Part shown: positions 1 to 64,000 of the stretch, piece by piece
Position numbering within the stretch: the first letter of the stretch is position 1
Layout: each line of letters begins with the position of its first letter
Assembly (NCBI RefSeq): GCF_020097835.1
Contig: NZ_CP083666.1
Coordinates: forward strand, 2,914,001-2,978,000
Direction of reading: 5' to 3'
Origin: Haloprofundus halobius
GTDB taxonomy: Archaea > Halobacteriota > Halobacteria > Halobacteriales > Haloferacaceae
DNA: 64,000 bases
The notes under the pieces: model-generated
Told to the model about the DNA's origin: nothing
Database searches by the model: none
Seen by the model: only the letters and a program-made list of their open reading frames with translations
Made by a program: the position numbers and the translations under genes

Positions 1-998
1 ACCTCGCCCAGCACGGGCAGCCCGTCCTCGGCGAGCGGTCGAAGCCCCACCCGCACCTCCCGAAGCGAGGCGTCGGCGAGCCCCGGCGCGACGCGAAGAA
101 CCTCGCCGAACACGTCGTGGAGTCCCTCGACGGTCGTCTTCGGCTGGAATCCTGCACCCGTCTCGCGGGTCGCGCCGACGGCGACGCGGCCGTCGTCCCA
201 CGACACCATGTACTTGTGTCGGTAGGGGCTGACGATGGGCCAGCCCTCCGTGTCGGCGTCGAGGTCGAGGTGAACGATCTGGCCGCGCTGGGGTTCGACC
301 GGGATCTCGACGCCCAACTGCGCGCCGAAGGCGTTCGACCACGCGCCGCCCGCGACGACGACGGCGTCGGCGGCGATTTCGTTTCCATCGACGGCGACGC
401 CGCGAACCTCGCCGCCGTCGAGGACGAGCGACTCGACGCTCGCCTCCAGCGTGTCGAGTCCGTGCGCCTCGCCGGCCCGGCGGAGCGCTCCCTCGAACGT
501 CTGTCCGTCGACGCGGGCGGCGTCGTCGTAGTAGAACGCGCGCTCCGTCTCGCCGAGCGGCGGGAAGCGCTCGCGCGCCTCCGCGGTGGTGAGTTCGTGA
601 ACCGTCCCCTCGGCGGGCGGTTCGCCGCTCGCCTGTCGCTCGCGGATGCGGTCGAGCACCTCGTCGTACTGTTCGGCCTCCTCGGCGTCGAACGCGACGT
701 TCAGAAGCCCCCGCTTCGCGTAGCCGTGCGGGCCGTCCTGCGCCGCTTCTAGCGCCGCGACGAGTTCGTCGTAGTAGTCGACGGCCGTCGTCGCGAAGTC
801 GAACCAGACGCTGTCGCTGCCGCGACTGCTCGTCGCCGCCGAGAGGATGCCCGCGCCCGCGTCGGTCGCTCTGCCCTCGTCGCGTCGGTCGACGAGCAGC
901 GTGTCGACACCCTCGCGGGTGAGGTGGTAGGCGGTCGACGCGCCGACGATGCCGCCGCCGACGACGATGGCCTCGTACGCCTCGTCTCGTTCGGTCAT
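1..998 (-). CDS. FAD-dependent oxidoreductase (DAO/glycine-oxidase-like), C-terminus beyond the window
   Basis: The frame reads on the minus strand from ATG at 998 and is still open at base 1, giving about 332 residues with roughly the last 50 missing. The N-terminus MTERDEAYEAIVVGGGIVGA carries the Rossmann GxGxxG FAD-binding motif, followed by an aliphatic stretch and an acidic residue (LLVDRR). Further on, VVVAGGAWSN and GLRPLAEDGLPVLGEV are typical of the DAO family (D-amino acid dehydrogenase, sarcosine and glycine oxidases). Such enzymes oxidise amino acids or N-methyl amines with FAD. The substrate cannot be told from sequence. A second DAO-family gene lies at 39217-40386. Confidence 0.88.
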   Translation of the reverse strand, partial: MTERDEAYEAIVVGGGIVGASTAYHLTREGVDTLLVDRRDEGRATDAGAGILSAATSSRGSDSVWFDFATTAVDYYDELVAALEAAQDGPHGYAKRGLLNVAFDAEEAEQYDEVLDRIRERQASGEPPAEGTVHELTTAEARERFPPLGETERAFYYDDAARVDGQTFEGALRRAGEAHGLDTLEASVESLVLDGGEVRGVAVDGNEIAADAVVVAGGAWSNAFGAQLGVEIPVEPQRGQIVHLDLDADTEGWPIVSPYRHKYMVSWDDGRVAVGATRETGAGFQPKTTVEGLHDVFGEVLRVAPGLADASLREVRVGLRPLAEDGLPVLGE

Positions 999-1056
999 GT
1001 GGGGGCTGACGCAATCGCCCGCCGTGAGTGTGTCGTTGCCGGAAGCGTGTGAGCGC

Positions 1057-1686
1057 TCACTTCCCGATTCCGACCCGCCCGCTCGTCGCGTTGCGCAGTC
1101 GCTCCCGAAGCGCGTCGGCGTCGTCGACCGGGACGCGGACCTCGAAGCTCACGCTCTCTTCGTACGCGGCGTCGAACTCGACGCCTGTGCTCTCCAAAAT
1201 CCCCCGAACGGTGCCTGAATCGTCGTACTCGACCTCCACGGAGAACGTCTCGTGGGGCAGTTCCTCGACGACGCCCGCCGCCTCGACGGCCTCCTTGACC
1301 GCGCGGGAGTACGACCGTGCGAGGCCGCCGACGCCGAGGTTCGTCCCCCCGTAGTAGCGCGTCACGACGGCGACGACGTTCCTGATGTCCTGCTGGACGA
1401 GCACGTTCAGCGCCGGCTTGCCCGACGACCCGGTCGGTTCGCCGTCGTCGCTCTGGTACTCGCGGAGCATCACGTCGCCCGGGTTCGACGCCGATGCGGG
1501 ACCGGCGGGGACGCGGTAGGCGGGGACGTTGTGGGTGGCATCGGGGTGCTTCTCCTCGATTTCGGCGACAAACGCCTCCGCGGCGTCGACGCCGTCGGCG
1601 GGGGCGACGTAGCCGATGAACTCCGAACCCCTCACCTCGAACTGCGCGCTCGCCCGCCCGGCGACGGTGCGATAGGCGTCGGTCAT
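1057..1686 (-). CDS. YigZ/IMPACT (UPF0029) family protein
   Basis: This 209-residue protein matches the YigZ/IMPACT family in length and motifs. The core block TRYYGGTNLGVGGLARSY (about residues 108-125) is the family signature, and DDGEPTGSSGKP precedes it. The C-terminal 70 residues form the second alpha/beta domain seen in bacterial YigZ. In eukaryotes IMPACT modulates Gcn2; the role in prokaryotes is unresolved, with RNA or nucleotide binding suggested. The gene stands alone between the FAD oxidoreductase and a small membrane protein, all on the minus strand. The family call is firm and the function is unknown. Confidence 0.9.
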   Translation of the reverse strand: MTDAYRTVAGRASAQFEVRGSEFIGYVAPADGVDAAEAFVAEIEEKHPDATHNVPAYRVPAGPASASNPGDVMLREYQSDDGEPTGSSGKPALNVLVQQDIRNVVAVVTRYYGGTNLGVGGLARSYSRAVKEAVEAAGVVEELPHETFSVEVEYDDSGTVRGILESTGVEFDAAYEESVSFEVRVPVDDADALRERLRNATSGRVGIGK

Positions 1687-1731
1687 GGTCGAGTGCGCGG
1701 GACGCTGGAAGAAAGGGTTGTCTCTCCTCGG

Positions 1732-2184
1732 TTAGCGGTCGAGTCCGAGCAGCGCTGCGAACGCCCCGAGGCCGACCAGTTCGGCGAACATCGACACGAA
1801 GTCGCGCGGTTCGGCCAGCAGGTGTTCGAGGATGGTCGCGAGCGGCCCCTGCGCGTGGCCGCCGGGGACGAGGCCGCCGTGGTCGCCGAGGTGCCACCAG
1901 ACGTAGCCGAGGACGTACGCCGCCAGCACCGCCGCGGCGACGGCGTACAGCGCCTTGTCACGCCGGCCGAGGAGCATCGCGCCGACGACGCCGAGAAGCA
2001 CCAGTCCCGAGGGAACGAACAGGTACGGGCGGGGGTCGGCGAACGAGCCTGCCTGTAGGTAGGCGAACAGCCGCGGGAACCCCCACCAGAGGTGGACGGT
2101 CGCGGCGACGAACGCCGCCTGCCCGGCGACGAGACGCGCGACGACGAGTCCCGCGCTCTCCGTAGTCGACTCGTTCGACCGCAT
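1732..2184 (-). CDS. Small haloarchaeal membrane protein, unknown function
   Basis: I chose the start MRSNESTTESAG at 2184; in-frame ATGs at 2202 and 2241 would add 6 or 19 polar residues. The protein (about 150 residues) has four hydrophobic segments: LVAGQAAFVAATVHLWWGF, YLFVPSGLVLLGVVGAMLL, LYAVAAAVLAAYVLGYVWW and a C-terminal MFAELVGLGAFAALLGL. A His/Gly-rich loop (HLGDHGGLVPGGHAQG) sits between helices 3 and 4. I recognise no enzymatic motif. It lies between the YigZ gene and the ACT-domain regulator on the same strand and may simply be a lineage-conserved membrane protein. Confidence 0.7.
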   Translation of the reverse strand: MRSNESTTESAGLVVARLVAGQAAFVAATVHLWWGFPRLFAYLQAGSFADPRPYLFVPSGLVLLGVVGAMLLGRRDKALYAVAAAVLAAYVLGYVWWHLGDHGGLVPGGHAQGPLATILEHLLAEPRDFVSMFAELVGLGAFAALLGLDR

Positions 2185-2270
2185 CGCCGTCGGCTCTTGC
2201 ATACGCGTTGTTGAACCGTCGGGGTAGATGACGCTGTTCATCGACGGTCGTCGTTCGAGGGCCGAACCAC

Positions 2271-2774
2271 TCAGGCCAGACTGATGCGGCGGACGAACGG
2301 GAGCGCCGAAATCTCGTTGAGCAACGCTCCCGGAATCGGCTCGTCGGTGACGATGTACAGTTTCGGCTCGTCGGTGAACTCGGGGTCCTCGCTGACGGTC
2401 TGACGAATGCTGATGCCCTCGTCGGCGAGCAGCGACGTGATTGACGCGACGATACCCGGTTCGTCGGCGTCGCCGACTTCGACCGTGAGCGCGGCCAAAT
2501 CGAGCACCGGCGCGAGGCTCAACAGACTCGGAATCGCGCTGATGTTCTGGAAGATGGGTCGGAGGTCGTCGTCGTCGAGAATCGCCTCGGTCGTCGAGTC
2601 GATGACGCGGCGGTCGACGCCGATTTCGCGGGCGATCTGCGTGTTCGGAATCTCGATGCCGCCGGAGACGACGCGTCCCTCGTCGTTGACCGAGAAGCCG
2701 CGTTCGAGGAGCAGGCGGATGACCGCCTGCTGGCTCGGACTCCCCTCGAACTTCTCCATGATTTCGTCGAACAT
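2271..2774 (-). CDS. ACT-domain transcriptional regulator of amino-acid metabolism
   Basis: The likely product is 167 residues, starting MFDEIMEKFEGSPSQQAVIR at 2774; the longer upstream frame is Arg-rich and not protein-like. The N-terminal half (about 1-70) looks like a winged helix: QQAVIRLLLERGFSVND then NTQIAREIGVDRRVIDSTTE. The C-terminal half (about 90-167) is an ACT domain (LTVEVGDADEPGIVASITSL, then SEDPEFTDEPKLYIVTD), which normally binds small ligands such as amino acids. This HTH-plus-ACT architecture is a conserved archaeal family of predicted amino-acid metabolism regulators. The bound amino acid and target genes are not visible here. Confidence 0.85.
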   Translation of the reverse strand: MFDEIMEKFEGSPSQQAVIRLLLERGFSVNDEGRVVSGGIEIPNTQIAREIGVDRRVIDSTTEAILDDDDLRPIFQNISAIPSLLSLAPVLDLAALTVEVGDADEPGIVASITSLLADEGISIRQTVSEDPEFTDEPKLYIVTDEPIPGALLNEISALPFVRRISLA

Positions 2775-2912
2775 TCGCTTGCGAGCACCTGCGCGCCTCT
2801 CGGTCTTAGTTGTGGCCGTCTCTCCGCTTCGCGCGCCTCGCCTCGTCTCTCGCGCCTCGCGCGCTCGCACCTCACCCGGGGGTTTTTAGCCGCCGGCCCC
2901 CGGGTCTGGCGT

Positions 2913-3704
2913 ATGGCCGACCTCGACTCGTGCTACTTCTGCGGACAGTTCGGCGACGGCCTCACCGAACTCGCCGTCGTCCCGCCGCGGTTCGACCCGA
3001 CCGACGAACAGCAGCGAACCGTCGTGCTCTGTACGAACTGTCGACAGAAACTCGGGACCGTCCTCGAACCCATCGTCGACGTGCTCGGCGACGAAGCGTC
3101 GAACGCGCCTACCACGGGCTCGACGACCCGGAGCGCGCCGCCGCGCTCGCCGTCGGCTCCCTCCGACGTCGACTCGCCCTCGTCGCCTCCGTCACCACCG
3201 GAGTCGTCGCCCGCGAGTCCCGCTCCGGCGCCGGATCCGTCCGACTCTGTCACCGCCGACGGGTCGTCCGGCGCTTCGGACGAAACCGACTCGGAGACGG
3301 CCGACGCCGTACCTTCGCCGGGCGACGCCATCGACACGGCCGGTTTCGACGACCCGCTCGCATCCGACGCCGGCGACGTCACCATCGGCAGCACGCCTGC
3401 GGACGACCCCGACGCTTTCCCGCGCCCCGAAGACGACGATGTCGAGACGGAACCCGAAGACGACGATGCCGAGACGAACTCCAACGTCGTCGAGCGTCCG
3501 GGCACTCCCGGCGAGAAACCCGCCGAGTTCAGGACGGTGATGCGCCTGCTGTCCAATCGGGAGTTCCCGGTCGACCGAACGGAAATCGAGTCGCTCGCGT
3601 CGGGCGCGTACGACCTCGATGACTCGCAAGCCCGCGCAATCATCGATTACGCCGTCGAACACGGCGTGCTCGCGGAGCGAGACGGACAGCTGCACCGGAA
3701 CTGA
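2913..3704 (+). CDS. Zinc-ribbon protein with long acidic linker, unknown function
   Basis: The start MADLDSCYFCGQF lies 30 nt after a TTTTTA stretch. Three parts are visible in 263 residues. Residues 1-55 hold two Cys pairs (CYFC and CTNC), a likely zinc site. Residues 60-180 are a Ser/Pro/Asp/Glu-rich disordered linker containing two DDDVETEPEDDDAETN-like acidic units. Residues 185-263 form a small helical domain (EFRTVMRLLSNREFPVDRTE ... ARAIIDYAVEHGVLAERDG) that looks like a winged helix. A DNA- or protein-binding role is an inference; I know no characterised homologue. The gene is divergent from the ACT regulator. Confidence 0.75.
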   Translation: MADLDSCYFCGQFGDGLTELAVVPPRFDPTDEQQRTVVLCTNCRQKLGTVLEPIVDVLGDEASNAPTTGSTTRSAPPRSPSAPSDVDSPSSPPSPPESSPASPAPAPDPSDSVTADGSSGASDETDSETADAVPSPGDAIDTAGFDDPLASDAGDVTIGSTPADDPDAFPRPEDDDVETEPEDDDAETNSNVVERPGTPGEKPAEFRTVMRLLSNREFPVDRTEIESLASGAYDLDDSQARAIIDYAVEHGVLAERDGQLHRN

Positions 3705-3764
3705 ACCGGAGTCTCGGTCACGACGGACCGAACGCGCTTTCGCGTTCGTCCGCGCGCTTCGACT

Positions 3765-4319
3765 ATGAACGACGTGCTGTGGGAACCCGACGACGGCGTC
3801 GGACTCGAACATCTGCGATACGAAACAGGGCCGCTATCGGCCGAGTCGGTCGTCCTCAGCGGCCGTGACGGCGAGCGCTTCCGATTCCGGTACGCGCTCG
3901 ACTGCGACGCCGATGGACGAGTTCGCTCGGTGTCAGTCGACTCCTTCGACGGCGACGCGACTCTCCGCCTCCTCACGGACGGCGACGGCCGGTGGACCGA
4001 CGCCGACGGCGCGCCGATTCCCGAACTCGACGGGTGTCTGGACGCCGACATCTCCGGGACGCCGTTCACGAACGCGCTCCCGATTCGCCGTCTAGACCTC
4101 GCCGCCGGCGAGTCGGCGACGCTCTCGATGGTGTACGTCTCGGTTCCGTCGCTGGCGGTGTCGAAGGTGCGGCAACAGTACACCTGTCTCGCCCCTGTCG
4201 ACGCCGACGGCGGCCGCTTCCGCTACGAGAGCCTGACGAGTGGCTTCTCGGCCGAGATTCCGGTCGATTCCGATGGAGTCGTCCGCGACTACCCGAACCT
4301 GTTCCGGCGAATCGACTGA
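3765..4319 (+). CDS. Putative glycolipid-binding domain protein
   Basis: This 184-residue protein starts MNDVLWEPDDGVGLEHLRYE and fits the putative glycolipid-binding family in length and pattern: an N-terminal W...G.E.L..... block, a central SVDSFDGDATLRLLTDGDG, then DADISGTPFTNALPIRRLDL and the C-terminal YVSVPSLAVSKVRQQYTCL. No signal peptide or membrane segment is seen, so it is cytoplasmic. The family function is poorly defined; the name comes from one distant relationship. It lies alone between the zinc-ribbon gene and the convergent hisB. Confidence 0.75.
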   Translation: MNDVLWEPDDGVGLEHLRYETGPLSAESVVLSGRDGERFRFRYALDCDADGRVRSVSVDSFDGDATLRLLTDGDGRWTDADGAPIPELDGCLDADISGTPFTNALPIRRLDLAAGESATLSMVYVSVPSLAVSKVRQQYTCLAPVDADGGRFRYESLTSGFSAEIPVDSDGVVRDYPNLFRRID

Positions 4320-4341
4320 GGGGGGCGTTCCGGCGCTGCGC

Positions 4342-4935
4342 TTACAACTCGCCCTTCGTGCTCGGCGTGTCGTCGGCGCGGCGCTCGTCGATGCGGGTCG
4401 CGTCGTCCAGCGCCCGAGTGAGCGCCTTGAACAGCGCCTCCACCTCGTGGTGGGCGTTGACGCCGCGCTCGACGTCGACGTGGAGCGTCAGGCCCGCGTT
4501 CATCGCCAGCGAGTACGCGAAGTGCCGCGCCATGTCGCTCGAAAAATCGCCGATTCGGTCCTGCGAGAACTCGCCGTCGAACTCGAAGTGCGGCCGACCG
4601 CTCACGTCGACGACGACGCCGACGACGGCCTCGTCTAGGGGGACTCTGCGGTCGGCGTAGCGGCCGATACCGCACTTGTCGCCGAGGGCGTCGGCGAACG
4701 CCTCGCCGAGGACGATAGCGACGTCCTCGACGGTGTGGTGGTCGTCGACGTGGAGGTCGCCGTCGCACTCCACGTCGAGGTCGAAGAGGCCGTGTTTGGC
4801 GAACGCGGTCAGCATGTGGTCGAAGAAGCCGATACCGGTGTCGACGTCGGCGTCGCCGGTGCCGTCAACGGCGAGCGTGAGGTCGATGGTGGTCTCCGCC
4901 GTCTCGCGGAACACGGAGGCGGTACGGTCGCTCAT
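4342..4935 (-). CDS. hisB: Imidazoleglycerol-phosphate dehydratase
   Basis: The start [19 protein letters not shown] at 4935 gives 197 residues, the usual length of a monofunctional HisB; an in-frame ATG at 5016 would add 27 residues with no family match. Manganese-binding His/Glu motifs are present: FFDHML (about 43), DDHHTVED (about 68), [12 protein letters not shown] and [13 protein letters not shown]. The enzyme dehydrates imidazole glycerol phosphate to imidazole acetol phosphate in histidine synthesis. Other his genes here are hisA (5276-5998) and hisI (11961-12320), so the pathway is scattered rather than in one operon. hisB and hisA share a strand but are separated by a small + strand gene. 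Confidence 0.96.
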
Positions 4936-5097
4936 GGCCGACTCTCGGACGCCTCGCGTATCACCGTTGCGTTCTCGCGACCCCGACCGCGGCCCGGCGT
5001 CGGCACGAACGGACACCGAGTTTACAGTCGTCTGACGCGGGGCAGACGGCCGTCTGATACCTTTTGATATGGCTGAAGCGTCTCTTTCCGAACACCG

Positions 5098-5262
5098 ATG
5101 AAGCGTGAACTGATGATAGCGCTCACGCTCGCCGTGGGAGTGCTGTTCGTGTCGTCGATGACGTTCACCGGCGTGCTGTTCGGCCTCCTGCTCGTCCTGG
5201 TCGCGGCCGTCGGCACCGTGGACACGCTGGAATGCGGCATCGGCTCCCGACTGCGGTCCTGA
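5098..5262 (+). CDS. 54-residue small membrane protein
   Basis: An open frame of 54 codons starts [20 protein letters not shown] and ends GSRLRS. It consists mostly of two hydrophobic stretches, residues 5-20 and 22-41, with a basic N-terminus and basic C-terminus. A TATA-like TACCTTTTGATA at 5058-5069 lies 29-40 nt upstream, consistent with a short-leader transcript. The codon use matches that of neighbouring genes. It sits in the gap between hisB and hisA on the opposite strand. I recognise no family; a conserved-homologue search would decide whether it is real. Confidence 0.5.
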
Positions 5263-5275
5263 GCTGTCCGCGTCC

Positions 5276-5998
5276 CTACGCCGACATCGCCTCGCGGAGC
5301 GTGAACTGTCCTTCGTACAGCGCCGTTCCGACGACGACGGCCGCCGCGCCCGCCTCGCGGAGCGTCCGTACGTCCTCGACCGTCGCGACGCCGCCGCTGG
5401 CGACGACCGGAATCTCGACGGCGTCGGCGATTCGTCGCACTCGATCCGCTTTCACGCCTTCTAACTGCCCCTCGACGTCGACATCGGTGAACAGAATCGC
5501 GCCCGCGCCCAGTTTCTCGTAGCGGACCGCCGCCTCCGCCGGGTCGAGACCGGTTCCCTCGGTCCACCCCGAGACGACGACTTCGCCGTCTTTCGCGTCG
5601 AGGCTCACCATCACCGACGCCGGGTACTCCTCGTCGATGTCGACGACGATGTCGGGGTTCTCGACGGCCGCCGTACCGAGGATGACCCGGTCGACGCCGC
5701 CGTCGAGGAGCGCTATCGCGTCCGCCGCGGTCCGGATGCCGCCGCCGACCTGCACGTCGACGTCCGTCGCCTCCACGATGGCCTCGATGGCTGCGGCGTT
5801 CTCGCGCTGCCCCTCGAACGCGCCGTCGAGGTCGACGAGATGGAGCGTCTTCGCCCCCTCGTCGACCCAGCGCCGCGCCGCCTCGACGGGGTCGCCGTAG
5901 CGCTTCTCGGTGCCGCGCTCGCCCTGTACGAGTTGGACGACTTCGCCGTCCTGCACGTCGACGGCCGGTACGACCTCGAACTCGGAGAACTGTGTCAT
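5276..5998 (-). CDS. hisA: ProFAR isomerase
   Basis: The product is 240 residues starting [20 protein letters not shown]; the longer frame upstream overlaps the promoter of the divergent PiT gene and is not conserved-looking. It is a TIM barrel with internal duplication: the catalytic Asp of the first half is in [27 protein letters not shown] is the phosphate-binding strand 3-4 region, and [12 protein letters not shown] and [13 protein letters not shown] are the second-half equivalents. HisA opens the phosphoribosyl ring by Amadori rearrangement of ProFAR to PRFAR in histidine synthesis. It is divergent from the PiT gene across about 170 bp. Confidence 0.95.
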
Positions 5999-6168
5999 GG
6001 ACGACGCTGCGCACCACGGCGAGTAAAACGCCTCGGTCGGTGAGCACGACTGGAGGCGACGCCGACCCGCCGCCGCCCGGCGAGCGATCACCTCACCTGT
6101 TCGCCGCCAAACACGACGACGGGACCGGAACCGGGCGCTTATGTGGGTTTCACGCCAACCATGGTATC

Positions 6169-7356
6169 GTGTCGACCCTCCTCCTCGTCGCCGGCGTTCT
6201 CGTCGCTGTCTTCGTCGGGGTCAACGTCGGCGGTTCCAACACCGGCGTCGCGTTCGGCCCCGCCGTCGGCAGCGGTGCGGTGTCGAAACTCATAGCGGGC
6301 GCGTTGATGTCCGTGTTCGCGCTCCTCGGCGGATGGACCGTCGGGCGGCGCGTCGTCGATACCCTCGGCAGCGACATCGTCACCGGCGACCCGTTCACGC
6401 TCTCGGTGAGCATCGCGATGCTGTTCTTCGTCGGCCTCGCGCTGTTCGTCTCGAACGTCTTCGGCGTCCCCGCGTCGACGTCGATGACCGCCGTCGGCGC
6501 TATCGCCGGGTTCGGCCTCGCCTCGAACCGCCTCAACACGGGGGTCGTCCTCGAAATCGTCTCGTGGTGGTTCGTCGCACCCATCGTCGGCTTCTGGGTC
6601 AGCGCCGTCGTCGGCCGCTACGCGTACGACGAAATCGCGGCCCGCATCGCCGTCAGACAGTCCGAGGGTCCGCTGCTCCAGTTCACGCCCCGCCCCGCGT
6701 TGGGACCGAACACGACGATGCGCGAACTCGGCGGGACGGTGCTCGTCGTCGCCATCGCGTGTTACATGGCGTTCTCGGCGGGGGCGTCGAACGTCGCCAA
6801 CGCCGTCGCCCCACTCGTCGGCAACGGTGCGCTGACGATGAATCAGGGAATCCTGCTGGCGGCCGGTTCCATCGGTCTCGGCGCGCTCACGCTCGCGCGG
6901 CGGACGCTCGACACCGTCGGCAACGACCTCACCGACCTCCCGCTGGCGGCGGCGCTGGTCGTCGCGACGGTGAGCGCGAGTCTCGTGACCGTGCTGTCGG
7001 CGCTCGGCGTCCCGGCGAGTTTCGTCGTCATCGCCACGATGAGCATCGTCGGTCTCGGCTGGGGCCGCGCGACCCGCGCCGAGGGAACGACGCTTCCGGG
7101 TACCGCCGCCGGGGGTGTCGGCGCGCCCGCGGCGACCGGTTCAACGGAGACGTCCGCGCACTCGGCGGCCGCGACCGGGTTCGGCACCGCCGGCGAACTG
7201 ACCGAGGAACCGCCGCTCGCGCCGACGGAGACGGCCGCGACGGCGGAACTGTATCGTCCGGCGACGACGGCTCGAATCGTCGTCCTGCAGAATCTCGTTC
7301 CGGCGTTCGCCACCGTCGCCGCCTACGCCGTCTTCCGGTTCGTCCCGTTCGTCTGA
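6169..7356 (+). CDS. PiT-family inorganic phosphate permease, copy 1
   Basis: A GTG start at 6169 gives VSTLLLVAGVLVAVFVGVN and 395 residues; it matches the GTG start of the paralogue at 7527. The family signature occurs in both halves: [19 protein letters not shown] near residue 17 and [18 protein letters not shown] near residue 200, the latter a variant of the classical GANDVANA. About ten membrane segments are visible, with a Thr/Ala-rich cytoplasmic insertion (about residues 305-365) before the last one. PiT carriers import phosphate with a cation. It is followed 170 bp later by a close paralogue. Confidence 0.92.
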   Translation: MSTLLLVAGVLVAVFVGVNVGGSNTGVAFGPAVGSGAVSKLIAGALMSVFALLGGWTVGRRVVDTLGSDIVTGDPFTLSVSIAMLFFVGLALFVSNVFGVPASTSMTAVGAIAGFGLASNRLNTGVVLEIVSWWFVAPIVGFWVSAVVGRYAYDEIAARIAVRQSEGPLLQFTPRPALGPNTTMRELGGTVLVVAIACYMAFSAGASNVANAVAPLVGNGALTMNQGILLAAGSIGLGALTLARRTLDTVGNDLTDLPLAAALVVATVSASLVTVLSALGVPASFVVIATMSIVGLGWGRATRAEGTTLPGTAAGGVGAPAATGSTETSAHSAAATGFGTAGELTEEPPLAPTETAATAELYRPATTARIVVLQNLVPAFATVAAYAVFRFVPFV

Positions 7357-7526
7357 GCTGTCGCCGATTCCGGACGGTCCGCGACACGACCGAAGCCGTG
7401 GCCGAGCACGCCGGTATCTGCGCTCGGACGGACGGCCGAACGGGGGCCAACCGCCCGGCTGAAGTGGAATCGACCGCCCGGCTGAATGCGGGTGGCTTAA
7501 CATCGGGACCGTTCTACGGCTGTCAC

Positions 7527-8666
7527 GTGGTAGACGCTCTGTTGGTCGTCGGTCTTCTGGTCGCCGTCTTCGTCGGGTTCAACATCGGCGGCTCTTCCAC
7601 CGGCGTCGCGTTCGGTCCCGCCGTCGGCAGCGGTGTCGTGAGCAAACTCGCCGCCGCGGCGCTGATGAGCGGCTTCGCACTCCTCGGCGGCTGGACCGCC
7701 GGCCGCGAGGTGATCAAGACGATGGGCGGCGAAATCGTCCCGCAGAGCCAGTTCACCCTCGCCGCCAGCGTCGCCGTGCTGCTGTTCGTCGGCCTCGCGC
7801 TCCTCGTGTCGAACACGTTCGGCGTTCCGGCCTCCACGTCGATGACGGCGGTCGGCGCAATCGCCGGACTCGGCGTCGCCACGGGGACGCTCAACGAGAG
7901 TGCGATGCTCGAAATCGTCTCGTGGTGGATCGTCGCGCCCATCCTCGCCTTCTGGGTCTGCGCGGTCGTCGGTCGGTACGTGTACCCGTACCTCGACGCG
8001 CGCTTCGCCATCGACCGAACCGAGGGGCCGCTCTTGGCGTTCGACCCCTTGCCGCGCCTCGGCGAGGGGACGACGCGACAGGAGTTTGGCGGGACGGTGT
8101 TGGTCGTCGTCATCGCCTGCTACATGGCGTTCTCGGCGGGGGCGTCGAACGTCGCCAACGCCGTCGCGCCGTTGGTCGGCAACGGCGCGGTGTCGCTCGA
8201 AGGTGGTATCCTGGTGGCGGCGGGAGCCATCGGCCTCGGCGCGTTCACCATCGCGCGGCGGACGCTCGACACCGTCGGCAACGACCTCACCGACCTCCCG
8301 ATTCTCGCGGCGCTCGTCGTCGAAGTCGTCAGCGCGACGCTCATCGCGGTGTTGTCAGCGTTGGGTATCCCGGCGAGTCTCGCGGTCAGCGCGACGATGA
8401 GCATCGTCGGTCTCGGCTGGGGTCGGGCGACGCGGACGGTGACGCTCGGACAGGCCGTCCGCGGTGAGGGACCGAACGTCTCGGTGAACGCGCTCGCGGC
8501 CGAGCGACGAGAGACGGTCCCCCGCGTCGGCGACGCGGACGACGAACTCACGGCGAACGACCTGTTCGACCCGGGGACGACGGGTCGCGTCATCTTCTTC
8601 TGGATTCTCACTCCCTCGCTGTCGGCGCTTGCGTCGTTTCTGCTCTTCCGGTTCGTGCCGCTGTGA
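7527..8666 (+). CDS. PiT-family inorganic phosphate permease, copy 2
   Basis: A GTG start at 7527 gives [20 protein letters not shown] and 379 residues. It is a clear tandem paralogue of the gene at 6169: [39 protein letters not shown] and [18 protein letters not shown] align without gaps. Several DNA stretches, for example around 8122-8168 and 8255-8300, are nearly identical to copy 1 while the loop before the last helix differs. That pattern fits duplication with later gene conversion. A TTTCTG-rich segment follows the stop. The predicted role is phosphate/cation symport; whether the two copies differ in affinity or expression is not visible. Confidence 0.92.
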
Positions 8667-8766
8667 ACGCCGAGACGGACTGACGCGTCGTTTCCGTGGC
8701 TCGAACCACCCACGCTCCGGGTCTGAACAGCAAAGTCTAATGGTATGGGTGCCGAACCACCGGGTG

Positions 8767-9156
8767 ATGCCCACGGTAGAATACCTTAACTACGAAGTAC
8801 TGGACGACCAAGGCTGGGAAATGGACGACGACGACCTCTTCGACAACGCGGCCGACGCTGGCCTCGACGAAGAAGACTACGGGTCGCTCGACGTCAACGA
8901 GGGCGAGTATATCCTCGAAGCCGCCGAGGCACAGGGCTACGACTGGCCGTTCTCGTGCCGTGCAGGCGCGTGTGCGAACTGTGCCGCGATCCTGTACGAG
9001 GGCGAAATCGAGATGGACATGCAGCAGATTCTCTCCGACGAGGAAGTCGACGACAAAAACGTCCGTCTCACCTGCATCGGTTCACCCGCGGCCGACGAGG
9101 TGCGCATCGTCTACAACGCGAAGCACCTCGACTACCTGCAGAACCGCGTCATCTGA
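8767..9156 (+). CDS. Halophilic-type 2Fe-2S ferredoxin
   Basis: The start [20 protein letters not shown] gives 129 residues, the classical size of halobacterial ferredoxin. Cluster ligands are Cys64, Cys69 and Cys72 in [12 protein letters not shown], with Cys103 in RLTCIGSP. The acidic N-terminal insertion (about residues 13-45, [20 protein letters not shown]) is the halophilic adaptation known in this family. The protein carries electrons for 2-oxoacid:ferredoxin oxidoreductases. An in-frame upstream region to 8629 is not part of the family. A T6 tract lies 19 nt after the stop. Confidence 0.97.
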
Positions 9157-9174
9157 GCGGCTCAGTTCTCTCCG

Positions 9175-9182
9175 GTTTTTTA
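9175..9182 (+). terminator. T-tract terminator after ferredoxin gene
   Basis: Six consecutive T follow GG about 19 nt after the ferredoxin stop codon, with no strong hairpin. Euryarchaeal RNA polymerase terminates at such U-rich tracts, so this is a plausible 3' end. The same GGTTTTT pattern is seen at 10841-10847 and 50653-50660. Confidence 0.5.
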
Positions 9183-9259
9183 GCGACTGCAACCGCCAGT
9201 AGCGTCGCTCCTGTTCCGCCGGTCTCACCGCTCACACCGGGGTGACTCCGCCGGTTACC

Positions 9260-9387
9260 TCACAATACTGAGCAGTTAATCTGAATTAAAATTCCAAACA
9301 CAATCAAAGATATTCGCACATTACCAATATTCAACGATACCAAATAAATAAATGCGGGGCCGCCAGTCACTACTGTCGTAGTTTCAC
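9260..9387 (+). promoter_or_regulatory. AT-rich promoter region of the GntP permease gene
   Basis: This stretch is far AT-richer than its surroundings, with TTAATCTGAATTAAAATTCC, ATATTC and CCAAATAAATAAATG. AAATAAATA at 9344-9352 lies about 36-44 nt before the ATG at 9388, giving a short leader. The extended AT-richness upstream of the box could be an activator or repressor site. No clean palindrome was found. Confidence 0.45.
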
Positions 9388-10797
9388 ATGAACGTTTTCG
9401 CGAATCCACAGGTGGCACAGCTCGGCGGTGCCCACAGTCCGCTGATAGCCTTCGCCGTCGGACTCGTCTCGGTCATTCTGCTGTTGGTGTACTGGGACCT
9501 CCCGGCGTTCGTCGGCCTCGTCATCGCGACGCTCGTCGTCGGCATCGTCGCCCCGCAGGTGGCGTTCGCCGACGTTCCGGCGCAGGTCGCCGAATCGTTC
9601 GGCGAGGGGATGGCCGGCATCGGAATCCCGATCCTCATGGCGGCGGTCATCGGCAAGTCGATGATGGGAAGCGGTGCGGCCGAACGCATCGTTCGTGGCT
9701 TCACCTCGCTGACGGGCAGCGAGAACTCCGACTTCGCGCTCTGGGGGAGCAGTTCCTTCCTCGCCATCCCGGTGTTCTTCGACAACGTGTTCTACCTGAT
9801 GGCACCGCTGGCGCGGTCGATGCGCGCCCGCGTCGGCAAGAACTACGCGCTCTACATCGTCGTCGTCGGCGCGGGCGCGGCGACGACGCACGTGTTCGTC
9901 CCGCCGACGCCCGGCCCGCTCGCCGTCGCGGAGGAACTTCCGAACGTCAATCTCGGCTGGACGATTGCCATCGGCCTCGCGGTCGCCGTCCCCTCGGCGT
10001 TCGTCGGTGGCATCGTCTACGGTCGATGGATAAACAAACGGATGGACATCCCGCTTCGTGACGCGATGGACACGACCGGCGACGAACTGACCGAACTCGC
10101 CGAGCGCTCGAACAGTCAGCTTCCGGGCGTCCTCGAGGCGTCGCTACCGATTCTTTTGGCCGTCGTCCTCGTCGCCTCCGACACCGCGGCGACGACGTTC
10201 CTCGGCGAGGACGCGCCGATTCGCTCCATCACCGGCTTCTTCGGCGACCCGAACTTCGCGCTGACGGCGGCAGCTATCGCCGCGGCGCTCACCTACCGTC
10301 GGATGCGCGCGCTCTCCGACGAGGCGTGGGGCGACGAGCTCACCGAGGCGCTGAAATCCGGTGGCAACATCGCGGCCATCACCGCCGCCGGCGGCGCGTT
10401 CGGTGCGATGCTCGCGGCCGCCGGCATCGGCGACTACATCACCAACATCCTCTCGGGGCTCGGCATCGGCGTGCTCGTCACCGCGTGGCTTATCGCCGCG
10501 ACGGTCCGCATCGCGCAGGGCTCTGCGACCGTCGCGATGCTCACGACGGCGGGTATCATGGCCGGGTCCGGCGCGGTCGCCTCGCTGTCGGTCAACCCGG
10601 CGTACCTCGTGATGGCTATCGGCGCGGGCGGCAACATCTGCTCGTGGTACAACGACAGCGGCTTCTGGCTCGTCAAGGAGATCGGCGGCCTCACGCAGAC
10701 GGAGACGCTGAAGACGTGGACGGCGTTGACGACCATCGTCTCGATCACCGGTCTGCTGACGGTGCTCCTACTGTCGACGTTCCTCCCGCTGACCTGA
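9388..10797 (+). CDS. GntP-family gluconate/organic acid permease
   Basis: This 469-residue polytopic membrane protein starts MNVFANPQVAQLGGAHSP. About 12-14 hydrophobic helices are visible. Family features include FGEGMAGIGIPILMAAVIGK, IPVFFDNVFYLMAPLARSM, the motif TTHVFVPPTPGPLAVAEEL, and the C-terminal RIAQGSATVAMLTTAGIM and NICSWYNDSGFWLVKEIGG. These are hallmarks of the GntP symporters, which take up gluconate, glycerate or related hydroxy acids with protons. The substrate cannot be assigned; no sugar-acid catabolic gene is adjacent. The upstream AT-rich region suggests a dedicated promoter. Confidence 0.92.
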   Translation: MNVFANPQVAQLGGAHSPLIAFAVGLVSVILLLVYWDLPAFVGLVIATLVVGIVAPQVAFADVPAQVAESFGEGMAGIGIPILMAAVIGKSMMGSGAAERIVRGFTSLTGSENSDFALWGSSSFLAIPVFFDNVFYLMAPLARSMRARVGKNYALYIVVVGAGAATTHVFVPPTPGPLAVAEELPNVNLGWTIAIGLAVAVPSAFVGGIVYGRWINKRMDIPLRDAMDTTGDELTELAERSNSQLPGVLEASLPILLAVVLVASDTAATTFLGEDAPIRSITGFFGDPNFALTAAAIAAALTYRRMRALSDEAWGDELTEALKSGGNIAAITAAGGAFGAMLAAAGIGDYITNILSGLGIGVLVTAWLIAATVRIAQGSATVAMLTTAGIMAGSGAVASLSVNPAYLVMAIGAGGNICSWYNDSGFWLVKEIGGLTQTETLKTWTALTTIVSITGLLTVLLLSTFLPLT

Positions 10798-10906
10798 ACT
10801 CGACGAGCGGTTCCGTTCCGCCGACGTAAGCTCGACTGACGGTTTTTCCTACTGACGCACTCGCCACGACCACAACACCTATTTTCCCTACCTGCAAGGG
10901 CGAATC

Positions 10907-11911
10907 GTGCTCGGTACGACACCGGACCTGCTGCGCCTGCTCGTCGTCCCCGTCTTCGCGTGGGCGGCGTGGCGGGACGTGGAGACACGACGCCTTCCGA
11001 ACCGCATGTGGCCGCCGCTGGCGGCGCTCGGTATCCTCCTGCTCGCGTGGGAGCTAGTGGCGGCGTACCCGTTCGGTCCGCTGGACTCGCTGTTCCTCCT
11101 GCAGGTCGCGATTAGCGTCTTCTTCGTCGCGCCCATCGGCTACGCGTTCTGGTACATCGGCGGCTTCGGCGCGGCGGACGCGAAGGCGCTCATCGTCCTC
11201 GCGCTACTGTTTCCGACGTTTCCCTCCTACCGCGTCTCGGGCGTCGAACTCCCCCTCGTGGAGACGACGCTCGGCGTCTTCTCGTTCACTATCCTCACGA
11301 ACGCCGTCCTCGTCGCCGTCGCGTACCCGCTCGCGCTCGCCCTGCGAAACCTCGCCGCGCGGCGCTTCTCGCCGGTGATGTTCGTCGGCACGAAAGTCTC
11401 GGTCCCGTCGTTGCTCACTCGCCACGGCAGCCTGTTCGAGACACCGCGGGGGTACACACGCGACGGACTGGACCTCGACGCGCTCCGGATGTATCTCCGC
11501 TGGCGCGGGACGACGCTGTCGGACCTGCGCGCCGACCCCGACGCGTACCGCGACCCGGCGAGCGTCGGCGAGACGAACCCCGTCGGCGACGGGTCGGTCG
11601 GTGACGGCCGGGCGAACGATCCTGTCGTCGCCGACGGCGGAGCCGTCGTTCGAGAACGCCCCGAAGTCGACTCGGGGACCGACTCCGACGACCCGTGGGC
11701 CGCCGCGGCGTTTCTCGACTCCCTCGACTGGAGCGCCTACGGGACGACGCCCGAGAAACTCCGCGACGGACTCGACCTCGTGACGACCCGCGAGGCGGTC
11801 TGGGTGATGCCCGGCCTCCCGTTCATCGTCCCGATGTTCGTCGGTCTTTTCGTCGCGCTCCTCTACGGCGACATCCTCTTCGGGATCCTGGGCGCGGTTG
11901 GGTTGGTCTGA
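10907..11911 (+). CDS. A24 prepilin peptidase (PibD-like)
   Basis: A GTG at 10907 gives 334 residues; a TATA-like CTATTTT at 10879-10885 lies 25 nt upstream, so the mRNA is probably leaderless. The two aspartates of the A24 aspartic peptidases are visible: Asp24 in [14 protein letters not shown] and the second in [12 protein letters not shown], the archaeal variant of GxGD. Six to seven membrane helices surround them, with a polar cytoplasmic insertion (about 185-260, Asp-rich) before the last two. The enzyme cuts the signal peptides of type IV pilins and archaellins. It probably serves pili and archaella encoded elsewhere. Confidence 0.85.
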
Positions 11912-11960
11912 CCGTCGAAAACGCAGAAGACATATCGGTCGGACCCGCAACTATCCAGCT

Positions 11961-12320
11961 ATGACCGTCGACGTGGATTTCGGCGAGAACGGACTCGTCC
12001 CCGCCGTCGCCCAGGACGCCGACTCCGGCGAGGTGTTGATGCTCGCGTACGTCTCGCCCGAAGCCCTCGAACGCACCCGAGAGACGAGTCGCGCGCACTA
12101 CTACTCGCGCAGTCGCGACGAGCTCTGGGAGAAAGGCGCGACGAGCGGCCACACCCAGGAAGTAAAAGAAGTTCGGGTCGACTGCGACGCCGACACGCTG
12201 CTGTACCTCGTCGACCAGTCCGGCGGCGCGTGCCACACCGGCCACCGCTCCTGTTTCTACCGGACCGTCGACGGTGAGCACGTCGGCGAACGCGTGTTCG
12301 ACCCCGACGACGTCTACTGA
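11961..12320 (+). CDS. hisI: Phosphoribosyl-AMP cyclohydrolase
   Basis: The product of 119 residues starts [20 protein letters not shown] at 11961. Family motifs are [37 protein letters not shown], the metal-binding [12 protein letters not shown] and [14 protein letters not shown]. Length fits the stand-alone HisI domain, with no fused HisE pyrophosphohydrolase. It hydrolyses the purine ring of PR-AMP to give ProFAR, the substrate of HisA (5276-5998). The gene ends 2 nt before the next start, so it is probably co-transcribed with the coiled-coil gene downstream. Confidence 0.96.
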
Positions 12321-12322
12321 CC

Positions 12323-13561
12323 ATGACCGGCGCGGACCACCCGACGACTGACGACAGCGCCGGAGCCGGTGACGGCGGCCGTATCGACCCGTCTACCACC
12401 GCCTCGGACGCCGAGGCGGCCGTCGACGAACTGGTGACCGCCTACGAGGCCCGCCGTGACGCCGAGACGGCCGTCGCCGACCGGGGAGCAGACGCCGTCG
12501 AGGCGGTCGCCGACGCCTACGAGCGCGCGGTGTCGCTGCTCGACCGCTACGAGGACCGCGCGACCGGGACGGGCGACTTCGGCGCGTTCGTCACATTCGA
12601 ACAGCAGTTCCTCGAACTCGTCGAGGGCGTCGACGACGACGCGCCCGCCGCCGATGCGTTCGAGGCGGCCAACGACATTCTCGACCGCCGCCGTCTGAGC
12701 GAGAAACACTTCGACGCCGCCCGCGACGCACTCGAACCCGCCGCCGACGTCGCCGCACTGCTGGCGGAGCGAGACGCCGCCCGGGAGCGACACCGGAGAG
12801 CCACGATCGACGCCGAACAGCAACTCTCGAACGTCGACGACCGACTCGCGGACCTCCGACGCCTCGAACGACTTAGCGAGGCGAACCTCGACGCCCCTGT
12901 CGACCGACTCCGCGACCCCGTCCGCACGTACAACGACGCGGTCGAAGCGGCGTTCGAGGCGTACAAGGCCGAGGCGAGCGCCCGTGAGGTGCTCTCGTTC
13001 GTCTCGACGGCCGCACGGTATCCGCTGGTCGACTACGACGCGCCGCCCGCCGACCTCCGCGAGTACGTCGACTCGGCCGACGTGGGTGCGAAACCGATTC
13101 CCGAGTTGCTCGAGTACGCCGACTACTCGAACTCGAAGCTCTCGCACTTCGTCGCCGACCCGGGGGAACTGAAAGCCCGTGTCGCGGTGAACCGGACGTA
13201 CCTGACCCGTCTCGACGGCGGACCGCTGCGGGTGTCGTGGCCGCCGCCGTCGGCCGGCGCGCTCCGCTGTCTGGTCCCCGAACTCGTCTCGGTCGTCTCG
13301 CGATTCGCGCCCGACGACGTCGTCGCTCGGTGTCGAGAGCTTCGGTACCTCGCAGAGAACGACGACTACGACCATCTTCGGACCGCCGCGGAGGCTCGCG
13401 AGTCGCTCGCCGACGCGGAACGGAAACGACTGCGACGCGGCGAGGTGGCGGCGGAAGTCGACACGCTCGACGAGTCCCGTGACCGACTGCGCGAGGTTCT
13501 CGACCGGTACGGCTACGAGTCGGCGGCCCCGCTCGACTCGTCGGAGTCGGCGGAGCCGTAA
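12323..13561 (+). CDS. Acidic coiled-coil protein, unknown function
   Basis: A 412-residue, very acidic, Ala-rich protein beginning MTGADHPTTDDSAGAGDGG. Residues 1-35 are disordered. About 40-230 is almost continuous helix with heptad-like spacing (for example ERDAARERHRRATIDAEQQL and DDRLADLRRLERLSEANL). A mixed region follows with KPIPELLEYADYSNSKLSHF and GPLRVSWPPPSAGALRCLVP. A last helical hairpin (about 350-395) ends in a polar tail. I do not recognise a characterised family. It starts 2 nt after hisI and so is likely in that transcript, but a histidine role is not implied. Confidence 0.75.
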   Translation: MTGADHPTTDDSAGAGDGGRIDPSTTASDAEAAVDELVTAYEARRDAETAVADRGADAVEAVADAYERAVSLLDRYEDRATGTGDFGAFVTFEQQFLELVEGVDDDAPAADAFEAANDILDRRRLSEKHFDAARDALEPAADVAALLAERDAARERHRRATIDAEQQLSNVDDRLADLRRLERLSEANLDAPVDRLRDPVRTYNDAVEAAFEAYKAEASAREVLSFVSTAARYPLVDYDAPPADLREYVDSADVGAKPIPELLEYADYSNSKLSHFVADPGELKARVAVNRTYLTRLDGGPLRVSWPPPSAGALRCLVPELVSVVSRFAPDDVVARCRELRYLAENDDYDHLRTAAEARESLADAERKRLRRGEVAAEVDTLDESRDRLREVLDRYGYESAAPLDSSESAEP

Positions 13562-13685
13562 CCGCCGTCGCCGGCATCGACTTCGCCGTCGTCGTCGCCT
13601 GCAGCCCCGTCCCTGCAGCCCCGTTGCCTGCAGCGCCGTAACCGTGGAGGCGGTTCGACTCGTCGCCGGCCCCGCTTTCGCCGCT

Positions 13686-14204
13686 CATCGACCGTCGATA
13701 CACGTCCGTCGGATAGCGCGTTCCCTCGATGTCGACTTCACCCGTGCCGGTCGTCTCGAACCCGCGTGCGAGGTAGAAGCGCTTGGCCGTCTCGTTTCCC
13801 GTCAACGCCTCCAGACGCAACGCCGTCACCGTCTCGGGGAGCGCCGTCACGCTGGACGCGAGCAACCGAGAGCCGACGCCCTCGCTCCACCGGTCGGGGT
13901 CGACGTAGAGCGCGCGGAGCTCCGCCTCGCCGTCCCGGACGAACGACTTCGTTCGCATCGCGTCCTAGACGACGCGGGCGTCGCCGTCGCACGCACCGAC
14001 GTCTGCGGTATCGTCATCGACTGCGTCTGCGGTATCGTCGCTGCCGGACCCGCTGGCGACGGCGACGAGAAACCGCTCGGCGGGGGTCCGTCTGAGCTGG
14101 TCGAAGCGGGCGCGAACGTCGGCCGCCGACGCCGTCTCCCGGGCTTCGAGCACCGACGCCGGGAGCAGGTCGGCGTAGGCGGCGCGCCACGCGCATTGGT
14201 TGAC
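13686..14204 (-). pseudogene. Decayed GNAT N-acetyltransferase
   Basis: Minus-strand reading gives a recognisable GNAT core, ELRALYVDPDRWSEGVGSRL, then TVTALRLEALTGNETAKRFY and LARGFETTGTGEVDIEGTRY, with the acetyl-CoA loop modified from the usual Q/RxxGxG/A. Upstream in the same frame is NQCAWRAAYADLLPASVLEA, as in the N-terminal helix of this family, but it is preceded by TGA (14205-14207) with no start, and an in-frame TAG at 13965-13967 splits it from the core. Between them is a low-complexity insert (SGSGSDDTADAVDDDTADV). The 3' end also lacks a stop and runs into Ala/Gly repeats and the opposite gene. An ATG at 13956-13958 could still express the core alone. Confidence 0.7.
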
Positions 14205-14314
14205 TCAAATCGAGGCGCGAAGCTCGTCTGACGACGCTAGCGGCCGAATCTCCGTGGGGAGGCTGTGTGCGGTACGGGAAGAAGGTTGTCCCGACTGCGC
14301 ACCGCCGTGCGGCG

Positions 14315-15679
14315 CTACGGGTCGGGGATCGAGGCCGTCAGCGCCGCGCGGGCGTCCTCGGCCAACCGCTCGGCGCGGCCGGCGTCGCGCGCCTCCGCGT
14401 AGATTCGGACCTTGGGCTCCGTCCCCGAGGGGCGGACGAGCACCCACGCGTCGCCGTAGTCGAGGCGGTAGCCGTCGATGGTGTTCGGTTCGGCGTCGGC
14501 CGCGTCGGCGTATCGCTCGGCGGCGGCGAGCATCGCGTTCAGTTCGGTCTCCGAGTCGTACGTTAGGTTGACGCGGACGTTGTGGTAGTCGGTGTACGGT
14601 TCGACGATTCCGCTCGGGGGCCGCTCGGCGACCAGTTCGAGGAACTTCGCGCCGATGAACGCGCCGTCGCGGACGAGGCGGTAGTCCGGGAAGAAGATGC
14701 CGCCGTTGCCCTCGCCCGCGACGGGAACCGTCTCTCCCTCGGCCCACAGTTCCCGGATGCGAGTGATGAGGTTCGTGCTGCCGATAGGTGTCAGTTCGAG
14801 CGTCGCCCCCACGTCGTTGCAGACGTCGACGAGGCGCTGGGAGACGTTGACCGCGGCGACGGTGGTGTCGCCCGCCGAGAGCCCGGCGGCCGACAGCGCC
14901 GCCAGCGAGGCGTCGCCCTCGATGTACTCGCCGCGCTCGTCGAAGAAGATGGCTCGGTCGGCGTCGCCGTCGTGGGCGATCCCCACGTCGGCGTCGCTCG
15001 CGCGGACCAGCCGTCCGAGGTCGCCGAGGTTCTTCTCGACGGGCTCGGGGTTCCGCCCGGGGAAGTGGCCGTCGGGTTGTCCGTTGACCGTGACGACCTC
15101 GCAGCCGAGCTCACGGTAGAAGGCGGGGCTGGTGAGCGCGCCCGCGCCGTGACCGGGGTCGAGTGCGACTTTGATGTCGCCGGCGGCGATCTTCTCGCGG
15201 TCGACGGTGGCGAGCATCTCGTCGACGTAGTCGCGGTTCGCCGACTCGACGCGCCGCGTCTCGCCGACCTCGTCCCACGCCACGGTGTCGAACTCCTCGG
15301 CGAGGATGTGGTCCTCAATGCGTTCGAGTCGCTCGACGACGAGTTCGACGCCGTCGGGACCGACCAGTTTGACGCCGTTGTACTCCGGCGGGTTGTGCGA
15401 GGCGGTGATGACGATGCCCGGGACCTCCTCGACCTCGCAGTAGCGCGTCACCGCGGGCGTCGGTGTGACGCCCAGGCGGTCGACGTCGACGCCGACGCTC
15501 GCCAGTCCGCTGGCGGCGGCGTTCGTGAACAGTTCGCCCGTCGTCCGGGTGTCGCGGGCGACGGCGGCGCGTTCGGCGTTCCACACCGTCCCGGCGGCCT
15601 TCGCCACCCGGAGCACGAACTCGGGGGTTAGCTGTTCGTTCGCCACCCCGCGCGTCCCACTCGACCCGAACAACTTCAT
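14315..15679 (-). CDS. glmM: Phosphoglucosamine mutase / phosphohexomutase
   Basis: The product has 454 residues, starting MKLFGSSGTRGVANEQLTPE. The alpha-D-phosphohexomutase motifs are in order: the catalytic phosphoserine loop TASHNPPEYNG (about residue 94), metal-binding DGDADR (about 239), the sugar-binding GEGNGGIF (about 320) and the phosphate-binding VRPSGTEPKVRIYAE near the C-terminus. It most resembles archaeal GlmM, which converts glucosamine-6-phosphate to glucosamine-1-phosphate for UDP-GlcNAc; phosphomannomutase activity is possible. It stands alone after the acetyltransferase remnant. Confidence 0.88.
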   Translation of the reverse strand: MKLFGSSGTRGVANEQLTPEFVLRVAKAAGTVWNAERAAVARDTRTTGELFTNAAASGLASVGVDVDRLGVTPTPAVTRYCEVEEVPGIVITASHNPPEYNGVKLVGPDGVELVVERLERIEDHILAEEFDTVAWDEVGETRRVESANRDYVDEMLATVDREKIAAGDIKVALDPGHGAGALTSPAFYRELGCEVVTVNGQPDGHFPGRNPEPVEKNLGDLGRLVRASDADVGIAHDGDADRAIFFDERGEYIEGDASLAALSAAGLSAGDTTVAAVNVSQRLVDVCNDVGATLELTPIGSTNLITRIRELWAEGETVPVAGEGNGGIFFPDYRLVRDGAFIGAKFLELVAERPPSGIVEPYTDYHNVRVNLTYDSETELNAMLAAAERYADAADAEPNTIDGYRLDYGDAWVLVRPSGTEPKVRIYAEARDAGRAERLAEDARAALTASIPDP

Positions 15680-15772
15680 TGGCGGTTGCTCTTGCGGGCA
15701 GAAAGAAAGCCGTTCCGGAGACGACTTGCGAAATCTCCGGTTACCGGGCGTTCACGAGGCGCGTGCTACGAG

Positions 15773-16108
15773 TTACCGTATCCCGTCACCCTCGCCAGCG
15801 TCACCCTCGCCAGCGTCGCTGTCGCCGATATCGAGCGTCGTCTGGGAGAGCGGGACGGCGCTCAGACCCGCGCCGTTGCCGCTCTTGTACGCGTAGATGA
15901 CGACACCGGCCTCCTCGTCGACGGCGCGCTTCAGCGTCCCGCTAAAGTTGGCGTCGCGGGGGCTGACGGGAACGAACTGTCGCTGGGGCCGGCTTCGGTC
16001 GCTATCGGCGTCGTCTCCGTCGTCGTCGCCGGGTTGGGAGGACTCGACCGGCCGAAACCGGTCGCTCACGTCTTCGTCTGCGTCGTGCGGGGAGTCGAAC
16101 AGACCCAT
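15773..16108 (-). CDS. Small acidic protein downstream of lpdA, unknown function
   Basis: The start MGLFDSPHDADEDVSDRFRP gives 111 residues; an in-frame ATG at 16129 would add only seven. The first 50 residues are acidic and Ser/Pro-rich. A conserved-looking core follows: FVPVSPRDANFSGTLKRAVD then EEAGVVIYAYKSGNGAGLSA. The tail has a short imperfect repeat (GDAGEGDGI after SDAGEGDAGEGDG). It begins 49 nt after the stop of lpdA and may be the last gene of the dehydrogenase operon. No known motif was found. Confidence 0.6.
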   Translation of the reverse strand: MGLFDSPHDADEDVSDRFRPVESSQPGDDDGDDADSDRSRPQRQFVPVSPRDANFSGTLKRAVDEEAGVVIYAYKSGNGAGLSAVPLSQTTLDIGDSDAGEGDAGEGDGIR

Positions 16109-16157
16109 GCACCAACCGCGCACCGACACGTCAAAAAACGGTGTGTTCGGTCGAAGC

Positions 16158-17585
<1,428 letters not shown>

Positions 17586-17587
17586 TG

Positions 17588-19255
17588 TTATTCGAGTAGC
17601 AGGAGTTTGGGGTTACGGAGGTTCTCCATCACCGTGTTCGTGAACGCTGCGGCGTCCGCGCCGTCGACGACGCGGTGGTCGATGGAGAGCGACAGCGGTA
17701 GCGTGTTCGCCGCGACGACTTCGTCGCCTTCTTCGCTCTCTTTCACGACCGGCCGCTTTTCGATTCCACCGAGGCCCAAGATAGCCGTCTCGGGGTAGTT
17801 GATGATCGGCGTGGCGTACTCGCCGCCGATAGCGCCGAAGTTCGTGATGGTGAACGTCCCGCCCTGCATCTCCTCGCGGGTGACCTTGCGCTCGCGAGCG
17901 CGCGAGGCGAGGTCGTTGACCTCGCGGGAGAGCTGCAGGATGGACTTCTCGTCGACGTCCTTCACGACAGGCACCATCAGTCCGGCGTCCGTCGCTACTG
18001 CGATGCCGATGTTGTACTCGTCTCTGACGAGAATCTCGGCGTTCTCGGGGTCGGACTCGTCGAGCGTCGAGTTCAGTATCGGGTGCTCGCGCAACCCGGC
18101 GACGATGGCTTTCATCACGAACGGCATGTACGTGAGTTTCACGTCGCGCTCGGCGGCGAGCTCCTTGTACTCCGCGCGCACGTCGACGAGTTCGTCGACG
18201 ACGGTCGTGTCGTGGTGGGTGACGTGCGGCGCGGTGTACGCCGACCGCTCCATCTGCTGGCCGATGGTGCGCCGGACGCCTCGGTAGGGGATGCGCTCGG
18301 CGACGCCTTCTTCGGTTTCCTCGGTCGCGGGCGCGGCTTCGGTCTCCGCGTCCGCCGCCTCGGCCTGCACCTCGGCTTCGCGGGCCTCGCGCTGGGCCTG
18401 TGCGTACTGCGTGACCGCCTCGGGCGTGACGAACGCCTCGCCGTCGCGCGTCTCCTCGGTCGGCACGTCGTCGATGTCGATGCCCTCCTCCTCGGCCATC
18501 CGGCGCGTGGCGGGCGCGGCGAGCGTCCGGTCGCGGCCGGCGGCTTGCGCGCTCACGCCCGCTCCGGCGCTGCCGTCGACGGCCGACTCACCGTCGTCGC
18601 GTCGGCTCACGGCGGACTGCTTCTCGCCGGTCGAGACGTCGCGTGGTCCGGAGTCGCTCTCGCGCTCCTCGACCGCGCTCTCCACCTGTCCATTGGCGAC
18701 GGCCTGCACGTCCGCGTCGGTGACGCGGCCGCCCGGTCCGCTGCCGTCGACGGACTGGATGTCCACGTCGAGTTCGCGCGCGAGTCGTCGGGCGCTCGGC
18801 GCGGCGAAGACGCGACCTTTCGGCGTCTCTGCCTCCTGTTCGGCCCCCTTCTCGGCGGACTCGCCCGCGACGGCCTCGCCGTCGCCCACTGCGGCTTCTC
18901 CGTCGCCCGGGGCACCGACGGCCTCGTCGCCCGTCTCGCGCTCGTCGGCTTCGCTCTCCTGAGCCTCCATCTCCGCGGAGGCGCGTTCTTCTTCGGCTGA
19001 CTCGTCGCCCTCGCCCTCCACCTCGAAGGTGATGATGACGTCGCCGACGGGGACGATTTCGCCCTCCTCGGCGAGCAGTTCCTTCACCGTGCCGTTGTAC
19101 GGCGACGGCACTTCGACGAGCGCCTTGTCCGTCTCCACCTCGGCGACCGCCTGGTCCTCGGTGACGGTGTCGCCGGGTTCGACGAGCCACGAGACGAGTT
19201 CGCCTTCGGCGACGCCCTCGCCCACGTCGGGCAGTTTGAACTCCTTGACTCCCAT
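17588..19255 (-). CDS. pdhC: Dihydrolipoamide acyltransferase (E2)
   Basis: This protein of 555 residues starts MGVKEFKLPDVGEGVAEGEL. One lipoyl domain (about 1-80) carries the lipoylated Lys44 in VETDKALVEVPSP. A long acidic Ala-rich linker follows. Two peripheral-subunit-binding-like segments are seen: FAAPSARRLARELDVDIQSV with GPGGRVTDADV (about 148-185) and LAAPATRRMAEEEGIDIDDV (about 243-283). The C-terminal catalytic domain (about 320-555) ends with the active site SIDHRVVDGADAAAFTN. It moves acyl groups from E1 to CoA. The lipoyl group could come from LipA (23587-24519). Confidence 0.95.
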   Translation of the reverse strand: MGVKEFKLPDVGEGVAEGELVSWLVEPGDTVTEDQAVAEVETDKALVEVPSPYNGTVKELLAEEGEIVPVGDVIITFEVEGEGDESAEEERASAEMEAQESEADERETGDEAVGAPGDGEAAVGDGEAVAGESAEKGAEQEAETPKGRVFAAPSARRLARELDVDIQSVDGSGPGGRVTDADVQAVANGQVESAVEERESDSGPRDVSTGEKQSAVSRRDDGESAVDGSAGAGVSAQAAGRDRTLAAPATRRMAEEEGIDIDDVPTEETRDGEAFVTPEAVTQYAQAQREAREAEVQAEAADAETEAAPATEETEEGVAERIPYRGVRRTIGQQMERSAYTAPHVTHHDTTVVDELVDVRAEYKELAAERDVKLTYMPFVMKAIVAGLREHPILNSTLDESDPENAEILVRDEYNIGIAVATDAGLMVPVVKDVDEKSILQLSREVNDLASRARERKVTREEMQGGTFTITNFGAIGGEYATPIINYPETAILGLGGIEKRPVVKESEEGDEVVAANTLPLSLSIDHRVVDGADAAAFTNTVMENLRNPKLLLLE

Positions 19256-19258
19256 CGG

Positions 19259-20251
19259 TTAGAACTCCACCGCGTTGCGGATACCTTCTTCGACGCGCGC
19301 GGCGTTCGGGAGGTAGTAGTCCTCCAGCGCGTACAGCGGGTACGGTACGTCGTAGCCGGTGACGCGTTCGACCGGCGCTTCCTGGTAGACGAGCGCCTCC
19401 TCCTGGACGATGGCGGTGATTTCGCCGCCGAGGCCGCCGGATTTGGGGGCCTCGTGGACGACGACGGCGCGGCCGGTCTTCTTGAACGACTCCACGATGG
19501 CCTCGCGGTCCAGCGGCGAGACGGTGCGGAGGTCGACGACTTCGACGTCGACCTCGCCTTCGAGATTCTCGGCGGCTTCCATCGTCGCCCGGGTCATCGC
19601 GCCGTACGTGAACACCGACACGTCCGAGCCTTCGCGGCGGACCGCCGCTTCGCCGATAGGCACGGTGTAGTCGTCCTCGGGAACCTCGCCGCGGAACGCG
19701 CGGTAGATGAGTTTCGGTTCGAGGAAGATAACCGGATCCGGATCGCGAATCGCGGAGATGAGCAGTCCCTTCGTGTCGTACGGCGTCGACGGCATGACGA
19801 CCTTCAGCCCCGCTTCGTGCGCGTAGAACGCCTCTTTGGATTCGGAGTGGTGTTCCGGGGCGCGGATGCCGCCGCCGTACGGCGCGCGAAGCACCATCGG
19901 CAGGGTGTAGCGGCCGCGCGAGCGGGTCCGGAGCCGCGACATGTGGCTCACGATCTGGTCGAAGCCGGGGTACATGAAGCCGGAGAACTGAATCTCCGGA
20001 ACCGGTTTGAGGCCGTAGGCGGCCATGCCGACCGCGGTGCCGATGATGCCGGACTCGGCCAGCGGCGTGTCGATGACGCGGTCGTCGCCGAACTCGTCCC
20101 AGAGTCCTTCGGTGGCGCGGAAGACGCCGCCGTTCTTGCCGACGTCCTCGCCCATGACGATGACGTCGTCGTCCGCCTGCATTTCGGTGTAGAGACCGTC
20201 CCGTACCGCCTGCACGAGTGTGAGATTCTGGGTTTGTTGTGCTTGTGCCAT
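19259..20251 (-). CDS. pdhB: 2-oxoacid (pyruvate-type) dehydrogenase E1 component, beta subunit
   Basis: The start [20 protein letters not shown] at 20251 gives 330 residues, the normal size; the frame is open far upstream inside the E1alpha gene but is not coding there. TPP-dependent E1beta motifs include VIVMGEDVGKNGGVFRATEG, PLAESGIIGTAVGMAAYGLK and APYGGGIRAPEHHSESKEAF. The C-terminal transketolase domain has GRAVVVHEAPKSGGLGGEI. Its ATG overlaps the E1alpha TGA by one base (TGATG), implying translational coupling that would keep the two subunits equimolar. Confidence 0.95.
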   Translation of the reverse strand: MAQAQQTQNLTLVQAVRDGLYTEMQADDDVIVMGEDVGKNGGVFRATEGLWDEFGDDRVIDTPLAESGIIGTAVGMAAYGLKPVPEIQFSGFMYPGFDQIVSHMSRLRTRSRGRYTLPMVLRAPYGGGIRAPEHHSESKEAFYAHEAGLKVVMPSTPYDTKGLLISAIRDPDPVIFLEPKLIYRAFRGEVPEDDYTVPIGEAAVRREGSDVSVFTYGAMTRATMEAAENLEGEVDVEVVDLRTVSPLDREAIVESFKKTGRAVVVHEAPKSGGLGGEITAIVQEEALVYQEAPVERVTGYDVPYPLYALEDYYLPNAARVEEGIRNAVEF

Positions 20252-21354
20252 CAGTCTTCGAGGAAAGCTTCGTCGCCGTACTGTTCGCGAATCGATTCGA
20301 AGTCGGCCATCTGCTCGCGGAGGTCCGCGGGCATCTCGGCGTAGACGTGCTCGAACATCTCGGTCGGCTCCGGTCGTTCGACGGACTCGGCGGCCTCGAT
20401 GGCCTCTGCGACCTCCGTCTCGACCTCCTCGCGGATGGCGTCGACGGACTCGTCGTCGAGTCGTCCCGTCTCGCGGAGGAACGCCTCCAGCCGCGGGATG
20501 GGGTCTTTCGCTTTCCACTTCTCCACCTCGTCGTCGTCGCGGTACACCGTCGGGTCGTCGGCGGTCGTGTGCGCGCCGAAGCGGTACTGCACCGCCTCGA
20601 TGAGCGTCGGGCGAAGTTGGCCCTCCTCGGGATTCTTCGCCTTCTCGACGGCCGCGTTCGTCACCTGATACACCGCGAGCGGGTCCATCCCGTCGACCAG
20701 GACGCCGTCGATACCGTAGGCGACGGCCTTCTGGGCGATTGTCTCGCTGGCGGTCTGGCGTTCGCGGGGCACCGAGATCGCCCACTGGTTGTTGTTACAG
20801 AAGAAGACGTTCGGCGTGTCGAAGACACCCGCGAAGTTGACCCCCTCGTGGAAGTCGCCCTCGGAGGTCGCGCCGTCGCCGAAGTAACAGATGAACGCGT
20901 TGTTCTCGCCCTTCAGCTTCGAGGCCCACGCCGCGCCCGTCGCGTGCGGAATCTGGCTCGCGATGGGGACGGCGACGGGGAAGATGTTGACGCCGTCTCC
21001 CATCTTGTTGCCGTCCTCGTGGCCCATCCAGTAGAGGAGCGTCTGTTTCAGCGGCAGGCCACGCACGACCGCCGCGCCGTGTTCGCGGTAGCTCGGGAAC
21101 ATCCAGTCGTCGTCGCCGAGCGCGAACGAACTGCCGATCTGTGCGCCCTCCTGACCGGAGAGCGGGGGGTACGTCCCCATCCGCCCCTGTCGCTGGAGGC
21201 TCACCGCGCGCTGGTCGAAATGCCGTGCGAGTCGCATCTGCCGGTATATCTCGACGAACGACTCGTCGTCGAGGTCGGGTACGTCGCCGACGACGGAGCC
21301 GTCTTCGTCGAGTACCCGGACCATCTCGTCGGGGTCACGCTGTAGCGTGCTCAC
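20251..21354 (-). CDS. pdhA: 2-oxoacid (pyruvate-type) dehydrogenase E1 component, alpha subunit
   Basis: I place the start at GTG 21354 (product begins with [17 protein letters not shown] after the initiator; 367 residues), because an AGGAGG motif lies 8 nt upstream at 21363-21368; an ATG at 21372 would bury that motif. The TPP-binding motif is [20 protein letters not shown] ending in NN. Regulatory-loop residues occur around [20 protein letters not shown]. With E1beta it decarboxylates a 2-oxoacid onto lipoyl-E2. The sequence is pyruvate-type, but haloarchaea oxidise pyruvate mainly through a ferredoxin oxidoreductase, so the true substrate is uncertain. Confidence 0.93.
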
Positions 21355-21734
21355 GGGAGAACCCTCCTGCACATGGTCGAACAGTCTCCCGCCCGAGTTA
21401 TAGGGTTTTCGTAAATAATTTACTATAGTCAGAAATTCTGCCGCCCACGTCGAATCTGTCCACGACGCCGCGGTAAAATCTTTGATTAGAAATATTTTGC
21501 GGACTGTCTAGCCGCTTCGCGTGATTATCTCTCCACATTCCGGAGTATAATGGACAAATGGGAAGGATTGCTACGCATCTGCGAGATGGTACGACACCGA
21601 TTCCCACGTGTGGGAGCCGCACGGCGTCTAACGCCCGTGAACGAGTTCTCGACTTTCGCCTCTGACTGCCGGTTTAGGTCGGCTGATTCGCCCCGTCTGG
21701 CCTCGATTCATACGTACTTCTCGCTCGTCCGTCG
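21355..21734 (-). promoter_or_regulatory. Promoter and leader of the 2-oxoacid dehydrogenase operon
   Basis: This 380-bp gap holds no convincing gene. On the minus strand a TATA-like TATTTACG (21410-21417) lies about 60 nt before the GTG of E1alpha, leaving a leader of roughly 30 nt that contains AGGAGG (21363-21368). The segment 21400-21560 is notably AT-rich for this genome. Farther away (21560-21734) I see only weak open frames on both strands with no family resemblance. Confidence 0.5.
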
Positions 21735-23102
21735 CTACTTCACCGCTCGGTCGTACCGGCGGACCACGTCGTAGACGGCGTCGGTGCCGAACTCGACGGC
21801 GTCGACGGGGATGCGTTCGTCCGCGGCGTGGACAAGCGACTGGAAATCGAACTCGGAGGGGAGATTCATCGGCGTGAACCCGTAGCTCTGGACGCCGGCC
21901 CGCGCGAAGATGCGGCCGTCCGTCGCCGCCGGGAGCACGTACGGCACCGGGACGGCCTCCTCGTCGGCGTCGCGGAGTACGTCGTCCAAGAGCGGAAACA
22001 GCCCCAACTCCGTCTCCTCGGGTCCGCTCTCGAAGCGCTCCACCTCGACGTCGACGCCATCGCCCAGCAGCTCGCGGAGTTCGGCGGCGACGTCCTCGTC
22101 GGTCTGTCCCGGCAGGAGACGACTGTCGACGGTGAACTCCGCTCTCGCGGGGACGACGTTTATCTTGTCGCCGCCGCTGAGAATTGTCGCGTTCGCGGTG
22201 TTGTGCAGCAGCGCCTCGAACGTTCCCGCCTCGTCGCCGAGCGCCGCCAAGGATTCGTCGACGGTTGCGGGGTCTTTCAGTCCCCGGAGCACCGCGGCCG
22301 TCTCCTCGCCGACCTGCTCGGCCATCCGGTCGAGCATCTCCTCGACCGGCGGCGTGAGGTGGTAGGGGAGTCGCTCGCGGTCGAGTGTTACGAGCGCCTC
22401 GCCGATGCGCCCCACCGCGTCGCCGCGACTCGGCCGCGACGCGTGACCTGCGTTCCCCGTGGCACTCACGCGAATCCAACACACCTGCTTCTCGTTGACC
22501 TGGACGGGGTAGAGGCGCGCGCCCGCCAGTTCCATCGGGTAGCCGCCGAACTCGCCGAGGGCGTAGTCGACGTCCTCGAACAGTTCGGGATGCTCCTCGA
22601 CGAGAAACGCCGCGCCGTCGTCGCCGCCGGCCTCCTCGTCGGGGAGCAGACAGAGCACGAGGTCACCCGCGAGATCGATTTCCTCCTGTGCGGCACGGAG
22701 GAACGCGGCGACGAACATCGCCACCCCCGACTTCATGTCGAGCGCGCCGCGGCCCCAGACGTAGCCGTCATCCTCGACGCCCGAAAACGGCGGATGCGTC
22801 CACGCCTGGTCGCTCGTCGGCACGACGTCGACGTGACCGTACAGCATCAACGCGGGCGCGTCACCGCCGGGGAGACGAGCGACGAGGCTCGGGCGTTCGG
22901 GCTTTTTGGCGTACAACTCTGAGTCGATACCGGCGTCCGCCAGCAGTTCGGCGGCCCACTCGATGCACGCGCGCTCCGCGCCGGGCGGGTTCGTCGTGTC
23001 GAAGCGGATCAGTTCCTGCAGGAGTTCGGCCGGGCGGTCACGGAGGCTGGCGTCGACGGTCGGTTCGCCGTCGCCGACGTACGTGCCGGGTTCGTTCGTC
23101 AT
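21735..23102 (-). CDS. M20-family metallopeptidase / deacylase
   Basis: This 455-residue protein starts MTNEPGTYVGDGEPTVDASL. M20 metal-binding and catalytic residues are seen in LMLYGHVDVVPTSDQAWTHP (His and the DxxP-type loop), VWGRGALDMKSGVAMFVAAF (bridging Asp), LLPDEEAGGDDGAAF (Glu pair) and the last ligand near NLPSEFDFQSLVHAADERIP. The dimerisation lid domain is about residues 200-330. The family includes ArgE, DapE and carboxypeptidase G2-like enzymes; the substrate cannot be fixed. It lies between the dehydrogenase operon and a small membrane protein on the same strand. Confidence 0.9.
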   Translation of the reverse strand: MTNEPGTYVGDGEPTVDASLRDRPAELLQELIRFDTTNPPGAERACIEWAAELLADAGIDSELYAKKPERPSLVARLPGGDAPALMLYGHVDVVPTSDQAWTHPPFSGVEDDGYVWGRGALDMKSGVAMFVAAFLRAAQEEIDLAGDLVLCLLPDEEAGGDDGAAFLVEEHPELFEDVDYALGEFGGYPMELAGARLYPVQVNEKQVCWIRVSATGNAGHASRPSRGDAVGRIGEALVTLDRERLPYHLTPPVEEMLDRMAEQVGEETAAVLRGLKDPATVDESLAALGDEAGTFEALLHNTANATILSGGDKINVVPARAEFTVDSRLLPGQTDEDVAAELRELLGDGVDVEVERFESGPEETELGLFPLLDDVLRDADEEAVPVPYVLPAATDGRIFARAGVQSYGFTPMNLPSEFDFQSLVHAADERIPVDAVEFGTDAVYDVVRRYDRAVK

Positions 23103-23170
23103 CTTTCGCTACGCTCGCGTCGGGGTGTGATAAACGCTCACGCGGCGGCGATTCGGTCCGCTTTTCGGTT

Positions 23171-23356
23171 CTAGACGCTCGACCCGCCGCGGCCCCACAG
23201 CAGCCAGTAGCCGCCGTAGAGCAGCGCACCGAGGACGACGAGCGTCAGGACGGCTTCGACGATGGTGGCGACGAGGCCGACGAGAAAGCCCAGCGCGCTC
23301 ACGGCGACGAACAGCAGGAGCAGCACGAGCGCGACGCGGAGGAGGGTGCTTACCAT
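23171..23356 (-). CDS. 61-residue small membrane protein
   Basis: MVSTLLRVALVLLLLFVAVS begins a 61-residue protein that is almost entirely hydrophobic, with two predicted helices (about 3-29 and 32-52) and a short positively charged tail, WGRGGSSV. No family motif is visible. The codon use is normal for this genome. It is about 70 bp upstream of the M20 peptidase gene on the same strand and could share its transcript. Confidence 0.6.
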   Translation of the reverse strand: MVSTLLRVALVLLLLFVAVSALGFLVGLVATIVEAVLTLVVLGALLYGGYWLLWGRGGSSV

Positions 23357-23464
23357 GGTTCAGCTTCGAGCGCGGAGTATATGATGTTTACCGCGCGCCC
23401 AGTCGCAGTCGTGATTCGGTTTCCGGCGGTTGCGCGCGCCCCTGCCCGACGTGCGACTCCCTCC

Positions 23465-23483
23465 GAGACGGCTCTGCCGTCTC
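23465..23483. repeat. Perfect short inverted repeat in intergenic gap
   Basis: GAGACGGC, a TCT loop, then GCCGTCTC: an 8-bp perfect stem. It lies in the 230-bp gap between lipA and the 61-residue membrane gene, which otherwise holds CTCGT...ACGAG and two imperfect copies of CGGCGGTCGCTCTCGCG near 23534 and 23592. A transcript-end hairpin or simple GC-rich decay are both possible. Confidence 0.4.
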
Positions 23484-23586
23484 GTGCTCTCGTTCGCTGC
23501 GTTCACGAGAACTCCGGTCGCCGTTTGCTCACTCGGCGGTCGCTCTCGCGGTGGCCCGACTCGCGGTTCCAACGGTCACCGCTCGT

Positions 23587-24519
23587 TCATTCGGCGGTCG
23601 CTCTCGCGACCGCCCGCGCCTCGTCGACGCTCTTGCCGTCGCGCAGCAGCGCGTCGACGAACAGTTCGCCCGCCTTGTACGACGAGCGAACCATCGGTCC
23701 GGAGGCGCAGTAGAGGAATTCGAACTCGTCTTCGGCGACGCGCCGCCACGTCTCGAAGGCGTCGGGGTGGACGTAGTCGAACACGTCGAGGTGCGAGCGC
23801 GAGGGCTGCAGGTACTGCCCGAACGTGACGATGTCGACGTCGGCCTCGCGGAGGTCCGACAGCGTCTGGTAGATCTCGTGGCCGTACTCGCCGAGGCCGA
23901 GCATCAGACTCGTCTTCGTGTAGATGTCGGACTCTCTCTGCACCTGTTCGAGCACCGACAGCGACTGTTCGTAGTTCGCGCGGCGGTCGCGAATCGGCCA
24001 CTGGAGACGCTCTACGGTCTCGATGTTGTGTGCGACGACGTCCGGATCGGCGTCGATTATCTGTCGGACGAGTCGTTCTTCGCCCCGGAAGTCCGGAATC
24101 AACACCTCGACGAGTACCTCGGGGTCCCGCTGCTTGATTTCGCGAATCGTCTGTGCGAAGTGGCCTGCCCCTTGGTCGGGCAAGTCGTCGCGGTCAACGG
24201 AGGTGAGCACGACGTAGTCGAGGCCGATTTCGGCGACCGCGTCGGCGACGTTCGCGGGTTCCTCGGGGTCTAACGACTCCATCCCGCCCGTCTGGACGTC
24301 GCAGAAGTTACAGCCGCGAGAACAGCGGTCGCCCATCAGCATGAACGTCGCCGTCCCCGGTCCGTTCCGGCCGCTCCAGCACTCGCCGAGGTTCGGGCAG
24401 TTCGCCTCCTCGCAGACGGTGTGGAGGTCGCGGTCCCGGAGCGTCTGCTTGATCTCGGTGAACCGGCGACCGGACGGCGGCCGCATCTTCAGCCAGTCCG
24501 GTTTCCGCCTGTAAGCCAT
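23587..24519 (-). CDS. lipA: Lipoyl synthase
   Basis: The 310-residue radical-SAM enzyme starts MAYRRKPDWLKMRPPSGRRF. Both iron-sulfur sites are visible: the auxiliary-cluster motif CEEANCPNLGEC (about 36-47) and the radical-SAM CSRGCNFC (about 67-74). The conserved C-terminal serine ligand of LipA is probably in GPMVRSSYKAGELF. The enzyme inserts two sulfurs into octanoyl groups on E2 or H-protein. Its location about 2 kb upstream of the 2-oxoacid dehydrogenase operon fits a role in lipoylating E2 Lys44. Confidence 0.96.
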   Translation of the reverse strand: MAYRRKPDWLKMRPPSGRRFTEIKQTLRDRDLHTVCEEANCPNLGECWSGRNGPGTATFMLMGDRCSRGCNFCDVQTGGMESLDPEEPANVADAVAEIGLDYVVLTSVDRDDLPDQGAGHFAQTIREIKQRDPEVLVEVLIPDFRGEERLVRQIIDADPDVVAHNIETVERLQWPIRDRRANYEQSLSVLEQVQRESDIYTKTSLMLGLGEYGHEIYQTLSDLREADVDIVTFGQYLQPSRSHLDVFDYVHPDAFETWRRVAEDEFEFLYCASGPMVRSSYKAGELFVDALLRDGKSVDEARAVARATAE

Positions 24520-24594
24520 ACGTATCCCTACGGATGGGCGTGCAAAAACGTGATGATACCGAGGGGTCTCCTGCGTCCGTTCGCCCGCCCGGAC

Positions 24595-25434
24595 TCAGTT
24601 CGTCTCGTCCGCGCCGATGTACTCGACGCCCTCGTCGGCTATCCAGTGTAACAGCGCCGCTACTTCCTCGGGATTCGCGACGGTCGCCGTCGCGCCGATG
24701 TCGGAGTCGCCGACGTAGACGCTCACGCCACCTTCGGAGGCGATGGCCTCGAACGCCGACCGGTCTCCGACGTCGTCACCGACGTACATCGGGAGGTAGC
24801 CGTCGGCCTCGGCCGCGAAGTCGGCGACGACGACGCCCTTGCTCGTCTCGACGTCGGGTTTTATCTCGACTATCTCTCTGCCCGACGCGGTGACGAGGTG
24901 ATCTCCGCCGTGTTCCGCGACGATTCGCTCGACCGTCTCGGTCACGTCTTCGGCGCGGTCGGGTGCACGCCGGAAGTGGACCGTCGTCGTCCATCGCTTG
25001 TCCTCGACGGCGACGCCCGGTTCGTCGGCGAGCTCGTCTTCGAGTGCCGACTTCACGTCGTCGACGACTGGCTTTGCCACCTCCGCGTCGGGGTGTACCT
25101 CGATGTCGCCGTCGCCGTGGTCGGTCTCGATGCCGTAGTTTCCGGCGTAGGCGATGTCGCTCACGTCGACGCGGCCGCGCACGTCTTCGAGTCCGCGGCC
25201 GCTGACGACGGCGAGTTTCACACCGGGGGCGTCGCGGAGTCGCCCGACCACTTCGGCGTTCGTCGGCGTTATCTCGGCCGCTTCCGGGTCGTCGACGATA
25301 GGCGCGAGCGTCCCGTCGAAGTCCAGACAGAGGAGGAGACCGCGGTGGTCGGGCAGTCGCGTCTGGAGCGCGGCTATCGTCTGCGTGACGCCGTCGTCGG
25401 GTCGGAGTCTGCTCGCGTCGCTCGGGTCGGTCAC
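24595..25434 (-). CDS. otsB: Trehalose-6-phosphate phosphatase
   Basis: The protein has 279 residues. HAD motifs are present: the nucleophile in LLCLDFDGTLAPI (about residues 34-46), motif II in LAVVSGRGLEDV, Lys in ETSKGVVVADF and motif IV in LPMYVGDDVGDRSAFEAI. The trehalose-phosphatase family blocks GNYGIE and EIKPDVETSKG are also there. It dephosphorylates trehalose-6-phosphate to trehalose, an osmolyte. Its ATG overlaps the otsA stop by 4 nt (ATGA), so the two are translationally coupled. Confidence 0.94.
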   Translation of the reverse strand: MTDPSDASRLRPDDGVTQTIAALQTRLPDHRGLLLCLDFDGTLAPIVDDPEAAEITPTNAEVVGRLRDAPGVKLAVVSGRGLEDVRGRVDVSDIAYAGNYGIETDHGDGDIEVHPDAEVAKPVVDDVKSALEDELADEPGVAVEDKRWTTTVHFRRAPDRAEDVTETVERIVAEHGGDHLVTASGREIVEIKPDVETSKGVVVADFAAEADGYLPMYVGDDVGDRSAFEAIASEGGVSVYVGDSDIGATATVANPEEVAALLHWIADEGVEYIGADETN

Positions 25435-26966
25435 GATTTCGTCTCCTGTCTATCCTGTCCGCTCTGCTCGGTGTTCATCCGCCGAAGCCCCTGAACGGTG
25501 CCGAGCAACGAAGCCAACCACGTGTCGAGGTCGTTCTCCAGTACGGACTCTCTGAGCGCGCCCATCCGGCGCTCGCGTTCGTGGTCCGGCATCGTCAGCG
25601 CCCCCTCTATCTGGTCGGCCAGCGCCGCTTCGTCGTACGGTTCGACTGTCACCGCCGTGTCGCCGAGCTCGTCGTGCGCGCCGGTCATCCGACTCAGCAC
25701 CAACACCCCGTCGTCGGTGCTCCCGTCGGCCTGCGCGGCGACGTACTCTTTCGCGACGAGGTTCATCCCGTCGCGTACCGGCGTGACCAGCGCGAGGTCG
25801 CTGTGGGCGTACAGGCCGTACAGTTCCGGATTCGTCAGCCGCTCGTCGATGCGGACGACCGGCCGCCAGGAGTCGGTGGCGAACCGCTCGTTGATGCGGT
25901 CGATGCGCTCGTCGACTTCCGACTGGAGGCGCTGGTACTCCGGGATGTCGGAGCGACTCTCGGTCGCCTTCTGGACGTACGTCAGCCGTTCGCGCCACTC
26001 GGGACACGTCTCGAACAGGTGTTCGAGCGCGTCGAGTCGCTCGGGAATCCCCTTCGTGTAGTCGAGTCGGTCGACGCCGACGGCGACGCGGGAGTCGTCC
26101 GGAATCCCGTACTCGGCTTTGAACTCCGACCAGAACGACTCGTCTCGCTCGCCAGCCAACCGGCCGATGCGCTCGGCGTCGACGCCGAGCGGGAACGCTC
26201 GAACGAGCGTCGTCTCGCCGTCGTACTCGACCTCGCCGCTGTCGACGTCGACCGTCGCCGCCTCGAAGCAGGCGTCGACACAGCCGAGGAAGTTTTCGAC
26301 GTAGCGCTCGGTGTGAAAGCCGATGAGGTCGTTGGCGAGCAGACCGTCCAGCAGTTCACGCCGCTGCGGGCAGACGCGGAACGTGTCCCACGTCGGCCAC
26401 GGGATGTGCCAGAACTGAAACAGCGTCGTCTCCGGAAGCGCCTCTCGCGCGTACGCGGGAGCGAGCGCGAGATGGTAGTCTTGGAACCAGACGGCCGACT
26501 CCTCGTCGGCCTGCTCGACGACCGCTTCGGCGAACTGTTCGTTCACTTCCCGGTAGCGCGACCAGAAGCGGCTCTCGAAGTTGGTTTTCCCGACGAGATC
26601 GTGACAGAGCGGCCACAGCACCTGGTTGCTGTAGCCGTAGTAGTACTCGTCGACGGCGTCGTCGGAGAGCCACACCCGCCGGAGGGTGTAGCCGGGATCG
26701 TCCGGTGGCACGCGGACGCAGTCGTTCTCGTCGGTCACCTCGGCGTCGGCGTCGCCGTCGCCCCACGCGATCCAGGTGCCGTCTATCTGCTGCATCACCG
26801 GGTCAAGTCCGGCGGTGAGACCGCCGACCGGCCGGTCGACGACGATTTCACCGTTCTCGTGGCGGTGGCGGTACGGCTGGCGGTTCGAGACCAGCACGAG
26901 AGCGGACTCGAAGGCCGCGACGGGCGTGTCGGCGGACGACGCCGACTCGGTGGGTTCGGGAGTCAT
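25431..26966 (-). CDS. otsA: Trehalose-6-phosphate synthase
   Basis: The start MTPEPTESASSADTPVAAFE at 26966 gives 511 residues; the frame upstream of it lies antisense-like across the preceding gene and is not coding. GT20 hallmarks: LVLVSNRQPY, the PVGGLTAGLDP loop, WFQDYHLALAPAY, FWHIPWPTWDTFRVCP, LLANDLIGFHTERYVENFLG, VDRLDYTKGIPERL and TPVRDGMNLVAKEYVAAQ. It joins a glucosyl nucleotide donor to glucose-6-phosphate. It lies 5 nt after an unknown gene and overlaps otsB, forming a three-gene operon for trehalose synthesis, a known haloarchaeal compatible solute. Confidence 0.95.
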   Translation of the reverse strand: MTPEPTESASSADTPVAAFESALVLVSNRQPYRHRHENGEIVVDRPVGGLTAGLDPVMQQIDGTWIAWGDGDADAEVTDENDCVRVPPDDPGYTLRRVWLSDDAVDEYYYGYSNQVLWPLCHDLVGKTNFESRFWSRYREVNEQFAEAVVEQADEESAVWFQDYHLALAPAYAREALPETTLFQFWHIPWPTWDTFRVCPQRRELLDGLLANDLIGFHTERYVENFLGCVDACFEAATVDVDSGEVEYDGETTLVRAFPLGVDAERIGRLAGERDESFWSEFKAEYGIPDDSRVAVGVDRLDYTKGIPERLDALEHLFETCPEWRERLTYVQKATESRSDIPEYQRLQSEVDERIDRINERFATDSWRPVVRIDERLTNPELYGLYAHSDLALVTPVRDGMNLVAKEYVAAQADGSTDDGVLVLSRMTGAHDELGDTAVTVEPYDEAALADQIEGALTMPDHERERRMGALRESVLENDLDTWLASLLGTVQGLRRMNTEQSGQDRQETKS

Positions 26967-26971
26967 CCTCG

Positions 26972-27328
26972 TCACTCCACCCGCGGTGACGCGGCCTCGC
27001 TCTCCGGCGCTCTCATCGCCTGCGATGCGTACTCGTCGGGGACACGCGTCTCGCCGAGGCTCTCGCCCGCCTCGAACCGGTTCATACAGTCGTAGACGGC
27101 GGCGACCGCCTCCGCTCGGGAGGTGACGTACCGCATCGTTCGCAGTCCCTCGGCCTCCCCGGCGAACTCCCGACACCGGATCTCCCACGCCCGTCCGAAC
27201 CGTCGCGGTGTCGTCCTCCGCTTGGCTTCGACCCGGAACCCCTCTCGTTCGAACGCTACCTCCGCATCCGTCACACGTACCCACTCGTTCGGCACTCGTC
27301 CCTCGGTAAACTCTCTGAGCGCGTCCAT
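26972..27328 (-). CDS. Unknown 118-residue protein, first gene of the trehalose operon
   Basis: I start at MDALREFTEGRVPNEWVRVT (27328); an ATG/GTG-like extension to 27346 adds six residues. The core WEIRCREFAGEAEGLRTMRY with a following VTSRAEAVAAVYDCMNRFEA suggests a compact alpha/beta fold; the last 25 residues are polar. No characterised family is recognised. It ends 5 nt before otsA, so it is surely co-transcribed with otsA and otsB. Whether it regulates or assists trehalose synthesis is open. Confidence 0.7.
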   Translation of the reverse strand: MDALREFTEGRVPNEWVRVTDAEVAFEREGFRVEAKRRTTPRRFGRAWEIRCREFAGEAEGLRTMRYVTSRAEAVAAVYDCMNRFEAGESLGETRVPDEYASQAMRAPESEAASPRVE

Positions 27329-27392
27329 TAGGGTAGTTACTACCACACCGACGAGAGGGATGCTGATTGTGCCTGTATATACGCGCTTTAAC

Positions 27393-27411
27393 TCACGACA
27401 AACAATCGTGA
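27393..27411. promoter_or_regulatory. Palindromic operator candidate between trehalose operon and HTH gene
   Basis: TCACGA, a 7-nt spacer CAAACAA, and TCGTGA form a perfect dyad in the 179-bp gap between the divergent trehalose operon (starts 27328) and the HTH gene (starts 27508). AT-rich TATA-like segments flank it (TGTATATA at 27373-27380, AATATAATA at 27411-27419). The position suits a dimeric regulator acting on one or both promoters. Confidence 0.45.
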
Positions 27412-27507
27412 ATATAATATCCTGTGACTGTCCTGTCCCCCGATATTCGCCGTCTCGACCTCGTCGTTGCCAGTAAGTTCAACTCCGTCGGCGACGACCG
27501 TACCGAT

Positions 27508-28179
27508 ATGAGCACCATCGCCGAGGTAGAGCTTCCTGCCAACGAGTTTGCGCTTCGCCAAGCACTCGCTTCGACCCCGGACGCCGAGTTCGAGATCGTT
27601 CGGCTCGCTGCCCACGACGCCGACCACGTGATGCCGTACGTCCGCATCTCCGGCCTGGAAGCGGACCTGATAACCGAGGCCCTAGAGGCGGACCCGAGCG
27701 TCGACGACGCCGAACTGCTCGACGACCTCGGCGACGAACTGCTGTACCGGATGAACTGGGTCGAGAACATCCGCGTCATCATGCACATCCTCCTCGACGA
27801 GGGCGGGACGGTGATGGAGATGCACGGGCAGAACGACCGGTGGCACCTCCGCATCCTCTTTCCGACCCGCGACGCGCTGTCGGCGACCCACGAGTTCTGC
27901 ACCGAGAAGGGGTTGACGTTCTCCATCAAGAACATCTACGACCTGAAGCAGTCGACGGGACGCGGCGAGTTCGGTCTCACCGAGAACCAGTACACCGCCC
28001 TCGTCGAGGCTGTCGAACACGGCTACTTCGACGTGCCGCGCGGGGTGACGATGAGCGAACTCGCCGCGAAGTTGGGCGTCTCCCAGCAGGCGCTCTCGGA
28101 ACGACTCCGCCGCGGCCACAAGGCGCTCGTCGAGAGCGCGCTCCGCGTCGGCGACGCGTCGTTCGGCAGCGACTACTGA
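27508..28179 (+). CDS. Bat-like HTH transcriptional regulator
   Basis: The start MSTIAEVELPANEFALRQAL at 27508 gives 223 residues. The N-terminal 150 residues are the bacterio-opsin-activator-type GAF-like sensor region (LHI.. MHGQNDRWHLRILFPTRDAL). The C-terminal HTH_10-type domain is clear: LTENQYTALVEAVEHGYFDV, VTMSELAAKLGVSQQALSE, then RLRRGHKALVE. Such proteins are abundant haloarchaeal regulators with mostly unknown signals. The gene is divergent from the trehalose operon across a palindrome, which makes the otsBA operon a reasonable but unproven target. Confidence 0.88.
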   Translation: MSTIAEVELPANEFALRQALASTPDAEFEIVRLAAHDADHVMPYVRISGLEADLITEALEADPSVDDAELLDDLGDELLYRMNWVENIRVIMHILLDEGGTVMEMHGQNDRWHLRILFPTRDALSATHEFCTEKGLTFSIKNIYDLKQSTGRGEFGLTENQYTALVEAVEHGYFDVPRGVTMSELAAKLGVSQQALSERLRRGHKALVESALRVGDASFGSDY

Positions 28180-28287
28180 ACCGACTCCCTGTTCCGGACT
28201 GAACGTTCTTTTATTCCTTCTCATCCGCTGTTACTCACGGACCGGTAGAGATTTATTATGCATGAGGAATGAGAGAACTATAATACG

Positions 28288-29691
28288 ATGCTCGACCTCA
28301 CGACAGAGGACATCACGGAGGGGTCGATATCCCGTGCGCTGGTCGTCCTCGCTGCCCCGCTCGTAGTCCAGAGTCTCACACAGGTCGCCCAGCAACTGGT
28401 CGACGTGTTCTGGCTCGGCCGTTACGGCGAAAACGCCGTCGCCGCCGTCGGGTTGAACTACCCGATAATCAGTATCGTCGTCATCCTCGTCACCCTGGCC
28501 CCGTTCGTCGGCACGCAGGTCGTCGTCTCCCAGCGCGTCGGCGCTGACGACCCCGACGGCGCGAGACGGATCGCCTTCCACGGAACGACGATGGCGCTGG
28601 CGTTCGCCGTCGTCGTCGGTGCGGTCACGTACGCCGCCGCGCCCTCCATCGTTCGACTCGTCGGTGCCGACCCGAGTTTCGCCGGGATGGCGGCGGTGTA
28701 TCTCGCGACGTACGCGCTTGGCATGCCGTTTATCGCCGTCAGCGACACCATCGAAGGCGCGTTCACCGGGTGGGGTGACTCCCGCGCTGCACTGTACGTC
28801 ACGCTCGCGACGGTCGGCACGAACATCGTCCTCGACCCGTTTCTCATCCTCGGTATCTGGGTGTTCCCGAAGATGGGCGTGGAGGGAGCGGCGCTGGCGA
28901 CGGTGGCGGGGTTCGCCGCCGGCATGGCGCTCGCTATCGCGCTGGCGCTCGGTCCGCGAGACACGTTCTCGCTCTCGGCGGCGGACGTCGGCTTCGACGT
29001 CGCCGAGTACCGCGAGATTCTCGACGTGGGCGGGCCACTCGTCGGTCAGCGCCTCGCGCAGGACACCGTACGCATCCTCGTCGTCGGCATCGTCGCCGTC
29101 GCCGGCGGGGCGGCCGGACTGGTCGCCTACACCGTCGGCGCGCGCGTCGCCAGCATCGCGTTCATCCCCGCGGGGGGTCTCCAGCAGGCCTCCCAGAGCA
29201 TCATCGGCCAGAACCTCGGCGCGGAGAACCCCGACCGGGCGAACCGGACGACGTGGACCGGCGTCGCGCTCGCCGCCGTCGGTCTCGGCCTCGTCGGCGC
29301 CGTTCAGTGGTTCGTTCCGGTCGAACTGACGGAACTGTTCGTCCCCGGCGTCTCCGGGGAGGCGCTCACGCTGAGCGTCCAGTACCTGCAGATTCTCGCG
29401 CTCGGCTACTGGGCGCTCGGTGCGACGTATCTGTTCCTCGGCGGCTTCAATGGCGCACGCCGGACGAAGACGAGCCTCGCCGTCTCGCTCACGCAGTACT
29501 GGGGCGTTCGCCTCCCCATCGCCGCCCTCGGCGTCTACGTCTTCAACATGGACGTCTCGGCCGTCTTCTGGGCGGTGACGCTCTCGAACGTCGCCGCCGC
29601 CGTCGGCGCGGGCGCGTACTACTACACCACGAGCGACGGGATGTTCGAGCGCGCCGTCGCCGTCGCCGCCGGGTCGGGCGGTGCCGACTGA
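28288..29691 (+). CDS. MATE-family multidrug/sodium antiporter
   Basis: This 467-residue protein has 12 hydrophobic segments and an internal two-fold repeat. It begins MLDLTTEDITEGSISRALVV, with the family-typical LAAPLVVQSLTQVAQQLVDV, then FWLGRYGENAVAAVGLNYPI. The second half has DVGGPLVGQRLAQDTVRILV and IPAGGLQQASQSIIGQNLGA, matching the MATE repeat. MATE proteins export cationic drugs or other organic compounds with proton or sodium influx. The substrate is unknown. AT-rich TTTATTATG and TATAATA lie just upstream and give a short leader. Confidence 0.92.
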   Translation: MLDLTTEDITEGSISRALVVLAAPLVVQSLTQVAQQLVDVFWLGRYGENAVAAVGLNYPIISIVVILVTLAPFVGTQVVVSQRVGADDPDGARRIAFHGTTMALAFAVVVGAVTYAAAPSIVRLVGADPSFAGMAAVYLATYALGMPFIAVSDTIEGAFTGWGDSRAALYVTLATVGTNIVLDPFLILGIWVFPKMGVEGAALATVAGFAAGMALAIALALGPRDTFSLSAADVGFDVAEYREILDVGGPLVGQRLAQDTVRILVVGIVAVAGGAAGLVAYTVGARVASIAFIPAGGLQQASQSIIGQNLGAENPDRANRTTWTGVALAAVGLGLVGAVQWFVPVELTELFVPGVSGEALTLSVQYLQILALGYWALGATYLFLGGFNGARRTKTSLAVSLTQYWGVRLPIAALGVYVFNMDVSAVFWAVTLSNVAAAVGAGAYYYTTSDGMFERAVAVAAGSGGAD

Positions 29692-29810
29692 GTGGCCGAT
29701 TCGAGTAAGGAAACGCCTTTGTCGCCGCGGCGCCGGATTCCGGTTATGACCCGCTCTTCGCCTCTTCCGACGCGTCCGTCTCGGTGCTCGACCCCGTTGG
29801 TGAGCGCCGA

Positions 29811-32147
29811 ATGAAAGTCGTCGACGCGATTCCGGAGTTCGCCGACGCGTTCGGATTCGACGAGTTCAATCGGATGCAGCGGGAGGCGCTGCCCGCCATC
29901 ATGGAGCGCGAGGAGAACCTCGTCGCCAGCGCGCCGACCGCCAGCGGCAAGACCGCTCTCGCGGAACTCGCTATCTGCAAGTGCCTCCGCGACGGCGGAA
30001 CGGCGCTGTTCGTCGCCCCGCTCCGCGCGCTCACGAACGAGAAGGAAGCCGAATGGGACCGCTTCGAGTCGATGGGCTACTCGGTGTACGTCGTCACCGG
30101 CGAGCGCGACCTGAATCCGCGCCGCGCCGAACGCGCCGACATCCTCGTGATGACGCCCGAGAAAACCGACTCGGCGACGCGCAAACACGACTCCGCCCGC
30201 TACTCCTTCATCACCGACGTCACCTGCTGCGTCATCGACGAGGTCCACCTCCTCGACTCCGAATCTCGCGGCGGCGTCCTCGAAGTGACTATCTCCCGCC
30301 TGCGGCGCATCTGCGACCCGCGCGTCGTCGCGCTGTCGGCGACGATGCCGAACGTCGCCGACGTGGCGGCGTGGCTCGACGCCGTCCCCGAAACGACGTT
30401 CGAGTTCGGCGACGAGTACCGCCCCGTCGACCTCCACGCGAGCGTCCAGACGTACACCCACGGCGAGAACTCCTTCGCGGACAAGTACCGCCGCCTGTAT
30501 CGCGCGCTGGACCTCGCGGAACCGCACATCCGCGACGGCGGCCAGTCGCTCGTCTTCGTCGCCTCCCGACAGGACGCCGTGATGGCCGCCGCCAAGGCCC
30601 GCGACGAGATCGGCCAGCGCGACATCCCCATCGGCTCCCGCGGCGACTACGATTTCCACACGGATGCAAAGGAGGTGAAGAACGACAGCCTCCGGAAGGC
30701 AGTGCTCGACGGCGTCGGCTTCCACCACGCCGGACTCGCCAAGGAGGACCGAAATCGGGTCGAACAGTGGTTCAAGGAGGGGAAGATTCAGCTCCTGTTC
30801 TCCACGTCGACGCTGGCGTGGGGCGTCAACCTCCCCGCCCGCTGCGTCGTCATCCGCGACACGAAACACCACGACCCGCTGGAGGGCGACGTCGACATCA
30901 GCCCCCTCGACGTGCTCCAGATGCTCGGCCGCGCCGGTCGCCCCGGCTACGACGACGTGGGCTACGGCTGGGTCGTCTGCGACCGCTCGGAGGCCGACAA
31001 GTACCGCCGACTGCTTAGAGAGGGCAAAGAGATCGAGTCGCGACTCGCCTCCGATCTCGACTCGCATCTCAACGCCGAGATCGCGATGGGCACTATCGCC
31101 GACCTGAACGACGTGATGTCGTGGCTGGAGACGACCTTTTACTACGTCCGTGCCGGCTCCAAGCCGGCAGATTACGACTTCGAGGGCCTCCGCGACCGCG
31201 TCCGTGACACCCTCGAAACGCTCGTCGAACGGGGGTTCGTCGAGACCGACGAGAGCCTCGCCGTGAATCCGACGACGCTCGGCCGCCTCGCCTCCAAGTA
31301 CTACCTCCGCCTCGAAACCTCGCGACGCTTCGCGGACCTCGCCGGACGCGACCGAATCGCCGTCGACGACGTGCTAGAGGCCGTTGCCGGGGCCTCAGAG
31401 TTCGACAGCGTGTCGGCGCGACAGTCAGAGCAGGACGCCGTCGACTCCGTGCTCACCGGCGTCGACACCCCCCTCGAAGACGGCAACCGGAAGGTGCTCG
31501 CCATCCTCCACGCGGGGATGGCCGGGTCGACACCGTCGGACCTCCGAAGCGACGCGTGGGTCATCAGACAGAACGCGCTGCGACTCCTGGCGGCGCTGCG
31601 GGAGTTCCTCGACGAGTTCGCCGGACCGCGCGCGGCGAACCTCGCCCGGCGCATCGAAGCCAGAGTCGAACACGGCGTCAGCCGCGACGCCGCGGCGCTG
31701 ACCGCCGTCGACGGCATCGGACCGACCCGCGCGAGCAAACTGGCGACTGGTGGCCTCGCGTCCCCGGCGGACGTCGTCGACGCCGGTGTCGAGGAACTGA
31801 CTCGCGCTGGACTCTCCGACGGCGTCGCCGAGCGCGTCGTCGAACGCGCGAAGTCGCTCCCGCGACTCGAAATCGAGTGGGGTGCGTTCCCCGAGACCAT
31901 CACGAAGGGCGCGAACGATATGCGCGAGGTGACGGTGAGAAACGTCGGCGGCGCGGCGCGAGCGGGCCTGCGAGTCACGGTCAACGGCGTCGAGATGCAT
32001 CAGAAGACGACGTATCTCTCGGGCCAGACGACGGTTCCGGTGGCCGTCTTCGGCGCGCAGGACGAACTGGAGTTCCGCATCGAGGCGATGTTCCCCGAAC
32101 TGCCGCTCGCGCCGGTCGTCGACTCGCGCACCGTCTTCGTCGAGTAG
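29811..32147 (+). CDS. Ski2-like DEAD/DEAH-box helicase
   Basis: I use ATG 29811 (MKVVDAIPEFADAFGFDEFN; 778 residues); a GTG at 29784 would add nine residues. Helicase motifs are in order: Q-type FNRMQREALP, Walker A SAPTASGKTALAEL, Ia APLRALTNEKE, II DEVHLLDSE, III LSATMPNVADV, IV-V FHHAGLAKEDRNRVEQWFKE with STSTLAWGVNLP, and VI MLGRAGRPGYDD. A winged helix follows and then HhH-like TAVDGIGPTRASKLATGGL (about 640). The last 90 residues look like a beta-sandwich (VTVRNVGGAARAGLRVTVNG). Hel308-type DNA repair or RNA processing are both possible. Confidence 0.9.
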   Translation: MKVVDAIPEFADAFGFDEFNRMQREALPAIMEREENLVASAPTASGKTALAELAICKCLRDGGTALFVAPLRALTNEKEAEWDRFESMGYSVYVVTGERDLNPRRAERADILVMTPEKTDSATRKHDSARYSFITDVTCCVIDEVHLLDSESRGGVLEVTISRLRRICDPRVVALSATMPNVADVAAWLDAVPETTFEFGDEYRPVDLHASVQTYTHGENSFADKYRRLYRALDLAEPHIRDGGQSLVFVASRQDAVMAAAKARDEIGQRDIPIGSRGDYDFHTDAKEVKNDSLRKAVLDGVGFHHAGLAKEDRNRVEQWFKEGKIQLLFSTSTLAWGVNLPARCVVIRDTKHHDPLEGDVDISPLDVLQMLGRAGRPGYDDVGYGWVVCDRSEADKYRRLLREGKEIESRLASDLDSHLNAEIAMGTIADLNDVMSWLETTFYYVRAGSKPADYDFEGLRDRVRDTLETLVERGFVETDESLAVNPTTLGRLASKYYLRLETSRRFADLAGRDRIAVDDVLEAVAGASEFDSVSARQSEQDAVDSVLTGVDTPLEDGNRKVLAILHAGMAGSTPSDLRSDAWVIRQNALRLLAALREFLDEFAGPRAANLARRIEARVEHGVSRDAAALTAVDGIGPTRASKLATGGLASPADVVDAGVEELTRAGLSDGVAERVVERAKSLPRLEIEWGAFPETITKGANDMREVTVRNVGGAARAGLRVTVNGVEMHQKTTYLSGQTTVPVAVFGAQDELEFRIEAMFPELPLAPVVDSRTVFVE

Positions 32148-32162
32148 TCCCGCTCGCTCTCC

Positions 32163-32819
32163 TCAGCGTTCGGGGGCGGTGCGTGCGAGCAGTTCTTCTC
32201 TGAGCTCGGTCGGGCCGTCGACCACGGTGTCGGCCGGCGAGAGATCGGCGTCGGCGTTCGTCTCGGTCCGGTAGCCGACGACGTACGCACCGGCGCGCTG
32301 GGCCGACCGCGCGCCGTTCGTCGAGTCCTCGACGACGGCGCAGTCCTCGGGGTCGAGATTCAGTTTCTCGGCGGCGGCCTCGTAGATGGCCGGTTCGGGC
32401 TTTCCGGGTCCATCGATGTCTTCGGCGCTCAGTACGAGGTCGAGCGGGTCGATGCCGAATCGTTCACGGACCATGGCGATCCACGACTGCGGCGAGGAGG
32501 AGACGATGGCGACGGCGACGCCGCGGTCCCGCAGCGTGTCCAGTAGCGCGTCGAACCGCGGCATCACGGAGACGTTCTCGGTGTATATCTCCTCGGCGGC
32601 GTCCTCGTAGATGCCGACGAACTCGTCTTTGTCGACGGTCACCTCGTATTCGGCGGCGAGGTAGTCGTATATCTCGCGGTAGTTCATCCCCGTAATCTCG
32701 TCGCGCTCGGGCGGTTCGCCGGCGACGACGTCGGCGAAGACGAGTTCGTCTTCGATCTCGTGCCAGAACTCCTCGGAGTCGACGATGACTCCGTCCATGT
32801 CGAACAGAACCGCATCCAT
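32163..32819 (-). CDS. HAD-superfamily phosphatase
   Basis: The 218-residue protein carries the HAD nucleophile motif VLFDMDGVIVDSEEFWH at the N-terminus, motif II in VAIVSSSPQSWI (Ser), Lys in GPGKPEPAIYEAAAEKL and motif IV in CAVVEDSTNGARSAQRAGA. The C1 cap (about 16-85) matches the beta-phosphoglucomutase/phosphoglycolate phosphatase subgroup. Substrate assignment is not possible. It is convergent with the helicase gene, the stops lying 15 nt apart, and is a single-gene unit. Confidence 0.9.
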   Translation of the reverse strand: MDAVLFDMDGVIVDSEEFWHEIEDELVFADVVAGEPPERDEITGMNYREIYDYLAAEYEVTVDKDEFVGIYEDAAEEIYTENVSVMPRFDALLDTLRDRGVAVAIVSSSPQSWIAMVRERFGIDPLDLVLSAEDIDGPGKPEPAIYEAAAEKLNLDPEDCAVVEDSTNGARSAQRAGAYVVGYRTETNADADLSPADTVVDGPTELREELLARTAPER

Positions 32820-33084
32820 ACCGCCACCTCGCCCGCCGAACCCATAGCTCTGGGGGCCGGGGGTGCGATAAGACGCGCTTACTCGTTCGTCCTACGGTGA
32901 CTGTACTTCTGGGCAACTGTTTCGGCCCCGAAAACCCGGAATCGGCGCTCTGCTGGCCCGTTACGTTCGGTTGGTCCCCGTTTCACGGCTGTGGTGTTGC
33001 CCATAACAAAGCCCGCTGCTCCGGTCGTGGGTGGCAGAGACATCGGTTGGTGAGACGTCGCCCACCGACCCGCCGCGCCCACCT

Positions 33085-34092
33085 ATGACACGAACACGCT
33101 TCACAACGGTCTGTTTCGTCGTGCTGCTCTGTCTGACCGTCTCGCTTTCGCCTGCGGTGTCGACGGCGGCGCTCGGTCCCGACGCGGACGGCGGTCCGAC
33201 GGTACAACAGGTCGAGGAAGAAGAGGAAGAAGAGGAAGACGAGGAAGAAGAGGAAGACGAGGAAGACGAGGAAGACGAGGAAGACGAGGAAGACGAGGAA
33301 GACGGGCCGGAGAACAGCGGTAACGGCAACGGCCCACCTGACCACGCCAACAACCCGAACGACGAGAACGGCGAATCGAACGCCGCCGGGGCTCCGCTAG
33401 AGACCGAGACGCAGCCGTCGCCGAACCCTTCGCAGTCGACACCACAACAGCAGGAGACCCCGACGAGTACTTCGACCTCTACTCCGACATCTACGCCAAC
33501 GTCGACACCGACCTCTACCCCAACGTCGACGCCGACATCTACGCCGACCTCCACACCGACGTCGACGCCGACATCCACGCCAACCTCCACACCGACCTCC
33601 ACGCCGACGTCCACATCGACCCAGACACCGACCTCCACACCGACGTCGACGAGTCCCCCACCCACCGAGACGACGACCGCCGCGCCGAACCAGAACTCCT
33701 CGGGTTCGGTCGAAGTCGTGAACCTCTCGGTAAGTCGGTCGACGGTTCCCTCGGGCGACCCCGTGACGTTCGTCGCGACGCTCCAGAACCCGACCTCAGA
33801 GCCGGTGAATCACACCGTTCGCCTTCGACTGTTCGACGAAGTCTCGGACGTGAAGACGGTCACCGTTCCCGCGGGTGGGACGGCGACGGTTGAGTTCACC
33901 CGGTCGATCCTCGCGACGGGAGACCACACCGCTCGCGTCGGCGACCGGACGGCCACCGTCACCGTCACCGAGTCGCAGGTCGCCACCGAAGACCCCGAGA
34001 CGACGAGTTCGACGAACACCCCCGGGTTCGGCGTCGGCGTCGCACTCGCGGCGCTGCTGGCGGTCGCGGCACTCGCGCTCCGACGCGAGTGA
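33085..34092 (+). CDS. Secreted PGF-CTERM surface protein with repeats
   Basis: The ATG at 33085 begins a signal peptide, MTRTRFTTVCFVVLLCLTVS ending near STAA. After it come an acidic run of Glu/Asp (about residues 44-73) from a 9-bp tandem repeat, a Pro/Asn/Glu linker, and a long Thr/Ser/Pro (TPTS) region (about 125-190) likely O-glycosylated. Residues 205-300 form a beta domain of CARDB type (VEVVNLSVSRSTVPSGDPVT ... NPTSEPVNHTVRLRLFD). The C-terminus TPGFGVGVALAALLAVAAL then RRE is the PGF-CTERM signal, cut and lipid-anchored by archaeosortase. Function is cell-surface, partner unknown. Confidence 0.88.
   Translation: MTRTRFTTVCFVVLLCLTVSLSPAVSTAALGPDADGGPTVQQVEEEEEEEEDEEEEEDEEDEEDEEDEEDEEDGPENSGNGNGPPDHANNPNDENGESNAAGAPLETETQPSPNPSQSTPQQQETPTSTSTSTPTSTPTSTPTSTPTSTPTSTPTSTPTSTPTSTPTSTPTSTPTSTSTQTPTSTPTSTSPPPTETTTAAPNQNSSGSVEVVNLSVSRSTVPSGDPVTFVATLQNPTSEPVNHTVRLRLFDEVSDVKTVTVPAGGTATVEFTRSILATGDHTARVGDRTATVTVTESQVATEDPETTSSTNTPGFGVGVALAALLAVAALALRRE
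33214..33303 (+). repeat. Ten tandem copies of a 9-bp unit
   Basis: GAGGAAGAC and GAGGAAGAA units occur ten times in a row without interruption and encode EED/EEE. Near-identity of the units implies recent slippage, so copy number should vary between strains. Confidence 0.9.
33457..33654 (+). repeat. Degenerate 12-bp repeats encoding TPTS
   Basis: Sixteen or so imperfect units of ACN-TCN-ACN-CCN code for TPTS tracts, with synonymous codon variation (ACG/ACC/ACT/ACA) that marks an older array than the Glu/Asp repeat next to it. Confidence 0.85.
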
Positions 34093-34158
34093 GCGTCGGT
34101 ATCGTGGGTATCGCGGTCGGCGCGTAGACGCGAAACGCGGTTCTCGACCTACTCGAAC

Positions 34159-34410
34159 TCACGCGAGATCCCTCCATCGGAACCACGCCCGCGCGACGGC
34201 GACCAGCACACCTGCCGCCGCGAGCAGTACCACCGCGCCGACGAGTCCGTACTCGCCGTCGACGAGAATCGCCGTCGGGTCGTAGTAGCGCGTCGGCGCG
34301 AGCGCACCGACCCACTCGAAGTCGGTGTTGGCCGTGACCGTCTCCAGGAGGAACAGGCCGAACACGACGCCCGTCTCGACGGCGAAGGAGAGGTCGTCGA
34401 CGGCGAACGT
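34159..34410 (-). pseudogene. C-terminal remnant of an ABC-2 type permease
   Basis: Reading from 34410 down gives FAVETGVVFGLFLLETVTAN, then DFEWVGALAPTRYYDPTAIL and a last helix (LVGAVVLLAAAGVLVAVARA) ending WFRWRDLA. The ALAPTRYYDPTAIL block and C-terminal helix followed by R/W..RRD are typical of haloarchaeal ABC-2 permeases. The frame begins directly after TGA (34411-34413) with no start and only about 84 codons remain, whereas the family has about 250-300. The missing 5' part has been replaced by the promoter of the gene at 34441. Confidence 0.65.
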
Positions 34411-34440
34411 TCAAATCCGATGACGGGACCACCCCGGGTT

Positions 34441-35187
34441 ATGTCCGAGGAGATACGACTCTTCACCGGCGACTGTACCACGACGTTCGAGGGTGCACGC
34501 GAGCAGACCCAGCGCGGTCACGTCGTCGTGCTCGTCAAACCCGACGGAACCGTGCTCGTCCACGACGCCGACGGCTATCAACCGGTGGCGTGGCTCACCC
34601 GCGCCGATTCGGTCACCGTCGAAGCCGACGACTCCGGCTTCGCAGTCACCGCTCGAACCGACGACCAGACGCTCCGCGTCGTCTCGAACGAGGCGACCGG
34701 CCACGCGAGCTATCCCGTCACGAGTGCGGGTGTCCCGGTCGGCGACTGCCCCGACTGCGGCGGCGCGCTCGTCCGAACCGGCGGTGACGTCCGCTGTCTC
34801 GGCTGCGAGTCGTCGTACTCGCTGCCCGCGGGCGCGGTAGTACTCGACGAAACGTGCGACGACTGCGGCCTCCCGTTGATGCGTGTCGAACGCGGCACCA
34901 CCTTCGAGTGCTGCATCGACTACTCGTGCGAGTCGCTCGACGACCTCGTCCGCGAGGCGTTCGACCGTGAGTGGACCTGTCCGGACTGCGAGTCGGACCT
35001 CCGCGTGCGGCGCGCGGGCGGCGGTCCCCTTCTGGCGGGGTGCGACGACTACCCCGCCTGCGATACGGCGTTCACGATTCCGGCGGGCATCGTCGTCGAC
35101 AACTGCGACTGCGGTCTCCCCGTCTTCGAGACGGCGCGCGGGCGACGCTGTCTCGACGGCACCTGCGAGCAGTTTCGGGCCGACTGA
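34441..35187 (+). CDS. NucS-N-terminal-like protein with C4 zinc ribbons
   Basis: The start MSEEIRLFTGDCTTTFEGAR gives 248 residues. Residues 1-90 match the N-terminal DNA-binding half of NucS/DUF91 endonucleases (GHVVVLVKPDGTVLVHDADG then YQPVAWLTR). The nuclease half is absent. Instead the C-terminal 150 residues hold three or four Cys-rich ribbons: CPDCGG...CLGC, CDDCGLPL...C.C, CPDCESDL...CDDYPACD and CDCGLP...C. The third resembles topoisomerase I C4 zinc fingers. Expected to bind DNA without cutting it; the role is unknown. It lies 90 bp upstream of endA, same strand. Confidence 0.8.
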   Translation: MSEEIRLFTGDCTTTFEGAREQTQRGHVVVLVKPDGTVLVHDADGYQPVAWLTRADSVTVEADDSGFAVTARTDDQTLRVVSNEATGHASYPVTSAGVPVGDCPDCGGALVRTGGDVRCLGCESSYSLPAGAVVLDETCDDCGLPLMRVERGTTFECCIDYSCESLDDLVREAFDREWTCPDCESDLRVRRAGGGPLLAGCDDYPACDTAFTIPAGIVVDNCDCGLPVFETARGRRCLDGTCEQFRAD

Positions 35188-35277
35188 CTGGCGGTGACGG
35201 TCGGAGCGACCGAAGACGACCGCAGATATCCGTGCGTGACCGTAGCCACTATGTTCTCGCCGCGCGGGCGATAGCGT

Positions 35278-36333
35278 ATGCATGGCTACGCACGCGACGA
35301 CGCCGTCCGTGTCGGCGGGAACGCCCGCCAGCAGTTCCACGATGCGCGCGGATACGGTTCTCCGGTCGAGGGAAACGAAATCGACCTCGCGCCCGTCGAA
35401 GCCGCTCATCTCCTCTACCGGGGTGACCTCGACAGCGTCGACGACGACGGCTTCCGGGAGTTCTTCGTCTCGGCGACCCGCGCCGAACCGCGCTTTGCGC
35501 TGCGGTTTCTCGTCTACGCCGACCTCCGCGAACGCGGTTTCTACCTCTCGCCCGCCCGCGAACCGTGGGTCGAAACCGACGCCGCTGGCGACCCCGACTG
35601 CGACTTCGTCGTCTTTCCGCGCGGCAAGGACGCCGACGACGGCGTCGTCGAACACCGCGTCCGCGTCGTCGGAGAACGCGCCTCCGTCGTCGCCGCCGAC
35701 ATGGCGGGCTACGTGTTCGCCGTCGTCGACGAGGAGAGCGAACTGACGTATCTGGAGGCGACCGAACACGCCTACGACGGCGAGACGGCGTACGACCCGC
35801 CGTCGAAGCTCGAGGGGGACCTCCTCGACGACCGAGCGGTCTGCTGGAACACGCCCGAGGAACTCTTCGAGTCGGGGTTCTACGGCCAACCGTTGCGCGG
35901 CCGCGACGCGGCCGTCGAGGGCGTCGTTCAACTCTCGCTGCTCGAAGCGGCGTCGCTCGTCGCCGACGGCGCGCTCTCGTTCGGCACCGACGACGACTAC
36001 GCCGCCGTCGTCGAGCGCGGCCGCACGGTCGAAGGCGACCGATTCGACCGCCGACTCCGGGTGTACGACGCGCTGCGCGAGCGAAACGTCGTCCCGAAGA
36101 CCGGCTTCAAGTTCGGCGCGGACTTCCGGACGTACGCCGCCGTGGAGTCCGTCGAGCATCTCGGCCACTCCGAGACGCTCGTCCGCGTCGTCCACCCCGA
36201 CCACTCCTTCGCGCCGCGGGACCTCTCCTTGGACGTTCGCCTCGCCGGCGGGGTCCGGAAGCGAATGGTTTTTGCGCTGACCGACGCCAACGAAGGCATA
36301 GACTGGCTGTCGGTCGCTCGCCTGACACCGTAA
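35278..36333 (+). CDS. endA: tRNA-intron splicing endonuclease
   Basis: A 351-residue protein starts MHGYARDDAVRVGGNARQQF. It is the fused two-repeat form usual in haloarchaea: the first, degenerate copy (about 10-165) has EAAHLLYRGDLDSVDDDGFR, and the second (about 170-350) holds the catalytic residues, Tyr-His-Lys: FKFGADFRTYAA, VVHPDHSFAPRDLS and a Lys in GGVRKRMVFA. The enzyme cleaves bulge-helix-bulge motifs in pre-tRNAs and in rRNA precursors such as those flanking 16S and 23S here. trpS follows 72 bp later. Confidence 0.95.
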   Translation: MHGYARDDAVRVGGNARQQFHDARGYGSPVEGNEIDLAPVEAAHLLYRGDLDSVDDDGFREFFVSATRAEPRFALRFLVYADLRERGFYLSPAREPWVETDAAGDPDCDFVVFPRGKDADDGVVEHRVRVVGERASVVAADMAGYVFAVVDEESELTYLEATEHAYDGETAYDPPSKLEGDLLDDRAVCWNTPEELFESGFYGQPLRGRDAAVEGVVQLSLLEAASLVADGALSFGTDDDYAAVVERGRTVEGDRFDRRLRVYDALRERNVVPKTGFKFGADFRTYAAVESVEHLGHSETLVRVVHPDHSFAPRDLSLDVRLAGGVRKRMVFALTDANEGIDWLSVARLTP

Positions 36334-36405
36334 TCGCTGGCGACCGAGTTCACCGAGTTTGCCCGCATTCGCAGCTACCGACCGAGATTCACGAGTTCGA
36401 TTTCC

Positions 36406-38085
36406 ATGACACGAGACACCGACCCCGAGACGACAGAGACGCCGGAGAGGAGGGTGCGCACCGACGACGAGCGTGCACGCACCGACGATGAGCATGCACA
36501 CACCGACGCGCGAACCGACGGTGGCGAAACCGAAACCTCGGGCGCTGACGACGTGGCGCTCGACCCGTGGGGCTCCTCGACCGTCTCCGACTACCGCAAA
36601 CTGTTCGAGGAGTTCGGCATCGAGGAGTTCGACGACCTGCTCGACGAGGTGCCGAGCCCACACTACCTGATGCGCCGCGGCGTCATCTTCGGCCACCGCG
36701 ACTACCGCCCGGTGGCGGAGGCGATGCGCGACGACGAGGACTTTGCTGTCCTCTCGGGGTTCATGCCGACGGGCGACCCCCACATCGGCCACAAGCTCGT
36801 CTTCGACGAGATCATCTGGCACCAACAGCAGGGCGGCGACGCCTACGGCCTCATCGCCGACCTCGAAGCCCACTCCGCTCGCGGCCTCTCGTGGAACGAG
36901 ATCGACGAACACGCTCGCGACTACCTGCTGTCGCTCTTGGCGCTCGGCTTCGACGCCGAGGCGGGCGAACTCTACAGACAGTCGGACAACCGCGAACTGC
37001 AGGACCTCGCTTTCGAACTCGGCTCGAAGGCGAACTTCTCGGAGTTCGAGGCCATCTACGGCTTCGGCGGCGAGACGAGCGTCTCGCACATGCAGTCGGT
37101 CGTCACGCAGATGGCCGACATCCTCTATCCACAGTTAGAGGAACCCAAGCCGACGGTCATCCCGGTCGGCCCCGACCAGGACCCCCACGTCCGCCTCGCG
37201 CGCGACCTCGCCTCGCGGATGCGCTTCTTCGGCGTCACCGAAGCGTACGCGAGTTTCGAACTCGACGACCGAGAGAGAACGCTGGTCGCCGCCTGCTACG
37301 AACATCTCGACCCCGCCGACTTCGACGACCACGACCTGCGCTGCGTCCACGTCGCGGCGTTTCTCGACGGCGCGACACCCGAGACGCTCGACGAACTCGG
37401 CGTCGTCGTCGACTCGGAGACGGTCCGCTCGGCGAGAGGGAAACTCGACGAGGCGGGGATGGAACCGCTCCGTCCGCGCGTTCGGTTCCTCGACCGTAAC
37501 GCGACGGAGGACGCGTTCGACGCGCTCGTCGAGGCTATCGACGGCGAGAAACGCGTCTTCGACGAGCACGTCGACACCTTCGAACTCTCCGCCGAGGAGG
37601 CCGAGGAACTCGCCCGACAGGTCGAGATAGAGAACGGCGGCTACGGCTTCCTCCCTCCATCCTCCATCTACCATCGGTTCATGACCGGCCTCACCGGCGG
37701 GAAGATGTCCTCGTCGATTCCGGCGAGTCACATCAGTCTGCTCGACGACCCCCAGGAGGGCTACGACAAGGTCCGGTCGGCGACGACCGGCGGCCGCGAG
37801 ACGGCCGAACTCCAGCGCGAACTCGGCGGCGAGGCCGACAAATGTCCCGTCTACGAACTGTACGCCTACCTGCTGACGGGCGACGACGACGAGTTCGCAA
37901 AGCAGGTGTACGACGAGTGCGTCGGCGGCGAGCGCCTCTGCGGCGGCTGCAAGGAACAGGCGGCCGAACTGATGTACGAGTTCCTCGAAGACCACCAGGG
38001 GAAACGCGAGGAGGCCGAGAAACTACTGGAGTCGTTAGAGATCGACCTCGACTCGAAGCGAAGGGGTACCGGCGGCGAGCACTAA
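36406..38085 (+). CDS. trpS: Tryptophan--tRNA ligase
   Basis: The class I synthetase spans 559 residues, starting MTRDTDPETTETPERRVRTD. The HIGH-like motif is PTGDPHIGHK (about 123) and the second is TGGKMSSSIP (about 429). Other archaeal TrpRS features are QADLEA-type GLIADLEAHSARG and VGPDQDPHVRLARDLASR. The first 50 residues are an acidic, repeat-like extension (RTDDERARTDDEHAHTDART) that is not part of the catalytic fold. It is preceded 72 bp by endA; haloarchaeal pre-tRNA-Trp contains an intron, which links the pair functionally. Possibly one transcript. Confidence 0.96.
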   Translation: MTRDTDPETTETPERRVRTDDERARTDDEHAHTDARTDGGETETSGADDVALDPWGSSTVSDYRKLFEEFGIEEFDDLLDEVPSPHYLMRRGVIFGHRDYRPVAEAMRDDEDFAVLSGFMPTGDPHIGHKLVFDEIIWHQQQGGDAYGLIADLEAHSARGLSWNEIDEHARDYLLSLLALGFDAEAGELYRQSDNRELQDLAFELGSKANFSEFEAIYGFGGETSVSHMQSVVTQMADILYPQLEEPKPTVIPVGPDQDPHVRLARDLASRMRFFGVTEAYASFELDDRERTLVAACYEHLDPADFDDHDLRCVHVAAFLDGATPETLDELGVVVDSETVRSARGKLDEAGMEPLRPRVRFLDRNATEDAFDALVEAIDGEKRVFDEHVDTFELSAEEAEELARQVEIENGGYGFLPPSSIYHRFMTGLTGGKMSSSIPASHISLLDDPQEGYDKVRSATTGGRETAELQRELGGEADKCPVYELYAYLLTGDDDEFAKQVYDECVGGERLCGGCKEQAAELMYEFLEDHQGKREEAEKLLESLEIDLDSKRRGTGGEH

Positions 38086-38115
38086 GCGGGTAGACTCTCC
38101 CGACGCGTCCTCCGT

Positions 38116-39114
38116 CTACAACTCGATTTCCCTCCCCACGTCCTCGCTCTCCGCCGCCTCGTACACGTGTGCCGCCGTTGCCGCGTCCAAAACTGCCGTG
38201 CCGACGCTCGCGACGACTAGTATCTCTTCGTCACCCTCGCGCCCCGATTTCCCCTCGAACACGTCTGATAGCGGCGTGAGGTCCGGCGCCGACAGTCCGG
38301 TGCCCGCAACGTCGCCCGTCTCCGCCGCCTCCTCGGGGACGTCCGCGAAGATGCGCACCGCACGCTCTACGGTCTCTGCGTCGAGTTCTCTCATCTCGGC
38401 GGTGTACGCGCCGACGGCGACGACGAGCGTCCCCGAATCGAGCGCTGACCCCGGAAAGACGGGTTCTTCGCTGGTCGTCGCCGTGACGACGACGTTCGCG
38501 TCATCGACGGCCGCTTCTGGGGAGTCGACCGCTTGAACGTCCACACCGTCGAGTTCGTCCTCGTCTCGCAGGTCTGCCGCGCAGGCCTCGCGCGAGTCGC
38601 TCGGCGAGTAGATTCGGACTGATTCGAGGCCCGTCGCCGCCGCGACGGCGCGGGTCTGCCAGCGCGCCTGCGTGCCTGCGCCGACGACGCCGAGACGGAG
38701 TTCGTCCCCCTGCGCGAGATGCTTCGCCGAAAGCCCGCCGATGCATCCGGTTCGCGCGTTCGTGATGCGCGTTCCGGCCATGTACGACAGCGGAACGCCC
38801 GTTTCTGCATCCGTCAGCGCGATCTGGGCGTTGACCGTCGGCAGGCCGCGCGCTTCGTTCCCGCCGTGGACCGCGGCGAGTTTCGTCGCGTAGGCGTCGG
38901 CCCCGTGGAGGTAGGCGGGCATCGTCAGCGCCGTCCCGGCCGGATTCTCGCCCGCTTCGTCGGTGCCGACGGGGAAGTGCGGCCGCGGCGGCCGCTCTAC
39001 CTCGCCGCGCCCCTGTTTGACGAACGCTGCCTCGATAACGGGCAGGAGGTCCGAAAGCGAGAGCAGGCGGGAGACGTCGTCGTCCGAGAGCACGCGAACC
39101 GTGTTCGTACCCAT
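38116..39114 (-). CDS. Ornithine cyclodeaminase / ketimine reductase family protein
   Basis: The start MGTNTVRVLSDDDVSRLLSL at 39114 gives 332 residues; a frame open further upstream is not supported. Conserved blocks are GTALTMPAYLHGADAYATKL (substrate-binding), PLSYMAGTRITNARTGCIGG and the NAD-binding GVVGAGTQARWQTRAV, then VVVTATTSEEPVFPG. Family members interconvert ornithine to proline, reduce pyrroline-2-carboxylate or make alanine. The active-site residues seem intact. It is divergent, across about 100 bp, from a DAO-family oxidoreductase, suggesting joint action on an amino or imino acid. Confidence 0.88.
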   Translation of the reverse strand: MGTNTVRVLSDDDVSRLLSLSDLLPVIEAAFVKQGRGEVERPPRPHFPVGTDEAGENPAGTALTMPAYLHGADAYATKLAAVHGGNEARGLPTVNAQIALTDAETGVPLSYMAGTRITNARTGCIGGLSAKHLAQGDELRLGVVGAGTQARWQTRAVAAATGLESVRIYSPSDSREACAADLRDEDELDGVDVQAVDSPEAAVDDANVVVTATTSEEPVFPGSALDSGTLVVAVGAYTAEMRELDAETVERAVRIFADVPEEAAETGDVAGTGLSAPDLTPLSDVFEGKSGREGDEEILVVASVGTAVLDAATAAHVYEAAESEDVGREIEL

Positions 39115-39216
39115 ACCGGCCGTTCTCCCGGCGGCGTGGTGAACGTTTCGCGGGTCGATTCGCGGACTCCTCGGAGCGGCGAAACACGCTTGTGTGACGG
39201 CATCGATGCACACGCC

Positions 39217-40386
39217 ATGCACGTCGTCGTCGTCGGAGGCGGAATCGTCGGTCTCTCGTGCGGCCACGCGCTCGCAGAGCGGGGCGCGCGCGTCACCGTC
39301 TGCGAAGCCGGATCGCTCGGTGGCGGCAGTACCGCCCGCTCCGCCGGCGGCATCCGGACGCAGTTCTCGACGCGCGTGAACGTCGAACTGTCGCTCGCGA
39401 GTCTCCCGGTCTGGGAGTCGTTCGAGGAGCGCTTCGACGTCGACATCGCCTACCGGCGGCCGGGGTATCTCTTCCTCGCCCGCGATGTCGCCACCGCCGA
39501 GGCGTTCCGCGAGCAGGTGGCGATGCAGAACGACTGCGGCGCGGAGAGCGAGTTACTCTCGCCCCGCGAGGTGGCCGAGCGGTGGCCGCACGTCCGAGGC
39601 GAGGAGTTCGCCGCGGCCACGTACTCGCCGCTCGACGGCTTCGCGGACCCGTACCTCGCGCTGCAGGGGTACGCCACCGCGGCCCGGGAGGCGGGCGTCG
39701 ACGTGCGGACGAAGACGCCCGTCGAGCGTATCGAGCGCGTTGACGGCGAGTCGGGAACCCCCCGGTTTCGCGTCGAGACGGGGGGCGAATCGCCCGAGAC
39801 GCTCGACGCCGACTCCGTCGTCAACGCCGCGGGCGCGTGGTCGGCCGAAATCGCGGCGATGGTCGGCCTCGACCTGCCCGTCTCGCCCCGGCGGCGACAG
39901 GTCGCGGTCGTCGCCCCCGAGACGCCGATTCCGGAGTCCGAACCGCTCACCATCGACCTCGACACGGGGTCGTACTTCCGACCCGAGCGCGAGGGACAGG
40001 CGCTCGTCGGCGGGCAGTTCGACGAGGACGACGCCGACGTCGACCCCGACCGGTTCTCGGAGTCGATGGATCTCGACTGGGCGGTGACGGCCGTCGAACG
40101 CGCCGCCGACTGCGCCGACTACTTCGGCCCCGAGACCCGGATCGTCCGCGGGTGGGCCGGACTGTACGCCGTGACGCCGGACCACCACCCAATCGTCGAG
40201 GAGAGCGCGCCGGGCGTCGTCACCGCCGCCGGGTTCTCGGGGCACGGGTTCCAGCACGCGCCCGCGACGGGCCGCGTCGTCGCCGAACTCTGTCTCGACG
40301 GCGAGGCCTCGCACGTCGACGTGTCGGCGCTGTCGTCGTCGCGGTTCGAGTCGGGCGAGGCCATCGAAGAGCGCAACGTCGCCTGA
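39217..40386 (+). CDS. FAD-dependent amino/imino-acid oxidoreductase (DAO family)
   Basis: I start at MHVVVVGGGIVGLSCGHALA (39217; 389 residues). The Rossmann GxGxxG is immediate, followed by ARVTVCEAGSLGGGSTARSA and GGIRTQFS. The late motifs VVNAAGAWSAEI and GWAGLYAVTPDHHPIVEE with GFSGHGFQHAPATGRVVAEL are those of proline/sarcosine-type dehydrogenases. It has FAD as cofactor and probably passes electrons to the respiratory chain. Divergent from the ornithine-cyclodeaminase-like gene, it may share substrate or regulation. A related protein is at the left edge of the window. Confidence 0.9.
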   Translation: MHVVVVGGGIVGLSCGHALAERGARVTVCEAGSLGGGSTARSAGGIRTQFSTRVNVELSLASLPVWESFEERFDVDIAYRRPGYLFLARDVATAEAFREQVAMQNDCGAESELLSPREVAERWPHVRGEEFAAATYSPLDGFADPYLALQGYATAAREAGVDVRTKTPVERIERVDGESGTPRFRVETGGESPETLDADSVVNAAGAWSAEIAAMVGLDLPVSPRRRQVAVVAPETPIPESEPLTIDLDTGSYFRPEREGQALVGGQFDEDDADVDPDRFSESMDLDWAVTAVERAADCADYFGPETRIVRGWAGLYAVTPDHHPIVEESAPGVVTAAGFSGHGFQHAPATGRVVAELCLDGEASHVDVSALSSSRFESGEAIEERNVA

Positions 40387-40420
40387 CGGCTCCGGCACAC
40401 CTTCGCCGCTCTCGCAACGC

Positions 40421-40426
40421 TTTTAC
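40421..40426 (+). promoter_or_regulatory. TATA-like box for the pheST leader
   Basis: TTTTAC, inside CAACGCTTTTACTCG, is centred 26-27 nt before the ATG at 40450. That spacing places the transcription start at or beside that ATG, i.e. a leaderless message starting with the 27-codon open frame rather than with pheS. Confidence 0.55.
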
Positions 40427-40449
40427 TCGACTGTCACAACCTCTCGAAC

Positions 40450-40533
40450 ATGGTATCCGAACCGCGACTCGGACGCACGGCTCTCGCACAGCAGTCGCTT
40501 CGCGGGTTCGGCTTCTTCTTTGCGGCCGCCTGA
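40450..40533 (+). CDS. Putative Phe-rich leader peptide of pheST
   Basis: Twenty-seven codons read M, VSEPRLGRTALAQQSLR, then GFGFFFAAA and TGA. Four of the last eight residues before the final alanines are Phe, coded TTC TTC TTC TTT with a Gly between the first two. The TATA box is at the right distance for a leaderless start at this ATG. The next gene, 169 nt on, is pheS. The resemblance to the bacterial pheM leader (Phe-rich, before pheST) suggests that ribosome stalling at Phe codons regulates the operon. No archaeal family for it is known to me; the assignment is an inference. Confidence 0.5.
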   Translation: MVSEPRLGRTALAQQSLRGFGFFFAAA

Positions 40534-40587
40534 GAGCGGCGGACTCTCCGACGACGCGAAGGCGGCGTCGGCGACGAAACCGCTCGG

Positions 40588-40644
40588 GTCGGCCGGTCGT
40601 CCGTCGGCCATCGGCCGACTGTCGGCGTCCTCGCCACGGACGAC
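40588..40644 (+). promoter_or_regulatory. Competing stem-loop segments between leader peptide and pheS
   Basis: GTCGGCC occurs at 40588-40594 and 40603-40609, and its complement GGCCGAC at 40613-40619, so either upstream copy can pair with it. A 9-bp stem GTCGTCCGT (40596-40604) with ACGGACGAC (40636-40644) would overlap the second hairpin. Mutually exclusive stems after a leader frame are what an attenuator needs. No U-tract follows, so control could be on pheS translation. Confidence 0.35.
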
Positions 40645-40702
40645 GAGCGTTCGGAACTGCTAACAGGCGGGCAAACGGTGTCCACGACAATCAGCACTCA
40701 GT

Positions 40703-42205
40703 ATGCGACTCCCGGAATCACAGGTCGCGGTGTTGGAAGCCGCGAGTACGGACGAACAGACCGTCGGCGAACTCGCCGACGAGACAGCACTCAAACCCGA
40801 GACGGTGACGCGCGCCGCCTTCGACCTGCGCGACGAGGGCCTCGTCGCCATCGAGGAGCGAACCGAGACGACGGCGACGCTCACCGACGAGGGCGAACGG
40901 TACGTCGAGGCGGGGCTCCCTGAAGTTCGTCTCTACCGCGCCGCCGTCGAGGCGGGCGCTGGCGACGGCGCAGTTCCGATGGGGCAGGTCTTCGGCGCGT
41001 CGGGACTCGAAGGTCCCGAGGTCGACATCGCGTTGTCGAACTTCGCGCGGAAGGGGTACGGCCGCATCGACAGCGGCGAGTTAGTCGTCGACGACGACGC
41101 GGATCCCGACGCCGACACGGAAGCCGTGGCGCTCGCTGCGCTCGCCGCGGGCGACGCCGTCGACGACGAGCAGGTACTCGACGAACTCGACCGCCGCGGC
41201 CTCGTCGATAGGGACGAGTCGACGGTTCGCTCCGTTTCGCTCACTGACGACGGCGTGACCGCGATGATGGAGGGCGTCGACGTCGCGGAGACCGTCGACC
41301 GCCTCACCCCCGAACTGCTCACGTCGGGCGAGTGGCGCGACGTGGAGTTCACCGAGTACAACGTCGCGGCCGACGCGCCCGAGGAGCGCGGCGGGAAGGT
41401 CCACGTGCTCCGGCAGACCGCTGAGAGGGTGAAAGATACTCTCGTCGGCATGGGCTTCCAGGAGATGGAGGGTCCGCACGCCGACTCGGAGTTCTGGATC
41501 AACGACTGCCTGTTCATGCCGCAGGACCACCCGGCGCGCACCCACTGGGACCAGTTCGCCCTCGACGTGCCGCCGATGAAAGACATCCCCGAAGACCTCC
41601 TCGAACGCGTCGAGTCGGCCCATCGCGAGGGCGTCGGCGACGACGGCGACGGCTACCACTCGCCGTGGACCGAAGCCGTGGCTCGCGAAATCGACCTGCG
41701 GGGCCACACCACGTCGCTGTCGATGCGCTACCTCTCGGGCTACGCGGAGGGCGAGTTGGAACCGCCGCAGCGATATTTCTCCGTCGAGAAGGTGTACCGC
41801 AACGACACGCTCGACGCGACGCACCTGCTGGAGTTCTTCCAGATAGAGGGGTGGGTGATGGCCGAGGACCTCTCGGTACGTGACCTGATGGGGACGTTCG
41901 AGGAGTTCTACCGCCAGTTCGGCATCACGGATATCCAGTTCAAACCGCACTACAACCCCTACACGGAGCCGAGTTTCGAACTGTTCGGTCGCCACCCGAC
42001 GACGGGCGAACTCATCGAGATCGGCAACTCGGGGATGTTCCGCCCCGAGGTCTTAGAGCCGTTGGGCGTCGACTGCGACGTGATGGCGTGGGGCCTCGCG
42101 CTCGAACGCCTCGCGATGCTCGTCACCGGTGCCGAGGACATCCGAGACCTGCACGGAACGCTCGCCGACCTCGACTTCCTGCGGAACGCGGAGGTGATTC
42201 GCTAA
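40703..42205 (+). CDS. pheS: Phenylalanine--tRNA ligase alpha subunit
   Basis: The 500-residue archaeal-type PheRS alpha starts MRLPESQVAVLEAASTDEQT. Residues 1-200 are winged-helix DNA-binding-like domains used for tRNA contact (TALKPETVTRAAFDLRDEGL). The catalytic class II core carries motif 1 around MGFQEMEGPHADSEFWINDC, motif 2 near VEKVYRNDTLDATHLLEFFQ and motif 3 GLALERLAMLVTGAEDIRDL. A putative Phe-rich leader peptide ends 169 nt upstream. Its TAA overlaps the ATG of pheT (TAATG), so the two subunits are translationally coupled. Confidence 0.97.
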   Translation: MRLPESQVAVLEAASTDEQTVGELADETALKPETVTRAAFDLRDEGLVAIEERTETTATLTDEGERYVEAGLPEVRLYRAAVEAGAGDGAVPMGQVFGASGLEGPEVDIALSNFARKGYGRIDSGELVVDDDADPDADTEAVALAALAAGDAVDDEQVLDELDRRGLVDRDESTVRSVSLTDDGVTAMMEGVDVAETVDRLTPELLTSGEWRDVEFTEYNVAADAPEERGGKVHVLRQTAERVKDTLVGMGFQEMEGPHADSEFWINDCLFMPQDHPARTHWDQFALDVPPMKDIPEDLLERVESAHREGVGDDGDGYHSPWTEAVAREIDLRGHTTSLSMRYLSGYAEGELEPPQRYFSVEKVYRNDTLDATHLLEFFQIEGWVMAEDLSVRDLMGTFEEFYRQFGITDIQFKPHYNPYTEPSFELFGRHPTTGELIEIGNSGMFRPEVLEPLGVDCDVMAWGLALERLAMLVTGAEDIRDLHGTLADLDFLRNAEVIR

Positions 42206-43998
42206 TGCCAGTCGTAGACGTAGACACCGACGAACTCCGACAGCTGACCGGTCACGAGGAGAAATCCGACGACGAGTTGAAGGACGACCTATTCGCGCTC
42301 GGCCTCGAATACGAGGGCGAGACCGAAGACGGCCTGCTCCAGTTCGAGTTCGGCCCGGACCGCCTCGACCGCCTCTCGGTCGAGGGCGTCGCCCGGTCGC
42401 TTCGCTACCAGTACGGCGACGACCGCGGGGTGTACGTCCCGCAGACGAACTCGCCGGACTGGACTATCGACGTCGACGAGTCGGTGCCCGAACAGCGGCC
42501 GTACGTGACGGGCGCTATCGTCCGCGGCGTGAATCTGGACGAGGACGCCCTCGACTCGCTCATCCAGTTACAGGAGAAACTCCACGCGACGATGGGGCGA
42601 AAGCGCGTCAAGGGCGCTATCGGTATCCACGATCTGGTGATGCTGAAGGGGACGGACCTCGGCGAGCGCGAGGTCGGGACCGAGAGCGGTCCCGAGGCGG
42701 TGAACGAGCGACGCGAGTCGAGTCCGCAAACGAGCGGTAACTCCATCAGCTACCGCGGGGTCGACCCCGACGGCGAGCGGTTCGTCCCGCTCGACTCGGA
42801 CGCCGAACTCACGCCCGCGGAAGTGCTCGAGCAGCACCCGACCGGGGAAAAATACGCAGACATCGTCGCCGACTACGACCGCTACCCGGCCATCTACGAC
42901 GAACTCGGCCTCTTCTCGTTCCCGCCGGTCATCAACGGCCGCCGGACCGAAGTCGACGAGGACTCCACCGACCTGTTCGTCGAACTCACCGGCACCGACC
43001 AGTGGACCATCGACAAGATGTGCAACATCATCTGCTACGCACTCTCGGCGCGCGGCGGGACTATCGAGCAAGTGGAAGTCGAGACCCCGGACGGAACGCT
43101 CGTCCGCCCGGACTTCGAGGTGGAGACCAAGACAGTCGGACACGACCGCATCGAGACGCTCTTGGGAACTGAACTCGACTTCGAGGAAGTTGTCGATCTG
43201 TTCGAGCGCTCCGGCCTCGACGCCACGACGAACCTCGGCGACGAGATGAGCTACGACGTCGAGATTCCGCCGTACCGCGTCGACGTGCTGCATCCGGTCG
43301 ACCTCGTCGACGACGCGGGCCGCGCCTACGGCTTCAACACGCTCGAACCGCGCTACCCCGACGTGGGGACCGTCGGCGGCCGTCACGAGCACTCGGACCT
43401 CGAACGCGCGGTGCGCGAGCGACTCGTCGGCCTCGGCTTCGAGGATATGCTCAACTTCCACATGACCGACGAGGCGACGAACTACGACCGAATGAATGTG
43501 GAGTACGACGCCGACGGGGGCGACGACGGCGATACCGCCCTCGGCGCGACACCGCCGGTCCGCATCGTCGAACCCTACAGCGAAGATTACACGATGTTGC
43601 GGACGTGGGCGTTGCCGTCGCTCGTGACGGTGCTGGAGAACAACACCCACCGCGCGTATCCGCAGGACCTCTCGGAAGTCGGCTTCGTCGCCCACGAGGA
43701 CGACAGCGAGAACACCGGCGTCGCCGAGAGCCACCGCGTCGCGGGCGTGCTCGCGCGCTACGACGCCACCTACGAGGACGCGAAAGCCAAACTGCAGGCG
43801 CTCTGTCGCGACTTCGGCGTCGACCTGGAGACGCCAGCCGCCGAACACCCGTCGTTCATCGACGGGCGGACCGCCGCCGTCGTCGTCGACGGCGAGCGTG
43901 TGGGTGTTATCGGTGAACTCCATCCCGAGGTGCTGGTGGAACACGACCTCGAACTCCCCGTCGTCGCGTTCGAGTTCGAGTTGTCGGCGTTGGAGTAG
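42205..43998 (+). CDS. pheT: Phenylalanine--tRNA ligase beta subunit
   Basis: The 597-residue beta subunit starts MPVVDVDTDELRQLTGHEEK at 42205; open sequence upstream belongs to pheS. Archaeal features are the B3/B4 editing region (LMLKGTDLGEREVGTESG area; INGRRTEVDEDSTDLFVELT) and the B5 domain with DVEIPPYRVDVLHPVDLVDD. The C-terminal core-like domain has RIVEPYSEDYTMLRTWALPS and the closing block SFIDGRTAAVVVDGERVGVI. It hydrolyses misacylated Tyr-tRNA and completes the alpha2beta2 enzyme. Confidence 0.97.
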   Translation: MPVVDVDTDELRQLTGHEEKSDDELKDDLFALGLEYEGETEDGLLQFEFGPDRLDRLSVEGVARSLRYQYGDDRGVYVPQTNSPDWTIDVDESVPEQRPYVTGAIVRGVNLDEDALDSLIQLQEKLHATMGRKRVKGAIGIHDLVMLKGTDLGEREVGTESGPEAVNERRESSPQTSGNSISYRGVDPDGERFVPLDSDAELTPAEVLEQHPTGEKYADIVADYDRYPAIYDELGLFSFPPVINGRRTEVDEDSTDLFVELTGTDQWTIDKMCNIICYALSARGGTIEQVEVETPDGTLVRPDFEVETKTVGHDRIETLLGTELDFEEVVDLFERSGLDATTNLGDEMSYDVEIPPYRVDVLHPVDLVDDAGRAYGFNTLEPRYPDVGTVGGRHEHSDLERAVRERLVGLGFEDMLNFHMTDEATNYDRMNVEYDADGGDDGDTALGATPPVRIVEPYSEDYTMLRTWALPSLVTVLENNTHRAYPQDLSEVGFVAHEDDSENTGVAESHRVAGVLARYDATYEDAKAKLQALCRDFGVDLETPAAEHPSFIDGRTAAVVVDGERVGVIGELHPEVLVEHDLELPVVAFEFELSALE

Positions 43999-44182
43999 GG
44001 CGCTCGCGTCTCTGTTTCCCAGGAGCACCCTTCGTTTTCGCACGAACTGTAACCGGTGCGCGATCTATTCTCCCTCGCTGAACCGCGGATAACTCGAACG
44101 AATATCTATTTCTGCGTTATTCTTCTTGGGAATCTCAGCCTCCGGTGGATATATGTGGCTGATTGTCGCACATCGACTCGTC

Positions 44183-45436
44183 ATGAATCCTCACGAAAAA
44201 CAATTTGAGACGTTGTCGGTGACGCACGGCGAACGCGGACAGCGCCCCGCCGAGGGCGTCGAGGACGTCGTCGTTCCCCTCCACCTGAGTTCGACGTACG
44301 AGATTCCCGACATCGATCCCACTGTCGGTCTCGAAGATTTGGACCCCGACGAGGGACAGTTCCTCTACTCCCGCCTCTCGAACCCGACGCGGAACGCGCT
44401 CGAACACCGGCTGGCGGCGCTCGAAGGCGGTGACTATGGGTTTGCCTTCGCCTCCGGCACCGCGGCCATCGTCGCGACGGTGATGGCCGCCGTCGAACCC
44501 GGCGACCACGTCGTCGCCTTCGACGACCTCTACGGCGGCACGCGAACGATGCTCACCCGACTGTTCGAGGAGCGCCTGCACGTCGACGTCTCGTTCGTCG
44601 ACGCCCGCGAAGTCGAAACCGTCGCCGACGCGATGTGCGAAGAGACCGCGTTGGTCTGGATGGAGACGCCGACGAACCCGCTGCTTCGGCTCTGCGACAT
44701 CGAAGCCATCGCCGGGGTCGCCCGCGAACACGACGCGCTGCTCGGCGTCGACAACACGTTCCTCAGTCCGGCGTGCCAGAACCCGCTCGAACTCGGTGCC
44801 GACGTGGTCGTCCACAGCACGACGAAGTACCTCAACGGCCACAGCGACTCGCTGGGCGGGGCGGCCATCACCGACTGTCCGAACCTGTCGGAGGAGATCG
44901 CGTTCCTCCAGCGCGTCGGCATGGGGAACATGCTCTCGCCGTTCGACTCGTATCTCGTCCTCCGGGGGACGAAGACGCTCCCGCTTCGGATGCGCCAGCA
45001 CACCGAGAACGCGATGGACGTTGCGCGGTTCTTGGAGGACCACGACCGCGTCCGAGCGGTCCACTACCCCGGGCTGGAGAGTCATCCGCAACACGAACTG
45101 GCGAACCGGCAGATGTCCGGCTACGGCGGGGTGCTCTCGGTCGAACTCGACACGGACCTCGACGGCACCGCCGCGTTCCTCGGCCACCTCTCGGAGTTCT
45201 CGCTGGCGGTGAGTTTGGGCGGTGTGGAGTCGCTCGTCGAACATCCAGCGACGATGACGCACTCGCCGCTGTCGCAGGCCGAACGCGACGAACTCGGCAT
45301 CTCTAACTCCTTGATTCGCCTCTCGGTCGGCGTCGAACACGTCGACGACCTCGTTTCGGATTTGGAGGCCGGGTTCGTGGCGTTGGCGTCGCACTCGGTG
45401 ACGGGCGGCGACGCGGCGGCGATGTCCGACGACTGA
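44183..45436 (+). CDS. Cystathionine gamma-synthase/lyase family PLP enzyme
   Basis: I start at MNPHEKQFETLSVTHGERGQ (417 residues); an upstream ATG at 44126 overlaps the promoter. The family signature is strong: VPLHLSSTYEIPD, YSRLSNPTRNALEHRLAALE, the SGTAAI phosphate loop and the PLP-binding lysine in VVHSTTKYLNGHSDSLGGAA. C-terminal SLGGVESLVEHPATMTHSPL completes the active site. Enzymes of this fold perform transsulfuration, methionine synthesis or gamma-elimination; the exact activity is not resolvable. GGATATATG at 44147-44155 is a TATA candidate. Confidence 0.92.
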   Translation: MNPHEKQFETLSVTHGERGQRPAEGVEDVVVPLHLSSTYEIPDIDPTVGLEDLDPDEGQFLYSRLSNPTRNALEHRLAALEGGDYGFAFASGTAAIVATVMAAVEPGDHVVAFDDLYGGTRTMLTRLFEERLHVDVSFVDAREVETVADAMCEETALVWMETPTNPLLRLCDIEAIAGVAREHDALLGVDNTFLSPACQNPLELGADVVVHSTTKYLNGHSDSLGGAAITDCPNLSEEIAFLQRVGMGNMLSPFDSYLVLRGTKTLPLRMRQHTENAMDVARFLEDHDRVRAVHYPGLESHPQHELANRQMSGYGGVLSVELDTDLDGTAAFLGHLSEFSLAVSLGGVESLVEHPATMTHSPLSQAERDELGISNSLIRLSVGVEHVDDLVSDLEAGFVALASHSVTGGDAAAMSDD

Positions 45437-45482
45437 TTCGGTTCGTTCGGCCGTTTCGCGTTCCCGTTTCGCCTCCTCGTAG

Positions 45483-45932
45483 TCATCCGTCGGTTTTCAC
45501 CTCTTTTCGCCCCGTGAGCGTCTCAGGGTCGAGGCGGAACTCTCTGAACGCGATCTCCTCCGGCGGACGATCGAAGATGTCGACCTCCGGAATCTGGACG
45601 GCCCACAGTCCCTGCACGGCGCTCGACTCGTAGGGCGCCTCCGTCACGTCTTCGAGCCTCCCGGTCGCGACGACGCTCCGCCATCCTTCGTCCGTTCTGT
45701 CCTGCGTGACGAAGGCGACGGGTCTGTCGATGACTTCGGCTTTCGTGCTCTCGGGCGGAAACGAGAGTCGGAAGTAGAACCCTCCCGTCTCGGCGTCGTA
45801 CCCGTACGAGACTGGCACGGTGAACGGTGATTCGTCGACCCCCTGGCCGAAGGAGATGACGCCCGTCCCGCCTCTGTCGAGGAACTCGTCCAGTTCGTTG
45901 CCGCTCATCTGTACCCACCGAATGCCTTGCAT
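45483..45932 (-). CDS. Pyridoxamine 5'-phosphate oxidase-family flavoprotein
   Basis: The start MQGIRWVQMSGNELDEFLDR at 45932 gives 149 residues. A split-barrel FMN-binding fold of the PPOX family is suggested by GGTGVISFGQGVDESPFTVP, VSYGYDAETGGFYFRLSFPP, PVAFVTQDRTDEGWRSVVAT and GRLEDVTEAPYESSAVQGLW. Such small haloarchaeal PPOX proteins bind FMN or F420; the true cofactor is not visible. The gene is on the opposite strand to its neighbours, between the PLP enzyme and valS. Confidence 0.82.
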   Translation of the reverse strand: MQGIRWVQMSGNELDEFLDRGGTGVISFGQGVDESPFTVPVSYGYDAETGGFYFRLSFPPESTKAEVIDRPVAFVTQDRTDEGWRSVVATGRLEDVTEAPYESSAVQGLWAVQIPEVDIFDRPPEEIAFREFRLDPETLTGRKEVKTDG

Positions 45933-46065
45933 ATGCCGTAGTACGTCACAGGAGCACAAAATACTCCAATCGCCGTCCCCGGTCACAGGTAGCCGATGGT
46001 TGACGACTCCCCCGTGTCCCAACCGAGGCGTTTAACAGCGGCCCGAGGAGTAGACTTCGACGAGA

Positions 46066-48654
46066 ATGCCCAGTGGTGCATACGACCCGGAGGCCACGGA
46101 ACGAAAGTGGCAGGAGCGGTGGCTCGACGAGGAGACGTACGACTACGACGACGCCGCGGTAGACGGGGACACCGTCTTCTCCATCGACTCGCCGCCGCCG
46201 ACGGTGTCGGGGAGTCTCCACTGGGGCCACGTCTACGGATTCACGCTCCAGGACTTCGTCGCCCGGTTCGAGCGGATGCGCGGCGAGAACGTCTACTTCC
46301 CGTTCGGCTACGACGACAACGGCATCGCCTCCGAGCGACTGACCGAGAACGAACTCGATATCCGGCACCAAGATTACGAGCGCCGCGAGTTCCAACAGCT
46401 CTGCCGCGAGGTCTGCGCCGAGTACGAGTCGGAGTTCACCGAGAAGATGCAAGCGCTCGGAATCTCCATCGACTGGGACCACACCTACCGAACTATCGAA
46501 CCGCGCGTCCAGCGCGCCTCCCAGCTCTCCTTCATCGAACTGTACGAGCAGGGCCGCGAGTACCGCCAGCGAGCACCCGCTATCTGGTGTCCCGAGTGCG
46601 AAACCGCGATTTCGCAAGTGGAGACCGAGGACGACGAACGACCGAGTCACTTCCACGACATCGAGTTCCAGGTGACTGACTCCGACGAATCGTTCGTCAT
46701 CTCGACGACGCGACCCGAACTGCTTCCAGCTTGTGTGGCCGTCTTCGTCCACCCCGACGACGACGAGAACCAGCATCTCGTGGGGCAGGAAGCGACGATT
46801 CCGCTGTTCGGTCAGTCCGTCCCCGTCATCGCCGACGACCGCGTCGACATGGAGACGGGGTCGGGCATCGTCATGTGCTGTACGTTCGGCGACCAGAACG
46901 ACATCGAGTGGTACCAGGCGCACGCCTTGGACCTCCGCATCGCCATCGACGAGTCCGGGACGCTCACCGAGGAAGCCGACGCCTATGCTGGTCTGGACCG
47001 CGACGAGGCACGCGAAGCTATCGTCTCGGACCTCGACGACGCGGGCTACCTCTTGGACCGTCGCGCCATCACTCACGTGGTGAACGTCCACGAGCGCTGT
47101 GGGACGTCCGTCGAGTTCCTCGTCACCGAGCAGTGGTACATCAAACTGCTCGACAAGACCGACGAGTATCTCGAAGCCGGAAGAGAGATGGAGTGGTTCC
47201 CCGAGAAGATGTTCACGCGGTACAAGAACTGGATTGAGGGGCTCCAGTGGGACTGGTCCATCTCGCGGCAGCGCTCCTCGGGGATTCCGTTCCCCGTCTG
47301 GTACTGCGCGGAGTGCGACCACGAGATCATCGCCCGCAAAGAGGACCTGCCGGTCGACCCGCTCTCTGACGACCCGCCGGTCGACGCCTGCCCGGAGTGC
47401 GGCCACGACGAGTTCGTCGCCGAAGACGACGTGTTCGACACGTGGGCCACCTCTTCGCTGACGCCGCTCATCAACGCCGGATGGGACTGGGACCCGGAGA
47501 CGGAGGAGTACGCGATGGAGCGCCCCGAGATCTACCCGTTCGACGTGCGCCCGCAGGGCCACGACATCATCTCGTTCTGGTTGTTCCACACCGTCGTGAA
47601 GTGCTACGAGCACACCGGCGAGGTGCCGTTCGACTCGGTGATGATCAACGGGATGGTGCTCGACGAGAACCGCGTGAAGATGTCCAAATCCCTCGGCAAC
47701 ATCGTCTCGCCGGACGAAGTTCTCGAAAAGTACCCTGTCGACGCCGCGCGCTACTGGGCCGCCGGGAGCGCCGTCGGCGACGACCTGCCGTACAACGAGA
47801 AAGGCATCGTCGCGGGCGAGAAGTTGCTCCGTAAGCTCTGGAACGCCTCGAAACTCGTCGATAGTCTCACCCCCGACGAGCGACTCGACCGGCCGGACCT
47901 GAAGGCTATCGACCGCTGGTTGCTCGCGGAGATGGACGACACCGTTCGGTTCGTCACCGAGAAACTCGAAGCGAGAGAGTTCTCGAAGGCGCGCGACCAC
48001 CTCCGGAGTTTCTTCTGGCACACGTTCTGCGACGACTACCTCGAAATCGCCAAGGAACGCGACGACGAGTCGGCCGCGTACACCCTGCAGACGGCGCACC
48101 GCCGATTCCTGAAACTGTTCGCGCCGTTCCTCGCGCACATCACCGAGGAACTCTGGCGCGAACTGTACGACGATCGGAGCGTCCACAACACCGAGTGGCC
48201 CGAACCCCTCGGTCTCGACGCCGACCACGAGGCGGGCGAGACGGCGATGGCCGTCGTCGGCGCGCTCCGCAAGTACAAGAGCGGCGCCCAACTGTCGCTG
48301 AACGCCTCTATCGACACCGTGGAAGTGTACGGTAACGTCGCCGGCTTCGAGGAGGACATCCAGCGCGTGATGCACGTCGATTCGCTGTCGACGCTGGACG
48401 AGGAACCCGAAATCGAGTCCGTCGTGACCGGCATCGACCTCGACTACTCCGTCGTCGGCCCCGAGTACGGCAGTCAGGTGCCGGAGATAGAGGCGGGTCT
48501 GGAGGCTGGCGAGTACGAACTCGACGACGACTCGCTCTCGGTCTCGGGCATCGAGCTCGACGCCGAGATGTTCGAGGTGGACCGTGAACGTCGCTACACC
48601 GGCGAGGGCGAGATGCTCGAAGCGGGCGATGCCATCGTCATCGTGCAGAACTGA
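46066..48654 (+). CDS. valS: Valine--tRNA ligase
   Basis: This 862-residue class I synthetase starts MPSGAYDPEATERKWQERWL. The HIGH-like signature is PPTVSGSLHWGHVYGFT (about 46) and the KMSKS is ENRVKMSKSLGNIVSPDE (about 536). A CP1 editing domain occupies about 170-330, including ISTTRPELLPACVAVFVHPD. Zinc-binding Cys pairs are seen (CPECETA and WYCAECDHE, CPECGHDEF). WAAGS and the anticodon-binding helical domain complete it, with a coiled C-terminal tail. A TATA-like GCGTTTAAC lies about 35 nt upstream. Confidence 0.97.
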   Translation: MPSGAYDPEATERKWQERWLDEETYDYDDAAVDGDTVFSIDSPPPTVSGSLHWGHVYGFTLQDFVARFERMRGENVYFPFGYDDNGIASERLTENELDIRHQDYERREFQQLCREVCAEYESEFTEKMQALGISIDWDHTYRTIEPRVQRASQLSFIELYEQGREYRQRAPAIWCPECETAISQVETEDDERPSHFHDIEFQVTDSDESFVISTTRPELLPACVAVFVHPDDDENQHLVGQEATIPLFGQSVPVIADDRVDMETGSGIVMCCTFGDQNDIEWYQAHALDLRIAIDESGTLTEEADAYAGLDRDEAREAIVSDLDDAGYLLDRRAITHVVNVHERCGTSVEFLVTEQWYIKLLDKTDEYLEAGREMEWFPEKMFTRYKNWIEGLQWDWSISRQRSSGIPFPVWYCAECDHEIIARKEDLPVDPLSDDPPVDACPECGHDEFVAEDDVFDTWATSSLTPLINAGWDWDPETEEYAMERPEIYPFDVRPQGHDIISFWLFHTVVKCYEHTGEVPFDSVMINGMVLDENRVKMSKSLGNIVSPDEVLEKYPVDAARYWAAGSAVGDDLPYNEKGIVAGEKLLRKLWNASKLVDSLTPDERLDRPDLKAIDRWLLAEMDDTVRFVTEKLEAREFSKARDHLRSFFWHTFCDDYLEIAKERDDESAAYTLQTAHRRFLKLFAPFLAHITEELWRELYDDRSVHNTEWPEPLGLDADHEAGETAMAVVGALRKYKSGAQLSLNASIDTVEVYGNVAGFEEDIQRVMHVDSLSTLDEEPEIESVVTGIDLDYSVVGPEYGSQVPEIEAGLEAGEYELDDDSLSVSGIELDAEMFEVDRERRYTGEGEMLEAGDAIVIVQN

Positions 48655-48702
48655 GATACGGAGACGATTCCCGTACGCGGCGTTGCGGTTTTTCTGTTCT
48701 CG

Positions 48703-49758
48703 CTACAGGTCGACGCCGACCGCGGCCTCGGCGCTATCGAAGCCGTCGCGCTCCAGCAGGTCGAGCAGGCCTCGATTGATATCGCGGGCGACGCTCGGCC
48801 CCTCGTAGACGAGCGCCGTGTACAACTGGACGAGGCTCGCGCCCGCGCGTATCTTCTCGTACGCACCTTCGGCATCCGAGACGCCGCCGACGCCGATGAC
48901 GGGCACGTCGGTCCGGCGGGCGACGAACCGTATCATCTTGGTCGCGCGGTTCTCGATGGGCTTGCCCGAGAGACCGCCCCTCTCCGCTTGGTTCGGACTC
49001 CGGAGGGAGGCGGGTCGCTCCGTCGTCGTGTTGGTGGCGACGACGCCGTCGAGGTCGAGGTCGTCGATGACGGCCAGCGCCTCTTCGATGGCCGGTTCCG
49101 GTAGGTCGGGGGAGAACTTCACGAGTAGCGGAGACGCCCCAGCGCCTCTGAGCGCGCCGAGAATCCGTTCTAGCGCCTCGCGGTTCTGGAGTTCGCGGAG
49201 TCCGGGCGTGTTCGGACTGGAGACGTTGACAACGAAGTAGTCACCCGCGTCGGCGACGCGCTCGTAGGTGTAGCGATAGTCCTCGGCGGCCTCCTCCAGC
49301 GGCGTAGACTTCGACTTGCCGATATTGATACCGACCGGGACGTCGGGGAACTCGCCCGCGTTGAGTCGCTCGCCCACCGCGTCGGCGCCGTGGTTGTTGA
49401 AGCCCATTCGGTTGATGATAGCCTCGTCCTCGGGGAGGCGGAACATCCGCGGACGGGGGTTGCCGGGTTGGCGCTCGGCGGTGACGCCACCGACCTCGAC
49501 GTGGCCGAAGCCGAGGGCGGCGAGCACCGAGGGGATCTCGGCGTTCTTGTCGAAGCCGGCAGCGACACCGATGGGGTTCGGGAACGATTCGCCCAACACA
49601 TTGACGCCGAGGCGGGCGTCGTCGACGGCGTAGCGACACGCGAGTGCGTCCTCTACTCGCGTGTGCTGTACGGCGCGGAGCAGGCTGTGGGTCGCTCGGT
49701 GGGCCGTCTCGGGGGGAAGCGCGAACAGCGCGGGTTTCATCGCGTCGTACAGTCGCAT
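48703..49758 (-). CDS. pyrD: Dihydroorotate dehydrogenase (class 2)
   Basis: The 351-residue FMN enzyme starts MRLYDAMKPALFALPPETAH. The N-terminal helical pair (about 1-40) is the membrane-association domain typical of class 2 enzymes. The barrel has IGVAAGFDKNAEIPSVLAAL, VGGVTAERQPGNPRPRMFRL, the catalytic Ser in NVSSPNTPGLRELQN, and the FMN-phosphate-binding VIGVGGVSDAEGAYEKIRAG then ASLVQLYTALVYEGP. It oxidises dihydroorotate to orotate in pyrimidine synthesis, reducing a quinone. It is convergent with valS; no other pyr gene is adjacent. Confidence 0.95.
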   Translation of the reverse strand: MRLYDAMKPALFALPPETAHRATHSLLRAVQHTRVEDALACRYAVDDARLGVNVLGESFPNPIGVAAGFDKNAEIPSVLAALGFGHVEVGGVTAERQPGNPRPRMFRLPEDEAIINRMGFNNHGADAVGERLNAGEFPDVPVGINIGKSKSTPLEEAAEDYRYTYERVADAGDYFVVNVSSPNTPGLRELQNREALERILGALRGAGASPLLVKFSPDLPEPAIEEALAVIDDLDLDGVVATNTTTERPASLRSPNQAERGGLSGKPIENRATKMIRFVARRTDVPVIGVGGVSDAEGAYEKIRAGASLVQLYTALVYEGPSVARDINRGLLDLLERDGFDSAEAAVGVDL

Positions 49759-49858
49759 CGTGTGTACGCTGCCGACGCGGCCGCATTAATCCGCCGGACG
49801 ACGCCTCCGGTCGTCGGACGCACCGCTCGGCGGGTAGGGCTATCGGGATACGCGCGCC

Positions 49859-50056
49859 TCAGAAGTCGTGCTCTACTTCGTCCGGGTCGGCCTTCTGGAT
49901 GATTATCTTGTTGTCCCGGACGCGGACGAACACCTCGTCACCGATCTCGAGACCGGCGACGGCGAGTTCGTCCTCGTGGAGGTTGACGTGCACGTTGTGG
50001 TATTCGCCGTTGTCGTCTTTGGCACCACTCGGGCTGAGCTTCTTTTTCCGGACCAT
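49859..50056 (-). CDS. AbrB-like small protein
   Basis: A 65-residue basic/acidic protein starts MVRKKKLSPSGAKDDNGEYH. The central block HEDELAVAGLEIGDEVFVRV with DNKIIIQKADPDEVEHDF has the spacing of the swapped-hairpin AbrB/SpoVT DNA-binding fold (VxxxLxxxGLxxGDxV). The Lys-rich N-terminus would suit DNA contact. Such proteins act as global regulators or antitoxins, but no toxin gene is adjacent. It is divergent from the MC1 gene across about 240 bp. Confidence 0.65.
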   Translation of the reverse strand: MVRKKKLSPSGAKDDNGEYHNVHVNLHEDELAVAGLEIGDEVFVRVRDNKIIIQKADPDEVEHDF

Positions 50057-50296
50057 CGCGGTTGTCTACTCGAAGTTCGCCGTAGGATATACATAAGTGT
50101 TGTCTCACCGCGGCCTGAACGCGCGCGAGAGACGACATGCCGAACTGACGGACGTTTCAGTCGCAACGGGGGTTTTCTCTCCCGTAATCGCCAGCACGCG
50201 AGACGGTAATATTTAACTGTTTCGTCGGATAGTGCTCATTTAGCCGATATATTTATAACAAACCGTGTGTTCGGTTGCCATGGAGAGCAGAAAACC

Positions 50297-50605
50297 ATGG
50301 TACGTGAAGACGGTAAGCGCAATTTCGCACTTCGAGAGTCGAGTGGTACAGAATCGAGCGTGTTCTCGGGGAACACCCCCCGTCAAGCGGCGTTGAAGGC
50401 CGCGAGACGGCTCGAACCGGGCAGCTCCGAGGAGAGCGCCGACCGGACCGAACTCCGACTCCGAGAGAAGGGGACCGACAAGGTCCACATCTACGACGGG
50501 TGGGCCTGGAACGAGACCGCACCCGACAACAAACCCGACTGGATGCCCGACGACATCACCGAGGCGAACGTCTCGAAGAAGGGCATCGAGCACATCGAAG
50601 AGTAG
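50297..50605 (+). CDS. MC1-type chromosomal protein
   Basis: The start MVREDGKRNFALRESSGTES at 50297 gives 102 residues. The MC1 fold is clear: RNFALRESSGTESSVFSGNT, PRQAALKAARRLEPG, RTELRLREKGTDKVHIYDGW and AWNE. The C-terminal extension (about 76-102) is more acidic than in methanogen MC1. MC1 is a monomeric, non-histone DNA-bending protein that compacts archaeal chromatin. AT-rich CATTTAGCCGATATATTTATAAC lies about 30-60 nt before the start, and a T6 terminator follows at 50655-50660. Confidence 0.93.
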   Translation: MVREDGKRNFALRESSGTESSVFSGNTPRQAALKAARRLEPGSSEESADRTELRLREKGTDKVHIYDGWAWNETAPDNKPDWMPDDITEANVSKKGIEHIEE

Positions 50606-50654
50606 GTCATTCGGCGTTCGGATATCTTTTGGAAGCCGCTGCTCTCCGACAGGG

Positions 50655-50660
50655 TTTTTT
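50655..50660 (+). terminator. T6 tract after the MC1 gene
   Basis: Six T about 50 nt past the stop codon of the MC1 gene, preceded by GGG; this is a likely U-tract terminator and separates MC1 from the rRNA promoter region. Confidence 0.5.
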
Positions 50661-51263
50661 AGCGCCTGCTCGGAGGCTCGGGTGCGCGGCTATCACTCGA
50701 CCAGACTGTACGCGCGACGCGTGGGATGACCGGTCGACCTCCTGCCGTGCGACATTCGTTCGCCGAGTTACGACGCCGTCGAGTCGTTTCTCCGTCCGAA
50801 ACTATCGCGTGACTCTGACTCTCCCGTCGTGTGAAACCGCATGACGCGGTGCCATCGCTTCGACGCTCTTTTATGTAACCCTTCCATTGCTGGTAATGCG
50901 ACGGTCGCCCCCGACGGGGTGACCGGGGTTGCCCCGAAATCGTGCTCCGCACGGACCCTGCGGCAATCCCGAGACGACGCCCTTATGTACCACGGGCGTT
51001 CACGTCGAAGTACGCCGAGGTCGCCGCCGGATATCGATTCTGGCGACGATCGGCATCCGATGCCCTTAAGTGTATCAGGGCATTCGGAGGTAATGCGGAA
51101 CGACAAGACACGATGCGATTGCGAGGCCGTTCAACTCGGCTATCAATCGTGGACTGGGTCGAAGCGAATCCGACGGGTTTATACCCGTCAATCGCATCGA
51201 CTTAGGTCCGAAGGAAATGAGGATTCCGCCCCTGCGGTCCGCCGTACAGACGGAATCTGATGT
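50661..51263 (+). promoter_or_regulatory. rRNA operon upstream region with four TATA-like promoters
   Basis: No gene is seen here. Four promoter candidates are spaced about 85-115 bp apart: CTCTTTTATGTAACC (TATA about 50869-50877), GCCCTTATGTACC (50981-50989), GCCCTTAAGTGTATC (51063-51074) and GGGTTTATACCC (51176-51187). The first and third are followed by the same GGTAATGCG at the expected start site (50892-50900 and 51089-51097). Tandem promoters of this form are known for haloarchaeal rRNA operons. Strength cannot be judged. Confidence 0.7.
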
Positions 51264-51295
51264 GAGCCAACGTAGTTCGGTGACACCCGACCGAC
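51264..51295 (+). other. 5' strand of the 16S processing stem (bulge-helix-bulge)
   Basis: GAGCCAACGTAGTTC (51264-51278), GGTG (51279-51282), bulge ACA and CCCGACCGAC (51286-51295) pair with 52947-52979. Helix-bulge-4 bp-bulge-helix geometry is exactly the archaeal BHB cleavage motif that the splicing endonuclease cuts to release pre-16S rRNA. Confidence 0.85.
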
Positions 51296-51400
51296 CGACG
51301 GTCCCGTCGCCGAACTCGGACCATGCAATACCTATAACGGTGATTCGCTCCCGTCAGGGAGCAAATCCCGCCACGCCCCCCGAGTCTCTGACTCGGGAGC

Positions 51401-52873
<1,473 letters not shown>

Positions 52874-52946
52874 ACTGACCCGTGACCACCCCGACGTGGG
52901 TGGCACACCTTTCATTGCGCGCGTCCGAGATCGCTGACGACCCGTC

Positions 52947-52979
52947 GATCGGTCGGGCACCTCAGAACTACGTTGGCTC
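52947..52979 (+). other. 3' strand of the 16S processing stem
   Basis: GATCGGTCGGG (52947-52957), CACC (52958-52961), bulge TCA and GAACTACGTTGGCTC (52965-52979) are the partner of 51264-51295. The four-base-pair helix GGTG/CACC is flanked by three-nucleotide bulges on opposite strands. Confidence 0.85.
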
Positions 52980-52990
52980 CACAAAGACGC

Positions 52991-53019
52991 TCCTGCTCTT
53001 CACGACCGAAGAGCAGGAG
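52991..53019 (+). other. Hairpin just before tRNA-Ala
   Basis: TCCTGCTCTT (52991-53000) and AAGAGCAGGA (53010-53019) form a perfect 10-bp stem with a 9-nt loop, ending 1 nt before the tRNA. It is probably a processing or folding spacer that isolates the tRNA in the precursor. Confidence 0.6.
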
Positions 53020-53020
53020 T

Positions 53021-53092
53021 GGGCCCATAGCTCAGTGGTAGAGTGCCTCCTTTGCAAGGAGGATGCCCAGGGTTCGAATCCCTGTGGGTCCA
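53021..53092 (+). tRNA. tRNA-Ala (anticodon TGC)
   Basis: The 72-nt cloverleaf is complete: acceptor GGGCCCA/TGGGTCC with discriminator A, D-arm TAGCTCAGTGGTAGAG, anticodon stem CCTCC/GGAGG with loop TTTGCAA (anticodon TGC), and T-arm GGTTCGAATCC. CCA is not encoded. It lies in the 16S-23S spacer, as is standard for archaeal rRNA operons. No intron. Confidence 0.97.
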
Positions 53093-53244
53093 TACTCGGA
53101 CCTGATTCGAGAACCGTGTGCCTTAAGTGGCAGACGCCACTCGATTCAGATCCGAAGCAAGACCGATGCACCACCCCGTGCAAGCGCGGGTGGGAAGGGT
53201 TGAACACGCGACCATTCACTCCGGCGCGTGTCATGAAACCGTGT

Positions 53245-53279
53245 GTACGTGCAATCCAGACGTCCACTGGACCCGTTCG
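53245..53279 (+). other. 5' strand of the 23S processing stem (bulge-helix-bulge)
   Basis: GTACGTGCAATCCAG (53245-53259), ACGT, bulge CCA and CTGGACCCGTTCG (53267-53279) pair with 56278-56312. The four-base helix includes one G-T wobble; three-nucleotide bulges lie on opposite strands. Same cleavage type as for 16S. Confidence 0.85.
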
Positions 53280-53320
53280 TTTACTCGAACGGATTACAGT
53301 GTCCATCACTATACCATCGT

Positions 53321-56228
<2,908 letters not shown>

Positions 56229-56277
56229 ATACCGCATGGGTATAGAGGTTTTCAGACGCTGCATTCGTTCGAGAACT

Positions 56278-56312
56278 CGAACGGGTCCAGGCGTTAACTG
56301 GATTGCACGTAC
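56278..56312 (+). other. 3' strand of the 23S processing stem
   Basis: CGAACGGGTCCAG (56278-56290), GCGT, bulge TAA and CTGGATTGCACGTAC (56298-56312) complete the BHB motif with 53245-53279, about 50 nt past the mature 23S 3' end. Confidence 0.85.
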
Positions 56313-56394
56313 ATTACGGTTCAAGTAAGCCCAAGACAGTACGTCTTGCAGACCGACTTTGGAAGAAAGAACGGTTCGAGTCCGTTCGTCGGCA

Positions 56395-56516
56395 TTAAGG
56401 CGGCCACAGCGGTGAGGCAACACCCGTACCCATCCCGAACACGGAAGTTAAGCTCACCAGCGTGAACGCAACTACTGGAGTGCGCGAGCCTCTGGAAACA
56501 CGTTCTCGCCGCCTCT
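56395..56516 (+). rRNA. 5S ribosomal RNA
   Basis: TTAAGGCGGCCACAGCGGTG starts the molecule; CCCGTACCCATCCCGAACAC and GAGTGCGCGAGCCTCTGG are conserved in haloarchaeal 5S, and GCCGCC near the 3' end pairs with GGCGGC at the start. About 122 nt. It is the last rRNA of the operon. Confidence 0.95.
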
Positions 56517-56534
56517 CCTCATACTTCATTCATC

Positions 56535-56565
56535 GCCCACCGAGCGACAGCACCGCTCGGTGGGC
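56535..56565 (+). terminator. Strong stem-loop after 5S rRNA
   Basis: GCCCACCGAGCG (56535-56546) and CGCTCGGTGGGC (56554-56565) give a perfect 12-bp stem with a 7-nt loop, about 20 nt after 5S. It may end the operon transcript or protect the 3' end before the separate tRNA-Cys promoter. Confidence 0.55.
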
Positions 56566-56590
56566 AAACTCCATTTCGAACCACATCGCT

Positions 56591-56600
56591 ATCCTTAAGC
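56591..56600 (+). promoter_or_regulatory. TATA-like box before tRNA-Cys
   Basis: ATCCTTAAGC contains CTTAAG, as in the third rRNA promoter candidate, about 26-30 nt before the tRNA 5' end, suggesting independent transcription of tRNA-Cys. Confidence 0.5.
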
Positions 56601-56625
56601 GGCCGACGCCAGTAGAATCAGTCGC

Positions 56626-56701
56626 GCCAAGGTGGCAGAGTCCGGCCGAACGCAGCGGCCTGCAGAGCCGCCCACCGCCGGTTCAAATCCGGCCCTTGGC
56701 T
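56626..56701 (+). tRNA. tRNA-Cys (anticodon GCA)
   Basis: The 76-nt cloverleaf has acceptor GCCAAGG/CCTTGGC with discriminator T (U73, the Cys identity base), anticodon stem GCGGC/GCCGC with loop CTGCAGA (anticodon GCA), and T-arm CCGGTTCAAATCCGG. No intron and no encoded CCA. It lies downstream of 5S, a common place in archaeal rRNA operons. Confidence 0.96.
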
Positions 56702-56918
56702 TTGTAACCGAAAGACGGACAGTTCCGAGTACCATCTAAGATTCGAAGCGGGGAACGAGACCAAGTGCAAATTCCGCCCTTCGCCTCCTTCCGTCGACGA
56801 TCACCGACAGAACTTCGACGAACGACGAGTTCGTGAAGGCGCCCGCTTCCCCGCCGCTCACCGTCCGACGGGTCAACGAAAAGTAACCGTTATACCCCGT
56901 CTCTCCTTTGCCCAAACT

Positions 56919-57779
56919 ATGCAACGACGCGCCGCAGCTATCTCCGTCGCGTTCTTCTTGTTGGTCGGAGCGGCCTCGTACTCGCTCATCGCGACGGCCG
57001 AAGAACCGACGATACAGTTCGAGAACGCCGAACACGAACTCCAAGAGGGTGATCAGTTCACCGAAGGAGGCCAGCAGTACACGGTCACGTCGCTCGACGC
57101 ACAGATGGAGGGCGGCGGTCACGGAACCGCGGCGGAGCTCTCTCGCACCGGTGAACTCCAGTGGACTAACGACTCCGCGCAGTTCTCTCAGACGTGGGAG
57201 AACAACTCTTCGGTAGAGGTCTCCAACGAGAGTTACCGAGTCGTCATCGCCAACGAGTCCGACCCCGATACCGTCACACTCCGCGAGGAACTGAACGAGA
57301 CGGCGCTGCTGCAGGCCAACGAGTCGGTCGACAACGAGACCGTCACGCGTGACGGCGAGGAGTACGTCGTCTACAACGACGGCAGCGGCAACCCGACGCT
57401 CATCCCCACAGAGCAGTTCTTCCCGGAGCCGAGCAGTACGCAGTACGACGAGGGCCAGCAGTTCGACTACCAGGGTAACCAGACCACCGTCGACAACGTC
57501 ACCGCCAGCGAGGCGACGCTGACGTGGACTGGGACCCAGAACAACACCGCCGAACTCGAAGACCAGGCGAACGTGACCGTCGGCGACCAGCAGTACCTCG
57601 CGTACTTCCCGAGCAACGAGACCGTCTATCTCACCCAGAACAGACAGAGCTACCAGGCACAGCAGCAAGATATCGCGACGTACGACCGCCAGATGAAGGG
57701 CCTCCAGGGCGTCACCCTCCTCTCGGGGGCGACCATCGTGCTCCTCATCGGACTGGCGTTCCTGCCGTCTCGGTACTGA
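56919..57779 (+). CDS. Membrane-anchored extracytoplasmic protein, unknown function
   Basis: This 286-residue protein starts MQRRAAAISVAFFLLVGAAS. It has an N-terminal membrane segment or signal anchor (about 5-27), a long acidic Asn/Gln/Glu-rich extracellular part rich in N-glycosylation sequons (NNSSVE, NESYR, NESVDNET, NQTTVDNVTAS), and a C-terminal membrane segment (GVTLLSGATIVLLIGLAFL). Two similar domains may be present, as the pattern EGDQFTEGGQQYTVTSLDAQ recurs loosely as EGQQFDYQGNQTTVDNVTAS. No enzyme motif seen. Confidence 0.75.
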   Translation: MQRRAAAISVAFFLLVGAASYSLIATAEEPTIQFENAEHELQEGDQFTEGGQQYTVTSLDAQMEGGGHGTAAELSRTGELQWTNDSAQFSQTWENNSSVEVSNESYRVVIANESDPDTVTLREELNETALLQANESVDNETVTRDGEEYVVYNDGSGNPTLIPTEQFFPEPSSTQYDEGQQFDYQGNQTTVDNVTASEATLTWTGTQNNTAELEDQANVTVGDQQYLAYFPSNETVYLTQNRQSYQAQQQDIATYDRQMKGLQGVTLLSGATIVLLIGLAFLPSRY

Positions 57780-57992
57780 ACACGAGCGTCTCGACTCGTT
57801 CTCCGCTCTCCCGCACGTCGCCGTTCTTCGCTCTCCTTCGACTGTCGTCTCCGCGCCTCTTCGCTTACGCTCTTCTGTGCTCTCTCGCTCTCGCTTTCCG
57901 TACGCCTTCTGCTCGCACGTCGCTGCTCCCTCGCATTCACCGATCTCGCGCCTCTCACCGCTTCCTGCACCTCGCCGACGGTGGCCGACGAC

Positions 57993-58901
57993 TCACGCCT
58001 CCGGACGGTGTCGAACGGCGAGTATCGGAACCGGCACCGTCCGGAGCACCCGTTCAGTTACGCTCCCGAGCAGGTAGCGGCGGAGTCCGCTGCGCCCATG
58101 CGTTCCTATCGCGATCAGGTCGATGTCGTTCTCCGTCGCGTACGTCCCGATCTCCTCGTGGGGGACGCCGTGCACTACCCCGGATTCGGCGCGGACCCCC
58201 GCTTCGCGGGCGTGTTCGACGACGACGTCGGCGTCGGCTTGGCCGCGTTGGTCGAGTCGGCGGACGAACGCGCTGTCGACGCCTCCGGCGCTGAAGAGAC
58301 CACCCTCCTCGACGAGGTTCACCACCGAGAGCGCGTGCACCTCGGCGTCGAACGCCCGAGCGACCGCCACCGCGTGTTCGGCCGCGGCCTCGGCGCAGTC
58401 GCTCCCGTCGGTCGGGACGAGAATCCGTTCGTACGCCGCCGGTTCGGCGTCGTCCTCGTGGACGGCCATCACCGGACAGTCGGCTAGGCGGACGACGCGC
58501 TCGGCGACGCTCCCGAGCAGATAGCGCTGGAGGCCGGTCCGTCCGTGCGTTCCCATCACGACCAGATCGACGCGTTTCTCGTCGACGTAGGAGAGAATCG
58601 CCTCGTAGGGGGCACCCACCTGTAGCTCAGTCTCGACGCGCACCATCTGCGCACCGCCGCCGCCCACCAGTTCGTCGGCCCGTTCGGCGGCCGCTTCGAG
58701 GGTGCGTTGGCCGTACTGATAGAGCGTGTCCCGCCGCTGTACGTCGCCGTTCTCCTCCACCGGTGCGTCGTCCGGTTCGGAGTCGACGACGTACAGCACG
58801 TGCACCGCCGCGTCGGTCGCCTGCGCCATCAACAGGGCGTGTTCCAGCGCCGTCGCCGCCGCTTCGCTGCCGTCGGTCGGAACCAGTATCGTATCGTACA
58901 C
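57993..58901 (-). CDS. Tandem universal stress (Usp) protein
   Basis: I place the start at GTG 58901 (product begins YDTILVPTDGSEAAATALEH after the initiator; 302 residues), as the frame upstream is not conserved-looking. Two Usp domains are fused: each starts ILVPTDGS and each has the ATP-binding loop, GTHGRTGLQRYLLGSVAERV in the first and GTHGRSGLRRYLLGSVTERV in the second (G-2x-G-9x-G-S/T type). Usp proteins bind ATP or AMP and act under stress. It is convergent with the preceding gene; a palindrome-like GATACGATAC sits at the start. Confidence 0.92.
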   Translation of the reverse strand: MYDTILVPTDGSEAAATALEHALLMAQATDAAVHVLYVVDSEPDDAPVEENGDVQRRDTLYQYGQRTLEAAAERADELVGGGGAQMVRVETELQVGAPYEAILSYVDEKRVDLVVMGTHGRTGLQRYLLGSVAERVVRLADCPVMAVHEDDAEPAAYERILVPTDGSDCAEAAAEHAVAVARAFDAEVHALSVVNLVEEGGLFSAGGVDSAFVRRLDQRGQADADVVVEHAREAGVRAESGVVHGVPHEEIGTYATENDIDLIAIGTHGRSGLRRYLLGSVTERVLRTVPVPILAVRHRPEA

Positions 58902-59026
58902 GGTCGGACACCGAATAGTGATATGGTAGCTATCACCATGAATTCCGACGGTCGTGGAGCCTCGGCGACGCTGGGCGACCCTCGCCAGCGGTCGGATAAA
59001 AGTGTCTCGCCGTCCAACGCGGTACC

Positions 59027-59377
59027 GTGCCTGACCACAACGACGACCACAACACCCGACTGTCCGCCGATGTCGACGACACACCGACGGTTCGCTGTAC
59101 GCGCTGTGACCGCACGTGGGACCTCGGCTACGAGTTAGACGAACTGAACGTCGGCAACCAGTCGTTCGAGCAGTTCGCGCTCGACCACCAGCGACACACC
59201 GGCCACTTCCCGGACGACGTGACGCCGTGGGTCGTGACGTGTCGGCGCTGCCCCGATGGCGAGCAGTTCCTCTCGGAGCGACCCGCCCGCCGGTGGGCGG
59301 AGACCCACGCGAGACACACCGGCCACGCCGTCTCGCTCGACTACGACGACGAGGAGTCGGTCGTCGAACAGAAGTGA
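59027..59377 (+). CDS. Small Cys/His-rich zinc-binding protein
   Basis: A GTG at 59027 gives 116 residues, with GGATAAAAG at 58994-59002 about 27 nt upstream, so a leaderless start is likely. Two Cys pairs (VRCTRCDRTW and VVTCRRCPDGEQ) and His residues (DHQRHTGHFPDDVTPW, THARHTGHAVSLDYD) repeat in a CxxC...HxxHTGH pattern twice, suggesting two small zinc-binding repeats. A 38-codon extension continues in frame after the TGA. Function unknown. Confidence 0.7.
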   Translation: MPDHNDDHNTRLSADVDDTPTVRCTRCDRTWDLGYELDELNVGNQSFEQFALDHQRHTGHFPDDVTPWVVTCRRCPDGEQFLSERPARRWAETHARHTGHAVSLDYDDEESVVEQK

Positions 59378-59494
59378 GACTCCGACGGCGACGTGACGAC
59401 GGCGCTGTACGACGACCTCGGCCACTACGTCAACGACGAGCAGATGCGCGCTGTCGACGAGATGGTCGAGAGAGTCGCGGAGTTCCCCCCGTAG
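59378..59494 (+). pseudogene. In-frame extension after the TGA of the zinc-binding gene
   Basis: The frame of the zinc-binding gene stays open for 38 codons after its TGA (59375-59377) and ends at TAG (59492-59494): DSDGDVTTALYDDLG then HYVNDEQMRAVDEMVERVAE and FPP. It has normal codon use and amphipathic helix character. A GTG at 59393 could start it alone (33 codons). The simplest reading is a former C-terminal tail cut off by a nonsense mutation. Confidence 0.4.
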
Positions 59495-59509
59495 CGCGGG
59501 CGGTCGCGG

Positions 59510-59950
59510 TCAGTCGCCGGTCTGCGCGGGAGGTTCGTCGAGCACCGACGGATCGACGGCTGCGTACCGCGCGAGCGCGTCGAAATGCTGCGCGCAGAAC
59601 GTCCCCCCGGACGTGATCCCCCGCGCAGGCTCGATCCGCAGGTGTTCGGCGACGAACGCCTCGGCGACCAGCGCGAGTCGCGCGTTCCCGTCCGCGAGTT
59701 CGTCGTCGGCGCGGGAGACCAGAAGCACCGCCGTCGTCACGTCGTAGATGAGGTTGGTGAGTTCCTTGGCGTGGTACTGCGCGTACTCTACGTCTTCGGT
59801 CGCGAGCGCCCCGAGCGCGGTCTGAAGCTCCTCGAACGACGCTTTCACGTCGACGACGACGCCCGCGAGCGCCGAGTGGTCGACGGCGAGCAACTCGCTG
59901 ACGAAGGGAACGTAGCTGTCACGGACGGGAACTCCGCCGAGAACCGGAAC
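59510..59950 (-). pseudogene. Start-less helical fragment
   Basis: About 147 codons, read directly after the stop of the frameshifted gene and in the same frame: VPVLGGVPVRDSYVPFVSEL then SALAGVVVDVKASFEELQTA, YAQYHAKELTNLIYDVTTAV and GGTFCAQHFDALARYAAVDP, ending QTGD. No ATG or GTG lies in the first 45 codons (only TTG at 59893). The helical pattern resembles the C-terminal domain of acyl-CoA dehydrogenase-type proteins, but I am not sure of that. It looks like the 3' remnant of a longer gene. Confidence 0.45.
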
Positions 59951-61205
59951 TCAGGGGCCGACCGTCAGCGGTTCGCGCAGTCGCCAGATGTCTGTCTCCG
60001 GTTCGAGCCGATGGGGCTCGGCCCCTCGTTCGGCGAGGATACCAGCGTGGTACAGCATCGCCTTCAGCTGGAAGACGGTCGGTGAGTGAAAGACGTTCCC
60101 GTCCCGCAGCGCTTCGACTCGGAGACTGCCCTCCCCGTCCAGCACTCGGCGTCGCGCCTCGTCGGTTCCGCGCACGAACAGTTCCACGGTGAACGTCGGG
60201 TGCAGGACGTGCAGCCACTCGACGAGGTCGACGAGCGACGGGTCGCTGATACCGTCGTCGTGCATGGTCTGCAGTTCCTCGACCAGCAGTTGGGTCGCCG
60301 GGTACGCCCAGACGACGCGTCTGGTCATCAACCCCCCACTCGGGAGCGAGGTCGCAGAACCGCTTTCGAGACCGTCGCCAGTTGTCGAACGTCGCGAGCC
60401 CGGCGTCGACCGAGTCGTAGCGATGCAGCGCGAACCGAACCACCTCCTCGCCGAGCGGCGTGAGTTCGGTTCGGTCGGGGTGTTCCTCTATCAGCCCGAG
60501 AAACGCCGCCCCGCGCCGGGCGTCGGCCGTCGCCCCGACGACGCGCTCGGCGAGTACCTCGTCGGTGTCGTCGTTGTGGTACAGCGCGAGCGGGACGCCG
60601 AGATAGTTCTTCGGGTGGTTCAGGCCGAACGACGTGTCGGCGACACCCTGCGACGTGGCCTGGAATCGGATGGCCGTCGCGTCGTCGGACGTTCGGTTGC
60701 CGACGACGCGCGGGACCTCCAAAGGCTCGACCGCTCCGGCTGCGTCGACACCGAGGACGCCGACGTTGAGTTCACGGGCGAGCGTCCGCACAGACTGCGA
60801 AATCGCCCGAGCCGGTGCCGCGACGTACGCAGCGTTGGCCTCGTTGAGGCGGTCGTACGCCTGGACGACCCCGCGTTCGACGTCGACGCTCCCCGATTCG
60901 GTATACCCTTTCGCTTCGACGGCGATTAAGGGCGGTTGGTCCCCGAAGCGCTCGACAGCGAGTAGTTCTGACTCCAAGAGTCGAACGCCGACGAGGTCCG
61001 GGTAGCCTGACCCCACGCGAACGTGGTTGAACGGTGCGAGTCGTTCGCGTACCGTCGACGAAATCGGTTGACCCGGGAGCCACTCGTCCATCGCGAACTG
61101 CGTGTCCACGACCGAGTAGGTCTCTGGCTGGTTCGGGTCGGGAAAGAGACGACGCTTGGTGTGAGCGAGAACCTCCGGTTCCGAAAGCGATGCCGCGCTG
61201 GCCAT
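59951..61205 (-). pseudogene. Frameshifted PD-(D/E)XK nuclease-like gene
   Basis: The gene starts MASAASLSEPEVLAHTKRRL at 61205. Residues about 60-100 read VGSGYPDLVGVRLLESELLA then PPLIAVEAKGY, matching PD...ExK of the restriction-endonuclease-like superfamily. A helical/winged part follows to ATFDNWRRSRKRFCDLAPEWG (near 60340), where frame 1 loses sense; the continuation MTRRVVWAYPATQLLVEELQ to REPLTVGP lies one frame over and ends at 59951. Removing one G from a run of six (60332-60337) would rejoin both parts into about 418 residues. Real mutation, slippage tract or sequencing error cannot be separated here. It lies beside an integrase. Confidence 0.65.
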
Positions 61206-61491
61206 GAGCTGTCGTCTCCCGTGGGGGGCATGAATTGATGTGGTTTCTCGTCGAAGATGTGGATTCTACCGGGCTAAACGGCCGAGTGCCGAGCGTCGAG
61301 ATGTCGATGTAGACGATGTTGGTCGATTGTCGATTTCGTTCCGTCGAAACGCCAAAAACGGACTCGAGGGGAGTGAGCGAAGCGAACGGACCCGACGGGG
61401 ATTGACCCAAGACGGTGACGACGTCGCCGGTTCCCCACTCCGATGCATGTCGAACCCGCGGCACCGCGGTCGAACGGTTCGTCGACCGACC
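61206..61491. other. Divergent gap between nuclease-like gene and integrase
   Basis: I see no tRNA, no obvious direct repeat and no convincing gene. It carries a GAGGGGAGTGAGCGAAGCGA segment (61370-61389), a type common in haloarchaeal spacers, and GCGGCACCGCGG (61459-61470). It must contain promoters for both flanking genes. Confidence 0.4.
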
Positions 61492-62508
61492 ATGACCACA
61501 CCACTCGAACCTATCGAACCGCACCGTGCCGCAGAACTCTACCTCGGTCAGCGCGAGACCGAAGTCGCCCGCAGTACGCTTCAGGCACATCGCTCTCGAC
61601 TGCGCTACTTCTGCCGCTGGTGTGATCAGGAAGGCATCGACAACATGAACGACCTGACCGGACGGAAACTCCACGAGTTCCGGCTCTGGCGGCGCGACGA
61701 CGGCGACCTGAACCCCGTCAGCGAGAAGACGCAGATGCAGACGATTCGCGTCTTCATTCGCTGGTGCGAGTCCATCGAAGCCGTCGAGAACGACCTCTCA
61801 ACGAAGGTCCAGTCGCCGAGCCTCGCAACAGCGGACGACGCACGCGATGTGATGCTCACAGCCGAACGGGCGACGAAAGTTCTCGCCTATCTCGAGAAGT
61901 ATCAGTACGCGTCTATCGAACACGTTACCCTCGCTCTGCTCTGGCACACGATGATGCGTCGAGGGTCAGTACGCGCGCTCGACTTGGACGACTACCACTC
62001 GGACGAGCAGTACGTCGAGGTTGTCCATCGCCCAGAGACGGAGACTCCGCTGAAGAACAAGGAACGCGGCGAGCGGCTCGTCGCTCTCTCGGAACAGTTG
62101 TGCGATCTATTGGACGACTGGATCGAACGCCAACGACCGAACGTAGAAGACGAGTACGAACGAGAGCCTCTACTGGCCACAGCCAATGGTCGAATTGGGG
62201 CTAGCACTATCGCGAAGTACGTCTACCGGACTACTCGACCCTGCGTCTATACAGGTAAGTGTCCGCACGACCGTGATGTCGAGACGTGCGACGGAGCGAG
62301 CGACGAACTCCCGTCAAAGTGCCCAACCAGTGTCTCTCCGCATGCTATCCGTCGGGGTTCGATTACGCACTCCTTGGAAGAAGGAACTCCTGACAAGGTG
62401 ATTAGCGATCGAGCGAACGTGAGCCAAGAAATCCTCGACAAGCACTACGACCGGCGTGACGAACGTACGAAGATGGAACAGCGACGGGCGTATATTACTG
62501 ATATGTAG
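61492..62508 (+). CDS. Tyrosine-family site-specific recombinase (integrase)
   Basis: The start MTTPLEPIEPHRAAELYLGQ gives 338 residues. Residues 1-105 form the SAM-like core-binding domain (RSTLQAHRSRLRYFCRWCDQ). The catalytic domain shows Arg in LLWHTMMRRGSVRALDLDDY, a Lys in RPETETPLKNKERGERLVAL, HxxR in VSPHAIRRGSITHSLEEGT and the nucleophile Tyr in LDKHYDRRDERTKMEQRR. A Cys-rich insertion (CVYTGKCPHDRDVETCDGAS) near the catalytic site is usual in haloarchaeal integrases. It marks the edge of a more AT-rich stretch and probably moved or moves a genomic island. Confidence 0.93.
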   Translation: MTTPLEPIEPHRAAELYLGQRETEVARSTLQAHRSRLRYFCRWCDQEGIDNMNDLTGRKLHEFRLWRRDDGDLNPVSEKTQMQTIRVFIRWCESIEAVENDLSTKVQSPSLATADDARDVMLTAERATKVLAYLEKYQYASIEHVTLALLWHTMMRRGSVRALDLDDYHSDEQYVEVVHRPETETPLKNKERGERLVALSEQLCDLLDDWIERQRPNVEDEYEREPLLATANGRIGASTIAKYVYRTTRPCVYTGKCPHDRDVETCDGASDELPSKCPTSVSPHAIRRGSITHSLEEGTPDKVISDRANVSQEILDKHYDRRDERTKMEQRRAYITDM

Positions 62509-62815
62509 CGACTCTCTAATCATATTGAAACCTTGACAGTGTCACTACAGAATGTTCCAAGTGCGCGTTATTGAGGAGTCATAGGGAGGGTAAAACGCGC
62601 TCTCGCATCTCAGTGCGTCGATCGGCGCGCTGGTTACAACCGAAATCAGAAGTTCGACAAGGCGACTGTATCAGTAGCTCCTTTTAGCCATACTACCCTA
62701 AAAACGAAATCAGAATGCGTATCGAAAACTGGTCAGACTTGGGACGAGCATCCGAGATCATTGAAAATGATTTTCGGAGCGACATCCTTATGTCATCTAA
62801 ATTTGAGTTACTTAT
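62509..62815. other. AT-rich gap after the integrase
   Basis: About 300 bp with no convincing gene. AT-richer than the rest of the window (for example CCTTTTAGCCATACTACCCT at 62678-62697). CCTTATGTC at 62786-62794 is a TATA candidate about 26 nt before the next ATG. No attachment-site repeat could be identified inside the window. Confidence 0.45.
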
Positions 62816-64000
62816 ATGCCAGTATGCGTCTCGTGCACTGCAAGTCTCCCATACGGAATAAGCCACTGTCGCGAGTGCAGACATGAAACTGGTTGGGTCA
62901 GCTATCCTGAAACTGGGGATTGGTGGGAACAAGATACTGCGGAACAAATCGCCGAAGAAGCCGAGTCTAGTCTCGTTACCTACGAACGACTGACGACTCA
63001 AAAGAGTGGGTTCTTCACCCGATTATTCTCTTTGGAGCCACTCGAGAAGCATCGAACATACGATAGACCAATCATCGGGTATCTCCACCCCGGAGAGATC
63101 CTTCACTACATCTTTACAGGAAATCAAAATACGGTCATCAGAGATCGCCGGGAGTCGCGGTTTATCAGAGAAGAAAATAGCAGTACGGAACTACTTACTA
63201 GTCGTAGTTATAATCCACTGGTGCTCGTCACGAACAACCGAATTCTTTCAATAAGCACTGTTGAAGGGGGTGATTCGCTTGTCGAAGCTCCAATCGAGCG
63301 GATAGTGGATATTGAGATTCAAAGTAACTACGAACCGGACTTCGAGAACGAAGAATTTGTTCACACCTATCTGCTCAGAGTAGCAACTGTCGATTCGAAG
63401 TTTGAATTTCACATTGATACGAACCACGACGAATCTGAACTCAATCGGGCAGTTCGGCTTATCTCTTCTTTAGCAGTTACCTCAGACGAGGTCGGTCCTC
63501 TGTCGGAGCTCAGTGCTGGGACAGATAAGGTAAACACAGATACCACTACTCAGGCGACTGAATCGTCAGTAATCGAAAGGGAGGAAATAGAAGCAGTTCG
63601 CCACAGTAGAGACAGTATTGATTGGGGGGAAGTGCTCCAAACAGGTATAGAAGTGGGCGTGAAATCAGTCTCCGTTGCGAAGTATGCGCCGTACTCAACA
63701 CCACTCTTGGTTGGTGGTGCATCGCTGGGAGGTGCATTATTGAATGCTCATGGTCAGGTTACTGGGAAAAGTCGATCTGTTGATCCTGATGTCCTGATGG
63801 AGAGAGGGCTTAGTGGAGCAGATTTTGCAGAGCAGTATGAGATACCAGGTATTCAGGAGAAGCAGTTTGGTGGTACAGTAGGTGCCTCGCGTTATATCGC
63901 AGAGCAACTTACTCCAGAAAAGTACAACCACTGGGTTCTTCGAACGAATCCTGAGACAATCATAAAAGGTGCGAAAGCTGGATCTAATCTTGCAAGTCAC
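62816..64000 (+). CDS. Zinc-ribbon plus PH-like protein, C-terminus beyond the window
   Basis: The frame from ATG 62816 is open for 395 codons to the window end. It begins MPVCVSCTASLPYGISHCRE then CRH, a CxxC...CxxC zinc ribbon. Residues 85-220 look like a bacterial PH-type domain: HPGEILHYIFTG, NPLVLVTNNRILSISTVEGG and APIERIVDIEIQSN. An Asp/Thr-rich linker follows and a hydrophobic segment (TPLLVGGASLGGALLNAHG, about 300-318) that may enter a membrane. Codon use is clearly more AT-rich than in the rest of the window, pointing to recent acquisition next to the integrase. Function unknown. Confidence 0.75.
   Translation, partial: MPVCVSCTASLPYGISHCRECRHETGWVSYPETGDWWEQDTAEQIAEEAESSLVTYERLTTQKSGFFTRLFSLEPLEKHRTYDRPIIGYLHPGEILHYIFTGNQNTVIRDRRESRFIREENSSTELLTSRSYNPLVLVTNNRILSISTVEGGDSLVEAPIERIVDIEIQSNYEPDFENEEFVHTYLLRVATVDSKFEFHIDTNHDESELNRAVRLISSLAVTSDEVGPLSELSAGTDKVNTDTTTQATESSVIEREEIEAVRHSRDSIDWGEVLQTGIEVGVKSVSVAKYAPYSTPLLVGGASLGGALLNAHGQVTGKSRSVDPDVLMERGLSGADFAEQYEIPGIQEKQFGGTVGASRYIAEQLTPEKYNHWVLRTNPETIIKGAKAGSNLASH

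What the first reader, a model, noticed from the sequence alone, without database searches (positions are those of the whole stretch)
59951..61205. Nuclease-like gene beside an integrase broken at a run of six G
A gene with PD...ExK motifs and a helical C-terminal part loses its frame at 60332-60337 (CCCCCC on the + strand) and regains it in the next frame; one base fewer restores WGL-MTRRVVWAYPATQLL. Homopolymer slippage could switch expression on and off, which is attractive for a restriction-type defence protein, but simple inactivation or an assembly error would look the same.
Basis: partly seen in the sequence, partly recalled or inferred. Interest (0 to 1): 0.55.

Follow-up and report, generated by a model that had tools for sequence, protein, structure and literature searches.

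The report
Freshly broken haloarchaeal nuclease gene
A salt-loving archaeon carries a gene for a likely DNA-cutting enzyme of a widespread but unnamed family, knocked out of frame by one base in this genome; it looks like an ordinary recent gene loss (or a sequencing slip), not an on/off switch.

Summary
On the minus strand, 61205-60339 encodes the first 289 residues of a ~417-residue protein; the frame shifts at a G6 run (60337-60332) and the rest lies in the next frame (60331-59951). Single-frame relatives exist in two congeners and across Halobacteria (234 of 392 genomes match). At the homologous place 167 of 176 loci read through in one frame; the six broken there are all this same locus. 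The run varies and is never out of frame elsewhere, so it is no conserved switch. G6 is common here (15 runs, none longer). Both sides are still constrained (dN/dS about 0.16 against G004), so the break is very recent or a one-base sequence error; I cannot separate these. Split or remnant copies occur in 11 of 49 matching genomes of the family, of different kinds. The integrase heads a 71.3-kb element inserted in the neighbouring tRNA-Arg; the nuclease is a resident gene. The protein has invariant P-D...E-x-K...Q (79 of 79 sequences) and a C-terminal part whose model weakly resembles recognition domains of FokI, BspD6I and BpuJI. Most likely a stand-alone restriction-type nuclease, inactivated here.

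The parts
60339..61205 (-). first piece of the nuclease-type gene, codons 1-289, with P69-D70 (61001-60996), E97-x-K99 (60917-60909) and Q115
   Evidence: conserved residues
60332..60337 (-). run of six G (minus strand) where the frame is lost
59951..60331 (-). second piece of the same gene in the next frame, to its stop; second half of the C-terminal recognition-type domain
59513..59944 (-). probable headless remnant of an acyl-CoA dehydrogenase-like gene, directly downstream; relatives are C-terminal parts of ~600-residue frames; the name rests on Pfam hits below their cut-offs
59378..59516 (+). short stretch similar to the end of a gene (esterase-like by eye) that stands at this locus in congener G003
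61384..61399 (.). left copy of a 16-base direct repeat (other copy G000:C1:3046692-3046707, at the 3' end of tRNA-Arg): edge of the integrated element
61492..62508 (+). tyrosine integrase, first gene of the ~71.3-kb element; not linked to the nuclease by descent
59027..59377 (+). small CxxC protein, ancestral neighbour in the genus
57993..58901 (-). universal stress protein-like gene (name by eye), ancestral neighbour

Best explanation
It is a resident chromosomal gene of an unnamed, order-wide haloarchaeal family of single-chain nucleases: an N-terminal PD-(D/E)XK-type cutting part joined to a C-terminal winged-helix DNA-reading part. In intact relatives it probably acts alone as a restriction-type endonuclease, most simply a modification-dependent (type IV-like) one because no methyltransferase regularly travels with it (inferred). 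In this genome the copy has lost its frame at an ordinary G6 run very recently, so frame 1 ends in out-of-frame filler and the protein lacks about half of its reading domain: a fresh pseudogene, or else a single-base sequence error (see the first rival). Shown: the frame break, intact relatives, conservation of the motif, constraint on both sides, recurrent loss elsewhere, resident location. Inferred: nuclease activity, restriction role, loss of function.
For: P69, D70, E97, A98, K99, Q115 identical in 79 of 79 relatives' sequences (73 distinct). Break unique in its surroundings: the one gene split over two frames of 42 distinct genes compared with G004. Seven other G6/C6 runs lie in genes that stay in frame against G004. 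dN/dS window-G004 0.163 before and 0.162 after the run. Recurrent, different damage: by my reading of the rows, 11 of 49 matching genomes of the family hold split or remnant copies, against 1 of 116 for a neighbouring 6-phosphogluconate dehydrogenase-like gene (name by eye; Fisher 6e-6; 6e-5 as 9 of 47 against 1 of 115 without the most fragmented genomes). Different positions: aa ~49, ~88, ~221, an in-frame stop at ~137, and a 3' remnant next to a transposase-like gene in G003. Fold: VIA-align puts residues ~180-417 on FokI (Z 7.6, 172 aligned, 4.2 A), Nt.BspD6I (7.6, 167, 5.2 A) and BpuJI (6.9, 165, 3.9 A). The same reading domain is joined to an HNH nuclease in this genome (E 1.1e-14; HNH) and stands alone beside adenine and cytosine DNA methylases on a Salinibaculum plasmid.
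Against: The N-terminal fold could not be modelled (mean pLDDT 54 whole, 36 for the N-terminal part), so the PD-(D/E)XK core rests on motif and conservation. Fold Z values of 7-8 are within what the tool calls common for unrelated matches, the top row is a topoisomerase III (Z 7.9, 90 residues), and Foldseek finds nothing at E 0.001. Profile searches of both halves against PDB sequences find nothing convincing. No Pfam or PADLOC family, and only NCBIfam hits far below cut-off. Matches in ~60% of the genomes searched, in varied surroundings, would also suit a repair or housekeeping nuclease. The control gene in the loss comparison is nearly universal (117 of 119), so it shows dispensability rather than defence. 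After the run, dN/dS against G001 is 0.265 (G001-G004 0.267). Absence of further decay equally suits a sequencing error.
Confidence: 0.72

Rival explanations
1. One-base sequence or assembly error: the real gene is intact and the run was miscounted.
For: No other decay in the gene, dN/dS as in intact congeners on both sides; a homopolymer is the classical error place (recalled).
Against: None of the other 41 distinct genes compared with G004 is split over frames and 7 other G6/C6 runs in genes are in frame, so no general run-length error; the gene is also broken in other genomes, though some of those could be errors too.
Confidence: 0.35
2. Phase-variable gene: slippage at the G run switches a restriction protein on and off.
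For: Frame break exactly at the run; gene otherwise intact. Short homopolymer tracts have been argued to be a general inactivation device in prokaryotes, 18 archaeal genomes included (PMC2831843, passages read), but for poly(A)/poly(T) near gene starts.
Against: Run not conserved and in frame in all 167 loci other than the window's own that cover the place; 15 runs of this length in 64 kb; it sits at two thirds of the gene; other broken copies looked at differ in place. In the 10 papers shown of 470 for phase variation, haloarchaea, homopolymer (two of three terms), no title reports a haloarchaeal case.
Confidence: 0.04
3. Programmed +1 frameshift or transcriptional slippage makes the full protein from the sequence as it stands.
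For: The two frames overlap at a run of G, a usual kind of slip place (recalled).
Against: No relative that covers the place needs it (167 loci in one frame).
Confidence: 0.03
4. The protein is a DNA repair or genome-maintenance nuclease rather than a restriction enzyme.
For: Matches in about 60% of the order's genomes searched, no steady partner; beside a MrfA-like helicase and an RNase H-like gene in Halorubrum ezzemoulense and beside an RNase H-like gene in Halomontanus.
Against: Frequent independent loss; reading domain shared with an HNH nuclease and found beside DNA methylases; weak fold match to type IIS recognition domains.
Confidence: 0.25

Closest known systems
FokI, Nt.BspD6I and BpuJI (type IIS restriction/nicking enzymes): DNA-recognition domains
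   Same: model residues ~180-417 align over the recognition region; cutting part and reading part in one chain
   Different: order reversed against FokI (cutting part first here; FokI order recalled); fold match weak; no steady methyltransferase partner; no sequence match by profile
BrxA, DNA-binding protein of BREX
   Same: published as a two-HTH protein resembling BpuJI and FokI (PMC9240713, passages read), so possibly the same kind of reader
   Different: no direct comparison made here; no neighbour family recurs at these loci beyond 11 of 75
Mrr and other type IV REases of haloarchaea
   Same: would work as a single nuclease without a methyltransferase; Mrr is sporadic in Halobacteria (PMC6471742, passages read)
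   Different: no Pfam or PADLOC match to Mrr or another type IV family; far wider spread here (234 of 392 genomes)
HVO_A0006, PD-(D/E)XK protein of Haloferax volcanii
   Same: haloarchaeal PD-(D/E)XK protein tied to restriction-modification (PMC4389544, abstract and outline read)
   Different: fragment of a type IIG enzyme and rare among Halobacteria by its authors; no sequence comparison made here
HNH protein of 404 aa in the same genome (G000:C1:2994088-2995299, minus strand; L002 640-1851)
   Same: shares the reading domain (31% over query residues 192-401, E 1.1e-14)
   Different: cutting part is HNH at the C-terminal end (Pfam HNH 6.3e-8) and it lies inside the integrated element

Membership tests
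PD-(D/E)XK nuclease superfamily | acidic residue and ExK motif conserved | tested here: met
   P69 D70 E97 K99 (and Q115) identical in 79 of 79 relatives' sequences, 73 distinct; the family rule itself is recalled
PD-(D/E)XK nuclease superfamily | alpha-beta-beta-beta-alpha-beta core fold | tested here: inconclusive
   models of the N-terminal part too poor; no convincing profile hit in PDB
PD-(D/E)XK nuclease superfamily | metal-dependent DNA cleavage | not testable with these tools
   needs protein
type IIS restriction enzyme | FokI/BpuJI-type recognition domain | tested here: inconclusive
   VIA Z 6.8-7.6 over 165-176 residues for FokI, BspD6I and BpuJI chains but Foldseek not significant
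type IIS restriction enzyme | cognate methyltransferase next to it | tested here: not met
   no neighbour family recurs in more than 11 of 75 loci within four genes, and the most frequent is oxidoreductase-like by eye; neighbours that occur once were not all named; one plasmid copy has a DNA adenine methylase three genes away
type IV restriction enzyme | stands alone without a regular methyltransferase partner | tested here: met
   with the exception and the limit just named
type IV restriction enzyme | cuts only modified DNA | not testable with these tools
   needs assay
phase-variable (contingency) gene | unusually long repeat tract | tested here: not met
   G6, one of 15 runs of six in the window
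phase-variable (contingency) gene | tract kept in relatives with lengths in and out of frame | tested here: not met
   in frame in 167 of 167 loci that cover the place and are not the window's own locus
phase-variable (contingency) gene | mixed lengths within one population | not testable with these tools
   no reads

The most novel reading that the evidence does not exclude
The family is a new, order-wide haloarchaeal class of reader-plus-cutter nucleases in which one BrxA/FokI-type reading domain is exchanged between PD-(D/E)XK and HNH cutters and also stands alone, and which restricts viral DNA carrying 7-deazaguanines. Hints only: QueE/QueD-type genes lie within four genes of it in 4 of 75 loci (three genera; names and similarity); the HNH cousin sits in an element with a TGT-domain gene and a DpdJ-like helicase; a halovirus with about 30% of its G as dPreQ1 exists (PMC6884629, passages read). 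The copy in this genome could then have been lost when the incoming element brought its own system.
Probability: 0.06. Interest if true: 0.75.

Novelty: new member of a known kind. Interest (0 to 1): 0.33.

Why it matters
The break itself is ordinary. What is useful is the family: a nuclease-type protein with an invariant active-site signature, with a match in 234 of 392 haloarchaeal genomes searched, annotated as 'hypothetical protein' in the plasmid records looked at, repeatedly lost, and not named by Pfam, NCBIfam or PADLOC. If it is a stand-alone restriction enzyme it would be among the widespread defence genes of this order and would bear on which DNA can enter haloarchaea. It also warns that an integrase next door does not make a gene part of the mobile element.

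Tried and rejected
Rejected: nuclease carried by the integrated element. Congeners without the element have the gene at the same place beside tRNA-Arg. Rejected: the G run as a conserved switch. Rejected: a generally error-ridden assembly. Led nowhere: Pfam, NCBIfam, PADLOC, PHROGs (best PHROG E 0.024), PDB by sequence, viral contigs (no relative), N-terminal fold, Foldseek. BrxA is not among the 50 rows shown, which excludes nothing. Guess by eye that a 305-aa neighbour of the stand-alone domain in Salinibaculum (P0001) is TGT-like: no library supports it, dropped. Paper searches (accession search: no paper) and 96: none of the listed titles treats this family; most subscription papers are not held.

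Counting choices. One search counted run lengths by a motif that itself asks for the frame, so I replaced it (alignment, no such condition). loci overlap (several loci of one genome), hence 108 distinct segments of 167; they include a few relatives of the reading domain only. One search took only hits of 60% identity or more; its 45 rows hold 3 duplicates from overlapping stretches, and two queries hit twice because the window has tandem paralogues. In one search, 3 of 78 loci gave no target gene by my gene caller and were left out. The 11 of 49 is a classification by hand: G000, G003, G117, G159, G248, G396, G403, G409, G410, G412, G427; G403 and G409 are fragmented assemblies. In one search the 116 leave out one genome with paralogues only, and two partial matches (G403, G421) were counted as unbroken. 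The E of 3.6e-78 for the HNH protein is not independent, since its domain was in the profile; I use. Genome G002 shows no copy, but its contig ends near this locus, so absence there is uncertain.

Full report
What is there. On the minus strand the window holds a gene starting at ATG 61205. Codons 1-289 read in one frame to 60339; at the run of six G (60337-60332) the frame is lost, and the remaining ~127 codons lie in the next frame, ending at a stop at 59951-59953. The first frame runs on to 59919 as Arg-rich filler.

Is it broken? Yes, against its family. Relatives of 415-425 residues in one frame were found at 11 of 14 named genome loci; the other three (L011, L015, L018) are themselves broken. 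234 of 392 genomes searched in the order match; its row list, which is capped, shows largely full-length matches. A relative's protein finds the window copy only as two overlapping pieces in two frames. In a search of 294 genomes of the phylum, the 37 genomes with a match all belong to the same order.

Is the run special? No. The window has 15 runs of six G or C and none longer. Seven of the others lie in genes that are in frame with congener G004. Of 176 loci with a match, 167 cross the homologous place in one frame without a stop (108 distinct segments), 3 do not reach it, and the 6 broken there are all copies of this one locus. Run lengths 1, 2, 3, 4, 5 and 6 occur in 1, 1, 17, 53, 32 and 4 of the 108 segments. 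Other broken copies that I looked at are broken elsewhere in the gene.

Mutation or error? Open. dN/dS between the window copy and congeners is 0.149 (G001) and 0.163 (G004) before the run and 0.265 and 0.162 after it; between the two intact congeners it is 0.139 and 0.267. So little has decayed besides the frame. This fits a very recent mutation and equally a sequence error. Against a general error problem, no other of 42 distinct genes compared with G004 is split over frames, though one is truncated.

Recurrent loss. In 119 genomes of the family, 49 match; by my reading of the rows 38 are full length and 11 are split or remnants (list in Tried and rejected). A nearby 6-phosphogluconate dehydrogenase-like gene is split in one of 116. 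That control is nearly universal, so the contrast shows dispensability. In the window's genus of five species: two intact (G001, G004), two broken (the window; G003, where only the last ~50-70 residues remain beside a transposase-like gene), one without a match. Halogranum amylolyticum keeps the same locus with a copy broken at about residue 221. This is the behaviour of a dispensable gene, and differs from switching at one tract.

Surroundings. In G001 and G004 the order is membrane protein, UspA-like, CxxC protein, nuclease, tRNA-Arg(CCG), 196-aa protein (names partly by eye). In the window genome homology to that locus stops at about 61381-61408 and resumes at G000:C1:3046692, at the 3' end of tRNA-Arg. 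A 16-base repeat marks both edges. So a 71.3-kb element with its integrase at 61492-62508 sits in tRNA-Arg, and the nuclease is simply the next resident gene. On the other side the window has a probable headless remnant of an acyl-CoA dehydrogenase-like gene (59513-59944; ten of twelve genomes with a match include frames of about 600 residues or more besides the window's own; Pfam hits below cut-off) and a scrap of another gene (59378-59516). The place is worn, which suits loss.

What the protein is. No Pfam or PADLOC family matches it, and NCBIfam only far below cut-off; plasmid annotations call it hypothetical. P69-D70, E97-A-K99 and Q115 are identical in 79 of 79 relatives' sequences (73 distinct), distant ones near 40% identity included: the classical signature of a PD-(D/E)XK nuclease (family rule recalled). 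Its fold could not be confirmed. The C-terminal ~220 residues model better (pLDDT 70-88 in parts). VIA-align places them over the recognition region of Nt.BspD6I, FokI and BpuJI with Z 6.8-7.6 (PaqCI Z 6.6 but at 11 A); the top row is a topoisomerase III (Z 7.9) over 90 residues only, and single winged helices follow. The tool warns that Z of 7-8 can be chance, and Foldseek sees nothing; I treat it as a lead. It gains some weight from modularity: the same domain is joined to an HNH nuclease in an element protein of this genome and stands alone beside adenine and cytosine DNA methylases on a Salinibaculum plasmid. BrxA of BREX is published as resembling the same recognition domains (PMC9240713, passages).

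How it probably works. Since no methyltransferase or other partner recurs (75 loci), a type IV-like (modified DNA only) mode is simplest; an orphan type II mode protected by conserved haloarchaeal orphan methylases is possible; a repair role is the main rival. Surveys say type II REase genes are hard to identify by similarity and that haloarchaeal RM genes are patchy through transfer and loss (PMC10609329 and PMC6471742, passages), which this gene fits. In this genome the product would have the cutting part and half a reader, and is probably inactive.

Verdict. Observation confirmed; switch not supported; ordinary recent inactivation or a one-base error of a resident gene, in a family that deserves naming.

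Noticed in passing
window 61400-64000, continuing to G000:C1:3046691 (loci L082, L083, L113-L115): The 71.3-kb element in tRNA-Arg carries what looks like a defence island: UvrD-PDDEXK helicase-nuclease, DpdJ-like and Druantia E/MrfA-like helicases, a TGT/DUF5591 protein, a PbeA-like helicase beside an HATPase, HNH-repeat proteins.
   Followed up: partly
L002 640-1851 (-), G000:C1:2994088-2995299: 404-aa HNH protein whose N-terminal part is the same reading domain as the nuclease's C-terminal part: cutter exchange between nuclease classes.
   Followed up: partly
window 59378-59516 and 59513-59944: Scraps of an esterase-like gene (by eye) and of an acyl-CoA dehydrogenase-like gene between the CxxC protein and the nuclease.
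   Followed up: partly
window 34159-34365: A 68-aa frame matches only residues 218-287 of a 287-aa gene of congener G004: a truncated gene in the window.
   Followed up: no
L087, L127, L165, L188: QueD/QueE/QueC-type genes lie within four genes of the nuclease in 4 of 75 loci, directly downstream on the same strand in L087 (names).
   Followed up: no
L081 9139-9354 and 9436-10737: In congener G003 only the last ~50-70 residues of the nuclease remain, next to a transposase-like (TnpB-like by eye) gene.
   Followed up: partly
window 6040-7356 and 7398-8666: Tandem paralogues about 62% alike across species, both present in G004.
   Followed up: no
window 57993-58901; L080 7052-7495: UspA-like gene has 302 aa in the window and only 147 aa in G004: one half lost there or not called.
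   Followed up: no
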